Shown here piece by piece: positions 1-31,741 of a DNA stretch of 31,741 nt. The stretch spans positions 1 to 31,741 of the IMG/VR virus record IMGVR_UViG_3300023199_000070. One strand, 5' to 3'. The notes under the pieces are model-generated. The model had not been told where the DNA came from. It saw only the letters and a program-made list of their open reading frames with translations, and did no database searches. The position numbers were made by a program, and so were the translations under genes. The DNA comes from a virus. Position 1 is the stretch's first letter, and each line of letters begins with the position of its first letter.

Positions 1-30
1 TTCAGGGTCTGTCAGAACTTGCTGACGCAT
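1..30 (-). CDS. tnpA: Start of an IS accessory gene, probably IS66 tnpA (partial)
   Basis: The ATG lies at 30-28 on the minus strand, seven bases after GGAGGG, and the frame stays open to the window edge as MRQQVLTDPE. IS66-family TnpA, a small protein needed for transposition together with TnpB and TnpC, typically starts with a similar VLTGPERRRRW stretch before a helix-turn-helix. Only ten residues are visible, so the name is an inference. A second identical start lies at the right window edge. Confidence 0.55.
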   Translation of the reverse strand, partial: MRQQVLTDPE

Positions 31-43
31 CGTCTTCCCTCCA

Positions 44-67
44 AGCGACGTCCCTAATGACGTCGCT
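44..67 (-). other. Hairpin in the IS leader, upstream of the putative tnpA
   Basis: The arms AGCGACGTC and GACGTCGCT are perfect 9-bp inverted repeats around a 6-base loop, between the IS terminus and the Shine-Dalgarno of the putative tnpA. The same hairpin is in the right-hand copy (31697-31720). It could lower transposase expression or block read-through from outside. No T-run follows. Confidence 0.5.
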
Positions 68-78
68 ACGGACGGAAG

Positions 79-156
79 CTACAGATCGCACCCGCCCATG
101 GAAGGCGGCCCAAACCGGCCGGTTACGGCGAAGCTGTAGGCGATGGGATTGGTCAT
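79..156 (-). pseudogene. Prophage gene cut by the IS after ten codons
   Basis: An ATG at 156-154 preceded by GGAG (8-base spacing) encodes MTNPIAYSFA up to 127. The next codons already lie in the IS terminus (from 126) and run to a TAG at 79-81, giving a chimeric 25-residue ORF. The gene follows the tail-fibre accessory gene by about 90 bp on the same strand, so it was the next gene of the late operon. Ten residues do not identify it. Position suggests another fibre-associated or lysis gene. The rest of the gene may lie beyond the IS, outside the window. Confidence 0.6.
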
Positions 157-178
157 TGGTCAGGCTCCAAGAAATGAA

Positions 179-203
179 GAGGCCCGCCGGATGACGGGTC
201 CTC
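179..203 (-). terminator. Possible weak terminator hairpin after the tail-fibre accessory gene
   Basis: GAGGCCCG and CGGGTCCTC form an imperfect GC-rich stem with one bulge about 45 bases after the stop at 247. On the minus strand it is followed by a T-rich but interrupted stretch (TCTTCATTTCTT). It may attenuate transcription between the tail-fibre block and the next gene; it could also be chance. Confidence 0.35.
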
Positions 204-246
204 GGGTCGGGTTTGAGGTTGCGTGAGTGGCTGGCGGGGCCGGCGG

Positions 247-891
247 CTATGTCGGCCAGCCGGTCGTTATGTCGTAGGCGACGACCTCCTCGAAGGTCGG
301 CGAAAGCGTGATGGCGTCCTTATGCGCCCATCGAACCATGAGCGCGGCGCCCAGATAATCGGTCAGCGCGGTCAGCGCCGCCACCGCCTGGCCGGCAGTG
401 ACGAGGATCAGCGCATCGTCCTCGGATCGGATCGGCAAGGCGGGGTCATCAGCCGGCTCGCCCTTGAGGCGCAGAAGCGTCGTCGACCATTCCTGCCGGG
501 ACCGCGGGTCCATCTGCAGCACGCGCTGGCCGGCGGGGCCGATGGCGCCATCGACCTCCCGCGCCGGGATGGCGCCGAAATCATATGTGAAGCCTGCGCC
601 GACAAAGGCGTCAAACCGGGCGGAGACCTGCCGCCGCTTGATGCTCTTAACCTCCTCCAGCGGCTTCTCGACGCGTGTGTAGGAGCCAAGCGCGGGCGTT
701 TGGCTCAGATCCCACACAAGATCCCCGCGCCGGTGGAAAGTGCCTAGGAAGGGCGCAATCTCCGCGCGCGCGAGGCCAAGCTCGGAAAGGCGCGCATCGT
801 CCGCGCCGCCGATTGACGAGGTGTTTGTGAGGCGGCTTGCCTCTCTCGCCGTCAACAATGTTCCGTCTTCCAGTTTTACAAAAGCGCTCAT
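247..891 (-). CDS. DUF4376-like tail-fibre accessory protein
   Basis: This 214-residue protein has a C-terminal half that looks like DUF4376: a FDFGAIPAREVDG-like strand, then QRVLQMDPRSRQEW, a short hydrophobic ITA-type segment and a final RWAHKDAI. In tailed phages such domains are in proteins next to tail fibres and are thought to help fibre assembly or attachment. Its start overlaps the stop of the preceding gene by four bases (ATGA), so translation is probably coupled. A second gene with the same domain style lies at 4290-4823, one on each side of the fibre genes. Family call is from memory of the motif, not a search. Confidence 0.55.
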   Translation of the reverse strand: MSAFVKLEDGTLLTAREASRLTNTSSIGGADDARLSELGLARAEIAPFLGTFHRRGDLVWDLSQTPALGSYTRVEKPLEEVKSIKRRQVSARFDAFVGAGFTYDFGAIPAREVDGAIGPAGQRVLQMDPRSRQEWSTTLLRLKGEPADDPALPIRSEDDALILVTAGQAVAALTALTDYLGAALMVRWAHKDAITLSPTFEEVVAYDITTGWPT

Positions 892-1565
892 GGGGGTCCC
901 GCTGTTGATCCGTCAATAGTGACCGAAATGAAATCCAAGTAATGCGTGCCAGCAGAGTTAAACCCAAAAACACCTGGAAAAACGCCGTCAGCGCCCGAAA
1001 CGCTGCCTGAAAGCGTCCAGCTCGATGGCTCGTTCGTATAACTTCCTTGCCAAATCTTTCCCATCAACTGCCCAGGCTCTCGGCGCAGACGAATGAAATG
1101 CGGGGTCGTCGTGTCAAAGCTCGTAAAACTCAAGTCTTGAGCAACGACGGCTTCGCCCTGATCGTCATCCCGAAGGATCTTGATTTCCCCCGCGCCGCCA
1201 CGAAACGCGAAACGATAATCGATGCGCGCGCTCCCGATCGACGCAAGGGCAACGATATCAGCTTCGTTGTAGGCGGAATTGCTCGACCACTGACGAACAA
1301 GAACCTCCATATTATCTGTCACGCCTGAGAAAGGCTGGGTCCAGAGAATACAACTCCGCCCGCTACGTGCCTGGGTGACTTCCAGCGCGTTCGCCCCATA
1401 GATCGCGGTGGCATTGCTCGCGACATTTAAAGACGCTGCTTCGGTCGCCCAAGCCGCATTCAACCATTGAGACACCGTGACAAAGGGGCTATCGAATCTA
1501 TCCACAATGCTGTAGCCCCCGCCGCCAAGAGAAGAAAAAAGCATCACAGGCCGAACCAGGCTCAC
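888..1565 (-). CDS. Tail-fibre-associated beta-sandwich protein
   Basis: The GTG at 1565 overlaps the stop of the long fibre gene by four bases (GTGA) and is preceded by AAGGGG seven bases upstream, so I prefer it to the longer frame or the ATG at 1544. The 225-residue product is rich in serine, threonine, glycine and aromatic residues and has alternating strand-like patterns (VDRFDSPFVTVSQWLNAAW, then a closing YLDFISVTIDG). That pattern resembles concanavalin or LamG-like jelly-roll domains used for sugar binding. A receptor-binding tip or fibre partner is the likely role, inferred from position directly after the collagen-like fibre. No catalytic motif is visible. Confidence 0.6.
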   Translation of the reverse strand: MSLVRPVMLFSSLGGGGYSIVDRFDSPFVTVSQWLNAAWATEAASLNVASNATAIYGANALEVTQARSGRSCILWTQPFSGVTDNMEVLVRQWSSNSAYNEADIVALASIGSARIDYRFAFRGGAGEIKILRDDDQGEAVVAQDLSFTSFDTTTPHFIRLRREPGQLMGKIWQGSYTNEPSSWTLSGSVSGADGVFPGVFGFNSAGTHYLDFISVTIDGSTAGPP

Positions 1566-3964
1566 GTGAAATCCCCTTGCCCGACGCCATAAAGAAAGCT
1601 TCCGTCCGAGACGAAGGAGAACACATCCACGGCATTGGCATCCGTGCTCACATCGGGCGGCGTGCCTCCCGGCCACAGGAACTGGAACCCCCACGTCACC
1701 GTGCGATTGCCAGATCCGTCCTGCTGCAGGATGAGGGTGTAGGTTCCCCCGACGACCAAATTGCTCGGCGAGATCGAGACATTCCCCGTCAACCGCCAAA
1801 GCGCGACCTGATCGGTGGTCAGGTTCCATGTCACCGAGCCAGATTTGCTTGCAAGCAGCGCCGCCCCGAAATTCTTCTGCCCGGAGAAGGTTTGCGCCGC
1901 CGGGCCTGTATGGATCTGCGCGTCGTTCGTGACGTTGCCAAGCCCAACCTCGCCGGGGGCGTGCGCGTGGCTCGCGGCGGCAAAGTCCCCGGCATCGCTT
2001 GCCGCTGCCGTGCCGAGCGTCGGGAAGTCCGTGATATCAGAAACAGTGTGCGTGTGATCCTCCGCAACATTCACGACCTGTTGCGTCACCGCCTTGAGAA
2101 CCATGCCGGACGACCCGACGCCAACGAGATTGGCCGTGCCGGTGGTGACATCGCCCTGCCGGGCGCGCAGAGTGATGATTTGGCCCGCCGTCAGATCGAA
2201 GGACCAGAAGATCGTCTCGCCGCTGCTAAAAGACTGGGTGTTGCGAACGTAAAGCCCCCGGTTAACGGGGCCAGATTGAACGCCGTCAACCGCGAATTGC
2301 AAAAACGGCCCCGCGCGCGCCGCGCTGGACTCGACGGAGACGGTCGCGCTGACCTCGACCGTCGCATTAACCAGCACCCGGACACCATTGCCGACGACCT
2401 CGAACACCGAGGCGTCGATGTCGACCACATTGCCCGTAAGGGGGATTTCCGTCCAACTCGACGTGTTGAAGTTTGTTGAGGTGTCTGTGTTCAGCACCCG
2501 GCAGAAGGACGCATCGCCCGCCGCGCCGCCGCTCGTTTGCCAATCGGCGGAGCCAAGCTCTGTGTCGATGGCCGAGACGATCTCCGCCCCCGTCTGATCC
2601 GCCGTCGCCCCGTCCTCGACATTGAGCGCCGCCCGCAGAGCGGCGGCGCTCGGTGAGCCCGAGACCCCGGCCACGCTCTGTGTCGCGCTCTGCGCCAGCT
2701 CGCCCTGCGCCGCCGTCGCGAAAGCGCCCACATCCTCCGCCGCCGCCGTGCCCGCATCCGTGATCTCGGCCAGCGTGTGCGTGTGACCGGCCGGCGCCGC
2801 GCCGATGTCGCCCGGCGCGCTCGGCACGGACAGGGCCGCAATCAGCGTGGCTTCGGTAGACGGATCCGCATCGATGAGCGCCGCGATCTCAGCCGCCGTC
2901 TGGTCCGCCGTCGCCCCCGCCTCAATAGCGGCCAGCTTGTCGAAATCGGCCGACGCCATCAGCCCGGCATTGCTCGCATCAGCAAGGGTCAGAACGGCAT
3001 TGGTGCCGGTCGAAGATGAAACCGTGCCCATCGCCGCATCCCAAGCGAGATCGGTCTCACCCGTCTGCCACGTCGTTCCGCCGAGCTCGGTGTTGAGCGC
3101 GGTAACGAGTTCAGTCCCGGTCGGCGTCGAACCGCTGGCGCCCTGCGGGATTGCGATATCGAAGATGGCGGCAGAGCTTGTCCCGGAATTCGTCACCGTC
3201 GCTTGGCTGCCTGCCGCCAATGTGCTCACGGTGCCCACCGCGATGGTGGCAGCTTGGCCGGGCGCGCCATCGACACCATCCGAGCCGGGCTCGCCCTGGG
3301 GGCCCTGAGCGCCCTGCGGCCCCTGCGGGCCAGTCAGATCGCCGCTGTCGACGAAATCATCGGTCAGATCGGTTTTCGAGAACGTAAAGCGCATCGCGCC
3401 GCCCGCGATCGGCGAGCCGCTCACACTCAAAATGCCGACACCGGGCGCGCCATCGGCACCGTCCGCGCCATCGACGCCAGGATCGCCTTGCGGCCCTTGA
3501 ATGCCCTGTGGTCCCTGCGGGCCAGTCAGATCGCCCGATGTCACGCTATCGACTGTCAGATCCTCAAACGTCACGTCGATGCGGATCCGCCCATCACCAA
3601 GATCGACGCCCGAGATGCTGTCGATCCCCACCCCATCCGCACCGTCGCTGCCATCCGCGCCGGGCACGCCTTGCGGGCCCTGAACGCCTTGCGGCCCCTG
3701 AATGCCCTGCGGCCCCTGCGGGCCAGTCAGATCGCCCGATGTCACGCTCTCGACCGTCAGGTCGTCGAGCGCCAGGTCGATGCGGATCCGCCCATCACCA
3801 AGATCGACGCCCGAAATGCTGTCGATCCCAACCCCATCCGCGCCGTCGGCGCCGTCCGCACCATCCGCACCGGACGCGCCCGGCGCCCCCGTCGCGCCGA
3901 CAGCCACCGGAATGTAAAACCCATCCGTGCCGGCGAAAACCGTCTTGATGTCGGGCGCAGGCAT
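1562..3964 (-). CDS. Collagen-like phage tail fibre
   Basis: This 800-residue protein begins with a short attachment stretch. It then has four collagen-like Gly-X-Y runs (about residues 23-43, 81-111, 148-175 and 212-236), made of GPQGPQG and GADGADG triplets. They are separated by three copies of a 36-residue module (45-80, 112-147, 176-211) starting VGIDSISG; the third is diverged. Residues about 240-480 contain alanine-rich helical segments with HTHT motifs (AGHTHTLAEITDAGTA), common in trimeric fibres. The C-terminal half is beta-rich. Collagen-like triple helices trimerise phage fibres that bind the host surface. It overlaps the genes on both sides by one to four bases. Confidence 0.85.
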   Translation of the reverse strand: MPAPDIKTVFAGTDGFYIPVAVGATGAPGASGADGADGADGADGVGIDSISGVDLGDGRIRIDLALDDLTVESVTSGDLTGPQGPQGIQGPQGVQGPQGVPGADGSDGADGVGIDSISGVDLGDGRIRIDVTFEDLTVDSVTSGDLTGPQGPQGIQGPQGDPGVDGADGADGAPGVGILSVSGSPIAGGAMRFTFSKTDLTDDFVDSGDLTGPQGPQGAQGPQGEPGSDGVDGAPGQAATIAVGTVSTLAAGSQATVTNSGTSSAAIFDIAIPQGASGSTPTGTELVTALNTELGGTTWQTGETDLAWDAAMGTVSSSTGTNAVLTLADASNAGLMASADFDKLAAIEAGATADQTAAEIAALIDADPSTEATLIAALSVPSAPGDIGAAPAGHTHTLAEITDAGTAAAEDVGAFATAAQGELAQSATQSVAGVSGSPSAAALRAALNVEDGATADQTGAEIVSAIDTELGSADWQTSGGAAGDASFCRVLNTDTSTNFNTSSWTEIPLTGNVVDIDASVFEVVGNGVRVLVNATVEVSATVSVESSAARAGPFLQFAVDGVQSGPVNRGLYVRNTQSFSSGETIFWSFDLTAGQIITLRARQGDVTTGTANLVGVGSSGMVLKAVTQQVVNVAEDHTHTVSDITDFPTLGTAAASDAGDFAAASHAHAPGEVGLGNVTNDAQIHTGPAAQTFSGQKNFGAALLASKSGSVTWNLTTDQVALWRLTGNVSISPSNLVVGGTYTLILQQDGSGNRTVTWGFQFLWPGGTPPDVSTDANAVDVFSFVSDGSFLYGVGQGDFT
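3253..3898 (-). repeat. Alternating collagen-like and 36-residue repeats inside the tail fibre
   Basis: The DNA alternates GGNCC-rich collagen codons with a 108-bp module repeated at periods of about 201 and 192 bp. The first two modules are nearly identical, the third diverged. Such repeats let fibre length change by unequal recombination. Confidence 0.8.
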
Positions 3965-4293
3965 CAGAGCACCTCACAGCTTTGAAAATCGATCTTCTCA
4001 TCCCCGTCGCCGGGGTCGCGCCACCTGATCCACAATGGATGGATGCCGGCGGCCAGGCCGGATGTCTCGCTAGATGAGAGGCTGATCGCGTAGGTGTTGC
4101 CCGAGATCACGCCCGGGAATATCTGCGCGGGCTGGCCCGCCCCCTGATCGAAGACCTCGAACTGAACCTCGAGCCCCGTCAGATCGGGCGTTGGCTGCTG
4201 CGGGTCATGCGCGGGCGCGGCGTGGTAGAACGTGCGGGCGTACACCTGGCCGCGCGCGATCGTGCACCGGGTCAACCCCGTAATGATCGTCAT
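3964..4293 (-). CDS. Small tail-tip or fibre-adaptor protein, unknown
   Basis: The ATG at 4293 overlaps the upstream stop by four bases (ATGA) and gives 109 residues starting MTIITGLTR; the longer frame adds only MGGGGGA. The sequence looks like a single small beta-sandwich: VQFEVFDQGAGQ, then NTYAISLSSSETSGL, then HPLWIRWRD and a final strand. Genes of this size and pattern between the central tail protein and the fibre often encode adaptors resembling baseplate upper-protein domains. I do not recognise a family with certainty. Confidence 0.65.
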   Translation of the reverse strand: MTIITGLTRCTIARGQVYARTFYHAAPAHDPQQPTPDLTGLEVQFEVFDQGAGQPAQIFPGVISGNTYAISLSSSETSGLAAGIHPLWIRWRDPGDGDEKIDFQSCEVL

Positions 4294-4823
4294 TGCCCCG
4301 CCTCCGCCGCCCAAGCCGCGTCGAGATCGGCGAAGGTCTTCAGCGCCCCAGCCCGGACGCGGACCAAAACCGCGCGCTCAGCTGCATAAGCCATTTGAAC
4401 ATGGTTCGCCGCAGCCGCCACGATGGCCTCGAGATCGGCGGCGGTGATGTCGTGAAAGACGCCCCCGCCCTTAAAGGAAATCGGCTCCAGGATAAGACCA
4501 GCGGCCACCATCTCCCGCAGGCCGAGAAGCGTCGAGATGTCCTCGGGCCGCGTGTCGACCTGAACGCCCGAAACCTCGACGCCAGCCCAAATCCGCGCCT
4601 GGCGCAGTTGGCGCAGGCGCTCGGTCAAATCGGCCTCGGTCGGCTCAAGCTCGAATGGCACAGCCGACCCAGCCTCGATCCGATGCGTGCGCGGGCGCAC
4701 ATCTTGAGGCACTTCAAGCCAGTCATGCCCCGCGGGCGTGTTCCCGACCAAGAGGTTTGCGGGACCGGTGATGACCTTTCGGATCACCCCGTCCTGAGGA
4801 GTGTAGATCGCATATCTCGGCAT
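4290..4823 (-). CDS. DUF4376-like tail-fibre assembly protein
   Basis: This 177-residue protein opens with MPRYAIYTPQDGVIRKVITG, like the N-terminus of tail-fibre assembly proteins, then has a helical middle (LTERLRQLRQARIWAGVEVSG) and a C-terminal segment ISTLLGLREMVAAG with HDITAADLEAIVAA. That second half matches the DUF4376 pattern, in which an ITAADL segment is followed by a terminal helix. The ATG lies only three bases after the stop of the central tail protein. A chaperone for the adjacent fibre is the likely role. It shares the domain style with the 247-891 gene but little direct sequence. Confidence 0.65.
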   Translation of the reverse strand: MPRYAIYTPQDGVIRKVITGPANLLVGNTPAGHDWLEVPQDVRPRTHRIEAGSAVPFELEPTEADLTERLRQLRQARIWAGVEVSGVQVDTRPEDISTLLGLREMVAAGLILEPISFKGGGVFHDITAADLEAIVAAAANHVQMAYAAERAVLVRVRAGALKTFADLDAAWAAEAGQ

Positions 4824-4826
4824 CGG

Positions 4827-7800
4827 CTACCTCTGCGCCGCCACGACGGTAATGAAAGCTTCTGACTGTAAGAGCGAAATCCCGCCCGCGCCCAAATTTG
4901 CCGCAATTGTCATTGCAAATGTATTTGTGCCAGCATTTGCGCTCACGATGTCCGCGAGAACCGTTGTCGTTATGCCAGGGAAAGACACGACCTGTGACGC
5001 GACAGTCCCGCCATTCATTTTTAATTTCATTGTAAAATTGCGTGTGCTTGAGCTAAATCCCGATGTGAATATTCCTACAATCTGAATATCGGCGTTTTGC
5101 GGAATATTGACCGAAACACTTGCCGCCGTCTGATCGGACCCGCTGTCTTGAACAACGATGAATTCGTTCGAACCCGCCGGCACCGTCACGGCATTGTCGC
5201 CTATTTGAAGCGTACCGACCTGCGCGACCGAGAGATAGGCGCTTCGCGCGTAGACCCCCGGCTCATAGACGACGCCATCGCGCGTACCGGTGAGTGTCTG
5301 CACGAAAAACGGGCTGTCGGTGAGCGCGCCGTTCGTGTCCGTGATGACAAACTCGTCGGCATCGACGATAAATTGCGATTGCGGACTGCCATCCGTCTGC
5401 GATGTCGATGACAGCCCGTAGCCGGAAATCGCGCCATTGAGGTTGAACTTTACCTCGCGCTTAGCCTGCGCGCCATCGGGGCCCACGAGAAGCGAAAGCT
5501 CAGAGGCCACAGACCCTGCCTGCTGATCGTCGAGCTCGGTCTCGAAGCTCGTCAGAAGCGTCGATAGCGCCGTGCCGCTGATGTTCGAAACCGCCAGGAT
5601 GTTGGAGACATCCGCTGAAACCCCGGCCACATCGGTCTCGATGCCCTCGAACCGCTGCACCAGCGCCGATGTCGGCGAGAGCGTCAACGCCTCGATCGCG
5701 GTGATCGACGCCTCGGCCGCCGAAACGTCACCTTCAAGATCGGAGACGCTGGCCTCGATCTCGCTGAACTTCCCAAGCAGCGCGCTTTCGGGCGCAAGGC
5801 TCAAAGTCTCGATCGCTGTGATCGCGCCCTCGGCCGTCGTCACCTTGCCCGAAAGGGTCGTGATGTCCTGGCGGATGAGCGTGTCCTCGTCTTCGCGCGC
5901 GGCCTTCTCCTGGGAGAGCTCGTCGCGATTGATTGCCGCCTGGCGCACCGTGTCAGCCGCCGCCGTCTCAAGCGCATCAAGATCGAGAGGCGCGGGCGAG
6001 ATGAACCCGCGTGCGACATCCAAGGGGCCGAGCGGCACGCTCTCATTGCCAGAGCGATCAACGGCGACGATCCAAAACCTGAAATCGGGGCCGGGCGCGA
6101 TGTTGGTGTAGACAATCTCGGGATTGGTAGAAACCGACCGCGCCACCGGCACCGCATCGGCAAAGGCCGAGCCCGGCAAGCCAAGATAGAGGATGAAGCC
6201 CGCGAGATCGTCTTCGGATTGCGCGTCGCCCGTAAAGGTTACCGTGCCATTCGTCGATTTCACCGCGGTCCAGTTTTGCGGCGCGGCGGGCGGCTGATCG
6301 TCGCCCGATTGCCCGAAGGCGATCGGATCGTAGCCCGGCGTGATGATACCGAGATCGATCGGGTCGGAGACGTTTCCGGTGCGATCGACCGCCTGCAGCC
6401 AGACGCGTTTTTCCTCGCCGAGCGGCAAGCCGCCCAAGGTGATCCGCGTGCCATCCGCGATCCGCCAGGGCTGGGCGAGATCGAAGGATTGGAACGGAGA
6501 GCCGACGGACGCCGCAAAGCGCACGAAATCGGTGTCCGCCGGCGCGTCGGCCTCGATGATTACATGACCGAAAAGATCGGCCACCATCGTCGCGAACGGC
6601 ACCGGGCCGGGCGCGCTCGGATCCGTCACCTGATATCCGCCGAGGCGCGCGGCCGGCACCCAGGCAGAGCGGCGCCCATCGGAACCGACAGCGCGGATCA
6701 AGACCTCCGCCGCCGCGCCCAGCACCGTCTTCGAAAGGCCGGTCGCGAATTCGGTCGTGACCTCCCCAGCGTCCTCATATTGCACCTCATAGCGGCGGAC
6801 TTCCTCGCTCGGCGAGGCCTCCCACTTTATGAGCGTGCGAACTTCCGTCCCGCCATCCGGCTGAACATCCGCCTTGACCTCATAGGTCGAGCTCAAGGGC
6901 GGGCGCACCGACACCGGATCGACGATCACCCGCGCCGGCAGATTGGCCGCCTGCGCTTCCGCGGCAGACCATTGGAACTCGGCGGCATCGGCCTCCGAGA
7001 GAGAAACCTCGATGGGGTAGACGCTTAACGGGTCGCTTCCGGGATCGGGGGCGATCGCGACCTGGCGGATGCTCTCGATCCGGAAATCCTGCGCACCCCA
7101 GCCATAGCGCGCCGACGCCAATGTGATGACATCGCCCACCTCATGTTGGATCGCGCGCATCGGCAGGCGGACTGTCGGAAATATCTTGCGCCGCCCCTGA
7201 CGGTTGACGATCTTGGCAAGCCGCTGGGCTGCCGCCGCGCTGGCCGTAAAGGGCAGATTAAGCGTGCGCTCGATCCGCCGACCATCCTCGGCCACATAGG
7301 CAGCATCGGTGACGGGCGGGTATTCCGCCGGCACATAAAGGTTTTCGGGGTTCGCGAACTCGCCGATCACAGTGTTCCAGGTGTCCGCGCGCGACCGACC
7401 GATCGTCGTGGTCAAGGGGCCGCGCAGATCGTCATCGGTATAGGTCGCGACACTCACACCGGCGCCGCCATCGATCGGGCGGAAAAGCCCGCTCGAGAAA
7501 ATCAGGTTTGATGCCGCCGCCGCCATAATGTCCGTCAGCGCGCCGACACGCGACTCATCGGCCGACACCTCGGCGTGCACCTCGTAGCGCGGCTCGGTCC
7601 CGCCGCCATCGAGCGGCACCGGCTCATCGCAGAGATTTGCATGCGCGATCCAATCGGCGTCGTCGATTTCCTCGGCCGCCGCATGCCCACCCACCACGGC
7701 ATCGAGCAGATAATGCCGCGCGATGAGCGCTGCATTCGCGGTGTAGCTCGCGGTGCCCGAGCGCGGGTCGAAGATGTCGCGCCGCCCCTCGATCTCAAGC

Positions 7801-8753
7801 GTGATGTTGGGCACGCCCGACGGAAAGCGCTGGCGCTTTTTGTCCCAGCGCAGCCGCGCGGCGAAATACGCGACCCCGACACCCACGCTCGTCGATTTCC
7901 ATGTCGACGAGCGCGGCGACATGCCGCCCGCCTGATCGACCGCATCGGTCCAGTTGCCCTCGGCGTCTTCGGCCGCAACCGTGGGACGCTCGGCGGCCAG
8001 ATCCGACGACCCGACTTCAAGGCTCGTTTGATCGCCCGGCACGAAGACGACCGCCCGATCCCCATCGAATACGTCATACTCCACGCGATACCGAGACACC
8101 ACGCCCCCGGTCGCCGGATCCCAAGCGACACGCACCCACTGCCGATCTTCGGTCAGAACCTCGCCCCGGGCCGCTCGCACCTCGACGGATTTGAGGAAAA
8201 ATTCGCGCCTCACATTTGTCGGCGCCGTCAGCGTGGCGGAGGAATTGACATCGAGCGGGCGGTCATCCCCACCCGAAAGCGCCACGAACCGCGACGACGC
8301 GGTGGTCTGGCTTCCGTCATACCACTCGATCTCGGCATAGGCCTCCCAGCCGTTCAGCCATGTGCCGAACGCCGCCACATCGCCATTTTGCGGCTCGCCC
8401 GTGCGCGTCCATACCTCCTCGTCGCCGAAGAAAATGCGCACCGGCCCACGGCAGACCCCCTGGCTGACCGCCGCTATCAAAAGCTGATCGTTGTTCTTGT
8501 TTGCAAGCTGCGCATGCACCAGAACGCCGCCGACCCGGCGTCGGCCATAAACGATGCGCCGATGCGTGATGGGCTGGCGCACCGTCGCCGGGACACCGGG
8601 GTCCCGACGGGATGGGCGCTTGCCGCCGACGACGGCGCCGAGGACGGTGGACAGCGTGGAGACCGCAAGCCCTACCACAAGGCCGATCGTACCACCGATC
8701 ACCTTGCCAATGGCAGGCGCGAGCGCGCCGATGATCGGGATGACCGGCGCCAT
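4827..8753 (-). CDS. Central tail-tip host-specificity protein (GTA gp15 / lambda J-like)
   Basis: The true start is the ATG at 8753, which shares a base with the stop of the peptidase gene (TGATG); the longer open frame is out-of-frame read-through. The product has 1308 residues. An N-terminal glycine-rich hydrophobic stretch (residues 5-45, GGTIGLVVGLAVSTLSTVLGA) resembles the start of GTA gp15-type proteins. A large beta-rich hub region, then several fibronectin-III-like segments (for example EVRRYEVQYEDAG and AGFILYLGLPGS) follow. After that comes a coiled coil with two copies of an ITAIETLSLAP-type repeat, and a tip with GVYARSAYLSVAQVGTLQIGD. These proteins cap the tail tube and hold the fibres. 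The last 90 or so codons are AT-richer than the rest. Confidence 0.85.
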   Translation of the reverse strand: MAPVIPIIGALAPAIGKVIGGTIGLVVGLAVSTLSTVLGAVVGGKRPSRRDPGVPATVRQPITHRRIVYGRRRVGGVLVHAQLANKNNDQLLIAAVSQGVCRGPVRIFFGDEEVWTRTGEPQNGDVAAFGTWLNGWEAYAEIEWYDGSQTTASSRFVALSGGDDRPLDVNSSATLTAPTNVRREFFLKSVEVRAARGEVLTEDRQWVRVAWDPATGGVVSRYRVEYDVFDGDRAVVFVPGDQTSLEVGSSDLAAERPTVAAEDAEGNWTDAVDQAGGMSPRSSTWKSTSVGVGVAYFAARLRWDKKRQRFPSGVPNITLEIEGRRDIFDPRSGTASYTANAALIARHYLLDAVVGGHAAAEEIDDADWIAHANLCDEPVPLDGGGTEPRYEVHAEVSADESRVGALTDIMAAAASNLIFSSGLFRPIDGGAGVSVATYTDDDLRGPLTTTIGRSRADTWNTVIGEFANPENLYVPAEYPPVTDAAYVAEDGRRIERTLNLPFTASAAAAQRLAKIVNRQGRRKIFPTVRLPMRAIQHEVGDVITLASARYGWGAQDFRIESIRQVAIAPDPGSDPLSVYPIEVSLSEADAAEFQWSAAEAQAANLPARVIVDPVSVRPPLSSTYEVKADVQPDGGTEVRTLIKWEASPSEEVRRYEVQYEDAGEVTTEFATGLSKTVLGAAAEVLIRAVGSDGRRSAWVPAARLGGYQVTDPSAPGPVPFATMVADLFGHVIIEADAPADTDFVRFAASVGSPFQSFDLAQPWRIADGTRITLGGLPLGEEKRVWLQAVDRTGNVSDPIDLGIITPGYDPIAFGQSGDDQPPAAPQNWTAVKSTNGTVTFTGDAQSEDDLAGFILYLGLPGSAFADAVPVARSVSTNPEIVYTNIAPGPDFRFWIVAVDRSGNESVPLGPLDVARGFISPAPLDLDALETAAADTVRQAAINRDELSQEKAAREDEDTLIRQDITTLSGKVTTAEGAITAIETLSLAPESALLGKFSEIEASVSDLEGDVSAAEASITAIEALTLSPTSALVQRFEGIETDVAGVSADVSNILAVSNISGTALSTLLTSFETELDDQQAGSVASELSLLVGPDGAQAKREVKFNLNGAISGYGLSSTSQTDGSPQSQFIVDADEFVITDTNGALTDSPFFVQTLTGTRDGVVYEPGVYARSAYLSVAQVGTLQIGDNAVTVPAGSNEFIVVQDSGSDQTAASVSVNIPQNADIQIVGIFTSGFSSSTRNFTMKLKMNGGTVASQVVSFPGITTTVLADIVSANAGTNTFAMTIAANLGAGGISLLQSEAFITVVAAQR

Positions 8754-9160
8754 CAGTCGACCGCCCAGGCCATCGCGGCGCGCCGCGCCTCGATCAAATG
8801 AAGCCCCGCCGGCCCCAGAACGAACGCCTGGCGCCCGATCACGACGCCGAGACCAAGGTCGTCCTGGCCCAGCACGCCGACAAGATCGCCGCGGCGCGCC
8901 TCCGCCCAGCCAGCCAGCGGATTGAGCCGCGCGCTCGCCGCCTCGGCAAGCGAGGCAAAACCAAGCGCGGCCAGACGCCGCCGCGCGCCGCGCGCGCTTG
9001 AATAGCCCGAAAGGCAGTCCGCGAAACGCGGCGCGCCCGTCACCGCTTCGATGACGCCATCTGCGAAAACGGCACAATCATGCCGCCCCCAGCGAAACGG
9101 CCGGTCGCGCACGTCCGCGAGATAGGCGACGAGCCTTGCCTCCCAATCCTCAACGCGCAT
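8753..9160 (-). CDS. Tail-tip NlpC/P60-like cell-wall peptidase (GTA gp14 / DUF6950-like)
   Basis: The ATG at 9160 gives 135 residues starting MRVEDWEARLVAYLADVRD and overlaps the upstream gene by 11 bases. The motif FRWGRHDCAVFADGVIEAVTG places a cysteine at the head of a helix, as in NlpC/P60 papain-like peptidases. A later GDLVGVLGQDDLGLGVVIG resembles the loop carrying the usual catalytic histidine, but no histidine is obvious there; H119 in GLHLIEARRAA may matter. Such proteins cut peptidoglycan during DNA injection and sit between the hub and the central tip protein in Rhodobacter gene transfer agents. Catalytic activity is therefore uncertain. Confidence 0.75.
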   Translation of the reverse strand: MRVEDWEARLVAYLADVRDRPFRWGRHDCAVFADGVIEAVTGAPRFADCLSGYSSARGARRRLAALGFASLAEAASARLNPLAGWAEARRGDLVGVLGQDDLGLGVVIGRQAFVLGPAGLHLIEARRAAMAWAVD

Positions 9161-9728
9161 TTGGCGGCACCCCCCAAAGCCCAAGATCGAGATCCTGCAG
9201 GCCCTCGACATTTTCAAAAAACGTGTCCCAGGCGCTGACAAGTCCGGTCTGGTCCGCATGGGTCCATTTGCGATCGGACGGGCGCTGAAAATCGACGAGG
9301 CGGTTCTCCGTGCGCAAGGTCAGCGTCGATGTCTTGCTGACGGGATCGTCATTATGCCCGTAGACGCTCGCGCGGCCGACATAGCGGGGAAACCCGCCGA
9401 TCACCGCCCCCGCCCCATCGAGCCAGACACCATGAAGCGTAAGCGTGCGATCGTAAATCACCTCGGTCATTGCGCGCGCGATGTGCTCCGATGGAACGCC
9501 CGAGAGCGTGATCTCGACCGCGGCGGCCGAGAGATCGCCCTCCTCGCTGATGCCGGAGACACCAAGAAGATCACCCACACCCTTATAGCTCTGCCCCTCA
9601 TAGACCAAATCCGCAGGCCATGTGGTCAGCCGCAAGGGCGCTGTCGCCGTCAGGAGCTCAGCGCAAAGCGCCACCCGCTGAGAGGGCGCCGCGATGGCAG
9701 CGGCGAGCTCCGGCGAGAAATTTCTCAT
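9150..9728 (-). CDS. Tail hub protein, DUF2163-like (GTA gp13 type)
   Basis: This 192-residue protein starts MRNFSPELAAAIAAPSQRVAL, typical of DUF2163 hub proteins, and continues with LRLTTWPADLVYEGQSYKGVG and EITLSGVPSEHI. A late RKWTHADQTGLVSAWDTFFENVEGLQD corresponds to the YTHADQ-FEFVEGLQ block of the family. In gene transfer agents the protein forms part of the ring that closes the tail tube and precedes the peptidase and central tip protein, the order seen here. Its ATG shares a base with the upstream stop (TGATG). Confidence 0.8.
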   Translation of the reverse strand: MRNFSPELAAAIAAPSQRVALCAELLTATAPLRLTTWPADLVYEGQSYKGVGDLLGVSGISEEGDLSAAAVEITLSGVPSEHIARAMTEVIYDRTLTLHGVWLDGAGAVIGGFPRYVGRASVYGHNDDPVSKTSTLTLRTENRLVDFQRPSDRKWTHADQTGLVSAWDTFFENVEGLQDLDLGLWGVPPNAR

Positions 9729-10114
9729 CAGCTGCCCTTGTCCTCAAGGAAGGTGAGCCGAACGCCTTGCGCGAACCCCGCGCTCGCGTTTTTGACAAGA
9801 CCCCGCGGGGCGCCCGGCGCAAGGCGCCAGTTGATGGAGCCCGCCGGCCCCGATGTCGTGTCGGGGCTTGCCACCAGCGCCGCCGTGGTCGCCACCACCA
9901 CCTCCGAAAGCGTCATTGCCCGCAGAAAGGTATTGATGGCGTCGACCTCGGACGCCGCGAACGGGCCGGCCAAGACCTCGACCACCCATTGCCGCCCACC
10001 GAAATCGTAACTCTCGCCCCTGAAGCTCGTGGCACTGTCCGATCGAACCTCGGCGCGGCGCTCCTCAATGCGCCACTCACCGACCCGCCATGCGCTCGGC
10101 AAGACCTGCGCCAT
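9728..10114 (-). CDS. Distal tail protein-like, unknown family
   Basis: A 128-residue protein between the tape measure and the hub. It has GESYDFGGRQWVVEVLAGPFAASEVDAINTFLRAM, a strand followed by a helix, and then a second strand-rich half (INWRLAPGAPRGLVKN). Genes in this place usually encode the distal tail (Dit-like) ring protein. It does not show the DUF2460 pattern of the gene transfer agent protein at this position. Function is inferred from position. Start and stop overlap by a single base with both neighbours, so it sits in a coupled operon. Confidence 0.65.
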   Translation of the reverse strand: MAQVLPSAWRVGEWRIEERRAEVRSDSATSFRGESYDFGGRQWVVEVLAGPFAASEVDAINTFLRAMTLSEVVVATTAALVASPDTTSGPAGSINWRLAPGAPRGLVKNASAGFAQGVRLTFLEDKGS

Positions 10115-12156
10115 CAGCTTTGCACCTTCTGGCGAAGCTGCGGCGACATCGCGATGCCGTTCGCTGCAATCCGGGGAACATCGGCCGTCATCTGCCGCGA
10201 ATGCGCCGCAAGGCGCTCATCGAGGATGGCGAGCGTCCGCTCATCCGCATTGCCCTCGATGGTGATCTGGGGCGCGTAATTGAGAACACTCGCCCCCCCC
10301 GACGCCGCGACACCGAGCCGGCCGCCCGGGCCGCGGGCCAGCGGCAGGATCGCCTCCGGGCCCGCCTCTCCCATGAGACCTATTCGATTGCCGGCCATTG
10401 GAAAGGATGTCGGGCTCGACACGACGCCGCCTTGCGCAAATCTGATTTCCCGGCCGCCCTGGAAGGCTCCGCCTTTGGCGTATCCAAAAGACCCGACGCC
10501 GATGCCGCCGAGCGAGGACGGGAAAGATGCGCCGCCGCCGAAGAGAGAGCCGAGGATCCCGCCCGCGCTGCCGAGCAATTGCGAGAAAAACCCACCCGCA
10601 GGCCCCTGGCCGAGAAGCGCCCCCTGAACGACGATATCGGCCAACGCGAGGCCCACCTTTTTCATCGCATCCTCAAGGCTGTCGGCATTCTGGACCGCGC
10701 CCGAGATGGATCGGCTCACATTGTCCCAAAGCGCCGCTTGTGCCGCCGCCGCTTCGCGCGTGGCGTCGAGCGCGGCTTCCGAACGCTCTTCGAGATAGTC
10801 TTGCCAGCCCGCTTGCCGCTCCAGCGCCTCGGCCACGCGCATATGCGCACTGGCCACCCCACCGATCTGCGCCGCATAATCTGCCGGGATAACACCGCTG
10901 TCGAGCGCCTCGGCCAGATTGTCGCCATAGGTCTGCATCAAACGGTCGAGCAACTCGAACTCAGCGCGATAGCGCGCGGCCTCACCGGCGCTCATGCGCA
11001 GCATTTCCGCCTCGCGTTCAAGCGCCGTCACCCGATCGAGGGACGGCCCGAGAACCGTCTCGGCGAAACTCGGCGGAGCGGCGAAACTCGGCGGAGCGGC
11101 GGAAGAACGGTGGTCACCCTCCGGCTCTACTGGGATGGGCTCAATCTCACTCGGCTGGGTGAAAATCGATTGCTCCGGATGATGATCTCGAACTTGCACC
11201 GGGCCGGGCGCGGTGATCCCCCGCATCTGCCCAAGCGGACCCTGCGGAGCCAAAGCAGGCGCGCCGGACGTGTCCACAATCATCTCCGTGACGTCTTCCA
11301 GCACGCCGGCAAGAAGACGAGAAATACCGAGAGACCGATCGAGCTCACCCGTGAAGACCGCCCAGGCATTCGCCAGCCGGCCGGAATTTAGCTGAAGACT
11401 CTCAGGCAGCGCGTCAAACCTTTCCTTAACCTCGTCGGTTTTACTCAGAAGCGCCTCAAAAACACGCTCAGAAGTCAACTCACCGGCGATCACCATCTCG
11501 CGCAGCTTGCCAATTGGCACGTCGAGCGCGTCCGCGATTTCCTTAATGATGAGAGGCGTGTTTGTGACGACTGAGTTGTACTCCTCCGCCTTGATAACCC
11601 CAGTGGCAAGCCCCTGACCGAACTGCCTCGCCGAATTTGCAAGCTCCTCCTGGGTGGAGCCGCCGATCTGCCCCAGCCGGGCATAACTCGCCACAAGGTT
11701 TGCGACCTGCTGATCGGTCGCGCCGATGCCGTCGCCAGCAATGGTGAATTGCGACAACGCGCCCGCCAGATCATCGAGGCTGGCGCCGGTCTCGATCGAG
11801 AGGGATTTAAGGCGCTCGAGCTGCACCGCCGCGCGCTGCTCGGATCCTGTGATCGCGGCAAACCGTCCCTCGATCCGGCGGAGCCGATCGCCGTTCTTCA
11901 CTGCCGCGAGGACCGTGCGATCGAAGGCGATGAGCCCGGCGGTCGCCCCCGCCATGCGGCGCAGGAGCACGTTGCCAAACCCGGCGCCGACGCGATCGAG
12001 CTTGCGATCCATTTTCGCCGAGCGGCGTTCGATCTTTGCCGCTGAGCTTGCCATGCGGCGCTCCGCCTGCGCCATCTGCCGCGAGAACTGCCTCAGCGTT
12101 GCCTCGAGGCGCAGGCGCAGCGCCGCTTCATCCGGCACTGCCGGCCTCCTCTGCAA
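10114..12156 (-). CDS. Tape measure protein
   Basis: This 680-residue protein sets tail length and threads the tail tube. The N-terminal part is a charged coiled coil (RRMASSAAKIERRSAKMDRKLDRV), followed by the tape-measure core with GDRLRRIEGRFAAITGS and TGASLDDLAGALSQF. The middle has a proline-rich linker with a duplicated AAPPSF. The C-terminus has glycine-rich hydrophobic segments (LGSAGGILGSLFGGGASF) and the diagnostic GLMGEAGPEAILPLARG block. At 680 residues the tail would be short to medium length. The start overlaps the T frame of the chaperone by 28 bases. Confidence 0.9.
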   Translation of the reverse strand: MQRRPAVPDEAALRLRLEATLRQFSRQMAQAERRMASSAAKIERRSAKMDRKLDRVGAGFGNVLLRRMAGATAGLIAFDRTVLAAVKNGDRLRRIEGRFAAITGSEQRAAVQLERLKSLSIETGASLDDLAGALSQFTIAGDGIGATDQQVANLVASYARLGQIGGSTQEELANSARQFGQGLATGVIKAEEYNSVVTNTPLIIKEIADALDVPIGKLREMVIAGELTSERVFEALLSKTDEVKERFDALPESLQLNSGRLANAWAVFTGELDRSLGISRLLAGVLEDVTEMIVDTSGAPALAPQGPLGQMRGITAPGPVQVRDHHPEQSIFTQPSEIEPIPVEPEGDHRSSAAPPSFAAPPSFAETVLGPSLDRVTALEREAEMLRMSAGEAARYRAEFELLDRLMQTYGDNLAEALDSGVIPADYAAQIGGVASAHMRVAEALERQAGWQDYLEERSEAALDATREAAAAQAALWDNVSRSISGAVQNADSLEDAMKKVGLALADIVVQGALLGQGPAGGFFSQLLGSAGGILGSLFGGGASFPSSLGGIGVGSFGYAKGGAFQGGREIRFAQGGVVSSPTSFPMAGNRIGLMGEAGPEAILPLARGPGGRLGVAASGGASVLNYAPQITIEGNADERTLAILDERLAAHSRQMTADVPRIAANGIAMSPQLRQKVQS
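11061..11096 (-). repeat. 18-bp tandem duplication in the tape measure gene
   Basis: Two exact adjacent 18-bp copies (11061-11078 and 11079-11096) encode a repeated SFAAPP in the proline-rich linker of the tape measure protein. In-frame duplication changes the linker by six residues. Confidence 0.85.
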
Positions 12157-12406
12157 ACCAGGCCCGCGCCTCGGCGCGGAACGCGTCGTCGATCTCCCCG
12201 CCTCGCCGACCGGACACGGCCTTGGCCTGCATCTCCGCGCGCTCGATCTCCGCCTCCATCACCACGGCGAATTCGGCCAACGTCATTTCGAAAACCTCGG
12301 AGGGCGCCAGGCCGATCAGATGGCCGACCCGGAGGTAGGGCTCGACGTTGAAGCTGTCGCTGTCGCCGCCGCGAGATGCTCCGCCCGCACCGCCGCGGCC
12401 CGGCGC
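12128..12406 (-). CDS. Tail chaperone T domain, made only as a G-T frameshift fusion
   Basis: The frame carries SFNVEPYLRVGHLIGLAPSEV and FEMTLAEFAVVMEAEIER, the pattern of the C-terminal domain of tail assembly chaperones (compare gene transfer agent TAC proteins). No good start lies in this frame. After a minus-one slip at GGGAAAG, residue 99 of G is joined to 92 residues here, giving a 191-residue G-T protein. In lambda the T domain binds the tube protein while the G part lines the tape measure. The T frame ends 28 bases inside the tape measure gene. Confidence 0.8.
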   Translation of the reverse strand, partial: APGRGGAGGASRGGDSDSFNVEPYLRVGHLIGLAPSEVFEMTLAEFAVVMEAEIERAEMQAKAVSGRRGGEIDDAFRAEARAWFAEEAGSAG

Positions 12407-12702
12407 TTTCCCGGCGTGTCGGGCGTCCGAAACATCTCGTGCAAAATGTCTTCCGCAATAGCATGCGCCATCCACAGACCCTCCTCCTCGATGATGTCCT
12501 CGGCCCTCACCGTGTTCGAGCCGTTCACCGCGGCATGATGCAGCACCGCGACCAGCTCTTCGAAAGGCGCCATCCCGTAGCTGACACGTGCCATCAGCTC
12601 GCCAGGCACGGGCGCCGTACGGGAAATTGCGCGCAAGACACCAATTGTCGCAGCGAACTCATGCAAGCCGCCGCAACATTCGATATTGATTGCACGGGCC
12701 AT
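12316..12702 (-). CDS. Tail assembly chaperone G (zero-frame product)
   Basis: This 128-residue protein starts MARAINIECCGGLHEFAATIG, has a helical middle (ELMARVSYGMAPFEELVAVLHHAAV) and ends in a low-complexity alanine/threonine tail. It lies between the major tail protein and the tape measure, the position of lambda gpG. It is read alone when ribosomes stay in frame, and supplies the N-terminal part of the longer G-T chaperone when they slip at 12406-12412. The long region with 115-residue overlap in the second frame is explained by that slip. Confidence 0.8.
   Translation of the reverse strand: MARAINIECCGGLHEFAATIGVLRAISRTAPVPGELMARVSYGMAPFEELVAVLHHAAVNGSNTVRAEDIIEEEGLWMAHAIAEDILHEMFRTPDTPGKRRAAAVRAEHLAAATATASTSSPTSGSAI
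12406..12412 (-). promoter_or_regulatory. Slippery sequence GGGAAAG for minus-one frameshifting
   Basis: On the minus strand the bases read G GGA AAG in the G frame, the X XXY YYZ form and the same heptamer used in lambda G-T. The T frame is exactly minus one relative to G here. Codons 98-99 of G (Gly-Lys) sit in the slippery site. Confidence 0.88.
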
Positions 12703-12706
12703 AGCA

Positions 12707-13138
12707 TTATGCTCCGGCGGCCGTGAAGGCGATCGACCCAGAATTCGAGAGCGTCAGATCGGATATTTCGATCACGCCCTCAACTTCGCCGCCGACCTCC
12801 ATGCTAGACGGAAAGAACGCGCCCTCCCATGTGCCGACATTCTCCCATTCTATCTGGTAATTTTTCGCCGTGCCGGAGTTGAAATCCGCAATCAGATCCT
12901 GCGCGGAGGCGGCGTCCTTTGGAACGGCAGAAGCCGTGACTTCAAAATCCGTGATCCCGCCGATATAAGTTCGAAAGCTCTGTCCGGCGACGTTCACGTC
13001 CTCGTCGGTCGTGGTGTCGATGCGGTTGTTGTTCATCCGGATCGATTTTGAGCGAAGCGCCGCGATCGCGGCGAAGGTCCCGCCGCCCGGCGTCACCTCC
13101 TTCTTGACCTTCAGCAAAGGCCCCTTTTGCGCTGCCAT
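12707..13138 (-). CDS. Major tail tube protein (TP901-1-type)
   Basis: A 143-residue protein starting MAAQKGPLLKVKKEVTPGGGTF. It has the tail-tube pattern TFAAIAALRSKSIRMNNNRIDTTTDEDV, then an SFRTYIGGITDFEVTASAV strand and a DLIADFNSGTAKNYQIEW segment, ending in LTLSNSGSIAFTAAGA. These features match TP901-1 family tube proteins, which stack as hexamer rings around the tape measure. It lies four bases before the G chaperone gene. Confidence 0.85.
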   Translation of the reverse strand: MAAQKGPLLKVKKEVTPGGGTFAAIAALRSKSIRMNNNRIDTTTDEDVNVAGQSFRTYIGGITDFEVTASAVPKDAASAQDLIADFNSGTAKNYQIEWENVGTWEGAFFPSSMEVGGEVEGVIEISDLTLSNSGSIAFTAAGA

Positions 13139-13157
13139 TCGTCAGTCCTCCTGTTGG

Positions 13158-13565
13158 TCAGCCATGTGTTAGAACTCGAAACCGCTGCACCCCATGGGCA
13201 GTCTTGCCATCCGGCTCCAAAAGGAGCCGCGCGCCGTCAAGCCTCATCGACACGAAATTCTGCGTTGCCAGCGTGAGATGCCCATCATGCAGAAGATCGC
13301 CGAGCGCCGACATGATCTCTGTGGCCTCGAGCGGACCCGCATCGGTCCTCGACCAACTGTCGAGGGTCAAAAACAACTCCCACCCGAACCCGTCATCTGT
13401 GTCCCAGGGCTGGCCCAACATGCCCGAGAAAGAGATGAACGGGAAAACCGCGTCCCAGCGCGGGCGCGCAAAGATGCGATCGCCGATCAGCGCGCCGAGC
13501 GCCGGATCGGCGCGCACGGCGGCAACAATGGCGCGCTGCACCTCGATGGTGCTATCGGCCGCCAT
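13158..13565 (-). CDS. Tail terminator / DUF3168 protein
   Basis: This 135-residue protein starts MAADSTIEVQRAIVAAVRADPALGAL and has IGDRIFARPRWDAVFPFISFSG and LFLTLDSWSRTDAGPLEATEIM. Those are the hallmarks of DUF3168 tail completion proteins, which cap the head-proximal end of the tail. It overlaps the upstream gp10-like gene by 14 bases. Confidence 0.85.
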   Translation of the reverse strand: MAADSTIEVQRAIVAAVRADPALGALIGDRIFARPRWDAVFPFISFSGMLGQPWDTDDGFGWELFLTLDSWSRTDAGPLEATEIMSALGDLLHDGHLTLATQNFVSMRLDGARLLLEPDGKTAHGVQRFRVLTHG

Positions 13566-13995
13566 GGCGCCTCACCACAGCGCTGGCGCCGGCGCGCATC
13601 GCTCGCGCGATCCGCCGCCGCGCGCGCTTCGAAAGCGCGGAAAGCGACAGGTAAAACCAGGGATCTGGATCCGTGCCCGAATGCCCCTCAGTGCCGGCCC
13701 CACCTTTCGCGCGCCCGAACTCTGTACGATAGGCGGCATCGCGCGTCTCGTCTTTAGTGCCCGCATAGACGACGCCAGCGACCCCGCGCGACGTTTTCAC
13801 GAGATCCGTGTGGATGTCGTCCCGAATATGCTCCTCATCCTCGGTGCCCACCGGCACAATCGCGCGCTGCATTTGGGCGATCTCATGGACCGACGTGTTA
13901 ATCGCATGGGTCAATTCCCGCTGCAGCGCCGGGGTCATGTCGCGAAACATGCGCCCAACCTCATCGACGCCTTCGAGCCGTCGGCGGCGCGCCAT
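13552..13995 (-). CDS. HK97 gp10-like tail/neck protein
   Basis: The 147-residue product starts MARRRRLEGVDEVGRMFRD and has TPALQRELTHAINTSVHEI, then VKTSRGVAGVVYAG and a positively charged C-terminal helix (SKRARRRIARAM). This is the pattern of HK97 gp10-type proteins, which form the tail completion or neck zone. It follows the head-tail adaptor with a one-base overlap (TGATG). Confidence 0.8.
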   Translation of the reverse strand: MARRRRLEGVDEVGRMFRDMTPALQRELTHAINTSVHEIAQMQRAIVPVGTEDEEHIRDDIHTDLVKTSRGVAGVVYAGTKDETRDAAYRTEFGRAKGGAGTEGHSGTDPDPWFYLSLSALSKRARRRIARAMRAGASAVVRRHGGR

Positions 13996-14363
13996 CAGCT
14001 CACCCCCTCACCCGCTGCAACGCCGCGCTCGACCAGAAGCTCGACCTCTTGGTGCGAATTACGCAAATCGCCGACCCCTCTGATTTGCCAGAGATGCCCG
14101 CGCGCGCGAACCCGATCGGCGGCTGTGATCGATGCCGTCGCCGCATCTCGGCGGACGCGGATGGTCGCCGTCGCCGCCTCTATAAGCCGCCCTGCCTCGA
14201 CGCGCTCTTTGCCGGGGGTCTCCCGGATGTCGGCAAAGCGCTCGATATAGGTCAACCAAAAGACCGGAACCTGGCCATCCGCATCCAGCTCGCCGGCGGA
14301 CGCGCGCTCGATCGTGATCCGATCGAGGTACTTTCCGGCCTGGCGGCGCGTTCTTACAACCAC
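13995..14363 (-). CDS. Head-tail adaptor (head closure) protein
   Basis: The GTG at 14363 gives 122 residues starting MVVRTRRQAGKYLDRITIERAS, a typical start for SPP1 gp16-like head closure proteins. FWLTYIERFADIRETPGKERVEAG and RGHLWQIRGVGDLRN complete the beta-barrel pattern. It joins the connector ring to the tail. There is no ATG in frame nearby, and it overlaps the upstream gene by ten bases. Confidence 0.8.
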   Translation of the reverse strand: MVVRTRRQAGKYLDRITIERASAGELDADGQVPVFWLTYIERFADIRETPGKERVEAGRLIEAATATIRVRRDAATASITAADRVRARGHLWQIRGVGDLRNSHQEVELLVERGVAAGEGVS

Positions 14364-14935
14364 GACACCCGCAGCCCCAGAACCGCGCGCTCGGCCTGCA
14401 GCGCAGCCTTGCCGATCGCCTCCGCATCGCCATCAAAATGCGCCGCGGCCAAAACCATGATGGCGCCCTTGATCTCGATTGGCACCTGCGCGGCGCCCCC
14501 AAACCCCGCCCGGAACGCGACCCGGACAGGACAAGGAACATCGGCAAGCGTGGGCAACACCGTGCTCGACTTTGGCGTGATCCAACTCACACCGCGCGTC
14601 ACGAGATCGAAATCGGCCACGTCGAGCGACTGGCTCGCGCCGCTTGCGTCGGAATAAGTGATTTCCAGGATCTCCGTTGCCGGCATCGGCAGGCGCATCG
14701 GCACGATCCAGCCGAAAAAATCCTGCGCCCAGTCTTGCGTGACGATGGCGCGCCCCAGAAAGCCGCGAACCCCATCCATCTGCGCCGTCGCCAGTCCGAT
14801 CAAATGCTCGAGATAGTCGTCGAGATCATTCGCGTCGTAGCGCAGCGCCGATTTGAGCTCGGCCAGCGTCACCGGCAATTCCGCCGGCGCCGCCGTCTGT
14901 ACGGGGTCGGGCAGACCGGCCCGCGCCATCGTCAT
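14354..14935 (-). CDS. Head-tail connector (phiE125 gp8 / HK97 gp6-like)
   Basis: The 193-residue protein has the connector core PAELPVTLAELKSALRYDAND followed by DYLEHLIGLATAQMDG, then strands and a C-terminal helix ending LRVSWL. This matches connector proteins that bind below the portal. The first ATG at 14935 is used; another in-frame ATG lies two codons on. Confidence 0.82.
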   Translation of the reverse strand: MTMARAGLPDPVQTAAPAELPVTLAELKSALRYDANDLDDYLEHLIGLATAQMDGVRGFLGRAIVTQDWAQDFFGWIVPMRLPMPATEILEITYSDASGASQSLDVADFDLVTRGVSWITPKSSTVLPTLADVPCPVRVAFRAGFGGAAQVPIEIKGAIMVLAAAHFDGDAEAIGKAALQAERAVLGLRVSWL

Positions 14936-14949
14936 GGGGGCACCCCGGC

Positions 14950-15390
14950 TCAGGCCTGATCGGCAACAGGCGCGAGCGCCGGCTCGCCGAGAAGCGCGAT
15001 CGCGGCAAGCGGGGTGCCGGTACCATGCGTGCCGGCGAAATCCGCGAGGAAGCGCAGATATCGCTTTCCGCCGATATAGCCGAAGCGATAGACACCCGGG
15101 GCGGCGTGCGCCGCCACGAGAGCTTTGAGAATGCCGCCCGTGCCCACCGTCTCGACGCCGAGCACATCCGTCGCCGTGACTGCCGTGAACTCGCTGTTAT
15201 CGTCCGAATGGGTGAGCTTGAACTCGATTTTATTCGCGGCGGTGAAGGTGATGCCGCCGGCGCCGATTTGAAGAACAATTTCGACGGCCTCATAACCCTG
15301 ACGATCGATCGATGCCGGGGTGCTGCTTTCGTCAAGAACCGCAGGGGCGATGACGTTGATGGCGGTGAGATGGCTGTGAATGTCACGCAT
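14950..15390 (-). CDS. Small virion structural protein, probably head decoration or stabilisation
   Basis: The ATG at 15390 is preceded by AGGAG at nine bases and gives 146 residues. The upstream open frame overlaps the capsid gene and is rejected. The protein has YEAVEIVLQIGAGGITFTA, KIEFKLTHSDDNSEFTAVTATD and VYRFGYIGGKRYLRFLADFAG, a pattern known from uncharacterised virion proteins encoded next to the capsid in many siphophages. A decoration or accessory head role is inferred from position. No enzyme motif is visible. Confidence 0.72.
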   Translation of the reverse strand: MRDIHSHLTAINVIAPAVLDESSTPASIDRQGYEAVEIVLQIGAGGITFTAANKIEFKLTHSDDNSEFTAVTATDVLGVETVGTGGILKALVAAHAAPGVYRFGYIGGKRYLRFLADFAGTHGTGTPLAAIALLGEPALAPVADQA

Positions 15391-15458
15391 CGCGCGCACT
15401 CCTTTCTGTGTCGAGAAGATTGGGAAAGGCCGGCCCGGAACCCGGGCCGGCGTCAAGA

Positions 15459-16739
15459 TCAGGCCGCGACCTTCAGAAGCTTGATTGCTTCGTAATTTGT
15501 CAGCCCGCCGCCGACACGCTTTGTGGTGGCGAAGATGACATCGGGGCGCGAGGTGAAGGGGTCGCGCAGAACCCGAATGCCGATCCGGTCGGCAATCGTG
15601 TAAGCCCGCTGGAAATCGCCAAAAGCCGCAACGAACTTGTCCGCCGCCACATCCGGCATGTTGTCGTCGATGAAATGCGGGTAGCCGAGAAGACGCGCCG
15701 GCTCGCCCGCCTGGAAAGATGGTTGCCAAAGATAGGTGCCGGTCGTCGCGTCCTTGAACTGGCGCACGGCCGAGGCGGTCTTCTCGTTCATCACAAAGGC
15801 CGCACCGCTCATCCGGTAGCCCTGCCGCAGGCTGTAGATCAGCCGGATAAAGGCTTTCTCGGGGTCTGTATCAGCCCAGCCGGCCGCCTTGCCCGTGGTC
15901 ACAAAGCCGATCTTGCCCCATGCCCAGTTTGCATCTGCGACGGTGGGATAGCTCAGAATGCCGCGGGGCTTGCCCGCGCCATCGCCATCGATGAAAGCCG
16001 CGCCTTCCATTTCGGCAAACGTGGACGCAACTTCATTGGCAAGCCAGGCATCAATAGAGATCGCGGCATCATCAAGAAGCGTCTGCGTTGCCGCCGGCTC
16101 CGCAGACAATTCGTGAACGGGGATAGAAATCACGCTCAGCCCAGGCCCTGCGGTCTTGTCTCGCGTCCCACGCTCCGCCACCCAGCGGCCAGCCGCGCGC
16201 GTCGTGCTCGTCGGCTTCTCGTAGACGGACCCGGAGATCGAAATCACGCGGGCGAGCCGGCGCATCGCCACCAGATCGCCCAGGGTGCGGCCGATCATGG
16301 TGTCGGTTTCGGTCGGGACCACGAAACCGCCCTCGCCATCACTGCCCGTGTGAAGCGACGCCTGCGGATGGGCTTTAAGGCTGTCGGAGATGGTCTCACG
16401 GCGCATCCAGATGGAAAACGCCTTTGCATAGGCGCGATCCGCCGCCGCGCCCGGATCGCCGCCCATTCCGCCAGCAGAGACGGCCGCGGACTGGGCGTTC
16501 AGCTTGTCGATCGCCGCCTGCATGACAGAAAGATCATTGTTGATGCGCTCTATTTTCTCGGTCCGCACAACATCATCCTGCCCCTTGAGGATTGCCTCGA
16601 GGCGCGCGTCGTTCTCCGACCGGAACTCGGTGAAGGCCGAGTTGATCTGATCGATTGCGTCCTGAACCGTCGCCGGCGCGGCAGACGCCTCGGCCCGCAC
16701 GGACACAATACCGCGGGTGGGTTTGGTCTTCATCATCAT
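15459..16739 (-). CDS. HK97-family major capsid protein
   Basis: A 426-residue product with three ATGs at its start (MMMKTKPT). The first ~100 residues form a coiled-coil delta domain (QDAIDQINSAFTEF, IERINNDLSVMQAAIDKL). The capsid core follows with GGFVVPTETDTMI, NEVASTFAEMEGAAFIDGDGAGKPRGIL and WKxP-like LYLWQPSFQ and YTIADRIGIRVLRDPF. The order and length fit the HK97 fold with an N-terminal delta domain removed by the prohead protease encoded just upstream. An AAAAGG element lies eight bases upstream of the start. Confidence 0.93.
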   Translation of the reverse strand: MMMKTKPTRGIVSVRAEASAAPATVQDAIDQINSAFTEFRSENDARLEAILKGQDDVVRTEKIERINNDLSVMQAAIDKLNAQSAAVSAGGMGGDPGAAADRAYAKAFSIWMRRETISDSLKAHPQASLHTGSDGEGGFVVPTETDTMIGRTLGDLVAMRRLARVISISGSVYEKPTSTTRAAGRWVAERGTRDKTAGPGLSVISIPVHELSAEPAATQTLLDDAAISIDAWLANEVASTFAEMEGAAFIDGDGAGKPRGILSYPTVADANWAWGKIGFVTTGKAAGWADTDPEKAFIRLIYSLRQGYRMSGAAFVMNEKTASAVRQFKDATTGTYLWQPSFQAGEPARLLGYPHFIDDNMPDVAADKFVAAFGDFQRAYTIADRIGIRVLRDPFTSRPDVIFATTKRVGGGLTNYEAIKLLKVAA

Positions 16740-16751
16740 TTGGAAAGCCTT

Positions 16752-17618
16752 TTAGCTTTTGAGTGCCTCGATCAGCCGGGCTGCCCCGGCGATGAATGCG
16801 CCAGCCTCGCTGGCGTCCGAGGCAGCGCTCGGCGTGCCTCCCTGCGGATCCATGTCGGCAGCGCCCGGCGTGCCCTCACGGATATCTCTGATCAGCGCGC
16901 GCCGCTGCGCGCGCGACCTTCCCTGCCCGCGCAGGGCCGCCTCGACGGTGCGCCGCGCGATCAAGGCGCGCGCCCCCTTTTTGTCACGGGATGCCATGGG
17001 CTCGGCCATAACGGCATCCGCAAAGCCGTGCTCCACCGCATCGCTTGCCGAAAAGAACGTCTCGGCGCACAGCCACTCCGCGACCCGCGCCTGGTCGGCC
17101 CCCGATCTTTTGGCGAAAAGCCGAGCCTGGGCGTCGTCGAACTTGTCCAGATCTTCGGCGATCACGCGGAGCTCGTCAGAATTGCCGATGACGACACCCC
17201 AGGCCTTGTGGATCATCAGAAACGCCGCCGGCGCGATCTCGATGCGCGCGCCGGCCATGGCGATGATCGAGGCGGCGCTTGCCGCGATCCCGAGAATTTT
17301 GACCGTGACCTCGCCCTTGTAGTCCAACAGCAATGAATGAATTGCGAAGCCTTCGAAGAGATCGCCGCCAGGGCTGTTGATCAACACGTCAACAGGCTTA
17401 CCACCCGCCGCGGTAAGCGCCGCGCGCACGGATTTGAGGGTGACGCCATCCCCGTCCCAGCCATCGCCGATCACGTCGAAAACCTCAATCGCGCCGCCCT
17501 CGGCGGACACACCCTCCGGCGCCAAGGCGAGCGCGGGATCCCAGCGATCGAGCGCCGGCGCCTCCGGCGCAAACGTGATCTCAGCCTTCGGTCGGGTCAG
17601 CATCATCTGCCTCCTCAT
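16752..17618 (-). CDS. ClpP-like head maturation protease
   Basis: A 288-residue protein with the ClpP-type fold: VDVLINSPGGDLFEGFAIH, then the nucleophile Ser114 in KILGIAASAASIIAMAG, His137 in AAFLMIHKAWG and a likely Asp161 in EDLDKFDDAQ. The pattern continues LFAKRSGADQARVAEWLCAETFFSASDAVEHGFADAV. Such proteases remove the delta domain of capsid proteins. The C-terminal 70 residues are low complexity and charged, as in scaffolding fusions. Alternative ATG starts at 17606 or 17603 are possible. It overlaps the portal gene by 37 bases. Confidence 0.88.
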   Translation of the reverse strand: MRRQMMLTRPKAEITFAPEAPALDRWDPALALAPEGVSAEGGAIEVFDVIGDGWDGDGVTLKSVRAALTAAGGKPVDVLINSPGGDLFEGFAIHSLLLDYKGEVTVKILGIAASAASIIAMAGARIEIAPAAFLMIHKAWGVVIGNSDELRVIAEDLDKFDDAQARLFAKRSGADQARVAEWLCAETFFSASDAVEHGFADAVMAEPMASRDKKGARALIARRTVEAALRGQGRSRAQRRALIRDIREGTPGAADMDPQGGTPSAASDASEAGAFIAGAARLIEALKS

Positions 17619-18843
17619 CGGCCTCGAGGGGCGCCCCGCCGGCGCCCTCGTCGCGGGTCATATTGGGCGGCGGATAATAGATATCCCCGCCCGCGCGCGG
17701 GTTCATCCCCCGCTCGGCGCGCACCTCGTTCGGGCTCATCACGCCCCATTGTAGGTTTGCCGTGTGGCTCGCCGTGCGCGTTTTCTCGTCAAGTTTTAAG
17801 AGTTCGCGCTCATTGAGGCTCACCTCGATCGCCCGCTCGTCCGGACCGAGAAGATCGCCCCGCAAGGCGTCCTCGATCGCGGCGATCCAATCGCCGAGCG
17901 TCCAGGTGGCAAAGCCTTGGGTCTGGCTCTCAATCCCAGTGCCGAAACTCGTCTGCTTTGTCGTGTCGCCCAGCAAATGCGGCGGCACGCCGAAAAACAT
18001 GGCGATCTCGGTTCGGCTTGCATTGATCGTGTCGATGAATTGCGCATCGATCAGGCTCATCCCCAACGGCTTCAACTCGGCGCCCTGCTCGAGCACCAGC
18101 GTGCCCCCCGCCTGCTGCGGGTCTCGAAACTCCGCAAGCCCGCGCTGCAGATTGGCCCGCGCCTCATCTGACAAAACCGTCGAATGTGTCAGCACGCTCG
18201 ACACCGACGCCCCATTGCGGAACGTCCGCGCGCCATGACGCGACGTTGCCAGAGACAGCCCGATCGCCTCGCGCGCATAGGTCAGCGGAGAAACGCCCGT
18301 AATCCCATCGAGGCTCATGCCCATGACGTGCAAGACATCTCTCTGATCGTAGATGTTTTGACGGCCCGCCTCGGTGGTGTGGCGATATTCGAGCGTCAGG
18401 TCCGGCCTCTGATGCACCTCCACCCGATCGGGGTTCAGCGGGATCAGCGCTGTCGGCTGGCCGCGAACGCCCCAGGCGATCCGCCAATAAGAATTCCCGC
18501 GGAAGAGAAGGTGGTTGCAGATCAGGCGGCGCGCGGCATAGGCCTTCTGGAACTGATTGGGGCGCCGGTTCAAAAGCTCGGCGATGGCATGGTCCGGGCG
18601 CGGCGCAAATTCGGACGGACCAACCCGCTCGCGCACCACAACCGGCATGCGCGCGATCGCGCCGGTGATGATTTGCGCCGACCGATACACCGCCCCGACG
18701 CGCATCGCGCTCTGATCCGTCACAGAGACGCCCGTGCTCTCATAGCCATCCAAGAGCAGTCGCCGCAACTCCTCCAAAGAGGAGATGCGGCGCTCTTCCG
18801 GCCCGGATGTCAACGCTGCCCAGGCGCGCCTCAGTCTGCTCAT
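17581..18843 (-). CDS. HK97-type portal protein
   Basis: The ATG at 18843 shares a base with the terminase stop (TGATG), giving 420 residues starting MSRLRRAWAALTSG; the longer frame is read-through. The portal core shows VTDQSAMRVGAVYRSAQIITGAI, PNQFQKAYAARRLICNHLLFRGNSYW, LEYRHTTEAGRQNIYDQRDVLH and EIAMFFGVPPHLLGDTTKQTSFG, all hallmarks of the family. The portal is the dodecamer ring through which DNA enters. Confidence 0.92.
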   Translation of the reverse strand: MSRLRRAWAALTSGPEERRISSLEELRRLLLDGYESTGVSVTDQSAMRVGAVYRSAQIITGAIARMPVVVRERVGPSEFAPRPDHAIAELLNRRPNQFQKAYAARRLICNHLLFRGNSYWRIAWGVRGQPTALIPLNPDRVEVHQRPDLTLEYRHTTEAGRQNIYDQRDVLHVMGMSLDGITGVSPLTYAREAIGLSLATSRHGARTFRNGASVSSVLTHSTVLSDEARANLQRGLAEFRDPQQAGGTLVLEQGAELKPLGMSLIDAQFIDTINASRTEIAMFFGVPPHLLGDTTKQTSFGTGIESQTQGFATWTLGDWIAAIEDALRGDLLGPDERAIEVSLNERELLKLDEKTRTASHTANLQWGVMSPNEVRAERGMNPRAGGDIYYPPPNMTRDEGAGGAPLEADEEADDADPTEG

Positions 18844-20543
18844 CACATCACCATCGGCGGGCGGTCTTCGTAGACGCTCCGCTCCTCGAGGGCCTCGCTG
18901 ACGCACCAATGCGAGCGCGCCATGATCAGCGCGACGGCCGGGTCGATCATGTCCGCAGGCGCCATCTTTTCCGGGCGCACAAAGCCAGACCCCCGGTATT
19001 CCTGGGCGATCACATTTGATATTGCCCAGCGCGCCACCGGGTCTCCATCATGCTCGATCTCGCCATCGGCAATCTCTCCCATTAAACGCTGCATGGGCTC
19101 GGTCATCTCCATCGGCCTCTGGCGAAACTCGATGCAGGTGATGCCTTCCGCCTCGAGCTCGCGAACCAAATCATGAGCAAGATGCGGATCATATCGAAGC
19201 TCGGCGATGCTTAAACGCTCGGCAAGCGCAAGGATCTCCGCCTTGATCAAGGTGAAATCTTGTGTCGAGCCCGGCGCAATGCGCAAATACCCATCCCGCG
19301 CCCAGGCCTCGAAATGCTCATTCCCGGCCGCATCACGCATTGCCGCCGTCTGCCAGTGGCGCCAAAGCGCCAGAAACCCGCCCTCCGGCCGCTCCGCGGC
19401 GACGCAGAGCGACGAAAGATCGTGCCGGATCGCAAGATCAAGGGCGAGCACAACCTTCAGACCCTCGAAATCCTTGATGGTCAAACCCTCCCGCGCGCCT
19501 CTGTTCCAGCCAACAAGCTCGAACGCCGTGGCGCCGATCGATGTCCATACGCCAAGATGCTTTCGCAGAAATTCGCCCTTCGACTGAGCCGATTGGCCTG
19601 CCTTCATCCACTGATCGGCCAACTCGCGCTCGCTCTTGATCGTGCCAAGGCCCGGATTGGCCTTGCGCCAGGCCACAGGATCGCCGGGATCGTCGTCTTC
19701 GTCGATCGCATAGATAATCCCGAAATATGTCGGGTTTTCGAAAACGCCTTCAAGGATCTTCCGGGTGCGTGTGTGCTCTTCATAGCAGACCCCGCTGACA
19801 TTCTCGCCCGCCGTCGTGATCGCGACCAAAAGTGGTGACGAGCGGGCGCCAAAGGCGCTGTCGAGCACGTCCCAAGTGTCTCTCTTCCGGTGGGCGTGCA
19901 GCTCATCGACGATGGCGCAGGATGGGTTGAGACCATCGAGCGAGTCCGTCTGGCTTGCGAGCGGCGAAAACTCCGCATCGTGCGGCCCGCGAATTTCGTT
20001 CATGTAGCAGCGCAGACCAGTGGTCTCTCGAAGTTTTGGCGAGCGATCGACCATTGAGCGAGCCACCCCGAAGACCTCCCTGGCTTGCTTTCGGGTCGTC
20101 GCGGCGCTGTAGACATTCGGCGCGCCCTCGCCATCGACCGCCGTCATATAGAGCCCCAGACCCGCCAGGATCGTTGATTTGGCGTTCTTGCGCGGCATCT
20201 CGATATAGACAGTTCGAAACCGCCGAGGATAACGCCCATCGATCGACTTTTCCCGATAACGCCAGCCATTTATCTGAGCCAGAATGAAAACCTGGAAAGG
20301 CTCGAGTCGGATTGGCTCTCGGTTGCGCGCCTTGTCGCCCTTGACATGCGGCAGCGTTTCGATGAAGGCGCAGATGTGTCTAACAGCCTCTTGCGAAAAC
20401 CAGAACGCGCCGATACCGGCCTCAGCCTCATTGAGATCCTTTAGAAAACGCGCGCAGGCGAGACGAACCCACTTACCCGCGACGATTTTGCGATCAATTA
20501 CGCGCCTGGCGTAATCGATCGCAATCTGAGCGTGATCTATCAA
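18843..20543 (-). CDS. Terminase large subunit
   Basis: This 566-residue motor and nuclease packages DNA. The ATPase domain has a Walker A-like PRKNAKST (residues 117-124) and a Walker B CAIVDELHAH with D213 and E214, followed by a coupling SLLVAITTAGE-type motif. The nuclease domain has LALDLAIRHDLSS with D369 and D375. The organisation matches the terminase large subunits that pair with P27 small subunits. The reading frame starts with TTG at 20543, overlapping the stop of the small subunit gene; no ATG is close by. Confidence 0.92.
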   Translation of the reverse strand: MIDHAQIAIDYARRVIDRKIVAGKWVRLACARFLKDLNEAEAGIGAFWFSQEAVRHICAFIETLPHVKGDKARNREPIRLEPFQVFILAQINGWRYREKSIDGRYPRRFRTVYIEMPRKNAKSTILAGLGLYMTAVDGEGAPNVYSAATTRKQAREVFGVARSMVDRSPKLRETTGLRCYMNEIRGPHDAEFSPLASQTDSLDGLNPSCAIVDELHAHRKRDTWDVLDSAFGARSSPLLVAITTAGENVSGVCYEEHTRTRKILEGVFENPTYFGIIYAIDEDDDPGDPVAWRKANPGLGTIKSERELADQWMKAGQSAQSKGEFLRKHLGVWTSIGATAFELVGWNRGAREGLTIKDFEGLKVVLALDLAIRHDLSSLCVAAERPEGGFLALWRHWQTAAMRDAAGNEHFEAWARDGYLRIAPGSTQDFTLIKAEILALAERLSIAELRYDPHLAHDLVRELEAEGITCIEFRQRPMEMTEPMQRLMGEIADGEIEHDGDPVARWAISNVIAQEYRGSGFVRPEKMAPADMIDPAVALIMARSHWCVSEALEERSVYEDRPPMVM

Positions 20544-21082
20544 TTCGGGCGGCTCGCTGGCATCTCGATCGAAAGCGGACGGAAGGGATCAAGCGGGCCG
20601 CCATCCTCTACCGTCTTCGCCGGCTTCGGCGGCGCCAGAAGATCCAGGAAATCGGTCTGCGCCGTTCCCGTCATTGCATAGCGCGCGCGCGGGCTCATCT
20701 TGAGATCGGCAGCAAGCATGCGATATTCCTTTAGCGCGGCGGATCGGGCCTGGGCCTTGCCTGACATATAGGCGCCGCCACTCTTGCCCGGCGCCGTCTC
20801 GGCGTCCTCCGCTTTGATCTCGCGGTCGAGCGTTTCCCACCGCTCCCAGGCCCGCGCCGCCATAATGATCAGCGCAACATCGCCCTCGCAGATGGCCCGA
20901 TCTCGCGCCAGCGTTCGAATGATCTCGGCATATATCTTCCGCGCCCGGCTTCCAAAGTAAGCGGGCGGCGGCGGAAGATTGTCGATTGCAAGCCGCTCGA
21001 CCTCAAGATACTGACGCTCGAGCGCTTTCGAGCCACCATTTTGCGCGGGCCGGCCGGTACTCACTGGTCCCCCCCCCCCCAT
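20540..21082 (-). CDS. Terminase small subunit, P27 family
   Basis: I choose the ATG at 21082, just after the HNH stop, giving 180 residues. A longer frame reaches 21163. The body has RQYLEVERLAIDNLPPPPAYF, GSRARKIYAEIIRTLARDRAICEGDV and KEYRMLAADLKMSPRARYAM, the pattern of P27 terminase small subunits that bind DNA ends. The first five codons are ATG plus G-rich codons encoding MGGGGP, made by a run of 12 Cs on the plus strand, so the start region is length-variable. Confidence 0.8.
   Translation of the reverse strand: MGGGGPVSTGRPAQNGGSKALERQYLEVERLAIDNLPPPPAYFGSRARKIYAEIIRTLARDRAICEGDVALIIMAARAWERWETLDREIKAEDAETAPGKSGGAYMSGKAQARSAALKEYRMLAADLKMSPRARYAMTGTAQTDFLDLLAPPKPAKTVEDGGPLDPFRPLSIEMPASRPN
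21069..21080 (-). repeat. Run of 12 C (12 G in the coding strand) inside the terS start
   Basis: The homopolymer 21069-21080 includes the G of the terS ATG and codes for four glycines. A second run of nine G lies 80 bases upstream in the HNH tail. One-base slips would put terS out of frame. Confidence 0.9.
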
Positions 21083-21086
21083 TTTT

Positions 21087-21563
21087 TCAGAATTCGCCCA
21101 AATTTGGTTGTTGCGTCGGGTCTCCGTGCCGAGGACCCCAAGGAATGAACCACCCCCCCCCACCCGCCGGCCGCGCCGCGCGCGCCTCGAGGCGCTGCTT
21201 CCAGCCCGAGTGACAGCTCTGACAGAGCGACATCAGAGCGCCGCGCCAAAACTTCTCGGCGTCCCCGCGATGAGGCTCGATATGGTCGGCCACCGTCGCG
21301 AGCCGCGCGATCTTCATCTCAGCGCAGCGCCGGCACATCGGCTCTTTTGCGAGCTGACGCTCACGCCGCCCGCGCCACGCCGCGCTCGAATACCACCTCC
21401 GAACGGGGCCCGACCGCGCGCGATCGCGCGCGCGGTCGGCGCTTTGCCGCGCCTTGGCTTTGTGCTGCACGCAGAACCGATCAGACGCCTCGATAAGACA
21501 CGGACACCCGGGATGCGCGCAAATCTTTTTCGTCACCTGAGATACACCGGCATGTCCAGACAT
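21087..21563 (-). CDS. HNH endonuclease
   Basis: The ATG at 21563 gives 158 residues. A zinc-binding knuckle CxxxxC...CxxH (residues 15-34) precedes CRRCAEMK (C77, C80) and the HNH core VADHIEPHRGDAEKFWRGALMSLCQSCH with D93-H94 and C114, C117, H118. The middle Asn of the usual pattern (NLQSLC) is alanine here, a substitution seen in other phage members as far as I recall. HNH proteins next to the terminase help packaging. The gene starts after a terminator, so it is the first gene of the late operon. No Shine-Dalgarno is clear. Confidence 0.82.
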   Translation of the reverse strand: MSGHAGVSQVTKKICAHPGCPCLIEASDRFCVQHKAKARQSADRARDRARSGPVRRWYSSAAWRGRRERQLAKEPMCRRCAEMKIARLATVADHIEPHRGDAEKFWRGALMSLCQSCHSGWKQRLEARAARPAGGGGWFIPWGPRHGDPTQQPNLGEF

Positions 21564-21592
21564 TCCGAAAGAGCGAGAGACAGAGAGACATG

Positions 21593-21621
21593 AAAAAGCC
21601 CGGAAGCCGCAGGCTCCGGGC
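21593..21621 (-). terminator. Rho-independent terminator before the late operon
   Basis: On the minus strand a 10-bp GC-rich stem with a one-base bulge (GCCCGGAGCC with loop TGC, opposite GGCTTCCGGGC) is followed directly by five T. It lies between the stop of the candidate late regulator (21670) and the HNH start (21563), so it separates early from late transcription. Confidence 0.85.
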
Positions 21622-21633
21622 GCACGTCTTCGA

Positions 21634-21658
21634 CGATTGGGCCAACATGTCCCAATCG
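21634..21658. promoter_or_regulatory. 8-bp dyad before the late operon, possible regulator site
   Basis: CGATTGGG and CCCAATCG are perfect inverted arms separated by nine bases. The dyad is in the 100-base gap between the 300-aa gene and the late operon, just upstream of the terminator. It could bind a late activator or load an antiterminator. Confidence 0.5.
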
Positions 21659-21669
21659 GGCCGGGGACG

Positions 21670-22572
21670 TCAAGCCCTATCATGCGCCGCGCTGAGCGCA
21701 GCCCTCAAAGAGGAAACCAACGCCTCACCCGCCTTTCGCTTGTTCGCTCCGGAGCGCGGCCAACCATAGGCGCTGAGCGTTTGGCTGAGGGACCATCCGT
21801 CCACAGAGAGCCGGCGCACGAGATCGAGCCGCAAGAGAACCCGCGCGCGGCCCGTGCGCACAAGATCGGCCGGGCCGAGCGGCACCGGCCCGCCGGCCAT
21901 CGCCGCCTCCATGCGGCGGACCCACTCGGCCAGCCCGCAGCGCGCCGCGGCGCCGCCATCGGAGACCCCAGCCCCGCGCCCGCCGCCACACCCAGAACCG
22001 CCACCGTTGCCATGCTGCGGCAGGGTCGGGCTCGCCAGCCGTTCCACAAGATCCGCATAGCGGCGCGCAACCGCGCGCAGATCCTCGGGCAACGCCGACA
22101 CACCGCCCCGCGCCCCACGGCGAATCACGGGCTGCATCATCGTGACGACGCCATCCGTCTTGGCGTCATAGACGCTGACAGGCGCCTCAGAGAGATGCGC
22201 CGGGCCCGCGCCGAACGCCCGCACGGGGCCAGGCCCCACCGCCTCATCGCCCGATTCGGGAAAGGCAAGCGCCAGATCCAACGCCGCCTGCTCGCGCCGC
22301 ATGCGCCGCCACGTCTCCGCGTCGCCGACGGTCGCGAAACGATAGACCTGCACCCAGCCCCAGGCGCCATCCGCCAGATCGCACCACATCTCGACCGCGA
22401 CGCCGCCGTCCCAGCCCCTGGCGAGCCGCGTGTCGGCGCCGAGTGCCCGCCCTTCCATCTCTCGCCGAAGGGCGCGCGCTTCCTTTGAGGAAAGCCCTAC
22501 GACGGCCCGGCCTGGCCGCCAGTCAGGAGCCCCCTTCAGGACCCCTTCTCTCAGAACGTTTTTTTTAGACAT
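21670..22572 (-). CDS. Unknown 300-aa protein, candidate late gene regulator
   Basis: The ATG at 22572 follows AAAGGA by about seven bases. I do not recognise the family. The N-terminus is basic and tryptophan-containing, with SSKEARALRREMEG; a middle segment is glycine-rich; the C-terminal 70 residues have GRARVLLRLDLVRRLSVDGWSL and SAYGWPRSGANKRKAGEAL, which look like a helix-turn-helix. The gene is the last before the terminator and late operon, the position of lambda Q or RinA/ArpU-like regulators. Its own promoter region carries tandem GAACGAT copies. A late activator or antiterminator is the best guess, by position. Confidence 0.55.
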   Translation of the reverse strand: MSKKNVLREGVLKGAPDWRPGRAVVGLSSKEARALRREMEGRALGADTRLARGWDGGVAVEMWCDLADGAWGWVQVYRFATVGDAETWRRMRREQAALDLALAFPESGDEAVGPGPVRAFGAGPAHLSEAPVSVYDAKTDGVVTMMQPVIRRGARGGVSALPEDLRAVARRYADLVERLASPTLPQHGNGGGSGCGGGRGAGVSDGGAAARCGLAEWVRRMEAAMAGGPVPLGPADLVRTGRARVLLRLDLVRRLSVDGWSLSQTLSAYGWPRSGANKRKAGEALVSSLRAALSAAHDRA

Positions 22573-22596
22573 TCTCTTTTCCTTTCAATACCATCC

Positions 22597-22983
22597 GAAC
22601 GATCTGAACGATCAAAGCACTATGAAAGGAAAACTTGACTTCTGAGATGGAATGATGCCTCAGAACAGAATTCGACTGTCATTGTCAAATATCGTTCGGA
22701 TCGTTCGGATCGTTCGGCACCCATTGATTTCATTGGGGTTTCATGCAGAACGATGTCGGGATGATCGGAACGATCGAAAACCAAAACCCACCCGAGATGG
22801 CTCCCGCCGACCGGTCCGCTTGATGCCCAAACCCCGCGCCCGAACGATCAAACACCCCATATCGTTCCGAGATCGCGGCACATCGTTCGGCACGCATTGA
22901 TATCGTAAGGTTTTTGCCATCTCCCAGCATCTCAGCCCCGCTGGCCGGAGGGGCGCGGAAAATCCGTCCAAAACGGATCGTTC
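22597..22983. repeat. Cluster of eleven GAACGAT / ATCGTTC heptamers (iteron-like)
   Basis: Ten exact copies lie between 22597 and 22888 and an eleventh at 22977-22983. Start positions are 22597, 22606, 22691, 22700, 22709, 22748, 22768, 22842, 22861, 22882 and 22977. Five are GAACGAT on the plus strand and six are ATCGTTC. Three are tandem at a 9-bp spacing (22691-22717) and two others also at 9 bp. This is far above chance for a 360-bp gap without any gene. The region is AT-richer than its surroundings and contains a TTGACA (22688-22683) next to the triple repeat. It may be a replication origin or the operator of the 300-aa gene. Confidence 0.88.
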
Positions 22984-23345
22984 ACCGCCAGGCAGCGATG
23001 CCAGATGGCCCGGCCATCGGCCCTATGGCGCGCGATGGCCCAGGCCATGCCTCCGGTGATTCCGAAATCCCTATAAACCACCACAAGATCGGCTTGCGAC
23101 CACCAGGCCGCGCCGGCGGCCATGCCAAGCGCCCGCTCGGCCGGCACGTCATCATCGAGAAGCTGGGGCCAGTAGAGATGGCTGCCAAGCGCGGCAAACC
23201 CGTGCGCCAAGCAATCGGCCACCGCCGCGCGGGCATAGGCAAGATTGCGCGCCCGATCGCCGCGATAAGGGCTCTCGAGGATCACCGGGATCAAACCGCG
23301 CGTGCGACCGTGATATTTATGCATTGTAACCATCCCTAAACGCAC
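22932..23345 (-). CDS. DUF7768-like / nucleoside 2-deoxyribosyltransferase-like protein
   Basis: The frame gives 137 residues, starting GTG at 23345 after GAAGGGG; an ATG at 23333 is also possible. The pattern VILESPYRGDRARNLAYARA, FAALGSHLYWPQLLDDD, PAERALGMAAGAAWWSQADLVVVY and GITGGMAWAIARHR matches the DUF7768 family, which has a fold like DUF4406 and nucleoside deoxyribosyltransferase-type enzymes. In phages these often sit near replication genes. The biochemical role is unknown. It lies 14 bases after the helicase gene. Confidence 0.7.
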   Translation of the reverse strand: MRLGMVTMHKYHGRTRGLIPVILESPYRGDRARNLAYARAAVADCLAHGFAALGSHLYWPQLLDDDVPAERALGMAAGAAWWSQADLVVVYRDFGITGGMAWAIARHRADGRAIWHRCLAVNDPFWTDFPRPSGQRG

Positions 23346-23359
23346 GCGGCCACCCCTTC

Positions 23360-25000
23360 TCAGGGCGCGCCGCCATTATCCCGAACGCCCGAGACATCGA
23401 GCCATTTGCCGAGCGCGTCGGGCCGTGTCTCGTCGCCCGGCATCTTGATCCTCAGCCCGTGATAGATCCGATCCGACGCCTTTCCCGCTGCGCCGCGGAG
23501 AAAGCGGTGGCCCATCTCGCGCCCCAGCATTTGGGCCGAAGGTTTCTGCAAACCCTGCGCCTCCCACCAGCCATCAGCGACGGCGCGCAACGCCCTGAAA
23601 GAGACGCGATAGTCCGGCGCGCGATCGCAGCAATCGCGCAGAAACTGGCCGATAAGATCGCTCGCCTCGCGCAGCTCCCGACTCGCGTTCTCGATCTCAG
23701 CGGGCCGCCCAAGCCCGGCGCGGCGCCAATCTGCAAAGCCCTGCAGCGCCCAGTTGAGGATCCCGGGGGCCTCATCCATAAAATCCGCGAGAACCACGTC
23801 CATCGGCCGGCGCACCTCGCGCGGGATGGTCTGGGCGAATGGAATCACATGGATCCGGCGCCATGTGCCCTCGTCATGGCTCTTAATCTTGGGCGCGCGA
23901 TTGAAACTCACAAAGAGCTTCGCCTGGGGCGTAAACTCAAAGAAGCCTTCATTGAGGTGCCGGGCGAGAAGCGGCTCACCGCCCGTGAACTCCTTGATCT
24001 TGCTCTCATCGAGCTCGTCGCCCGTGCGGGGCTCCGAGGCGCGCAAGATCCGCATTCCAGGAACGCGCGCGATGTCGGGCGTCGCGCCCGCGCCATCGCC
24101 GCTGCGGGCGCGTAGAAAAGACTGGATCTTGATCGAGCCTGCATAAGGCCCGACAATCCGGGAAAGCGCCGAGATAATCGTCGATTTTCCGTTCGCGCCC
24201 TCGCCCTGCAGCATGAAACAGCACTGCTCGGCGATCGAGCCCGTGAGGCAATAGCCCGCCACGCGGCGCAGATAGGCCTGCGTGTCTGGATCTGGCTGGA
24301 TCATATCGAGGAAGGCTTGCCAGCGCGGCGCCGCACCGCGCGGATCGAACCGCACCGGGGCGCATATCGTCGCGCGATCTGCGGGGGCATGCGGGCCCAG
24401 CGCCTCGCCGGCCGCCTCGACCACCTCCTCGGGCTCCATCGCCTCGCCAAGCACGAGGCGCGAAAGATCGAGCCGGCCATTGGCGAGGTTGAGAACCATG
24501 GTGCGCGCATCGATCGCCTTCGGCTCGGTGCTGATGCCATCGATCCAGCGCATCTGATCGAGCGCCGCGCCCATCTTGGCGCGGCTCTCGCAGTCCCGCG
24601 CGAATTTGCGATGCGCGGCTACCCGCTTGGCGTGGATCGATTTCGCGCGATCTGCGACGGCCTCGCCGAGCTGCAGCCTCTCGACCTCGCGCCTGGCGGC
24701 AGCCTCGTCCGCCTCGGTGGGGCCGGCCGCGTCGATGGCGGCAGCCTCGTCCTCGATCAGCTTTGAGAGCGCCTGGGCGCGGCGATTGGCAAGCACCTCG
24801 CCCGCCTCCGCCTCGAAATGCGACCCGACCCACACCGCCCATCCGCGCGTGCGGATGTGGATCATCCGATCGCCATTGGCGGCGGCCAGGCGCCGAGCAT
24901 TACCGAGATCGGTGCGCGGCCAGCCGGCGCGGGTGATGAGGCTCGGCGCGCCGGCCGCGTCGAGATCGGCGGCGTCATAGGCGGCGTCCCACTCGGTCAC
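23360..25000 (-). CDS. D5/P4-type SF3 replicative helicase
   Basis: The GTG at 25000 overlaps the stop of the upstream gene (GTGA). The 546-residue protein has Walker A GEGANGKST (266-274), LRASEPRTGDELDESKIKEFTGG (strand and Walker B-like region), motif C KLFVSFNRAPKI (361-372) and the arginine region GTWRRIHVIPFAQTIP (379-392). These are the D5/P4-alpha helicase landmarks. There is no obvious N-terminal Toprim or prim-pol motif, so the protein is a helicase without its own primase and priming is probably done by a host or other factor. The helicase opens DNA at the origin, possibly at the heptamer cluster 380 bases downstream. Confidence 0.87.
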   Translation of the reverse strand: MTEWDAAYDAADLDAAGAPSLITRAGWPRTDLGNARRLAAANGDRMIHIRTRGWAVWVGSHFEAEAGEVLANRRAQALSKLIEDEAAAIDAAGPTEADEAAARREVERLQLGEAVADRAKSIHAKRVAAHRKFARDCESRAKMGAALDQMRWIDGISTEPKAIDARTMVLNLANGRLDLSRLVLGEAMEPEEVVEAAGEALGPHAPADRATICAPVRFDPRGAAPRWQAFLDMIQPDPDTQAYLRRVAGYCLTGSIAEQCCFMLQGEGANGKSTIISALSRIVGPYAGSIKIQSFLRARSGDGAGATPDIARVPGMRILRASEPRTGDELDESKIKEFTGGEPLLARHLNEGFFEFTPQAKLFVSFNRAPKIKSHDEGTWRRIHVIPFAQTIPREVRRPMDVVLADFMDEAPGILNWALQGFADWRRAGLGRPAEIENASRELREASDLIGQFLRDCCDRAPDYRVSFRALRAVADGWWEAQGLQKPSAQMLGREMGHRFLRGAAGKASDRIYHGLRIKMPGDETRPDALGKWLDVSGVRDNGGAP

Positions 25001-25413
25001 CCGATCACCTTTTGCGCGAAACTGAGGAAGCCGCGCTTGTCGTCATCCGAGAGGGATTTGAAAATCGCGGCGACATAGGCCTTGCGCTCGTGAAGTGTGG
25101 CAAAGCGCGCCCAATCCGCCGCCGCCTCTGCATGGGTCTCCATGCCGACCCAAAGCGGCAAGGGCTGCCCCGCCGGCCCAGTGGCATCGACAGCCCAGGC
25201 CGCCACTTCATAGGCCGAGCGGCGCGGCAAGGCGGCGAGCGCCCCCATGGCGAGCGTCACCCGCTCGCCATGGGCGAGCCTCTTAAGAAGCGCGCCGATG
25301 GCATCGGCCTCGGCGAGCGGATCTTGCCCGGCCTCAGCGCGGAGAAGATGAACGCGAACCTCACGCCACAACGTGCGGCCGAGATCGGCCGGACCTGCCC
25401 CCCCGCCATCCAT
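24997..25413 (-). CDS. Conserved early phage protein, unknown
   Basis: A 138-residue, mostly helical protein starting MDGGGAGPADLGRTLWREV, with RRSAYEVAAWAVDATGPAG and a C-terminal AYVAAIFKSLSDDDKRGFLSF. It overlaps the upstream and downstream genes by one and four bases (TGATG, GTGA), so it is coupled to the helicase. The family is not recognised. A role in replication, for example as helicase partner, is inferred only from coupling. Confidence 0.65.
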   Translation of the reverse strand: MDGGGAGPADLGRTLWREVRVHLLRAEAGQDPLAEADAIGALLKRLAHGERVTLAMGALAALPRRSAYEVAAWAVDATGPAGQPLPLWVGMETHAEAAADWARFATLHERKAYVAAIFKSLSDDDKRGFLSFAQKVIG

Positions 25414-25796
25414 CAGCTCCGCCCGAAAAGATCCGGCTGAACGATTGGCGGGGTCTCGCCCCCGCCGGGCGCGCGACCGTCGGATTGGCCCGCATGATGG
25501 TTGCCATCAGCCCCGGGCTGTTGCGCCAAGAGCCCGCCGCCACTTGAGGTGTTCGGGGCAGCGTCAGGCTCGCGATCCGACTTTTTGAAGTGCTGCGACA
25601 CACTTGGAGAATGGGCCGATCCCCGATCTCGCCGTGCCTCCGCCCAAGGCACATGCTGGGCGCAGGCAGAAAAGGGCGCCCGCCATCCGGGCGGGCCGAA
25701 ACCGAAAGGCGCCGGGCGCCCGCAGCCGGGATGCGCGCAAAGGGGCGGCACTGAGGCGGCGGCGCGGTCGAGCGATATGGCGGCGCGCGATGTCAC
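25413..25796 (-). CDS. Zinc-binding small protein with a QPDLF tail
   Basis: The GTG at 25796 overlaps the previous stop (GTGA) and follows GGAGG, giving 127 residues. A CAHPGCGRPAPFGFGPPG segment and SACAQH make a Cys/His zinc-binding knuckle. After a low-complexity linker the end reads PPIVQPDLFGRS, which contains QPDLF, a match to the beta sliding-clamp binding motif QxxLF/QLxLF. The combination suggests a replication-linked protein. Function is unknown, but the tail motif is the most informative feature. Confidence 0.6.
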   Translation of the reverse strand: MTSRAAISLDRAAASVPPLCAHPGCGRPAPFGFGPPGWRAPFSACAQHVPWAEARRDRGSAHSPSVSQHFKKSDREPDAAPNTSSGGGLLAQQPGADGNHHAGQSDGRAPGGGETPPIVQPDLFGRS

Positions 25797-25963
25797 TCGC
25801 CCCTCCGGCCGATGAGCGCGCGCGCCCACACCGCCATGGCGGCAAGTGCGTCACGCGCCTTGATCGCGGGATAGAGCAGCGCCGAAATCGACAGGTGCAA
25901 CACGAGAAGCGTGCGCCATATGGCGACGCCAAGACAGCGCTCGATCCATGGCAGATGGCTCAC
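25793..25963 (-). CDS. Small single-span membrane protein
   Basis: The GTG at 25963 overlaps the previous stop by four bases (GTGA) and follows GGGGAGG, giving 56 residues. A hydrophobic segment AIWRTLLVLHLSISALLYPAI (about 14-34) forms one membrane helix. The rest is short and positively charged. I do not recognise it. It is translation-coupled with genes of the early operon. Confidence 0.65.
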   Translation of the reverse strand: MSHLPWIERCLGVAIWRTLLVLHLSISALLYPAIKARDALAAMAVWARALIGRRGE

Positions 25964-26214
25964 TTTCGCGCCTCCCCAAGGGTCGACCGGGCGGCGGCGC
26001 TGACAGCCATCTCCCATTTCCTCGGATGGCGGATGCGAACCGCTTCGAACCGGGCCGCGGAGGGGCGGCTCTGCTCGCCGCCCTCGCCGCGATAGCGATA
26101 GCATGTCGAAAGCGACCAGCCCGTCTCGCGCTGCATGGCTTTCGCGGAGGGCCAGGTGGTTCGGCAGAAATCCTGCCAAATCATCAAAAAGGCGTGTTCG
26201 ATTTTCCCAGACAT
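25960..26214 (-). CDS. Small early protein with HTH-like segment
   Basis: The ATG at 26214 follows AAGGAG, giving 84 residues starting MSGKIEHAFLMIWQDF. The middle, WPSAKAMQRETGWSLSTCYRYR, looks like a winged or classical helix-turn-helix, which could bind DNA near the immunity region. Family unknown. The gene is second in the leftward operon, about 98 bases after the Cro-like gene. Confidence 0.65.
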   Translation of the reverse strand: MSGKIEHAFLMIWQDFCRTTWPSAKAMQRETGWSLSTCYRYRGEGGEQSRPSAARFEAVRIRHPRKWEMAVSAAARSTLGEARK

Positions 26215-26312
26215 GGGAACGCTCCTTGATCCATCACTGTCATGCGACACGACAGGACCGATCTGGGAGGGCCCCGCGCCCATGCACTCCGCCAGAAGCC
26301 CACCACCCGCCA

Positions 26313-26549
26313 TCACGCCGCCTCGCCTTTTCGGGGCGGCGCCGAGGCTGACCGACTCCGCGTGCCGGCCAGCGCCTCATGGGTCAGGCAAAAGCCGCGG
26401 CGGCCGGCAGCCGCGATGATCTTAAGATCGGCGTGGCCGGGGATCCGCCCGCGCTGCGCCCATTTGCGCACCACGTCGTGGCTCTCCAAGATGTCGTCGG
26501 CAAGAGCACGCATTGAGGGCCACAGATTGATGATGTCGCGAGCGGTCAT
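26313..26549 (-). CDS. Cro-like helix-turn-helix regulator
   Basis: The ATG at 26549 gives 78 residues; the longer frame starts with TTG. Residues 9-53 (LWPSMRALADDILESHDVVRKWAQRGRIPGHA) form a Cro-type HTH, with the rest a short basic tail. It is the first gene of the leftward operon, divergent from the repressor, the position of Cro. The ATG falls close to the predicted transcription start, so the message may lack a leader. Confidence 0.8.
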   Translation of the reverse strand: MTARDIINLWPSMRALADDILESHDVVRKWAQRGRIPGHADLKIIAAAGRRGFCLTHEALAGTRSRSASAPPRKGEAA

Positions 26550-26555
26550 GCGCCG

Positions 26556-26584
26556 ACATTTGGACAAACGGTCCCCACTGTCAA
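26556..26584 (-). promoter_or_regulatory. Leftward early promoter
   Basis: On the minus strand TTGACA (26584-26579), a 17-bp spacer and AAATGT (26561-26556) fit a sigma-70-type promoter with a good minus 35 and a weak minus 10. The spacer contains the first GGAC dyad. Confidence 0.55.
26561..26575. promoter_or_regulatory. Operator O1, GGGAC-type dyad between the divergent regulators
   Basis: The plus strand reads TGGACAAACGGTCCC, sharing 11 of 15 positions with 27115-27129. It lies in the promoter spacer of the leftward operon, so repressor binding would block it. Confidence 0.6.
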
Positions 26585-26637
26585 GCGGGCCGAATTGGCG
26601 TTAGCCGAAAAAAAACTCCTGGGGCAAGTTGGCCCGC

Positions 26638-26961
26638 ATGACAGACACGCGCAAATCGAGAAACAGCCAGGCACCCACGTCGATGAAGCCCACTCAAGTC
26701 GGATTGCGCCTGACCGCCGCGCGGCTCGCCGTGGGCTTCGATGTGCGCATGCACCTTGCCGACGACCTCGAAATCGACCGATCGGCGCTGACCAAATACG
26801 AGCTCGGCCAGCGGCTGCTGCCCGATTACATCGCGGTTCGCTTTTGCGACCGATATGGCATCACCTTGGATTGGCTGTATCGCGGCCGGCCGGATGGGAT
26901 CGAGCAGCCCTTGCGATCCGAAATCCTGCGGCGCTTCGACACCTTGAGGCCGCGGTCGTAG
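26638..26961 (+). CDS. CI-type transcriptional repressor, HTH only
   Basis: I take ATG 26638 (after GGGG) giving 107 residues; TTG 26629 would add three. Residues about 24-83 (RLTAARLAVGFDV, RSALTKYELGQRLLP, FCDRYGITLDWLYRG) are a xenobiotic-response type HTH. It is divergent from the Cro-like gene and flanked by GGGAC dyads on both sides, which suggests it is the immunity repressor. It has no peptidase S24 domain, so it would not be self-cleaved in the SOS response, and induction must depend on another factor. A weaker dyad (GGGGCAAGTTGGCCC, 26621-26635) overlaps its ribosome-binding region. Confidence 0.8.
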   Translation: MTDTRKSRNSQAPTSMKPTQVGLRLTAARLAVGFDVRMHLADDLEIDRSALTKYELGQRLLPDYIAVRFCDRYGITLDWLYRGRPDGIEQPLRSEILRRFDTLRPRS

Positions 26962-26971
26962 CTCATCCCCC

Positions 26972-26988
26972 GGCGGACACACTCCGCC
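26972..26988 (+). terminator. Small hairpin after the repressor
   Basis: GGCGGA and TCCGCC pair with a 5-base loop, 10 bases after the repressor stop. It is not followed by T, so it may only stabilise the message. Confidence 0.35.
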
Positions 26989-27050
26989 ATCAAACGCAAA
27001 TTCATCTGTGAAATCCCACCCTGTAGACCCTCAATTTGCCTAACGCGAGA

Positions 27051-27065
27051 GGGACGGCCTGTCCA
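27051..27065. promoter_or_regulatory. Operator O2, GGGACGGCCTGTCCA
   Basis: A dyad of the GGGAC-N5-GTCCC form, with one change. It is the first of three in the gap between repressor and the next rightward gene. Confidence 0.6.
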
Positions 27066-27083
27066 GAGATTCGCTCGGGCGCT

Positions 27084-27098
27084 GGGACAGGGGGTCAC
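27084..27098. promoter_or_regulatory. Operator O3, GGGACAGGGGGTCAC
   Basis: A degenerate site of the same form, 33 bases from O2 and 31 bases from O4 (centre to centre), near three helical turns. Confidence 0.5.
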
Positions 27099-27114
27099 CT
27101 TTTTCGCTTGCTTT

Positions 27115-27129
27115 GGGACAATAAGTCCC
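27115..27129. promoter_or_regulatory. Operator O4, perfect dyad GGGACAATAAGTCCC
   Basis: A perfect GGGAC-N5-GTCCC palindrome. The AATAA in the centre resembles a minus 10 element, so it may overlap a rightward promoter. Confidence 0.7.
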
Positions 27130-27241
27130 CTAACGTCTTCCGCATGAGCCGAGGGAGCGCCCTCGATCTCATCAAGATCACGCAGCGCCGCACATGCCCC
27201 AGGCGGCGCGCGTGCGGGCCGCGGCGATGCCGGCGGCCCAA

Positions 27242-27277
27242 GCCCGGCGGGGGCGCCTCCCTTCGCCTCCGCCGGGC
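27242..27277 (+). other. Strong hairpin in the leader of the 27313 gene
   Basis: A 14-bp stem with one G-T wobble (GCCCGGCGGGGGCG, loop CCTCCCTT) lies 35 bases before the ATG at 27313. No T-run follows. It could regulate translation or stabilise the message. The 26962-27312 interval otherwise has only the three operators; the ORF at 27144-27353 is not convincing. Confidence 0.6.
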
Positions 27278-27312
27278 ATCCAAGAAACGGGATTTGGAAA
27301 GGACGATGACGG

Positions 27313-27789
27313 ATGACACCAGAACAGATCGGCGAGGCGCTCAAAGAGCTTGAGCACCCAGACGGCACGCTGCTGCCGAAGGATGTGATCGAGGCCGCGA
27401 GAAGCCCGCAGCACATTCTGCACGACTATTTCGAATGGGATGACGCGCGCGCCGGGCATCTTCACCGGATCGACCAGGCCCGCGGGCTCATCAAGCGCTA
27501 CCGCGTCACGGTCGAGACCTCCAAGCGGCTCTATCAGATCCCGCGATACTTGCGCGACCCAGGGCGCCATGGCGGCGATGCCGGATATCGGCGCGCCGAT
27601 GCGCTGTCGGCCCCCGATCAGCGCAGCGCCCTTGTCGGCGAGCTTCGCCGCCTTGGCGGGCTTCTCGACCGCACGGCCGGCGCCGCCGCGGCGCTCGGCT
27701 TCGCCGATCACGCCGAGGCCATCGAGGCCATGGCCAACAGCGCCCGCGAGGCGGCCGCAACGCTCACCCCCACCCTGACCACAGCCTGA
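27313..27789 (+). CDS. Early phage protein, unknown
   Basis: A 158-residue protein starting MTPEQIGEALKELEHPDG. The first half has LLPKDVIEAARSPQHILHDYF and WDDARAGHLHRIDQARGLIKRYRVTV, and the second half is helical and alanine-rich with a small RLGGLLDRT segment. It is the first gene behind the operator cluster, so it is probably repressor-controlled. A family is not recognised. The gene at 27802 follows after 12 bases and is likely co-transcribed. Confidence 0.7.
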   Translation: MTPEQIGEALKELEHPDGTLLPKDVIEAARSPQHILHDYFEWDDARAGHLHRIDQARGLIKRYRVTVETSKRLYQIPRYLRDPGRHGGDAGYRRADALSAPDQRSALVGELRRLGGLLDRTAGAAAALGFADHAEAIEAMANSAREAAATLTPTLTTA

Positions 27790-27801
27790 GGAGAGACCCA
27801 A

Positions 27802-28605
27802 ATGACAACGACCAAAGTGAAATCCGAGAATGCCGCGATCGAGGTGATGGCTTTTCGCGAGGGACGCGCGCGCTACCACATCGTGGGAAAGACCCCGCTC
27901 ATCTTCAACCGGATGACCGAGAAGGCGAAGCGGCATCTCCTGCTGCCCTCGGGCCGCAAGACGGCGGCCGAGAAGAACTCGGCGCCGAAGCATGACGTTT
28001 ACGCCGAGTTTCGCGAATCTCCCTATGCGCATCGCGAGCGCGCCGACACCGAGACGCTGCTCTACATGCCGCCCGTGGCCCTCAAAAAGGCCATCGCCGC
28101 GGCGGCGATCGACATGCCGGGCACAGCCAAGCGCGCGGTCATCCAGCGCATGATCCGCATCGCGGACCAGCATGTCTCCGTCTTTGGGGTGCCGGAGATA
28201 CTGATCTCAGTCGTCCGAACGGCAGATATGGCGAAAACGCCCGACATCCGCTCCCGCGCGATCCTGCGCGAATGGACGGCGAGCTTCACAATCGATTTCC
28301 CCGAGCCCCAGCTCACCGCCAGCACCATCGCTCAGCTTGTGATCGGCGCGGGGCGCTATTACGGCATCGGCGACTGGCGCCAGGAAAAAGGCTCGGGCGA
28401 TTTCGGTCTGTTCGATCTGGTGGACGAGGACGACGCCACCATGGCGCGCATCCGGGCGGAAGGCGGCCGTGCTGCGCAAGTGGCGGCGATGGCGAACCCC
28501 GCCCTCTTCGATGACGACACGGCGGAGATCCTCTCTTGGTACGAAAGCGAGGCGGCCAAAAGGTTCCCGCAATTGATCGAGCCGCGGGCCATCGCGGCGG
28601 AGTGA
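27802..28605 (+). CDS. Unknown 267-aa early protein with GIGDWRQEKGSGDFG motif
   Basis: A GGAGAGAC element lies before the ATG at 27802. The protein has TPLIFNRMTEKAKRHLLLPS, a conserved-looking ESPYAHRE, then MPPVALKKAIAAAAIDMPG, VPEILISVVRTADMAKTPDI, an ILREWTASFTIDFPEPQLT strand and finally GAGRYYGIGDWRQEKGSGDFG. The glycine-rich loop after a strand resembles the loop of RAMP-type (Cas7/Csm-like) folds, as does the general strand-helix pattern, but similarity to any family is only an impression. I recall uncharacterised phage proteins with the same block. Function unknown. Confidence 0.7.
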   Translation: MTTTKVKSENAAIEVMAFREGRARYHIVGKTPLIFNRMTEKAKRHLLLPSGRKTAAEKNSAPKHDVYAEFRESPYAHRERADTETLLYMPPVALKKAIAAAAIDMPGTAKRAVIQRMIRIADQHVSVFGVPEILISVVRTADMAKTPDIRSRAILREWTASFTIDFPEPQLTASTIAQLVIGAGRYYGIGDWRQEKGSGDFGLFDLVDEDDATMARIRAEGGRAAQVAAMANPALFDDDTAEILSWYESEAAKRFPQLIEPRAIAAE

Positions 28606-28662
28606 TCGACGGTGCCGGGCGCGGGCGCCCGCGCCCGGAAGGCCCCCAATGGGGCATGTCAA

Positions 28663-28960
28663 GGCGGTTATGGCGGGGCCCGGCGCGGCTTGGCAAGGCT
28701 CGGCGGTTGTGGCGTGGCCAGGCCAGGCTGGGCACGGCTAGGCTCGGCACGGCGGGGCGAGGCGGTTACGGCACGGCCGGGCGAGGCCAGGCTGGGCTAG
28801 GCTCGGCACGGCGGGGCGAGGCGGTTATGGCACGGCAAGGCGAGGCGAGGCGAGGCGAGGCGAGGCGGGGCCTGGCAAGGCTCGGCACGGCTCGGCGGTT
28901 GTGGCGTGGCCTGGCTGGGCCCGGCTGGGCTCGGCGGGGCGAGGCGAGGCGGTTGTGGTC
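28663..28960. repeat. Tract of 5-bp GGCNN-type repeats with six GGCGGTT anchors
   Basis: A G-rich tract made of 5-bp units on the GGCNN pattern (GGCAA, GGCTC, GGCAC, GGCGA). Six copies of GGCGGTT(A/G)YGG start at 28663, 28702, 28761, 28820, 28894 and 28948, at intervals of 39, 59, 59, 74 and 54 bp, each one less than a multiple of five. It fills the gap 28606-29021 with no convincing gene; the open frame across it is arginine- and glycine-rich by composition. Confidence 0.85.
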
Positions 28961-29021
28961 CGGCGAGGCCGGGAAAGCCTGGGCGCGGCGCGGATGGGGC
29001 GGCACTTGAAAGGAAAAACAC

Positions 29022-29441
29022 ATGGTCAACAAATTTCCGGCCGGCAACGGGCGCCCCTGCCCCGCCTGCCAAGGCAGCGGCACCGCAGAGCTGCACCCAA
29101 ACCCAGCTGGGGATAACGTCCCTCCTCTGAGCGCCCGGCGCGCCCGCGGTCAGCCCAGCCCCCCCCCGCTCCCGCTCTTCGGCTGGCGCATCTCGGCCGA
29201 CACATCGGCGGCGTGCGCGCTCTGCGGCGGCGAGGGAATAATAGCGCTTCCGGTCGAGGAAATCCTTACCGCCTTGGGCGGGCGATCACGGCCCGCGACC
29301 GGCGCTCTTCTCAGCCTCTATTTCGGCGCGGATGGCGGCGCGCGCACGCTCCTCGGCGGCGATCTCGGCCCGGCGCCGCGCCTCCCCTTTGCCGAGCGCG
29401 AAAACGACGATCAGCCCGACGATCGGCGAAAGCAGGATTGA
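29022..29441 (+). CDS. Zinc-finger protein with two CxxCxGxG motifs
   Basis: The ATG at 29022 follows AAAGGAAAAAC. Residues 13-20 (CPACQGSG) and about 65-72 (CALCGGEG) are DnaJ-type CxxCxGxG knuckles that can bind one zinc. The C-terminal half, after about residue 80, overlaps a convincing gene on the other strand by 156 bases and has no recognisable pattern, so the true C-terminus may be shorter or the region may carry a frameshift. Function unknown. Confidence 0.6.
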   Translation: MVNKFPAGNGRPCPACQGSGTAELHPNPAGDNVPPLSARRARGQPSPPPLPLFGWRISADTSAACALCGGEGIIALPVEEILTALGGRSRPATGALLSLYFGADGGARTLLGGDLGPAPRLPFAERENDDQPDDRRKQD

Positions 29442-29534
29442 GACGATGAACCCCAGGAGGAAGCCGCGCCCCTGCTGGGCGCTTACCCACCCCGCAACAC
29501 AGGCGAACACAATCCAAAGGATCACTAAATCCAT
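29286..29534 (-). CDS. Small two-span membrane protein
   Basis: An 82-residue protein, ATG at 29534 after AAAGGA (six bases). Two hydrophobic segments, LVILWIVFACVAGWV (3-17) and FLLGFIVSILLSPIVGLIVVF (25-45), precede a charged helical tail. The pattern resembles small bacterial membrane proteins with a GRGFLLGFIVSILLSPIVG segment. It is the only leftward gene in the rightward early region, so it may be a lysogenic conversion (moron-type) gene, such as superinfection exclusion. Its first bases overlap the start of the gene at 29533. Confidence 0.7.
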   Translation of the reverse strand: MDLVILWIVFACVAGWVSAQQGRGFLLGFIVSILLSPIVGLIVVFALGKGEARRRAEIAAEERARAAIRAEIEAEKSAGRGP

Positions 29535-29895
29535 GATCTATCCTTTCAAACCCCGCTTGAGAAAAGCCGATTGCGGCCGCGCGCAGCACCCGAAAGACGC
29601 GCACCGCACCGAAAACGCCATCCTCGCCCAATCGCGCAGCCACGCCTTGATCCGCATCAAGGCGGACAGGGGCCCCGGCCGACTGGCACTCGCCTGCGCA
29701 AGCATGACGGATGAGGAGGCGGATGTCATCCTCGAGAGCCTCGCCCTCAGCGCGCGCACCGATGAGAGGATCAGCGCTGCCGACACCAGCCCCGATCGCG
29801 CGCAGGCGGCGGCGGGCCGCGCGGCGGTCACGCGGCAATTGCTGGCACGCGCCGAGATGGGCCCGCCGGAGGCGGCGGCGGAGGTGGACGAATGA
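29533..29895 (+). CDS. Small early protein, unknown
   Basis: The ATG at 29533 gives 120 residues; the open frame extends upstream but that part is antisense to the membrane protein. It contains ENAILAQSRSHALIRIKADRG, ASMTDEEADVILESLALSAR and a C-terminal helix. Its start codon overlaps the ATG of the divergent membrane gene, and an AAAGGA lies about 12 bases upstream, a long spacing. It overlaps the next gene by four bases. Family not recognised. Confidence 0.6.
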   Translation: MIYPFKPRLRKADCGRAQHPKDAHRTENAILAQSRSHALIRIKADRGPGRLALACASMTDEEADVILESLALSARTDERISAADTSPDRAQAAAGRAAVTRQLLARAEMGPPEAAAEVDE

Positions 29896-30125
29896 CGCAT
29901 CGCATCACCGCCCTTGAGGCCGACCGGATCGAGGACCTCATCGCCATGGCGACCTGCCGGATCGATATCGCATCTCGGCTTGCATTCTTAGAAGAGGCCC
30001 ACCGCAGAGACCGCGAGCGGATCATTCGCGCTTGGGGCTGGCGCCAGCTCAAGGCCCTGCGCGCGACCCATGGCTCCATCGCCGAGATGCGGCGCGCCGC
30101 GCGGCAAGAGGGCGCGGCGCCATGA
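29892..30125 (+). CDS. Small helical protein upstream of integrase
   Basis: A 77-residue protein, start overlapping the previous stop (ATGA). It is helical and basic (RIEDLIAMATCRIDIASRLAFLEEAHRRD; a C-terminal GSIAEMRRAAR). Family not recognised. Coupled to both neighbours, so it belongs to the integrase operon. Confidence 0.65.
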   Translation: MTHRITALEADRIEDLIAMATCRIDIASRLAFLEEAHRRDRERIIRAWGWRQLKALRATHGSIAEMRRAARQEGAAP

Positions 30126-30310
30126 CGCCGCCCACGAAAGCCGTCATTACGCGGGCGATCCGGGCTGTGGAGGGCCAGGGCCTCAGCGTCCGCGCGGTCG
30201 AGATCGAAGGCGCCACGGTGCGCTTGATTGTCGGCGGCAAGGCGATAGGCTCGTCTGATCCCGTTGAGAAATGGTTTGCGGAACATGGTTGCGAGGCGCG
30301 GCAAGATTAA
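30122..30310 (+). CDS. Small protein preceding integrase, possible excisionase position
   Basis: The ATG at 30122 overlaps the previous stop (ATGA), giving 62 residues starting MTPPTKAVITRAIRAVEGQG, with ATVRLIVGGKAIG strands and a DPVEKWFAEHG end. Proteins of this type sit right before integrases in many alphaproteobacterial prophages, which suggests a recombination directionality or partner role, but no DNA-binding motif is proven. It overlaps the integrase start by 26 bases. Confidence 0.65.
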   Translation: MTPPTKAVITRAIRAVEGQGLSVRAVEIEGATVRLIVGGKAIGSSDPVEKWFAEHGCEARQD

Positions 30311-31376
30311 GGGCGTGCACGTCTTCCGGCGCCGGCTGGCCGGCGGGCGGGTCGTCGAATATCACCGGGTGCGCGGCCTGCGCGGGTCGCTCTTTTGGAA
30401 GACCGGGGATGACTGCGCGCCCGGATCGCCCGAATATGAGCGCCGTTTCCTCGCCGCGCGGAGCGGCGAGCACCCCCTTGCCGCGAAGACCCAAAGCCCC
30501 GCCACCTTCGGCGGCATCATCACCGCGTTCTACGCCTCGGCGGATTTTGCGGCGCTCGGCGCCCGGACCAGGGCCGACTATCGCCTTTGGGGCGATCGCG
30601 CGCGCGAGAAATTCGGCACCGCGCCCAAGGGCGCGTTCGAGCGGCCGGAGATCCGCGCCGTCGCCATGGCCTTGCGCGACCAGTGGCGCGGCAAGCAGGC
30701 GCACCAGGCATGGGCGGTGCTGCGCCGCGTCGTCTCCTGGGCCTACAAGCGCGGGCTCCTCGATGCCCACCATTTCCGCGATGGCGGGAAGGTCTACCAC
30801 CGCACGCGCCGCGCCGAGATTGTGTGGACCCCCGACGAACGCGCCGCGATCGAGAAGGCCGCGCCCGATTGGGTGCGCCGCGCCTTCATCGGCGCCTGCG
30901 AGACCGGGCTCCGGCCGGGTGATCTGGTCCGCCTCAGCCGCGCGCATATTGAGGCGAGCCCGCGCGGGCGCGCGATCCGCATCCGAACGGGCAAGCGCGG
31001 GCGAATGGCGGTGGTGCCGGTCAGCCCGGCGATGGCGGGCGTGATCGACGAGACACCGCCGGGCCGGCTCCTCATCTTCACGACCGAGGCCGGCCGCCCG
31101 ATCGATCCCGGATACCTCTCGCGGAAGGTGAAGGAAATCCGCCGCGCGTGCGAGCTGCGCGAGGATCTGCGCCTCTATGACTGCAGGGGCACGGCGGCCA
31201 GCGCGCTCTTGCACGCGGGCGCATCGCTCAACCAGATTGCGGTTGCCATGGGCTGGTCGCTCCACTACGCGCAAGGCGTCATCGAAGACTATGCGGCAAC
31301 CCTATCCGACCCGGATGCCGTCCTGGACCTTCTCTTGCGGGCGCGGGCGAAGGCGGAAACGGGAACGAAATTGTAA
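30285..31376 (+). CDS. int: Tyrosine integrase
   Basis: The ATG at 30285 gives 363 residues; a TTG at 30264 is upstream. The catalytic domain has R210 in ETGLRPGDLVRL, K237 in RTGKRGRMAVV, YDCR (298-301) in place of HxxR, W324 in AMGWS and the nucleophile Y336 in VIEDYA. The N-terminal half carries the usual arm and core binding domains. The first catalytic histidine is a tyrosine, a change also seen in some phage members as I recall. It ends 46 bp before tRNA-Ser, which suggests that the tRNA is the attachment site. Confidence 0.9.
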   Translation: MVARRGKIKGVHVFRRRLAGGRVVEYHRVRGLRGSLFWKTGDDCAPGSPEYERRFLAARSGEHPLAAKTQSPATFGGIITAFYASADFAALGARTRADYRLWGDRAREKFGTAPKGAFERPEIRAVAMALRDQWRGKQAHQAWAVLRRVVSWAYKRGLLDAHHFRDGGKVYHRTRRAEIVWTPDERAAIEKAAPDWVRRAFIGACETGLRPGDLVRLSRAHIEASPRGRAIRIRTGKRGRMAVVPVSPAMAGVIDETPPGRLLIFTTEAGRPIDPGYLSRKVKEIRRACELREDLRLYDCRGTAASALLHAGASLNQIAVAMGWSLHYAQGVIEDYAATLSDPDAVLDLLLRARAKAETGTKL

Positions 31377-31422
31377 CATGGGGTGTAACACGCACCCCCA
31401 AAAACCCGCTAAGTCATTGATG
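31377..31422. other. Possible integrase arm-site region between int and tRNA-Ser
   Basis: TGTAACA occurs twice, 12 bp apart (31372-31378 and 31384-31390), and GGGGTGT-AACAC-GCACCCC forms a hairpin. A short AT-richer segment then leads into the tRNA. This may contain integrase binding sites. Confidence 0.4.
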
Positions 31423-31510
31423 GGAAGGGTGGCAGAGTGGTCGATTGCGGCGGTCTTGAAAACCGTTGAACCGAGAGGTTCCGTGGGTTCGAATCCCACC
31501 CCTTCCGCCA
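31423..31510 (+). tRNA. tRNA-Ser (UGA)
   Basis: An 88-base tRNA with acceptor stem GGAAGGG / CCCTTCC, long variable arm, TpsiC loop GGTTCGAATCC, and encoded CCA. The anticodon loop CTTGAAA gives UGA (31457-31459). The integrase lies on its 5' side. The phage end would thus carry or rebuild the 5' part of the gene, unlike the common 3'-end integration. Confidence 0.95.
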
Positions 31511-31637
31511 ATACCTTGTCGCATGCCGTGTCGATGCGTCTCGTATCACTCTGACATCGATGGAAATTCCGGAGCGCATCTGTCTCAGGCTAGTGCATCC
31601 GGGCCCGTCGTTTCGCATCATCTTTGTTGGTGCAATT

Positions 31638-31741
31638 GTAACCGGCCGGTTTGGGCCGCCTTCCATGGGCGGGTGCGATCTGTAGCTTCCGTCCGTAGCG
31701 ACGTCATTAGGGACGTCGCTTGGAGGGAAGACGATGCGTCA
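31638..31741 (+). mobile_element. Second copy of the IS66-like element's left end (continues off the window)
   Basis: An exact inverted copy of 23-126, starting GTAA at 31638. Eight bases before it (31630-31637, GTGCAATT) would be the target duplication if the other end is flanked by the same bases. The sequence before it (31511-31637) is host DNA next to the tRNA without a gene I can support. Confidence 0.68.
31734..31741 (+). CDS. tnpA: Start of the second putative IS66 tnpA (partial)
   Basis: The ATG at 31734, seven bases after GGAGGG, begins the same MRQ frame as at the left end, cut by the window edge. Confidence 0.5.

Follow-up and report, generated by a model that had tools for sequence, protein, structure and literature searches.

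A GAACGAT iteron array behind a D5/P4-family helicase gene is a probable replication origin of a temperate HK97-type phage

What purpose does a dense cluster of a single heptamer, GAACGAT, serve at the boundary between the replication genes and the late genes of a phage? The question is raised by a virus record of IMG/VR (IMGVR_UViG_3300023199_000070), of which a stretch of 31,741 bp, in the following called the window, was analyzed. An earlier note on this DNA had proposed the cluster as a candidate origin of replication and had named a binding array for a regulator as the alternative. Our results indicate that the array is very probably an iteron-type replication origin that is used by the D5/P4-family SF3 helicase encoded beside it. 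The window encodes TerL, portal, protease, capsid, tape measure and integrase proteins, and its source is a temperate HK97-type phage. Since the set of virion genes is complete, the window represents a phage and not a PICI satellite, and only the putative origin is PICI-like. A tyrosine integrase is encoded beside a whole tRNA-Ser gene (30264-31510), which is likely the attachment site. Elsewhere in the window, G-rich tandem repeats of 10 and 15 bp (GGCGAGGCGA, GGCTAGGCTC) were observed at 28662-28951, where the GC skew is reversed and no gene is evident, and a tRNA-Gln called by ARAGORN within the tail genes (4306-4401) is probably a false call.

Exact copies of GAACGAT or its complement ATCGTTC occur 12 times in the window, compared to a mean of 5.6 in shuffled sequences. 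Eleven of them are concentrated in 387 bp (22597-22983) in both orientations, as the earlier note had described, and the heptamer is not comparably dense elsewhere, the twelfth copy at 25439 being the sole one outside the array. The first ten copies occupy exactly the 292 bp that had been claimed (22597-22888) and include the three perfect 9-bp tandem units (ATCGTTCGG, 22691-22717). The statement that the cluster lies in a gene-free gap is correct for these ten copies but not for the eleventh (22977), which falls within the 3'-terminal part of the DUF7768 gene (22932-23345). With its 11 copies, the array is the largest 387-bp cluster of any 7-mer in the whole window; in 60 dinucleotide shuffles of the window, the largest 7-mer cluster comprised 4 (33 times), 5 (24 times) or 6 copies (3 times). 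When the window was searched with a profile derived from the sites, ten of the 11 sites were the top ten matches and the last site ranked twelfth, a result that is partly expected for a profile built from those very sites. The GAACGAT array is a single cluster and not a product of chance. We found no array of the same word in other phages. The triple ATCGTTCNN occurs in 11 viral contigs, none of which has a D5 gene and which never contain more than seven scattered copies, and these occurrences were judged to be due to chance. Because no other phage with this word in an array was found, GAACGAT itself is not touched by the conservation test described below.

Table 1. Coordinates of the array, its parts and the neighbouring genes in the window
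Feature	Position	Strand	Remarks
300-aa gene behind the putative origin	21670..22572	-	no family match
Gene-free gap, putative origin	22573..22931	.	GC 50% vs ~65% regional
11-bp perfect inverted repeat around block A	22577-22587 + 22623-22633		TTTTCCTTTCA / TGAAAGGAAAA
Iteron block A, pair of GAACGAT units at 9-bp distance	22597..22612	+	exact matches at 22597 and 22606
Spacer between facing blocks, candidate DNA unwinding element	22613..22690	.	78 bp, GC 38%
Iteron block B, triple GAACGAT with an exact 9-bp period, opposed to block A	22691..22717	-	ATCGTTCGG on +; sites at 22691, 22700 and 22709
Two accessory iterons	22748..22774	+	exact matches at 22748 and 22768
Accessory iteron	22842..22848	+	exact match
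Two accessory iterons	22861..22888	-	exact matches at 22861 and 22882
Outermost iteron, in DUF7768 gene 3' end	22977..22983	-	exact match
DUF7768 gene (nucleoside deoxyribosyltransferase-like), located between the array and the helicase gene	22932..23345	-	
D5/P4-family SF3 helicase, proposed initiator	23360..25000	-	TIGR01613, D5_N and PHROG matches

All genes around the array are on the - strand, in the order of two 138-aa genes, the D5 helicase, DUF7768, the gap, the 300-aa gene, an HNH gene and the terminase (Table 1). Neither of the 138-aa genes that lie upstream of the helicase (24997-25829) has a family match, and no separate primase was recognized among the replication genes tested. 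Within the array, blocks A (++) and B (---) represent two opposed iteron sets that flank an AT-rich region, an arrangement that we used as a criterion for an origin, and six further copies follow beyond these core blocks (22748-22983). The GC skew does not switch its sign at the array. The array has the facing pairs and the AT-rich spacer in common with its relatives, but its mirror symmetry was not significant (p 0.23), unlike in loci L017, L024 and L073; among 41 arrays, eight had p<0.05 with a combined p of 0.16, so that mirror symmetry is a property of some lineages only. A 10.5-bp helical phase between the facing blocks was considered as well and was not supported (p 0.22).

The array lies 3' of a D5/P4-type SF3 helicase gene, 376-763 nt past its stop codon, with DUF7768 as the one gene in between. 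The helicase matched TIGR01613 ('P4 family') with 213 bits, D5_N with an E-value of 5e-18 and the PHROG for DNA primase with 4e-103. For its AF2 model (pLDDT 89), the best solved match was the SaPI5 primase-helicase 7om0 (Z 27.5, 392 aligned residues, rmsd 4.7), which was near full-length and with which poxvirus D5/E5 structures tied. A profile search with the helicase recovered 7ola (E 9e-19) over the C-terminal half. According to the DSSP line of the AF2 model, residues 449-518 form a helix-strand-helix-helix-strand succession at good confidence, and this segment is thus predicted to be ordered as in a winged helix.

If the array is an origin for this helicase, comparable arrays may be expected behind other D5 genes. 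With an alignment of D5 proteins as query, 80 viral and 20 genome loci were obtained, while scanning with the D5 protein alone yielded none; 99 loci, including the window and three phage records, were usable. To be counted, a locus had to contain, behind the D5 stop, a 7-mer with four or more exact copies, present in both orientations and with a tandem spacing of 8-11 bp, and its copy number had to exceed that in each of 40 shuffled versions of the region. Such an array with a locus-specific 7-mer was found in 66 of the 99 loci, mostly ~0-400 bp 3' of the stop. Unlike in most of these relatives, the array of the window begins 376 bp from the stop behind another gene. The words vary (ATCCTCC, CCTTCCA, AACCCTC, CGTCACC, GCTGTCC and others), the same-strand spacing within the range of 8-11 bp was 9 bp in 79 of 134 cases, and the facing blocks are commonly 70-87 bp apart. 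When the loci were divided into tiles of 1,030 bp, arrays of at least five copies were present in 61 of 98 tiles downstream of D5 versus 10 of 711 other tiles, and arrays of at least six copies in 52 of 98 versus 1 of 711. The lone tile with at least six copies that was not directly downstream (L011) lies ~1.7 kb behind a D5 gene. The strict array was missing in a third of the D5 loci, some of which contain 6-mer arrays. Cronusvirus RcRhea and R4C were also missed by the strict rule, yet resemble the window in having 9-bp repeats in a gap between the D5 helicase and a small G-rich-linker protein; they differ from it in their words (TAGGGGACT three times in RcRhea, AGGGAGTTAGGGAGGG in R4C), and their records are without origin annotation. 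Apart from the origin array, a second array of CGTTAAC (five copies, 8-13 bp spacing) was observed ~1.5 kb behind the D5 stop in L080, L085, L087 and L094, and another CGTTAAC array ~3.3 kb behind the stop in L006; these second arrays are possibly packaging or regulatory sites.

Several origins that are already recognized, which served as positive controls for the scan, share this layout. The record of Streptococcus phage Sfi21 contains a 302-bp origin (34487-34784) directly behind the primase gene, in which our scan found GTAACTA at 34577-, 34585-, 34663+ and 34671+. Like the putative origin in the window, it is a non-coding element behind a D5-type primase gene with facing tandem pairs round an AT-rich centre. 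It differs in its word, its 8-bp spacing and the unrelated host, and its origin function has been shown: the element acts as an independent origin, and extra copies of Sfi21-type origins block phages (PMC6356513). In Lactobacillus phage A2, a rep_origin (32208-32717) is likewise annotated 3' of the primase gene, and ACGGGAG was detected seven times, in both orientations, at 32226-32473; the word is different, the host is a low-GC Gram-positive bacterium and the origin annotation is as deposited. In the satellite phage P4, crr is located 3' of the alpha gene and carries type 1 repeats of 8 bp, annotated 9 bp apart and in both orientations; the scan recovered these repeats in crr and also in ori. 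P4 resembles the window in this 9-10 bp spacing and in the two orientations of the repeats, which in P4 are read by the alpha helicase-primase, but has two separate sites (ori and crr), a fused primase and the word GGTGAACA.

The closest description in the literature is that of PICI origins, in which an AT-rich region lies between two sets of iterons downstream of rep, an organization that was stated to be shared by no other known replicon (PMC6092414). Autonomous replication of the origin segment was reported for PICIs (PMC6092414) as well as for Sfi21 (PMC6356513). In SaPIs, Rep is reported to read, with its C-terminal domain, the iterons directly downstream of its own gene, apparently as two hexamers (PMC7581432). 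The window has in common with SaPIbov1, SaPI5 and EcCICFT073 the two iteron sets, the AT-rich middle and the position 3' of a gene for a helicase-type initiator. In contrast to these satellites, it derives from a phage, carries GAACGAT at a 9-bp period in a putative origin and has DUF7768 between helicase and array. By its layout, the putative origin is of the PICI/P4/Sfi21 type and hence of a kind already known. Plasmids with a D5 gene extend the comparison: of five examined, those from Bacillus, Methylobacterium, Singulisphaera and Streptomyces carry an array 3' of D5, the stop of the Bacillus gene being estimated from where the match ends. The Thermaerobacter plasmid contains a P4-like GGTTCAC cluster upstream, not downstream, of D5 (L123:753-949). 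The equivalent arrays in most related phages, in the recognized origins of Sfi21, A2 and P4 and in plasmids, together with the covariation of word and helicase described below, strongly support the earlier view of the array as an origin candidate.

The array might have a second function in addition to that of an origin, in that the iterons also act on a late promoter and helicase loading or replication times the expression of the 300-aa gene. Such an added role would be compatible with the origin, and the array of the window indeed touches the leader of the 300-aa gene. In several loci, moreover, the gene behind the array encodes a transcription factor, e.g. a NusG-type antiterminator. One family of first genes behind the array was observed in L014, L024, L025, L027, L043, L044, L048 and L055, and all four members tested (L014, L024, L043 and L048) matched NusG (PF02357), indicating that phage antiterminators sit at the replication/late boundary. 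However, gene order alone would yield the same picture, and no sigma-70-type promoter was recognized on the - strand of the gap by a consensus scan, although activator-dependent promoters can lack a consensus. The TTGACA that had been pointed out at the triple unit does adjoin block B, but it is not accompanied by a recognizable -10 element. Taken together, we regard the additional timing role as rather unlikely.

Still less probable is that GAACGAT forms the operator array of the 300-aa protein, acting as a late regulator of its own gene and the late operon. The array is located directly in front of the 300-aa gene, with block A just upstream of the Shine-Dalgarno sequence and the TTGACA abutting block B, and proteins of similar make-up are encoded at the same place in Cronusvirus, L083, L099 and L103, where the resemblance concerns the C-terminal half of the 300-aa protein. 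Close relatives of this protein were not found in peptide-pattern scans of viral and genome contigs, by tblastn against phages or in Pfam, PHROGs, NCBIfam and PDB sequences, and given this lack of a family match and its poor AF2 model (pLDDT 45), no DNA-binding domain could be assigned to it. The genes that follow arrays of this geometry are of unrelated kinds, namely NusG, DUF6362/phrog_6836, phrog_9306, phrog_27826-like, 300-aa type and terminase small subunit genes, and such arrays also follow D5 in plasmids. In 55 dereplicated loci, which were sampled non-randomly via conserved D5 peptides and are not independent where related, a correlation was found between the similarity of the words and helicase identity (Mantel r 0.36, p 0.0005), which persisted when the downstream gene was held constant (r 0.34). 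In contrast, no residual link to the downstream protein was detected with the helicase held constant (r 0.01, p 0.43), in a comparison that used same-strand ORFs and a coarse measure of word similarity. It is the helicase that the repeat word follows, with no dependence on the downstream gene left after correction for the helicase; within the helicase, the ATPase domain correlates with the word at least as well as the C-terminus. Since the downstream gene varies and the array stays with D5, a regulator array is not supported as the main role.

A long stem-loop recognized by its structure, as proposed for pRN1 and BIP-1, instead of iterons read by a protein is very improbable: a stem-loop can be drawn for the single strand because blocks A and B form a 23-nt inverted repeat with 91% complementarity, and the strand folds slightly better than shuffles (z -2.0), but such a stem follows from facing iterons, the accessory copies lie outside it, and no hairpin is required to explain the words that recur at a spacing of 9 bp in many phages, so that the hairpin is accounted for by the iterons. 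In BIP-1 itself, for which a stem-loop was reported 3' of the replication gene (PMC4234260, the pRN1 paper), we found facing 9-bp AAACGAGGC pairs 3' of this gene (26607-26711; L109:2608-2712), and the published stem-loop may consist of facing iterons.

We therefore return to the iteron origin and infer the following course of initiation. GAACGAT would be the iteron that is recognized by the D5 helicase encoded just upstream, probably via its C-terminal winged-helix-like domain. Helicase subunits would load on block A (++, 22597/22606) and on the facing block B (---, 22691/22700/22709) and assemble into two opposed hexamers, which could then melt the 78-bp AT-rich spacer between the blocks, and replication would start in both directions. 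The outlying sites (22748-22983) may add binding capacity.

It is tempting to extend this model: a 3'-iteron origin would then be standard in all phages and plasmids with a D5/P4-family helicase, each helicase having its own 7-mer as a 'code', and the array at the replication/late boundary would in addition time the expression of the late regulator by linking it to helicase loading. At present, however, we consider this full generalization doubtful. In its narrower form, the analysis places the probable origin of this phage and provides a simple rule, a search 3' of D5 for facing blocks in which a 7-mer recurs every 8-10 bp, which points to candidate origins in most of the D5-type phages and several of the plasmids examined. 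The sequence comparisons suggest that the PICI-like 3'-iteron layout is common among D5-type phages. Within the open-access papers covered, it is this breadth that goes beyond the routine assignment of an origin, as the layout that was held to be unique (PMC6092414) follows D5 genes widely, and it bears on the question where PICIs acquired their replicon. The many pairs of helicase and word make the specificity between initiator and iteron directly testable.

What the first reader, a model, noticed from the sequence alone, without database searches (positions are those of the whole stretch)
28663..28960. Six-anchor pentanucleotide repeat tract in a prophage
The tract consists of GGCNN units with anchors GGCGGTT(A/G)YGG whose intervals are all one less than a multiple of five, so each anchor shifts the register by one base. 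This is a hierarchical repeat and not just low complexity. It has no convincing gene. Possible roles: recombination hot spot, structured RNA, protein binding array, or expansion by slippage.
Basis: seen in the sequence. Interest (0 to 1): 0.7.

Follow-up and report, generated by a model that had tools for sequence, protein, structure and literature searches.

The report
Phage-encoded VIPR guide-RNA repeat array
The odd five-letter repeat in this bacterial virus is almost certainly an array of guide RNAs for VIPR, a recently described CRISPR-like system that phages use to switch off rival phages, so the feature is real but the kind of system was already reported in 2026.

Summary
Six GGCGGTT(A/G)Y anchors lie at 28663-28948, 39, 59, 59, 74 and 54 bp apart, each 5n-1, separated by uninterrupted GGCNN pentamers. 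The tract is a vrRNA guide array of a VIPR system (preprint PMC13142463).

The gene just upstream (27802-28605) is the Vipr protein. Its only PDB sequence match is "SUSP1 Vipr protein" (E 1.3e-4; profile E 7e-10). It shares PHROG 4652 with SUSP1 Vipr, and its predicted fold matches only Class 1 CRISPR RAMPs among the 50 best. Before it lies a conserved accessory gene (27313-27789).

Of 123 related loci, 114 carry a pentamer array on the gene strand against 1 on the other strand, and 110 carry the accessory gene. The 5n-1 anchor spacing recurs across the family. The window holds five guides of 7, 11, 11, 14 and 10 units.

Inferred, not shown here: transcription, the 1-nt-skip DNA reading, and repression of rival phages. 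No convincing target was found. New member of a known kind.

The parts
27313..27789 (+). vap-type accessory gene (158 aa, PHROG 15946, unknown function)
   Evidence: phrog_15946 E 7e-15; homologue beside Vipr in 110 of 123 loci; AF2 model pLDDT 92.8, helices plus a short beta part, no PDB match; not related to SUSP1 vap1 by profile comparison or PHROG
27802..28605 (+). vipr gene: RAMP/Cas7-like protein, 267 aa (PHROG 4652)
   Evidence: phmmer to PDB 36pp_D 'SUSP1 Vipr protein' E 1.3e-4; profile E 7.1e-10; BLASTP to the SUSP1 gene E 8e-10; AF2 model pLDDT 84, pTM 0.81; top 50 fold matches all Class 1 CRISPR RAMPs, Z up to 8.9
28615..28638 (+). perfect GC hairpin just after the vipr stop codon (terminator or leader; role unproven)
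   Evidence: fold
28642..28662 (+). leader of the array: small hairpin 28642-28655 then ATGTCAA; a hairpin followed by GGTCAAGG or GGTCACGG precedes the first anchor in many relatives
28663..28960 (+). vrRNA array: 6 anchors GGCG+GTTNN and 5 guides of GGCNN units
   Evidence: family-wide grammar
28667..28701 (+). guide 1, 7 units: AT GG CC GC TT AA TC
   Evidence: unit parse
28706..28760 (+). guide 2, 11 units: GT GT CA CA TG AC TA TC AC GG GA
28765..28819 (+). guide 3, 11 units: AC AC CG GA CA TG TA TC AC GG GA; its last five units repeat those of guide 2 (59-bp duplication)
28824..28893 (+). guide 4, 14 units: AT AC AA GA GA GA GA GA GG CT AA TC AC TC
28898..28947 (+). guide 5, 10 units: GT GT CT TG CC TG TC GG GA GA

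Best explanation
The tract is a guide-RNA (vrRNA) array of a VIPR system in the lysogeny region of a temperate phage, between repressor and integrase. It would be transcribed on the + strand. Each GGCNN (or GTTNN) unit of the RNA would be gripped by one Vipr (RAMP) subunit through GGY, leaving the two N bases free. The NN pairs of one guide would together read a DNA target in the pattern NN-skip1-NN, so that the complex sits on a rival phage's or prophage's gene and blocks its transcription, helped by the accessory protein. The GGCG+GTTNN anchors would mark the boundaries between guides, doing the job of a tail or repeat: six anchors enclose five guides. SHOWN here: sequence grammar, gene neighbourhood, homology and predicted fold of Vipr, family-wide association and strand bias, family-wide anchor spacing. 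TAKEN from the preprint on other VIPR types: transcription, RNP formation, 1-nt skip, repression. INFERRED: that this copy works the same way, and the role of the anchors.
For: Upstream protein matches SUSP1 Vipr in the PDB by sequence and by PHROG 4652, and RAMP folds by structure. Of 123 loci of this family 114 carry a run of 12 or more pentamer units on the gene strand, against 1 on the opposite strand, and 110 the accessory gene. The unit is G-[G/T]-Y-N-N with positions 4 and 5 near zero bits in 2591 proteobacterial-type and 1658 actinophage units, as in the published GGY/NN rule. The array lies before, between or after the two genes in different phages, but on their strand. Anchor intervals are 4 mod 5 in 294 of 377 (GGCGGTY) and 217 of 318 (GGCAGGY) cases; the opposite strands give 2 and 1 intervals in all. 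Guide lengths of 7-14 units sit close to the published 9-16. NN letters show no selection for RNA self-pairing.
Against: No convincing target: exact scans of 2.9 million viral contigs with guide 2, 3, 4 and 5 patterns gave 0, 0, 0 and 1 hit; the single hit fits chance and its skip base is not at the wobble position. In 295 genomes of one Rhodobacterales-type family, up to 3 mismatches gave 1 hit against 0 control (guide 3) and 1 against 1 (guide 2); guide 5 in 120 genomes, up to 2 mismatches, gave 1 against 0. No separate structured 3' tail as in SUSP1 was recognised. The accessory gene is not related to SUSP1 vap1. GGCGA x5 in guide 4 looks like slippage and would make a poor guide. NN composition fits codon positions 1-2 better than 2-3 or 3-1, but no better than independent bases.
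Confidence: 0.92

Rival explanations
1. DNA-level binding array: the pentamers are a double-stranded DNA site for Vipr or the accessory protein (operator, partition site or replication origin), with no guide function.
For: The tract lies in the lysogeny region next to repressor and integrase; anchors are conserved and regularly phased.
Against: Positions 4 and 5 of the unit are free to vary completely, the array is on the strand of the genes, and the linked protein is a RAMP whose tested relatives bind such RNA.
Confidence: 0.04
2. Degenerate array: a genuine VIPR locus whose array is decaying by duplication and slippage and no longer aims at anything.
For: 59-bp duplication shared by guides 2 and 3, five identical GGCGA units in guide 4, a short guide 1, and no target found.
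Against: All 54 GGC triplets are intact over 300 bp, and five of five intervals keep the 5n-1 rule, which a decaying tract would lose. Targets may simply not be in the collections searched.
Confidence: 0.15
3. Simple-sequence expansion by slippage or an assembly artefact, without function.
For: Pentamer runs are typical of slippage; TRF finds periods 5, 10, 15, 39 and 59.
Against: Same grammar beside the same gene family in 114 of 123 loci from many samples and sequenced isolates, with hypervariable NN rather than identical units.
Confidence: 0.01
4. A coding repeat: the open frame through the tract is a repetitive protein (as annotated in phages Donkeykong gp48 and UmaThurman gp40).
For: Open frames cross the tract on both strands, and two relatives are annotated so.
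Against: Anchors shift the frame by intervals that are not multiples of 3 (59, 59, 74); close relatives such as Quico carry the same kind of tract with no gene annotated.
Confidence: 0.01

Closest known systems
VIPR of Escherichia phage SUSP1 (type II VIPR; PMC13142463, PDB 36pp)
   Same: Vipr/RAMP gene of PHROG 4652, an accessory gene next to it, flanking non-coding GGY/NN tandem pentamers on the gene strand, phage-encoded
   Different: SUSP1 has separate vrRNAs, each with a structured 3' tail; here guides are packed head to tail with only GGCG+GTTNN between them. The accessory gene belongs to another family (PHROG 15946, not 5926). Vipr is longer (267 against 195 aa).
'Staggered arrays with overlapping vrRNAs' named in PMC13142463 (its fig. 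S18, not readable here)
   Same: Compact array without long spacers between guides; the name fits the 1-base register shifts
   Different: Cannot be compared in detail: the supplement was not available, and the main text does not mention Mycobacterium or Rhodobacter
Arrays in cluster F mycobacteriophages (Donkeykong, Quico, Brocalys) and Gordonia phages ODay and UmaThurman
   Same: Same two gene families and GGYNN arrays with register-shifting 4-mers
   Different: The separator is GGCA before GGCNN instead of GGCG before GTTNN, and gene order differs
Class 1 CRISPR-Cas (Csm3, Cas7-11, type VII Cas7)
   Same: RAMP fold of the protein; several guides in one array separated by a constant element
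   Different: No long identical repeats, no cas genes recognised in the window; guide information lies in two of every five bases

Membership tests
VIPR system | Vipr protein: RAMP homologue of the Vipr lineage | tested here: met
   PDB 36pp_D 'SUSP1 Vipr protein' is the only sequence hit (profile E 7.1e-10); PHROG 4652 shared with SUSP1 Vipr; RAMP fold, Z up to 8.9
VIPR system | Non-coding tandem repeats of GGY alternating with hypervariable NN, about 9-16 units per guide | tested here: met
   Five guides of 7, 11, 11, 14 and 10 units; family positions 4-5 carry 0.02-0.08 bits. Guide 1 is shorter than the published range.
VIPR system | Minimal locus with one vap accessory gene next to vipr | tested here: met
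   Gene 27313-27789 adjoins vipr; homologue present in 110 of 123 loci. That it acts as a Vap is inferred.
VIPR system | vrRNA is transcribed and bound by Vipr | not testable with these tools
   Needs RNA-seq and pull-down
VIPR system | Guides match a DNA target under the 1-nt skip rule | tested here: inconclusive
   No match above chance; the true rivals of this phage may not be in the collections
VIPR type II (SUSP1 / P. fulva) | Separate vrRNAs, each ending in a conserved structured 3' tail | tested here: not met
   No tail between guides, only GGCG+GTTNN; the SUSP1 tails are plain
VIPR type II (SUSP1 / P. fulva) | vap1 accessory gene | tested here: not met
   PHROG 15946 here against 5926 in SUSP1; profile comparison gives no match
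CRISPR-Cas | Array of identical direct repeats with unique contiguous spacers | tested here: not met
   Constant element is 7-9 bp only; guides are themselves GGCNN repeats
CRISPR-Cas | cas genes (Cas1 adaptation, effector set) | tested here: not met
   None among the window proteins scanned with Pfam and PHROGs (the small ORFs were not all scanned); PADLOC gives only a marginal Cas5/6-like match for Vipr, E 0.0095

The most novel reading that the evidence does not exclude
The register-shifting 4-mer (GGCG before GTTNN in proteobacterial phages, GGCA before GGCNN in actinophages) is a conserved boundary signal that acts like a CRISPR repeat: it punctuates a continuous VIPR transcript into guides, and whole guide-plus-boundary blocks (59 bp here) are duplicated and recombined, so the array gains and reshuffles guides without any Cas1-like integrase.
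Probability: 0.35. Interest if true: 0.75.

Novelty: new member of a known kind. Interest (0 to 1): 0.55.

Why it matters
It assigns a likely function to a strange repeat that recurs in many phages, and to two gene families that PHROGs still lists as unknown (4652 and 15946). It places compact VIPR arrays in well-studied laboratory phages (cluster F mycobacteriophages; Gordonia phages), where the guide boundaries and the skip rule can be tested with existing genetics. If the 1-base register shifts are guide boundaries, they give a sequence rule for cutting compact arrays into guides and so for predicting which rival phages are aimed at.

Tried and rejected
(1) RNA-structure explanation: z -3.7 on + and +2.9 on - vanished when GGC was kept and NN permuted. 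(2) Rfam: only a tRNA in the window. (3) Target search: three of the four viral-contig guide scans empty, one chance-level hit; genome scans at control level; the G023 hit is not in a recognisable phage gene. A mycobacteriophage guide also gave none. (4) A skip-rule test among the loci themselves showed no difference between skips 0-3. (5) NN composition as a codon 1-2 signal: better than 2-3 and 3-1 but equal to independent bases, so not used as evidence. (6) Relating the accessory gene to SUSP1 vap1: no match. PDB fold search with its model found only generic helical hairpins, so no DNA-binding fold is claimed. (7) Assigning one of the seven published VIPR types: not possible without the supplement. 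(8) A first genome scan with the single window protein found no relatives; the profile did.

Full report
CHECK OF THE OBSERVATION. The tract is as described. Anchors GGCGGTT(A/G)YGG start at 28663, 28702, 28761, 28820, 28894 and 28948; the intervals 39, 59, 59, 74 and 54 are all 5n-1. Every unit between them is GGCNN: runs of 7, 11, 11, 14 and 10 units, found nowhere else on either strand of the 31.7 kb. The 300 bp hold 54 GGC, 48 followed by GGC five bases later; 2000 first-order Markov simulations gave at most 11. The anchor is best parsed as a 4-mer GGCG plus a pentamer GTTNN, so it is the 4-mer that shifts the register.

WHERE IT LIES. The window is an IMG/VR virus record with terminase, portal, head protease, major head protein, tape measure, tail fibre, primase, a repressor and an integrase next to a tRNA-Ser. 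The tract sits between repressor and integrase, just after two co-directional genes: B (27313-27789, PHROG 15946) and A (27802-28605, PHROG 4652), both of unknown function in PHROGs and with no Pfam match. The tRNA-Ser matches one genome of the Pararhodobacter order at 99% over 88 bp, which suggests, but does not prove, a Rhodobacterales host.

RELATIVES. BLASTN of the tract alone hit 27 cluster F mycobacteriophage records (genus Cheoctovirus in the records seen; that this is cluster F is from my own knowledge). In Donkeykong, Quico and Brocalys the GGCNN tract lies directly before a homologue of A, which is followed by a homologue of B. In Gordonia phages ODay and UmaThurman, and in one IMG/VR contig, the order is A - tract - B. 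The module A + B + tract is therefore conserved while its order is not. Scans of viral contigs brought in 117 further loci. Over 123 loci (window, these, and five annotated phages; not all independent), 114 have a run of at least 12 pentamer units on the strand of A, 1 on the opposite strand, and 110 have B. Several of the nine without a run have the flank cut off by the contig end (for example L024, L084, L103), and others, such as L015, L022 and L026, still show a period-5 signal.

GRAMMAR. In the family the unit is G-[G/T]-Y-N-N; positions 4 and 5 carry 0.02-0.08 bits (G at position 1 and Y at position 3 were imposed by the search pattern, positions 2, 4 and 5 were free). Some relatives use GTTNN units almost throughout yet keep GGCGGTT or GTCGGTT as the anchor (L064, L066, L081). 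The actinophage separator is GGCA before GGCNN. A hairpin followed by GGTCAAGG or GGTCACGG often precedes the first anchor; the window has a hairpin at 28642-28655 and then GTCAAGG.

IDENTITY. A literature search on RAMP-like phage repeats found preprint PMC13142463. It describes VIPR: a phage-encoded RAMP protein (Vipr), an accessory gene (vap), and vrRNAs made of 9-16 YNNGG repeats in which GGY alternates with NN. The NN pairs read double-stranded DNA with one skipped base between them; the complex represses transcription and acts on rival phages. Protein A meets the Vipr criterion in four ways. Its only sequence match in the PDB is 36pp_D 'SUSP1 Vipr protein' (single sequence E 1.3e-4; profile E 7.1e-10). 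BLASTP to the SUSP1 gene gives E 8e-10 for that one comparison. SUSP1 Vipr belongs to the same PHROG. An AlphaFold2 model (pLDDT 84, pTM 0.81) matches Csm3, Cas7-11, type VII Cas7 and other Class 1 RAMPs in all of the 50 best rows. The SUSP1 locus, read directly, shows the published layout with GGY/NN runs and a constant tail after each.

WHAT DIFFERS. The window is not a type II VIPR: it lacks the per-guide structured tail, and its accessory gene belongs to another family (PHROG 15946 against 5926; no profile match). The preprint names 'staggered arrays with overlapping vrRNAs' among other types, which probably covers this layout, but its supplement could not be read.

MECHANISM. Shown here: grammar, neighbourhood, homology, predicted fold, strand bias and family-wide spacing. 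Taken from the preprint for other types: transcription, RNP formation, the 1-nt skip and repression. Inferred: that this copy works alike, and that GGCG+GTTNN marks guide boundaries (six anchors enclose five guides). RNA folding does not explain the tract: the excess stability disappears when GGC is kept and NN is permuted (z -1.0 and +0.4). The array shows signs of growth by duplication: a 59-bp block is repeated at 92%, so guides 2 and 3 end in the same five units.

TARGETS. No guide could be assigned. Exact 18-base patterns of guides 2, 3, 4 and 5 gave 0, 0, 0 and 1 hits in viral contigs, about what chance predicts; the single hit lies in a gene of a 124-kb contig with the skip base at codon position 2. 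Genome scans in one Rhodobacterales-type family stayed at control level. This leaves the function of these particular guides open.

VERDICT. A real and orderly feature, now explained by a system first posted in April 2026. It is a new member with a compact array layout, not a new kind.

Noticed in passing
L007:2903-3289 (Donkeykong gp48) and L010:3583-3906 (UmaThurman gp40): Annotated 'hypothetical proteins' that are open frames running across the pentamer array; very likely spurious gene calls.
   Followed up: partly
L051, L062, L064, L066, L081 (downstream of the Vipr homologue): AT-rich phages whose arrays use GTTNN units almost throughout while the anchors stay GGCGGTT or GTCGGTT: the anchor is more conserved than the unit.
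   Followed up: partly
L120 (minus strand): The only locus of 123 with a 12+ unit run on the strand opposite to the Vipr gene (14 units).
   Followed up: no
28615-28638: Perfect 10-bp GC hairpin directly after the vipr stop codon, with no run of T after it.
   Followed up: no
3484-3859: 201-bp tandem duplication (90% identity) inside a collagen-like tail fibre gene (1562-3964).
   Followed up: no
4306-4401 (minus): ARAGORN calls a tRNA-Gln inside structural genes; Rfam does not support it, probably false.
   Followed up: no
L132 (SUSP1) and L133 (Pseudomonas phage LESphi2): LESphi2 carries a SUSP1-like VIPR locus: GGY/NN runs, each ending in a GGCAAGGGCTG-like constant tail, before the Vipr gene.
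   Followed up: partly
NZ_CP040759.1 2761-3522 and NZ_CP136687.1 15482-16189: Vipr homologues on Paracoccus and Sulfitobacter plasmids (41% identity).
   Followed up: no
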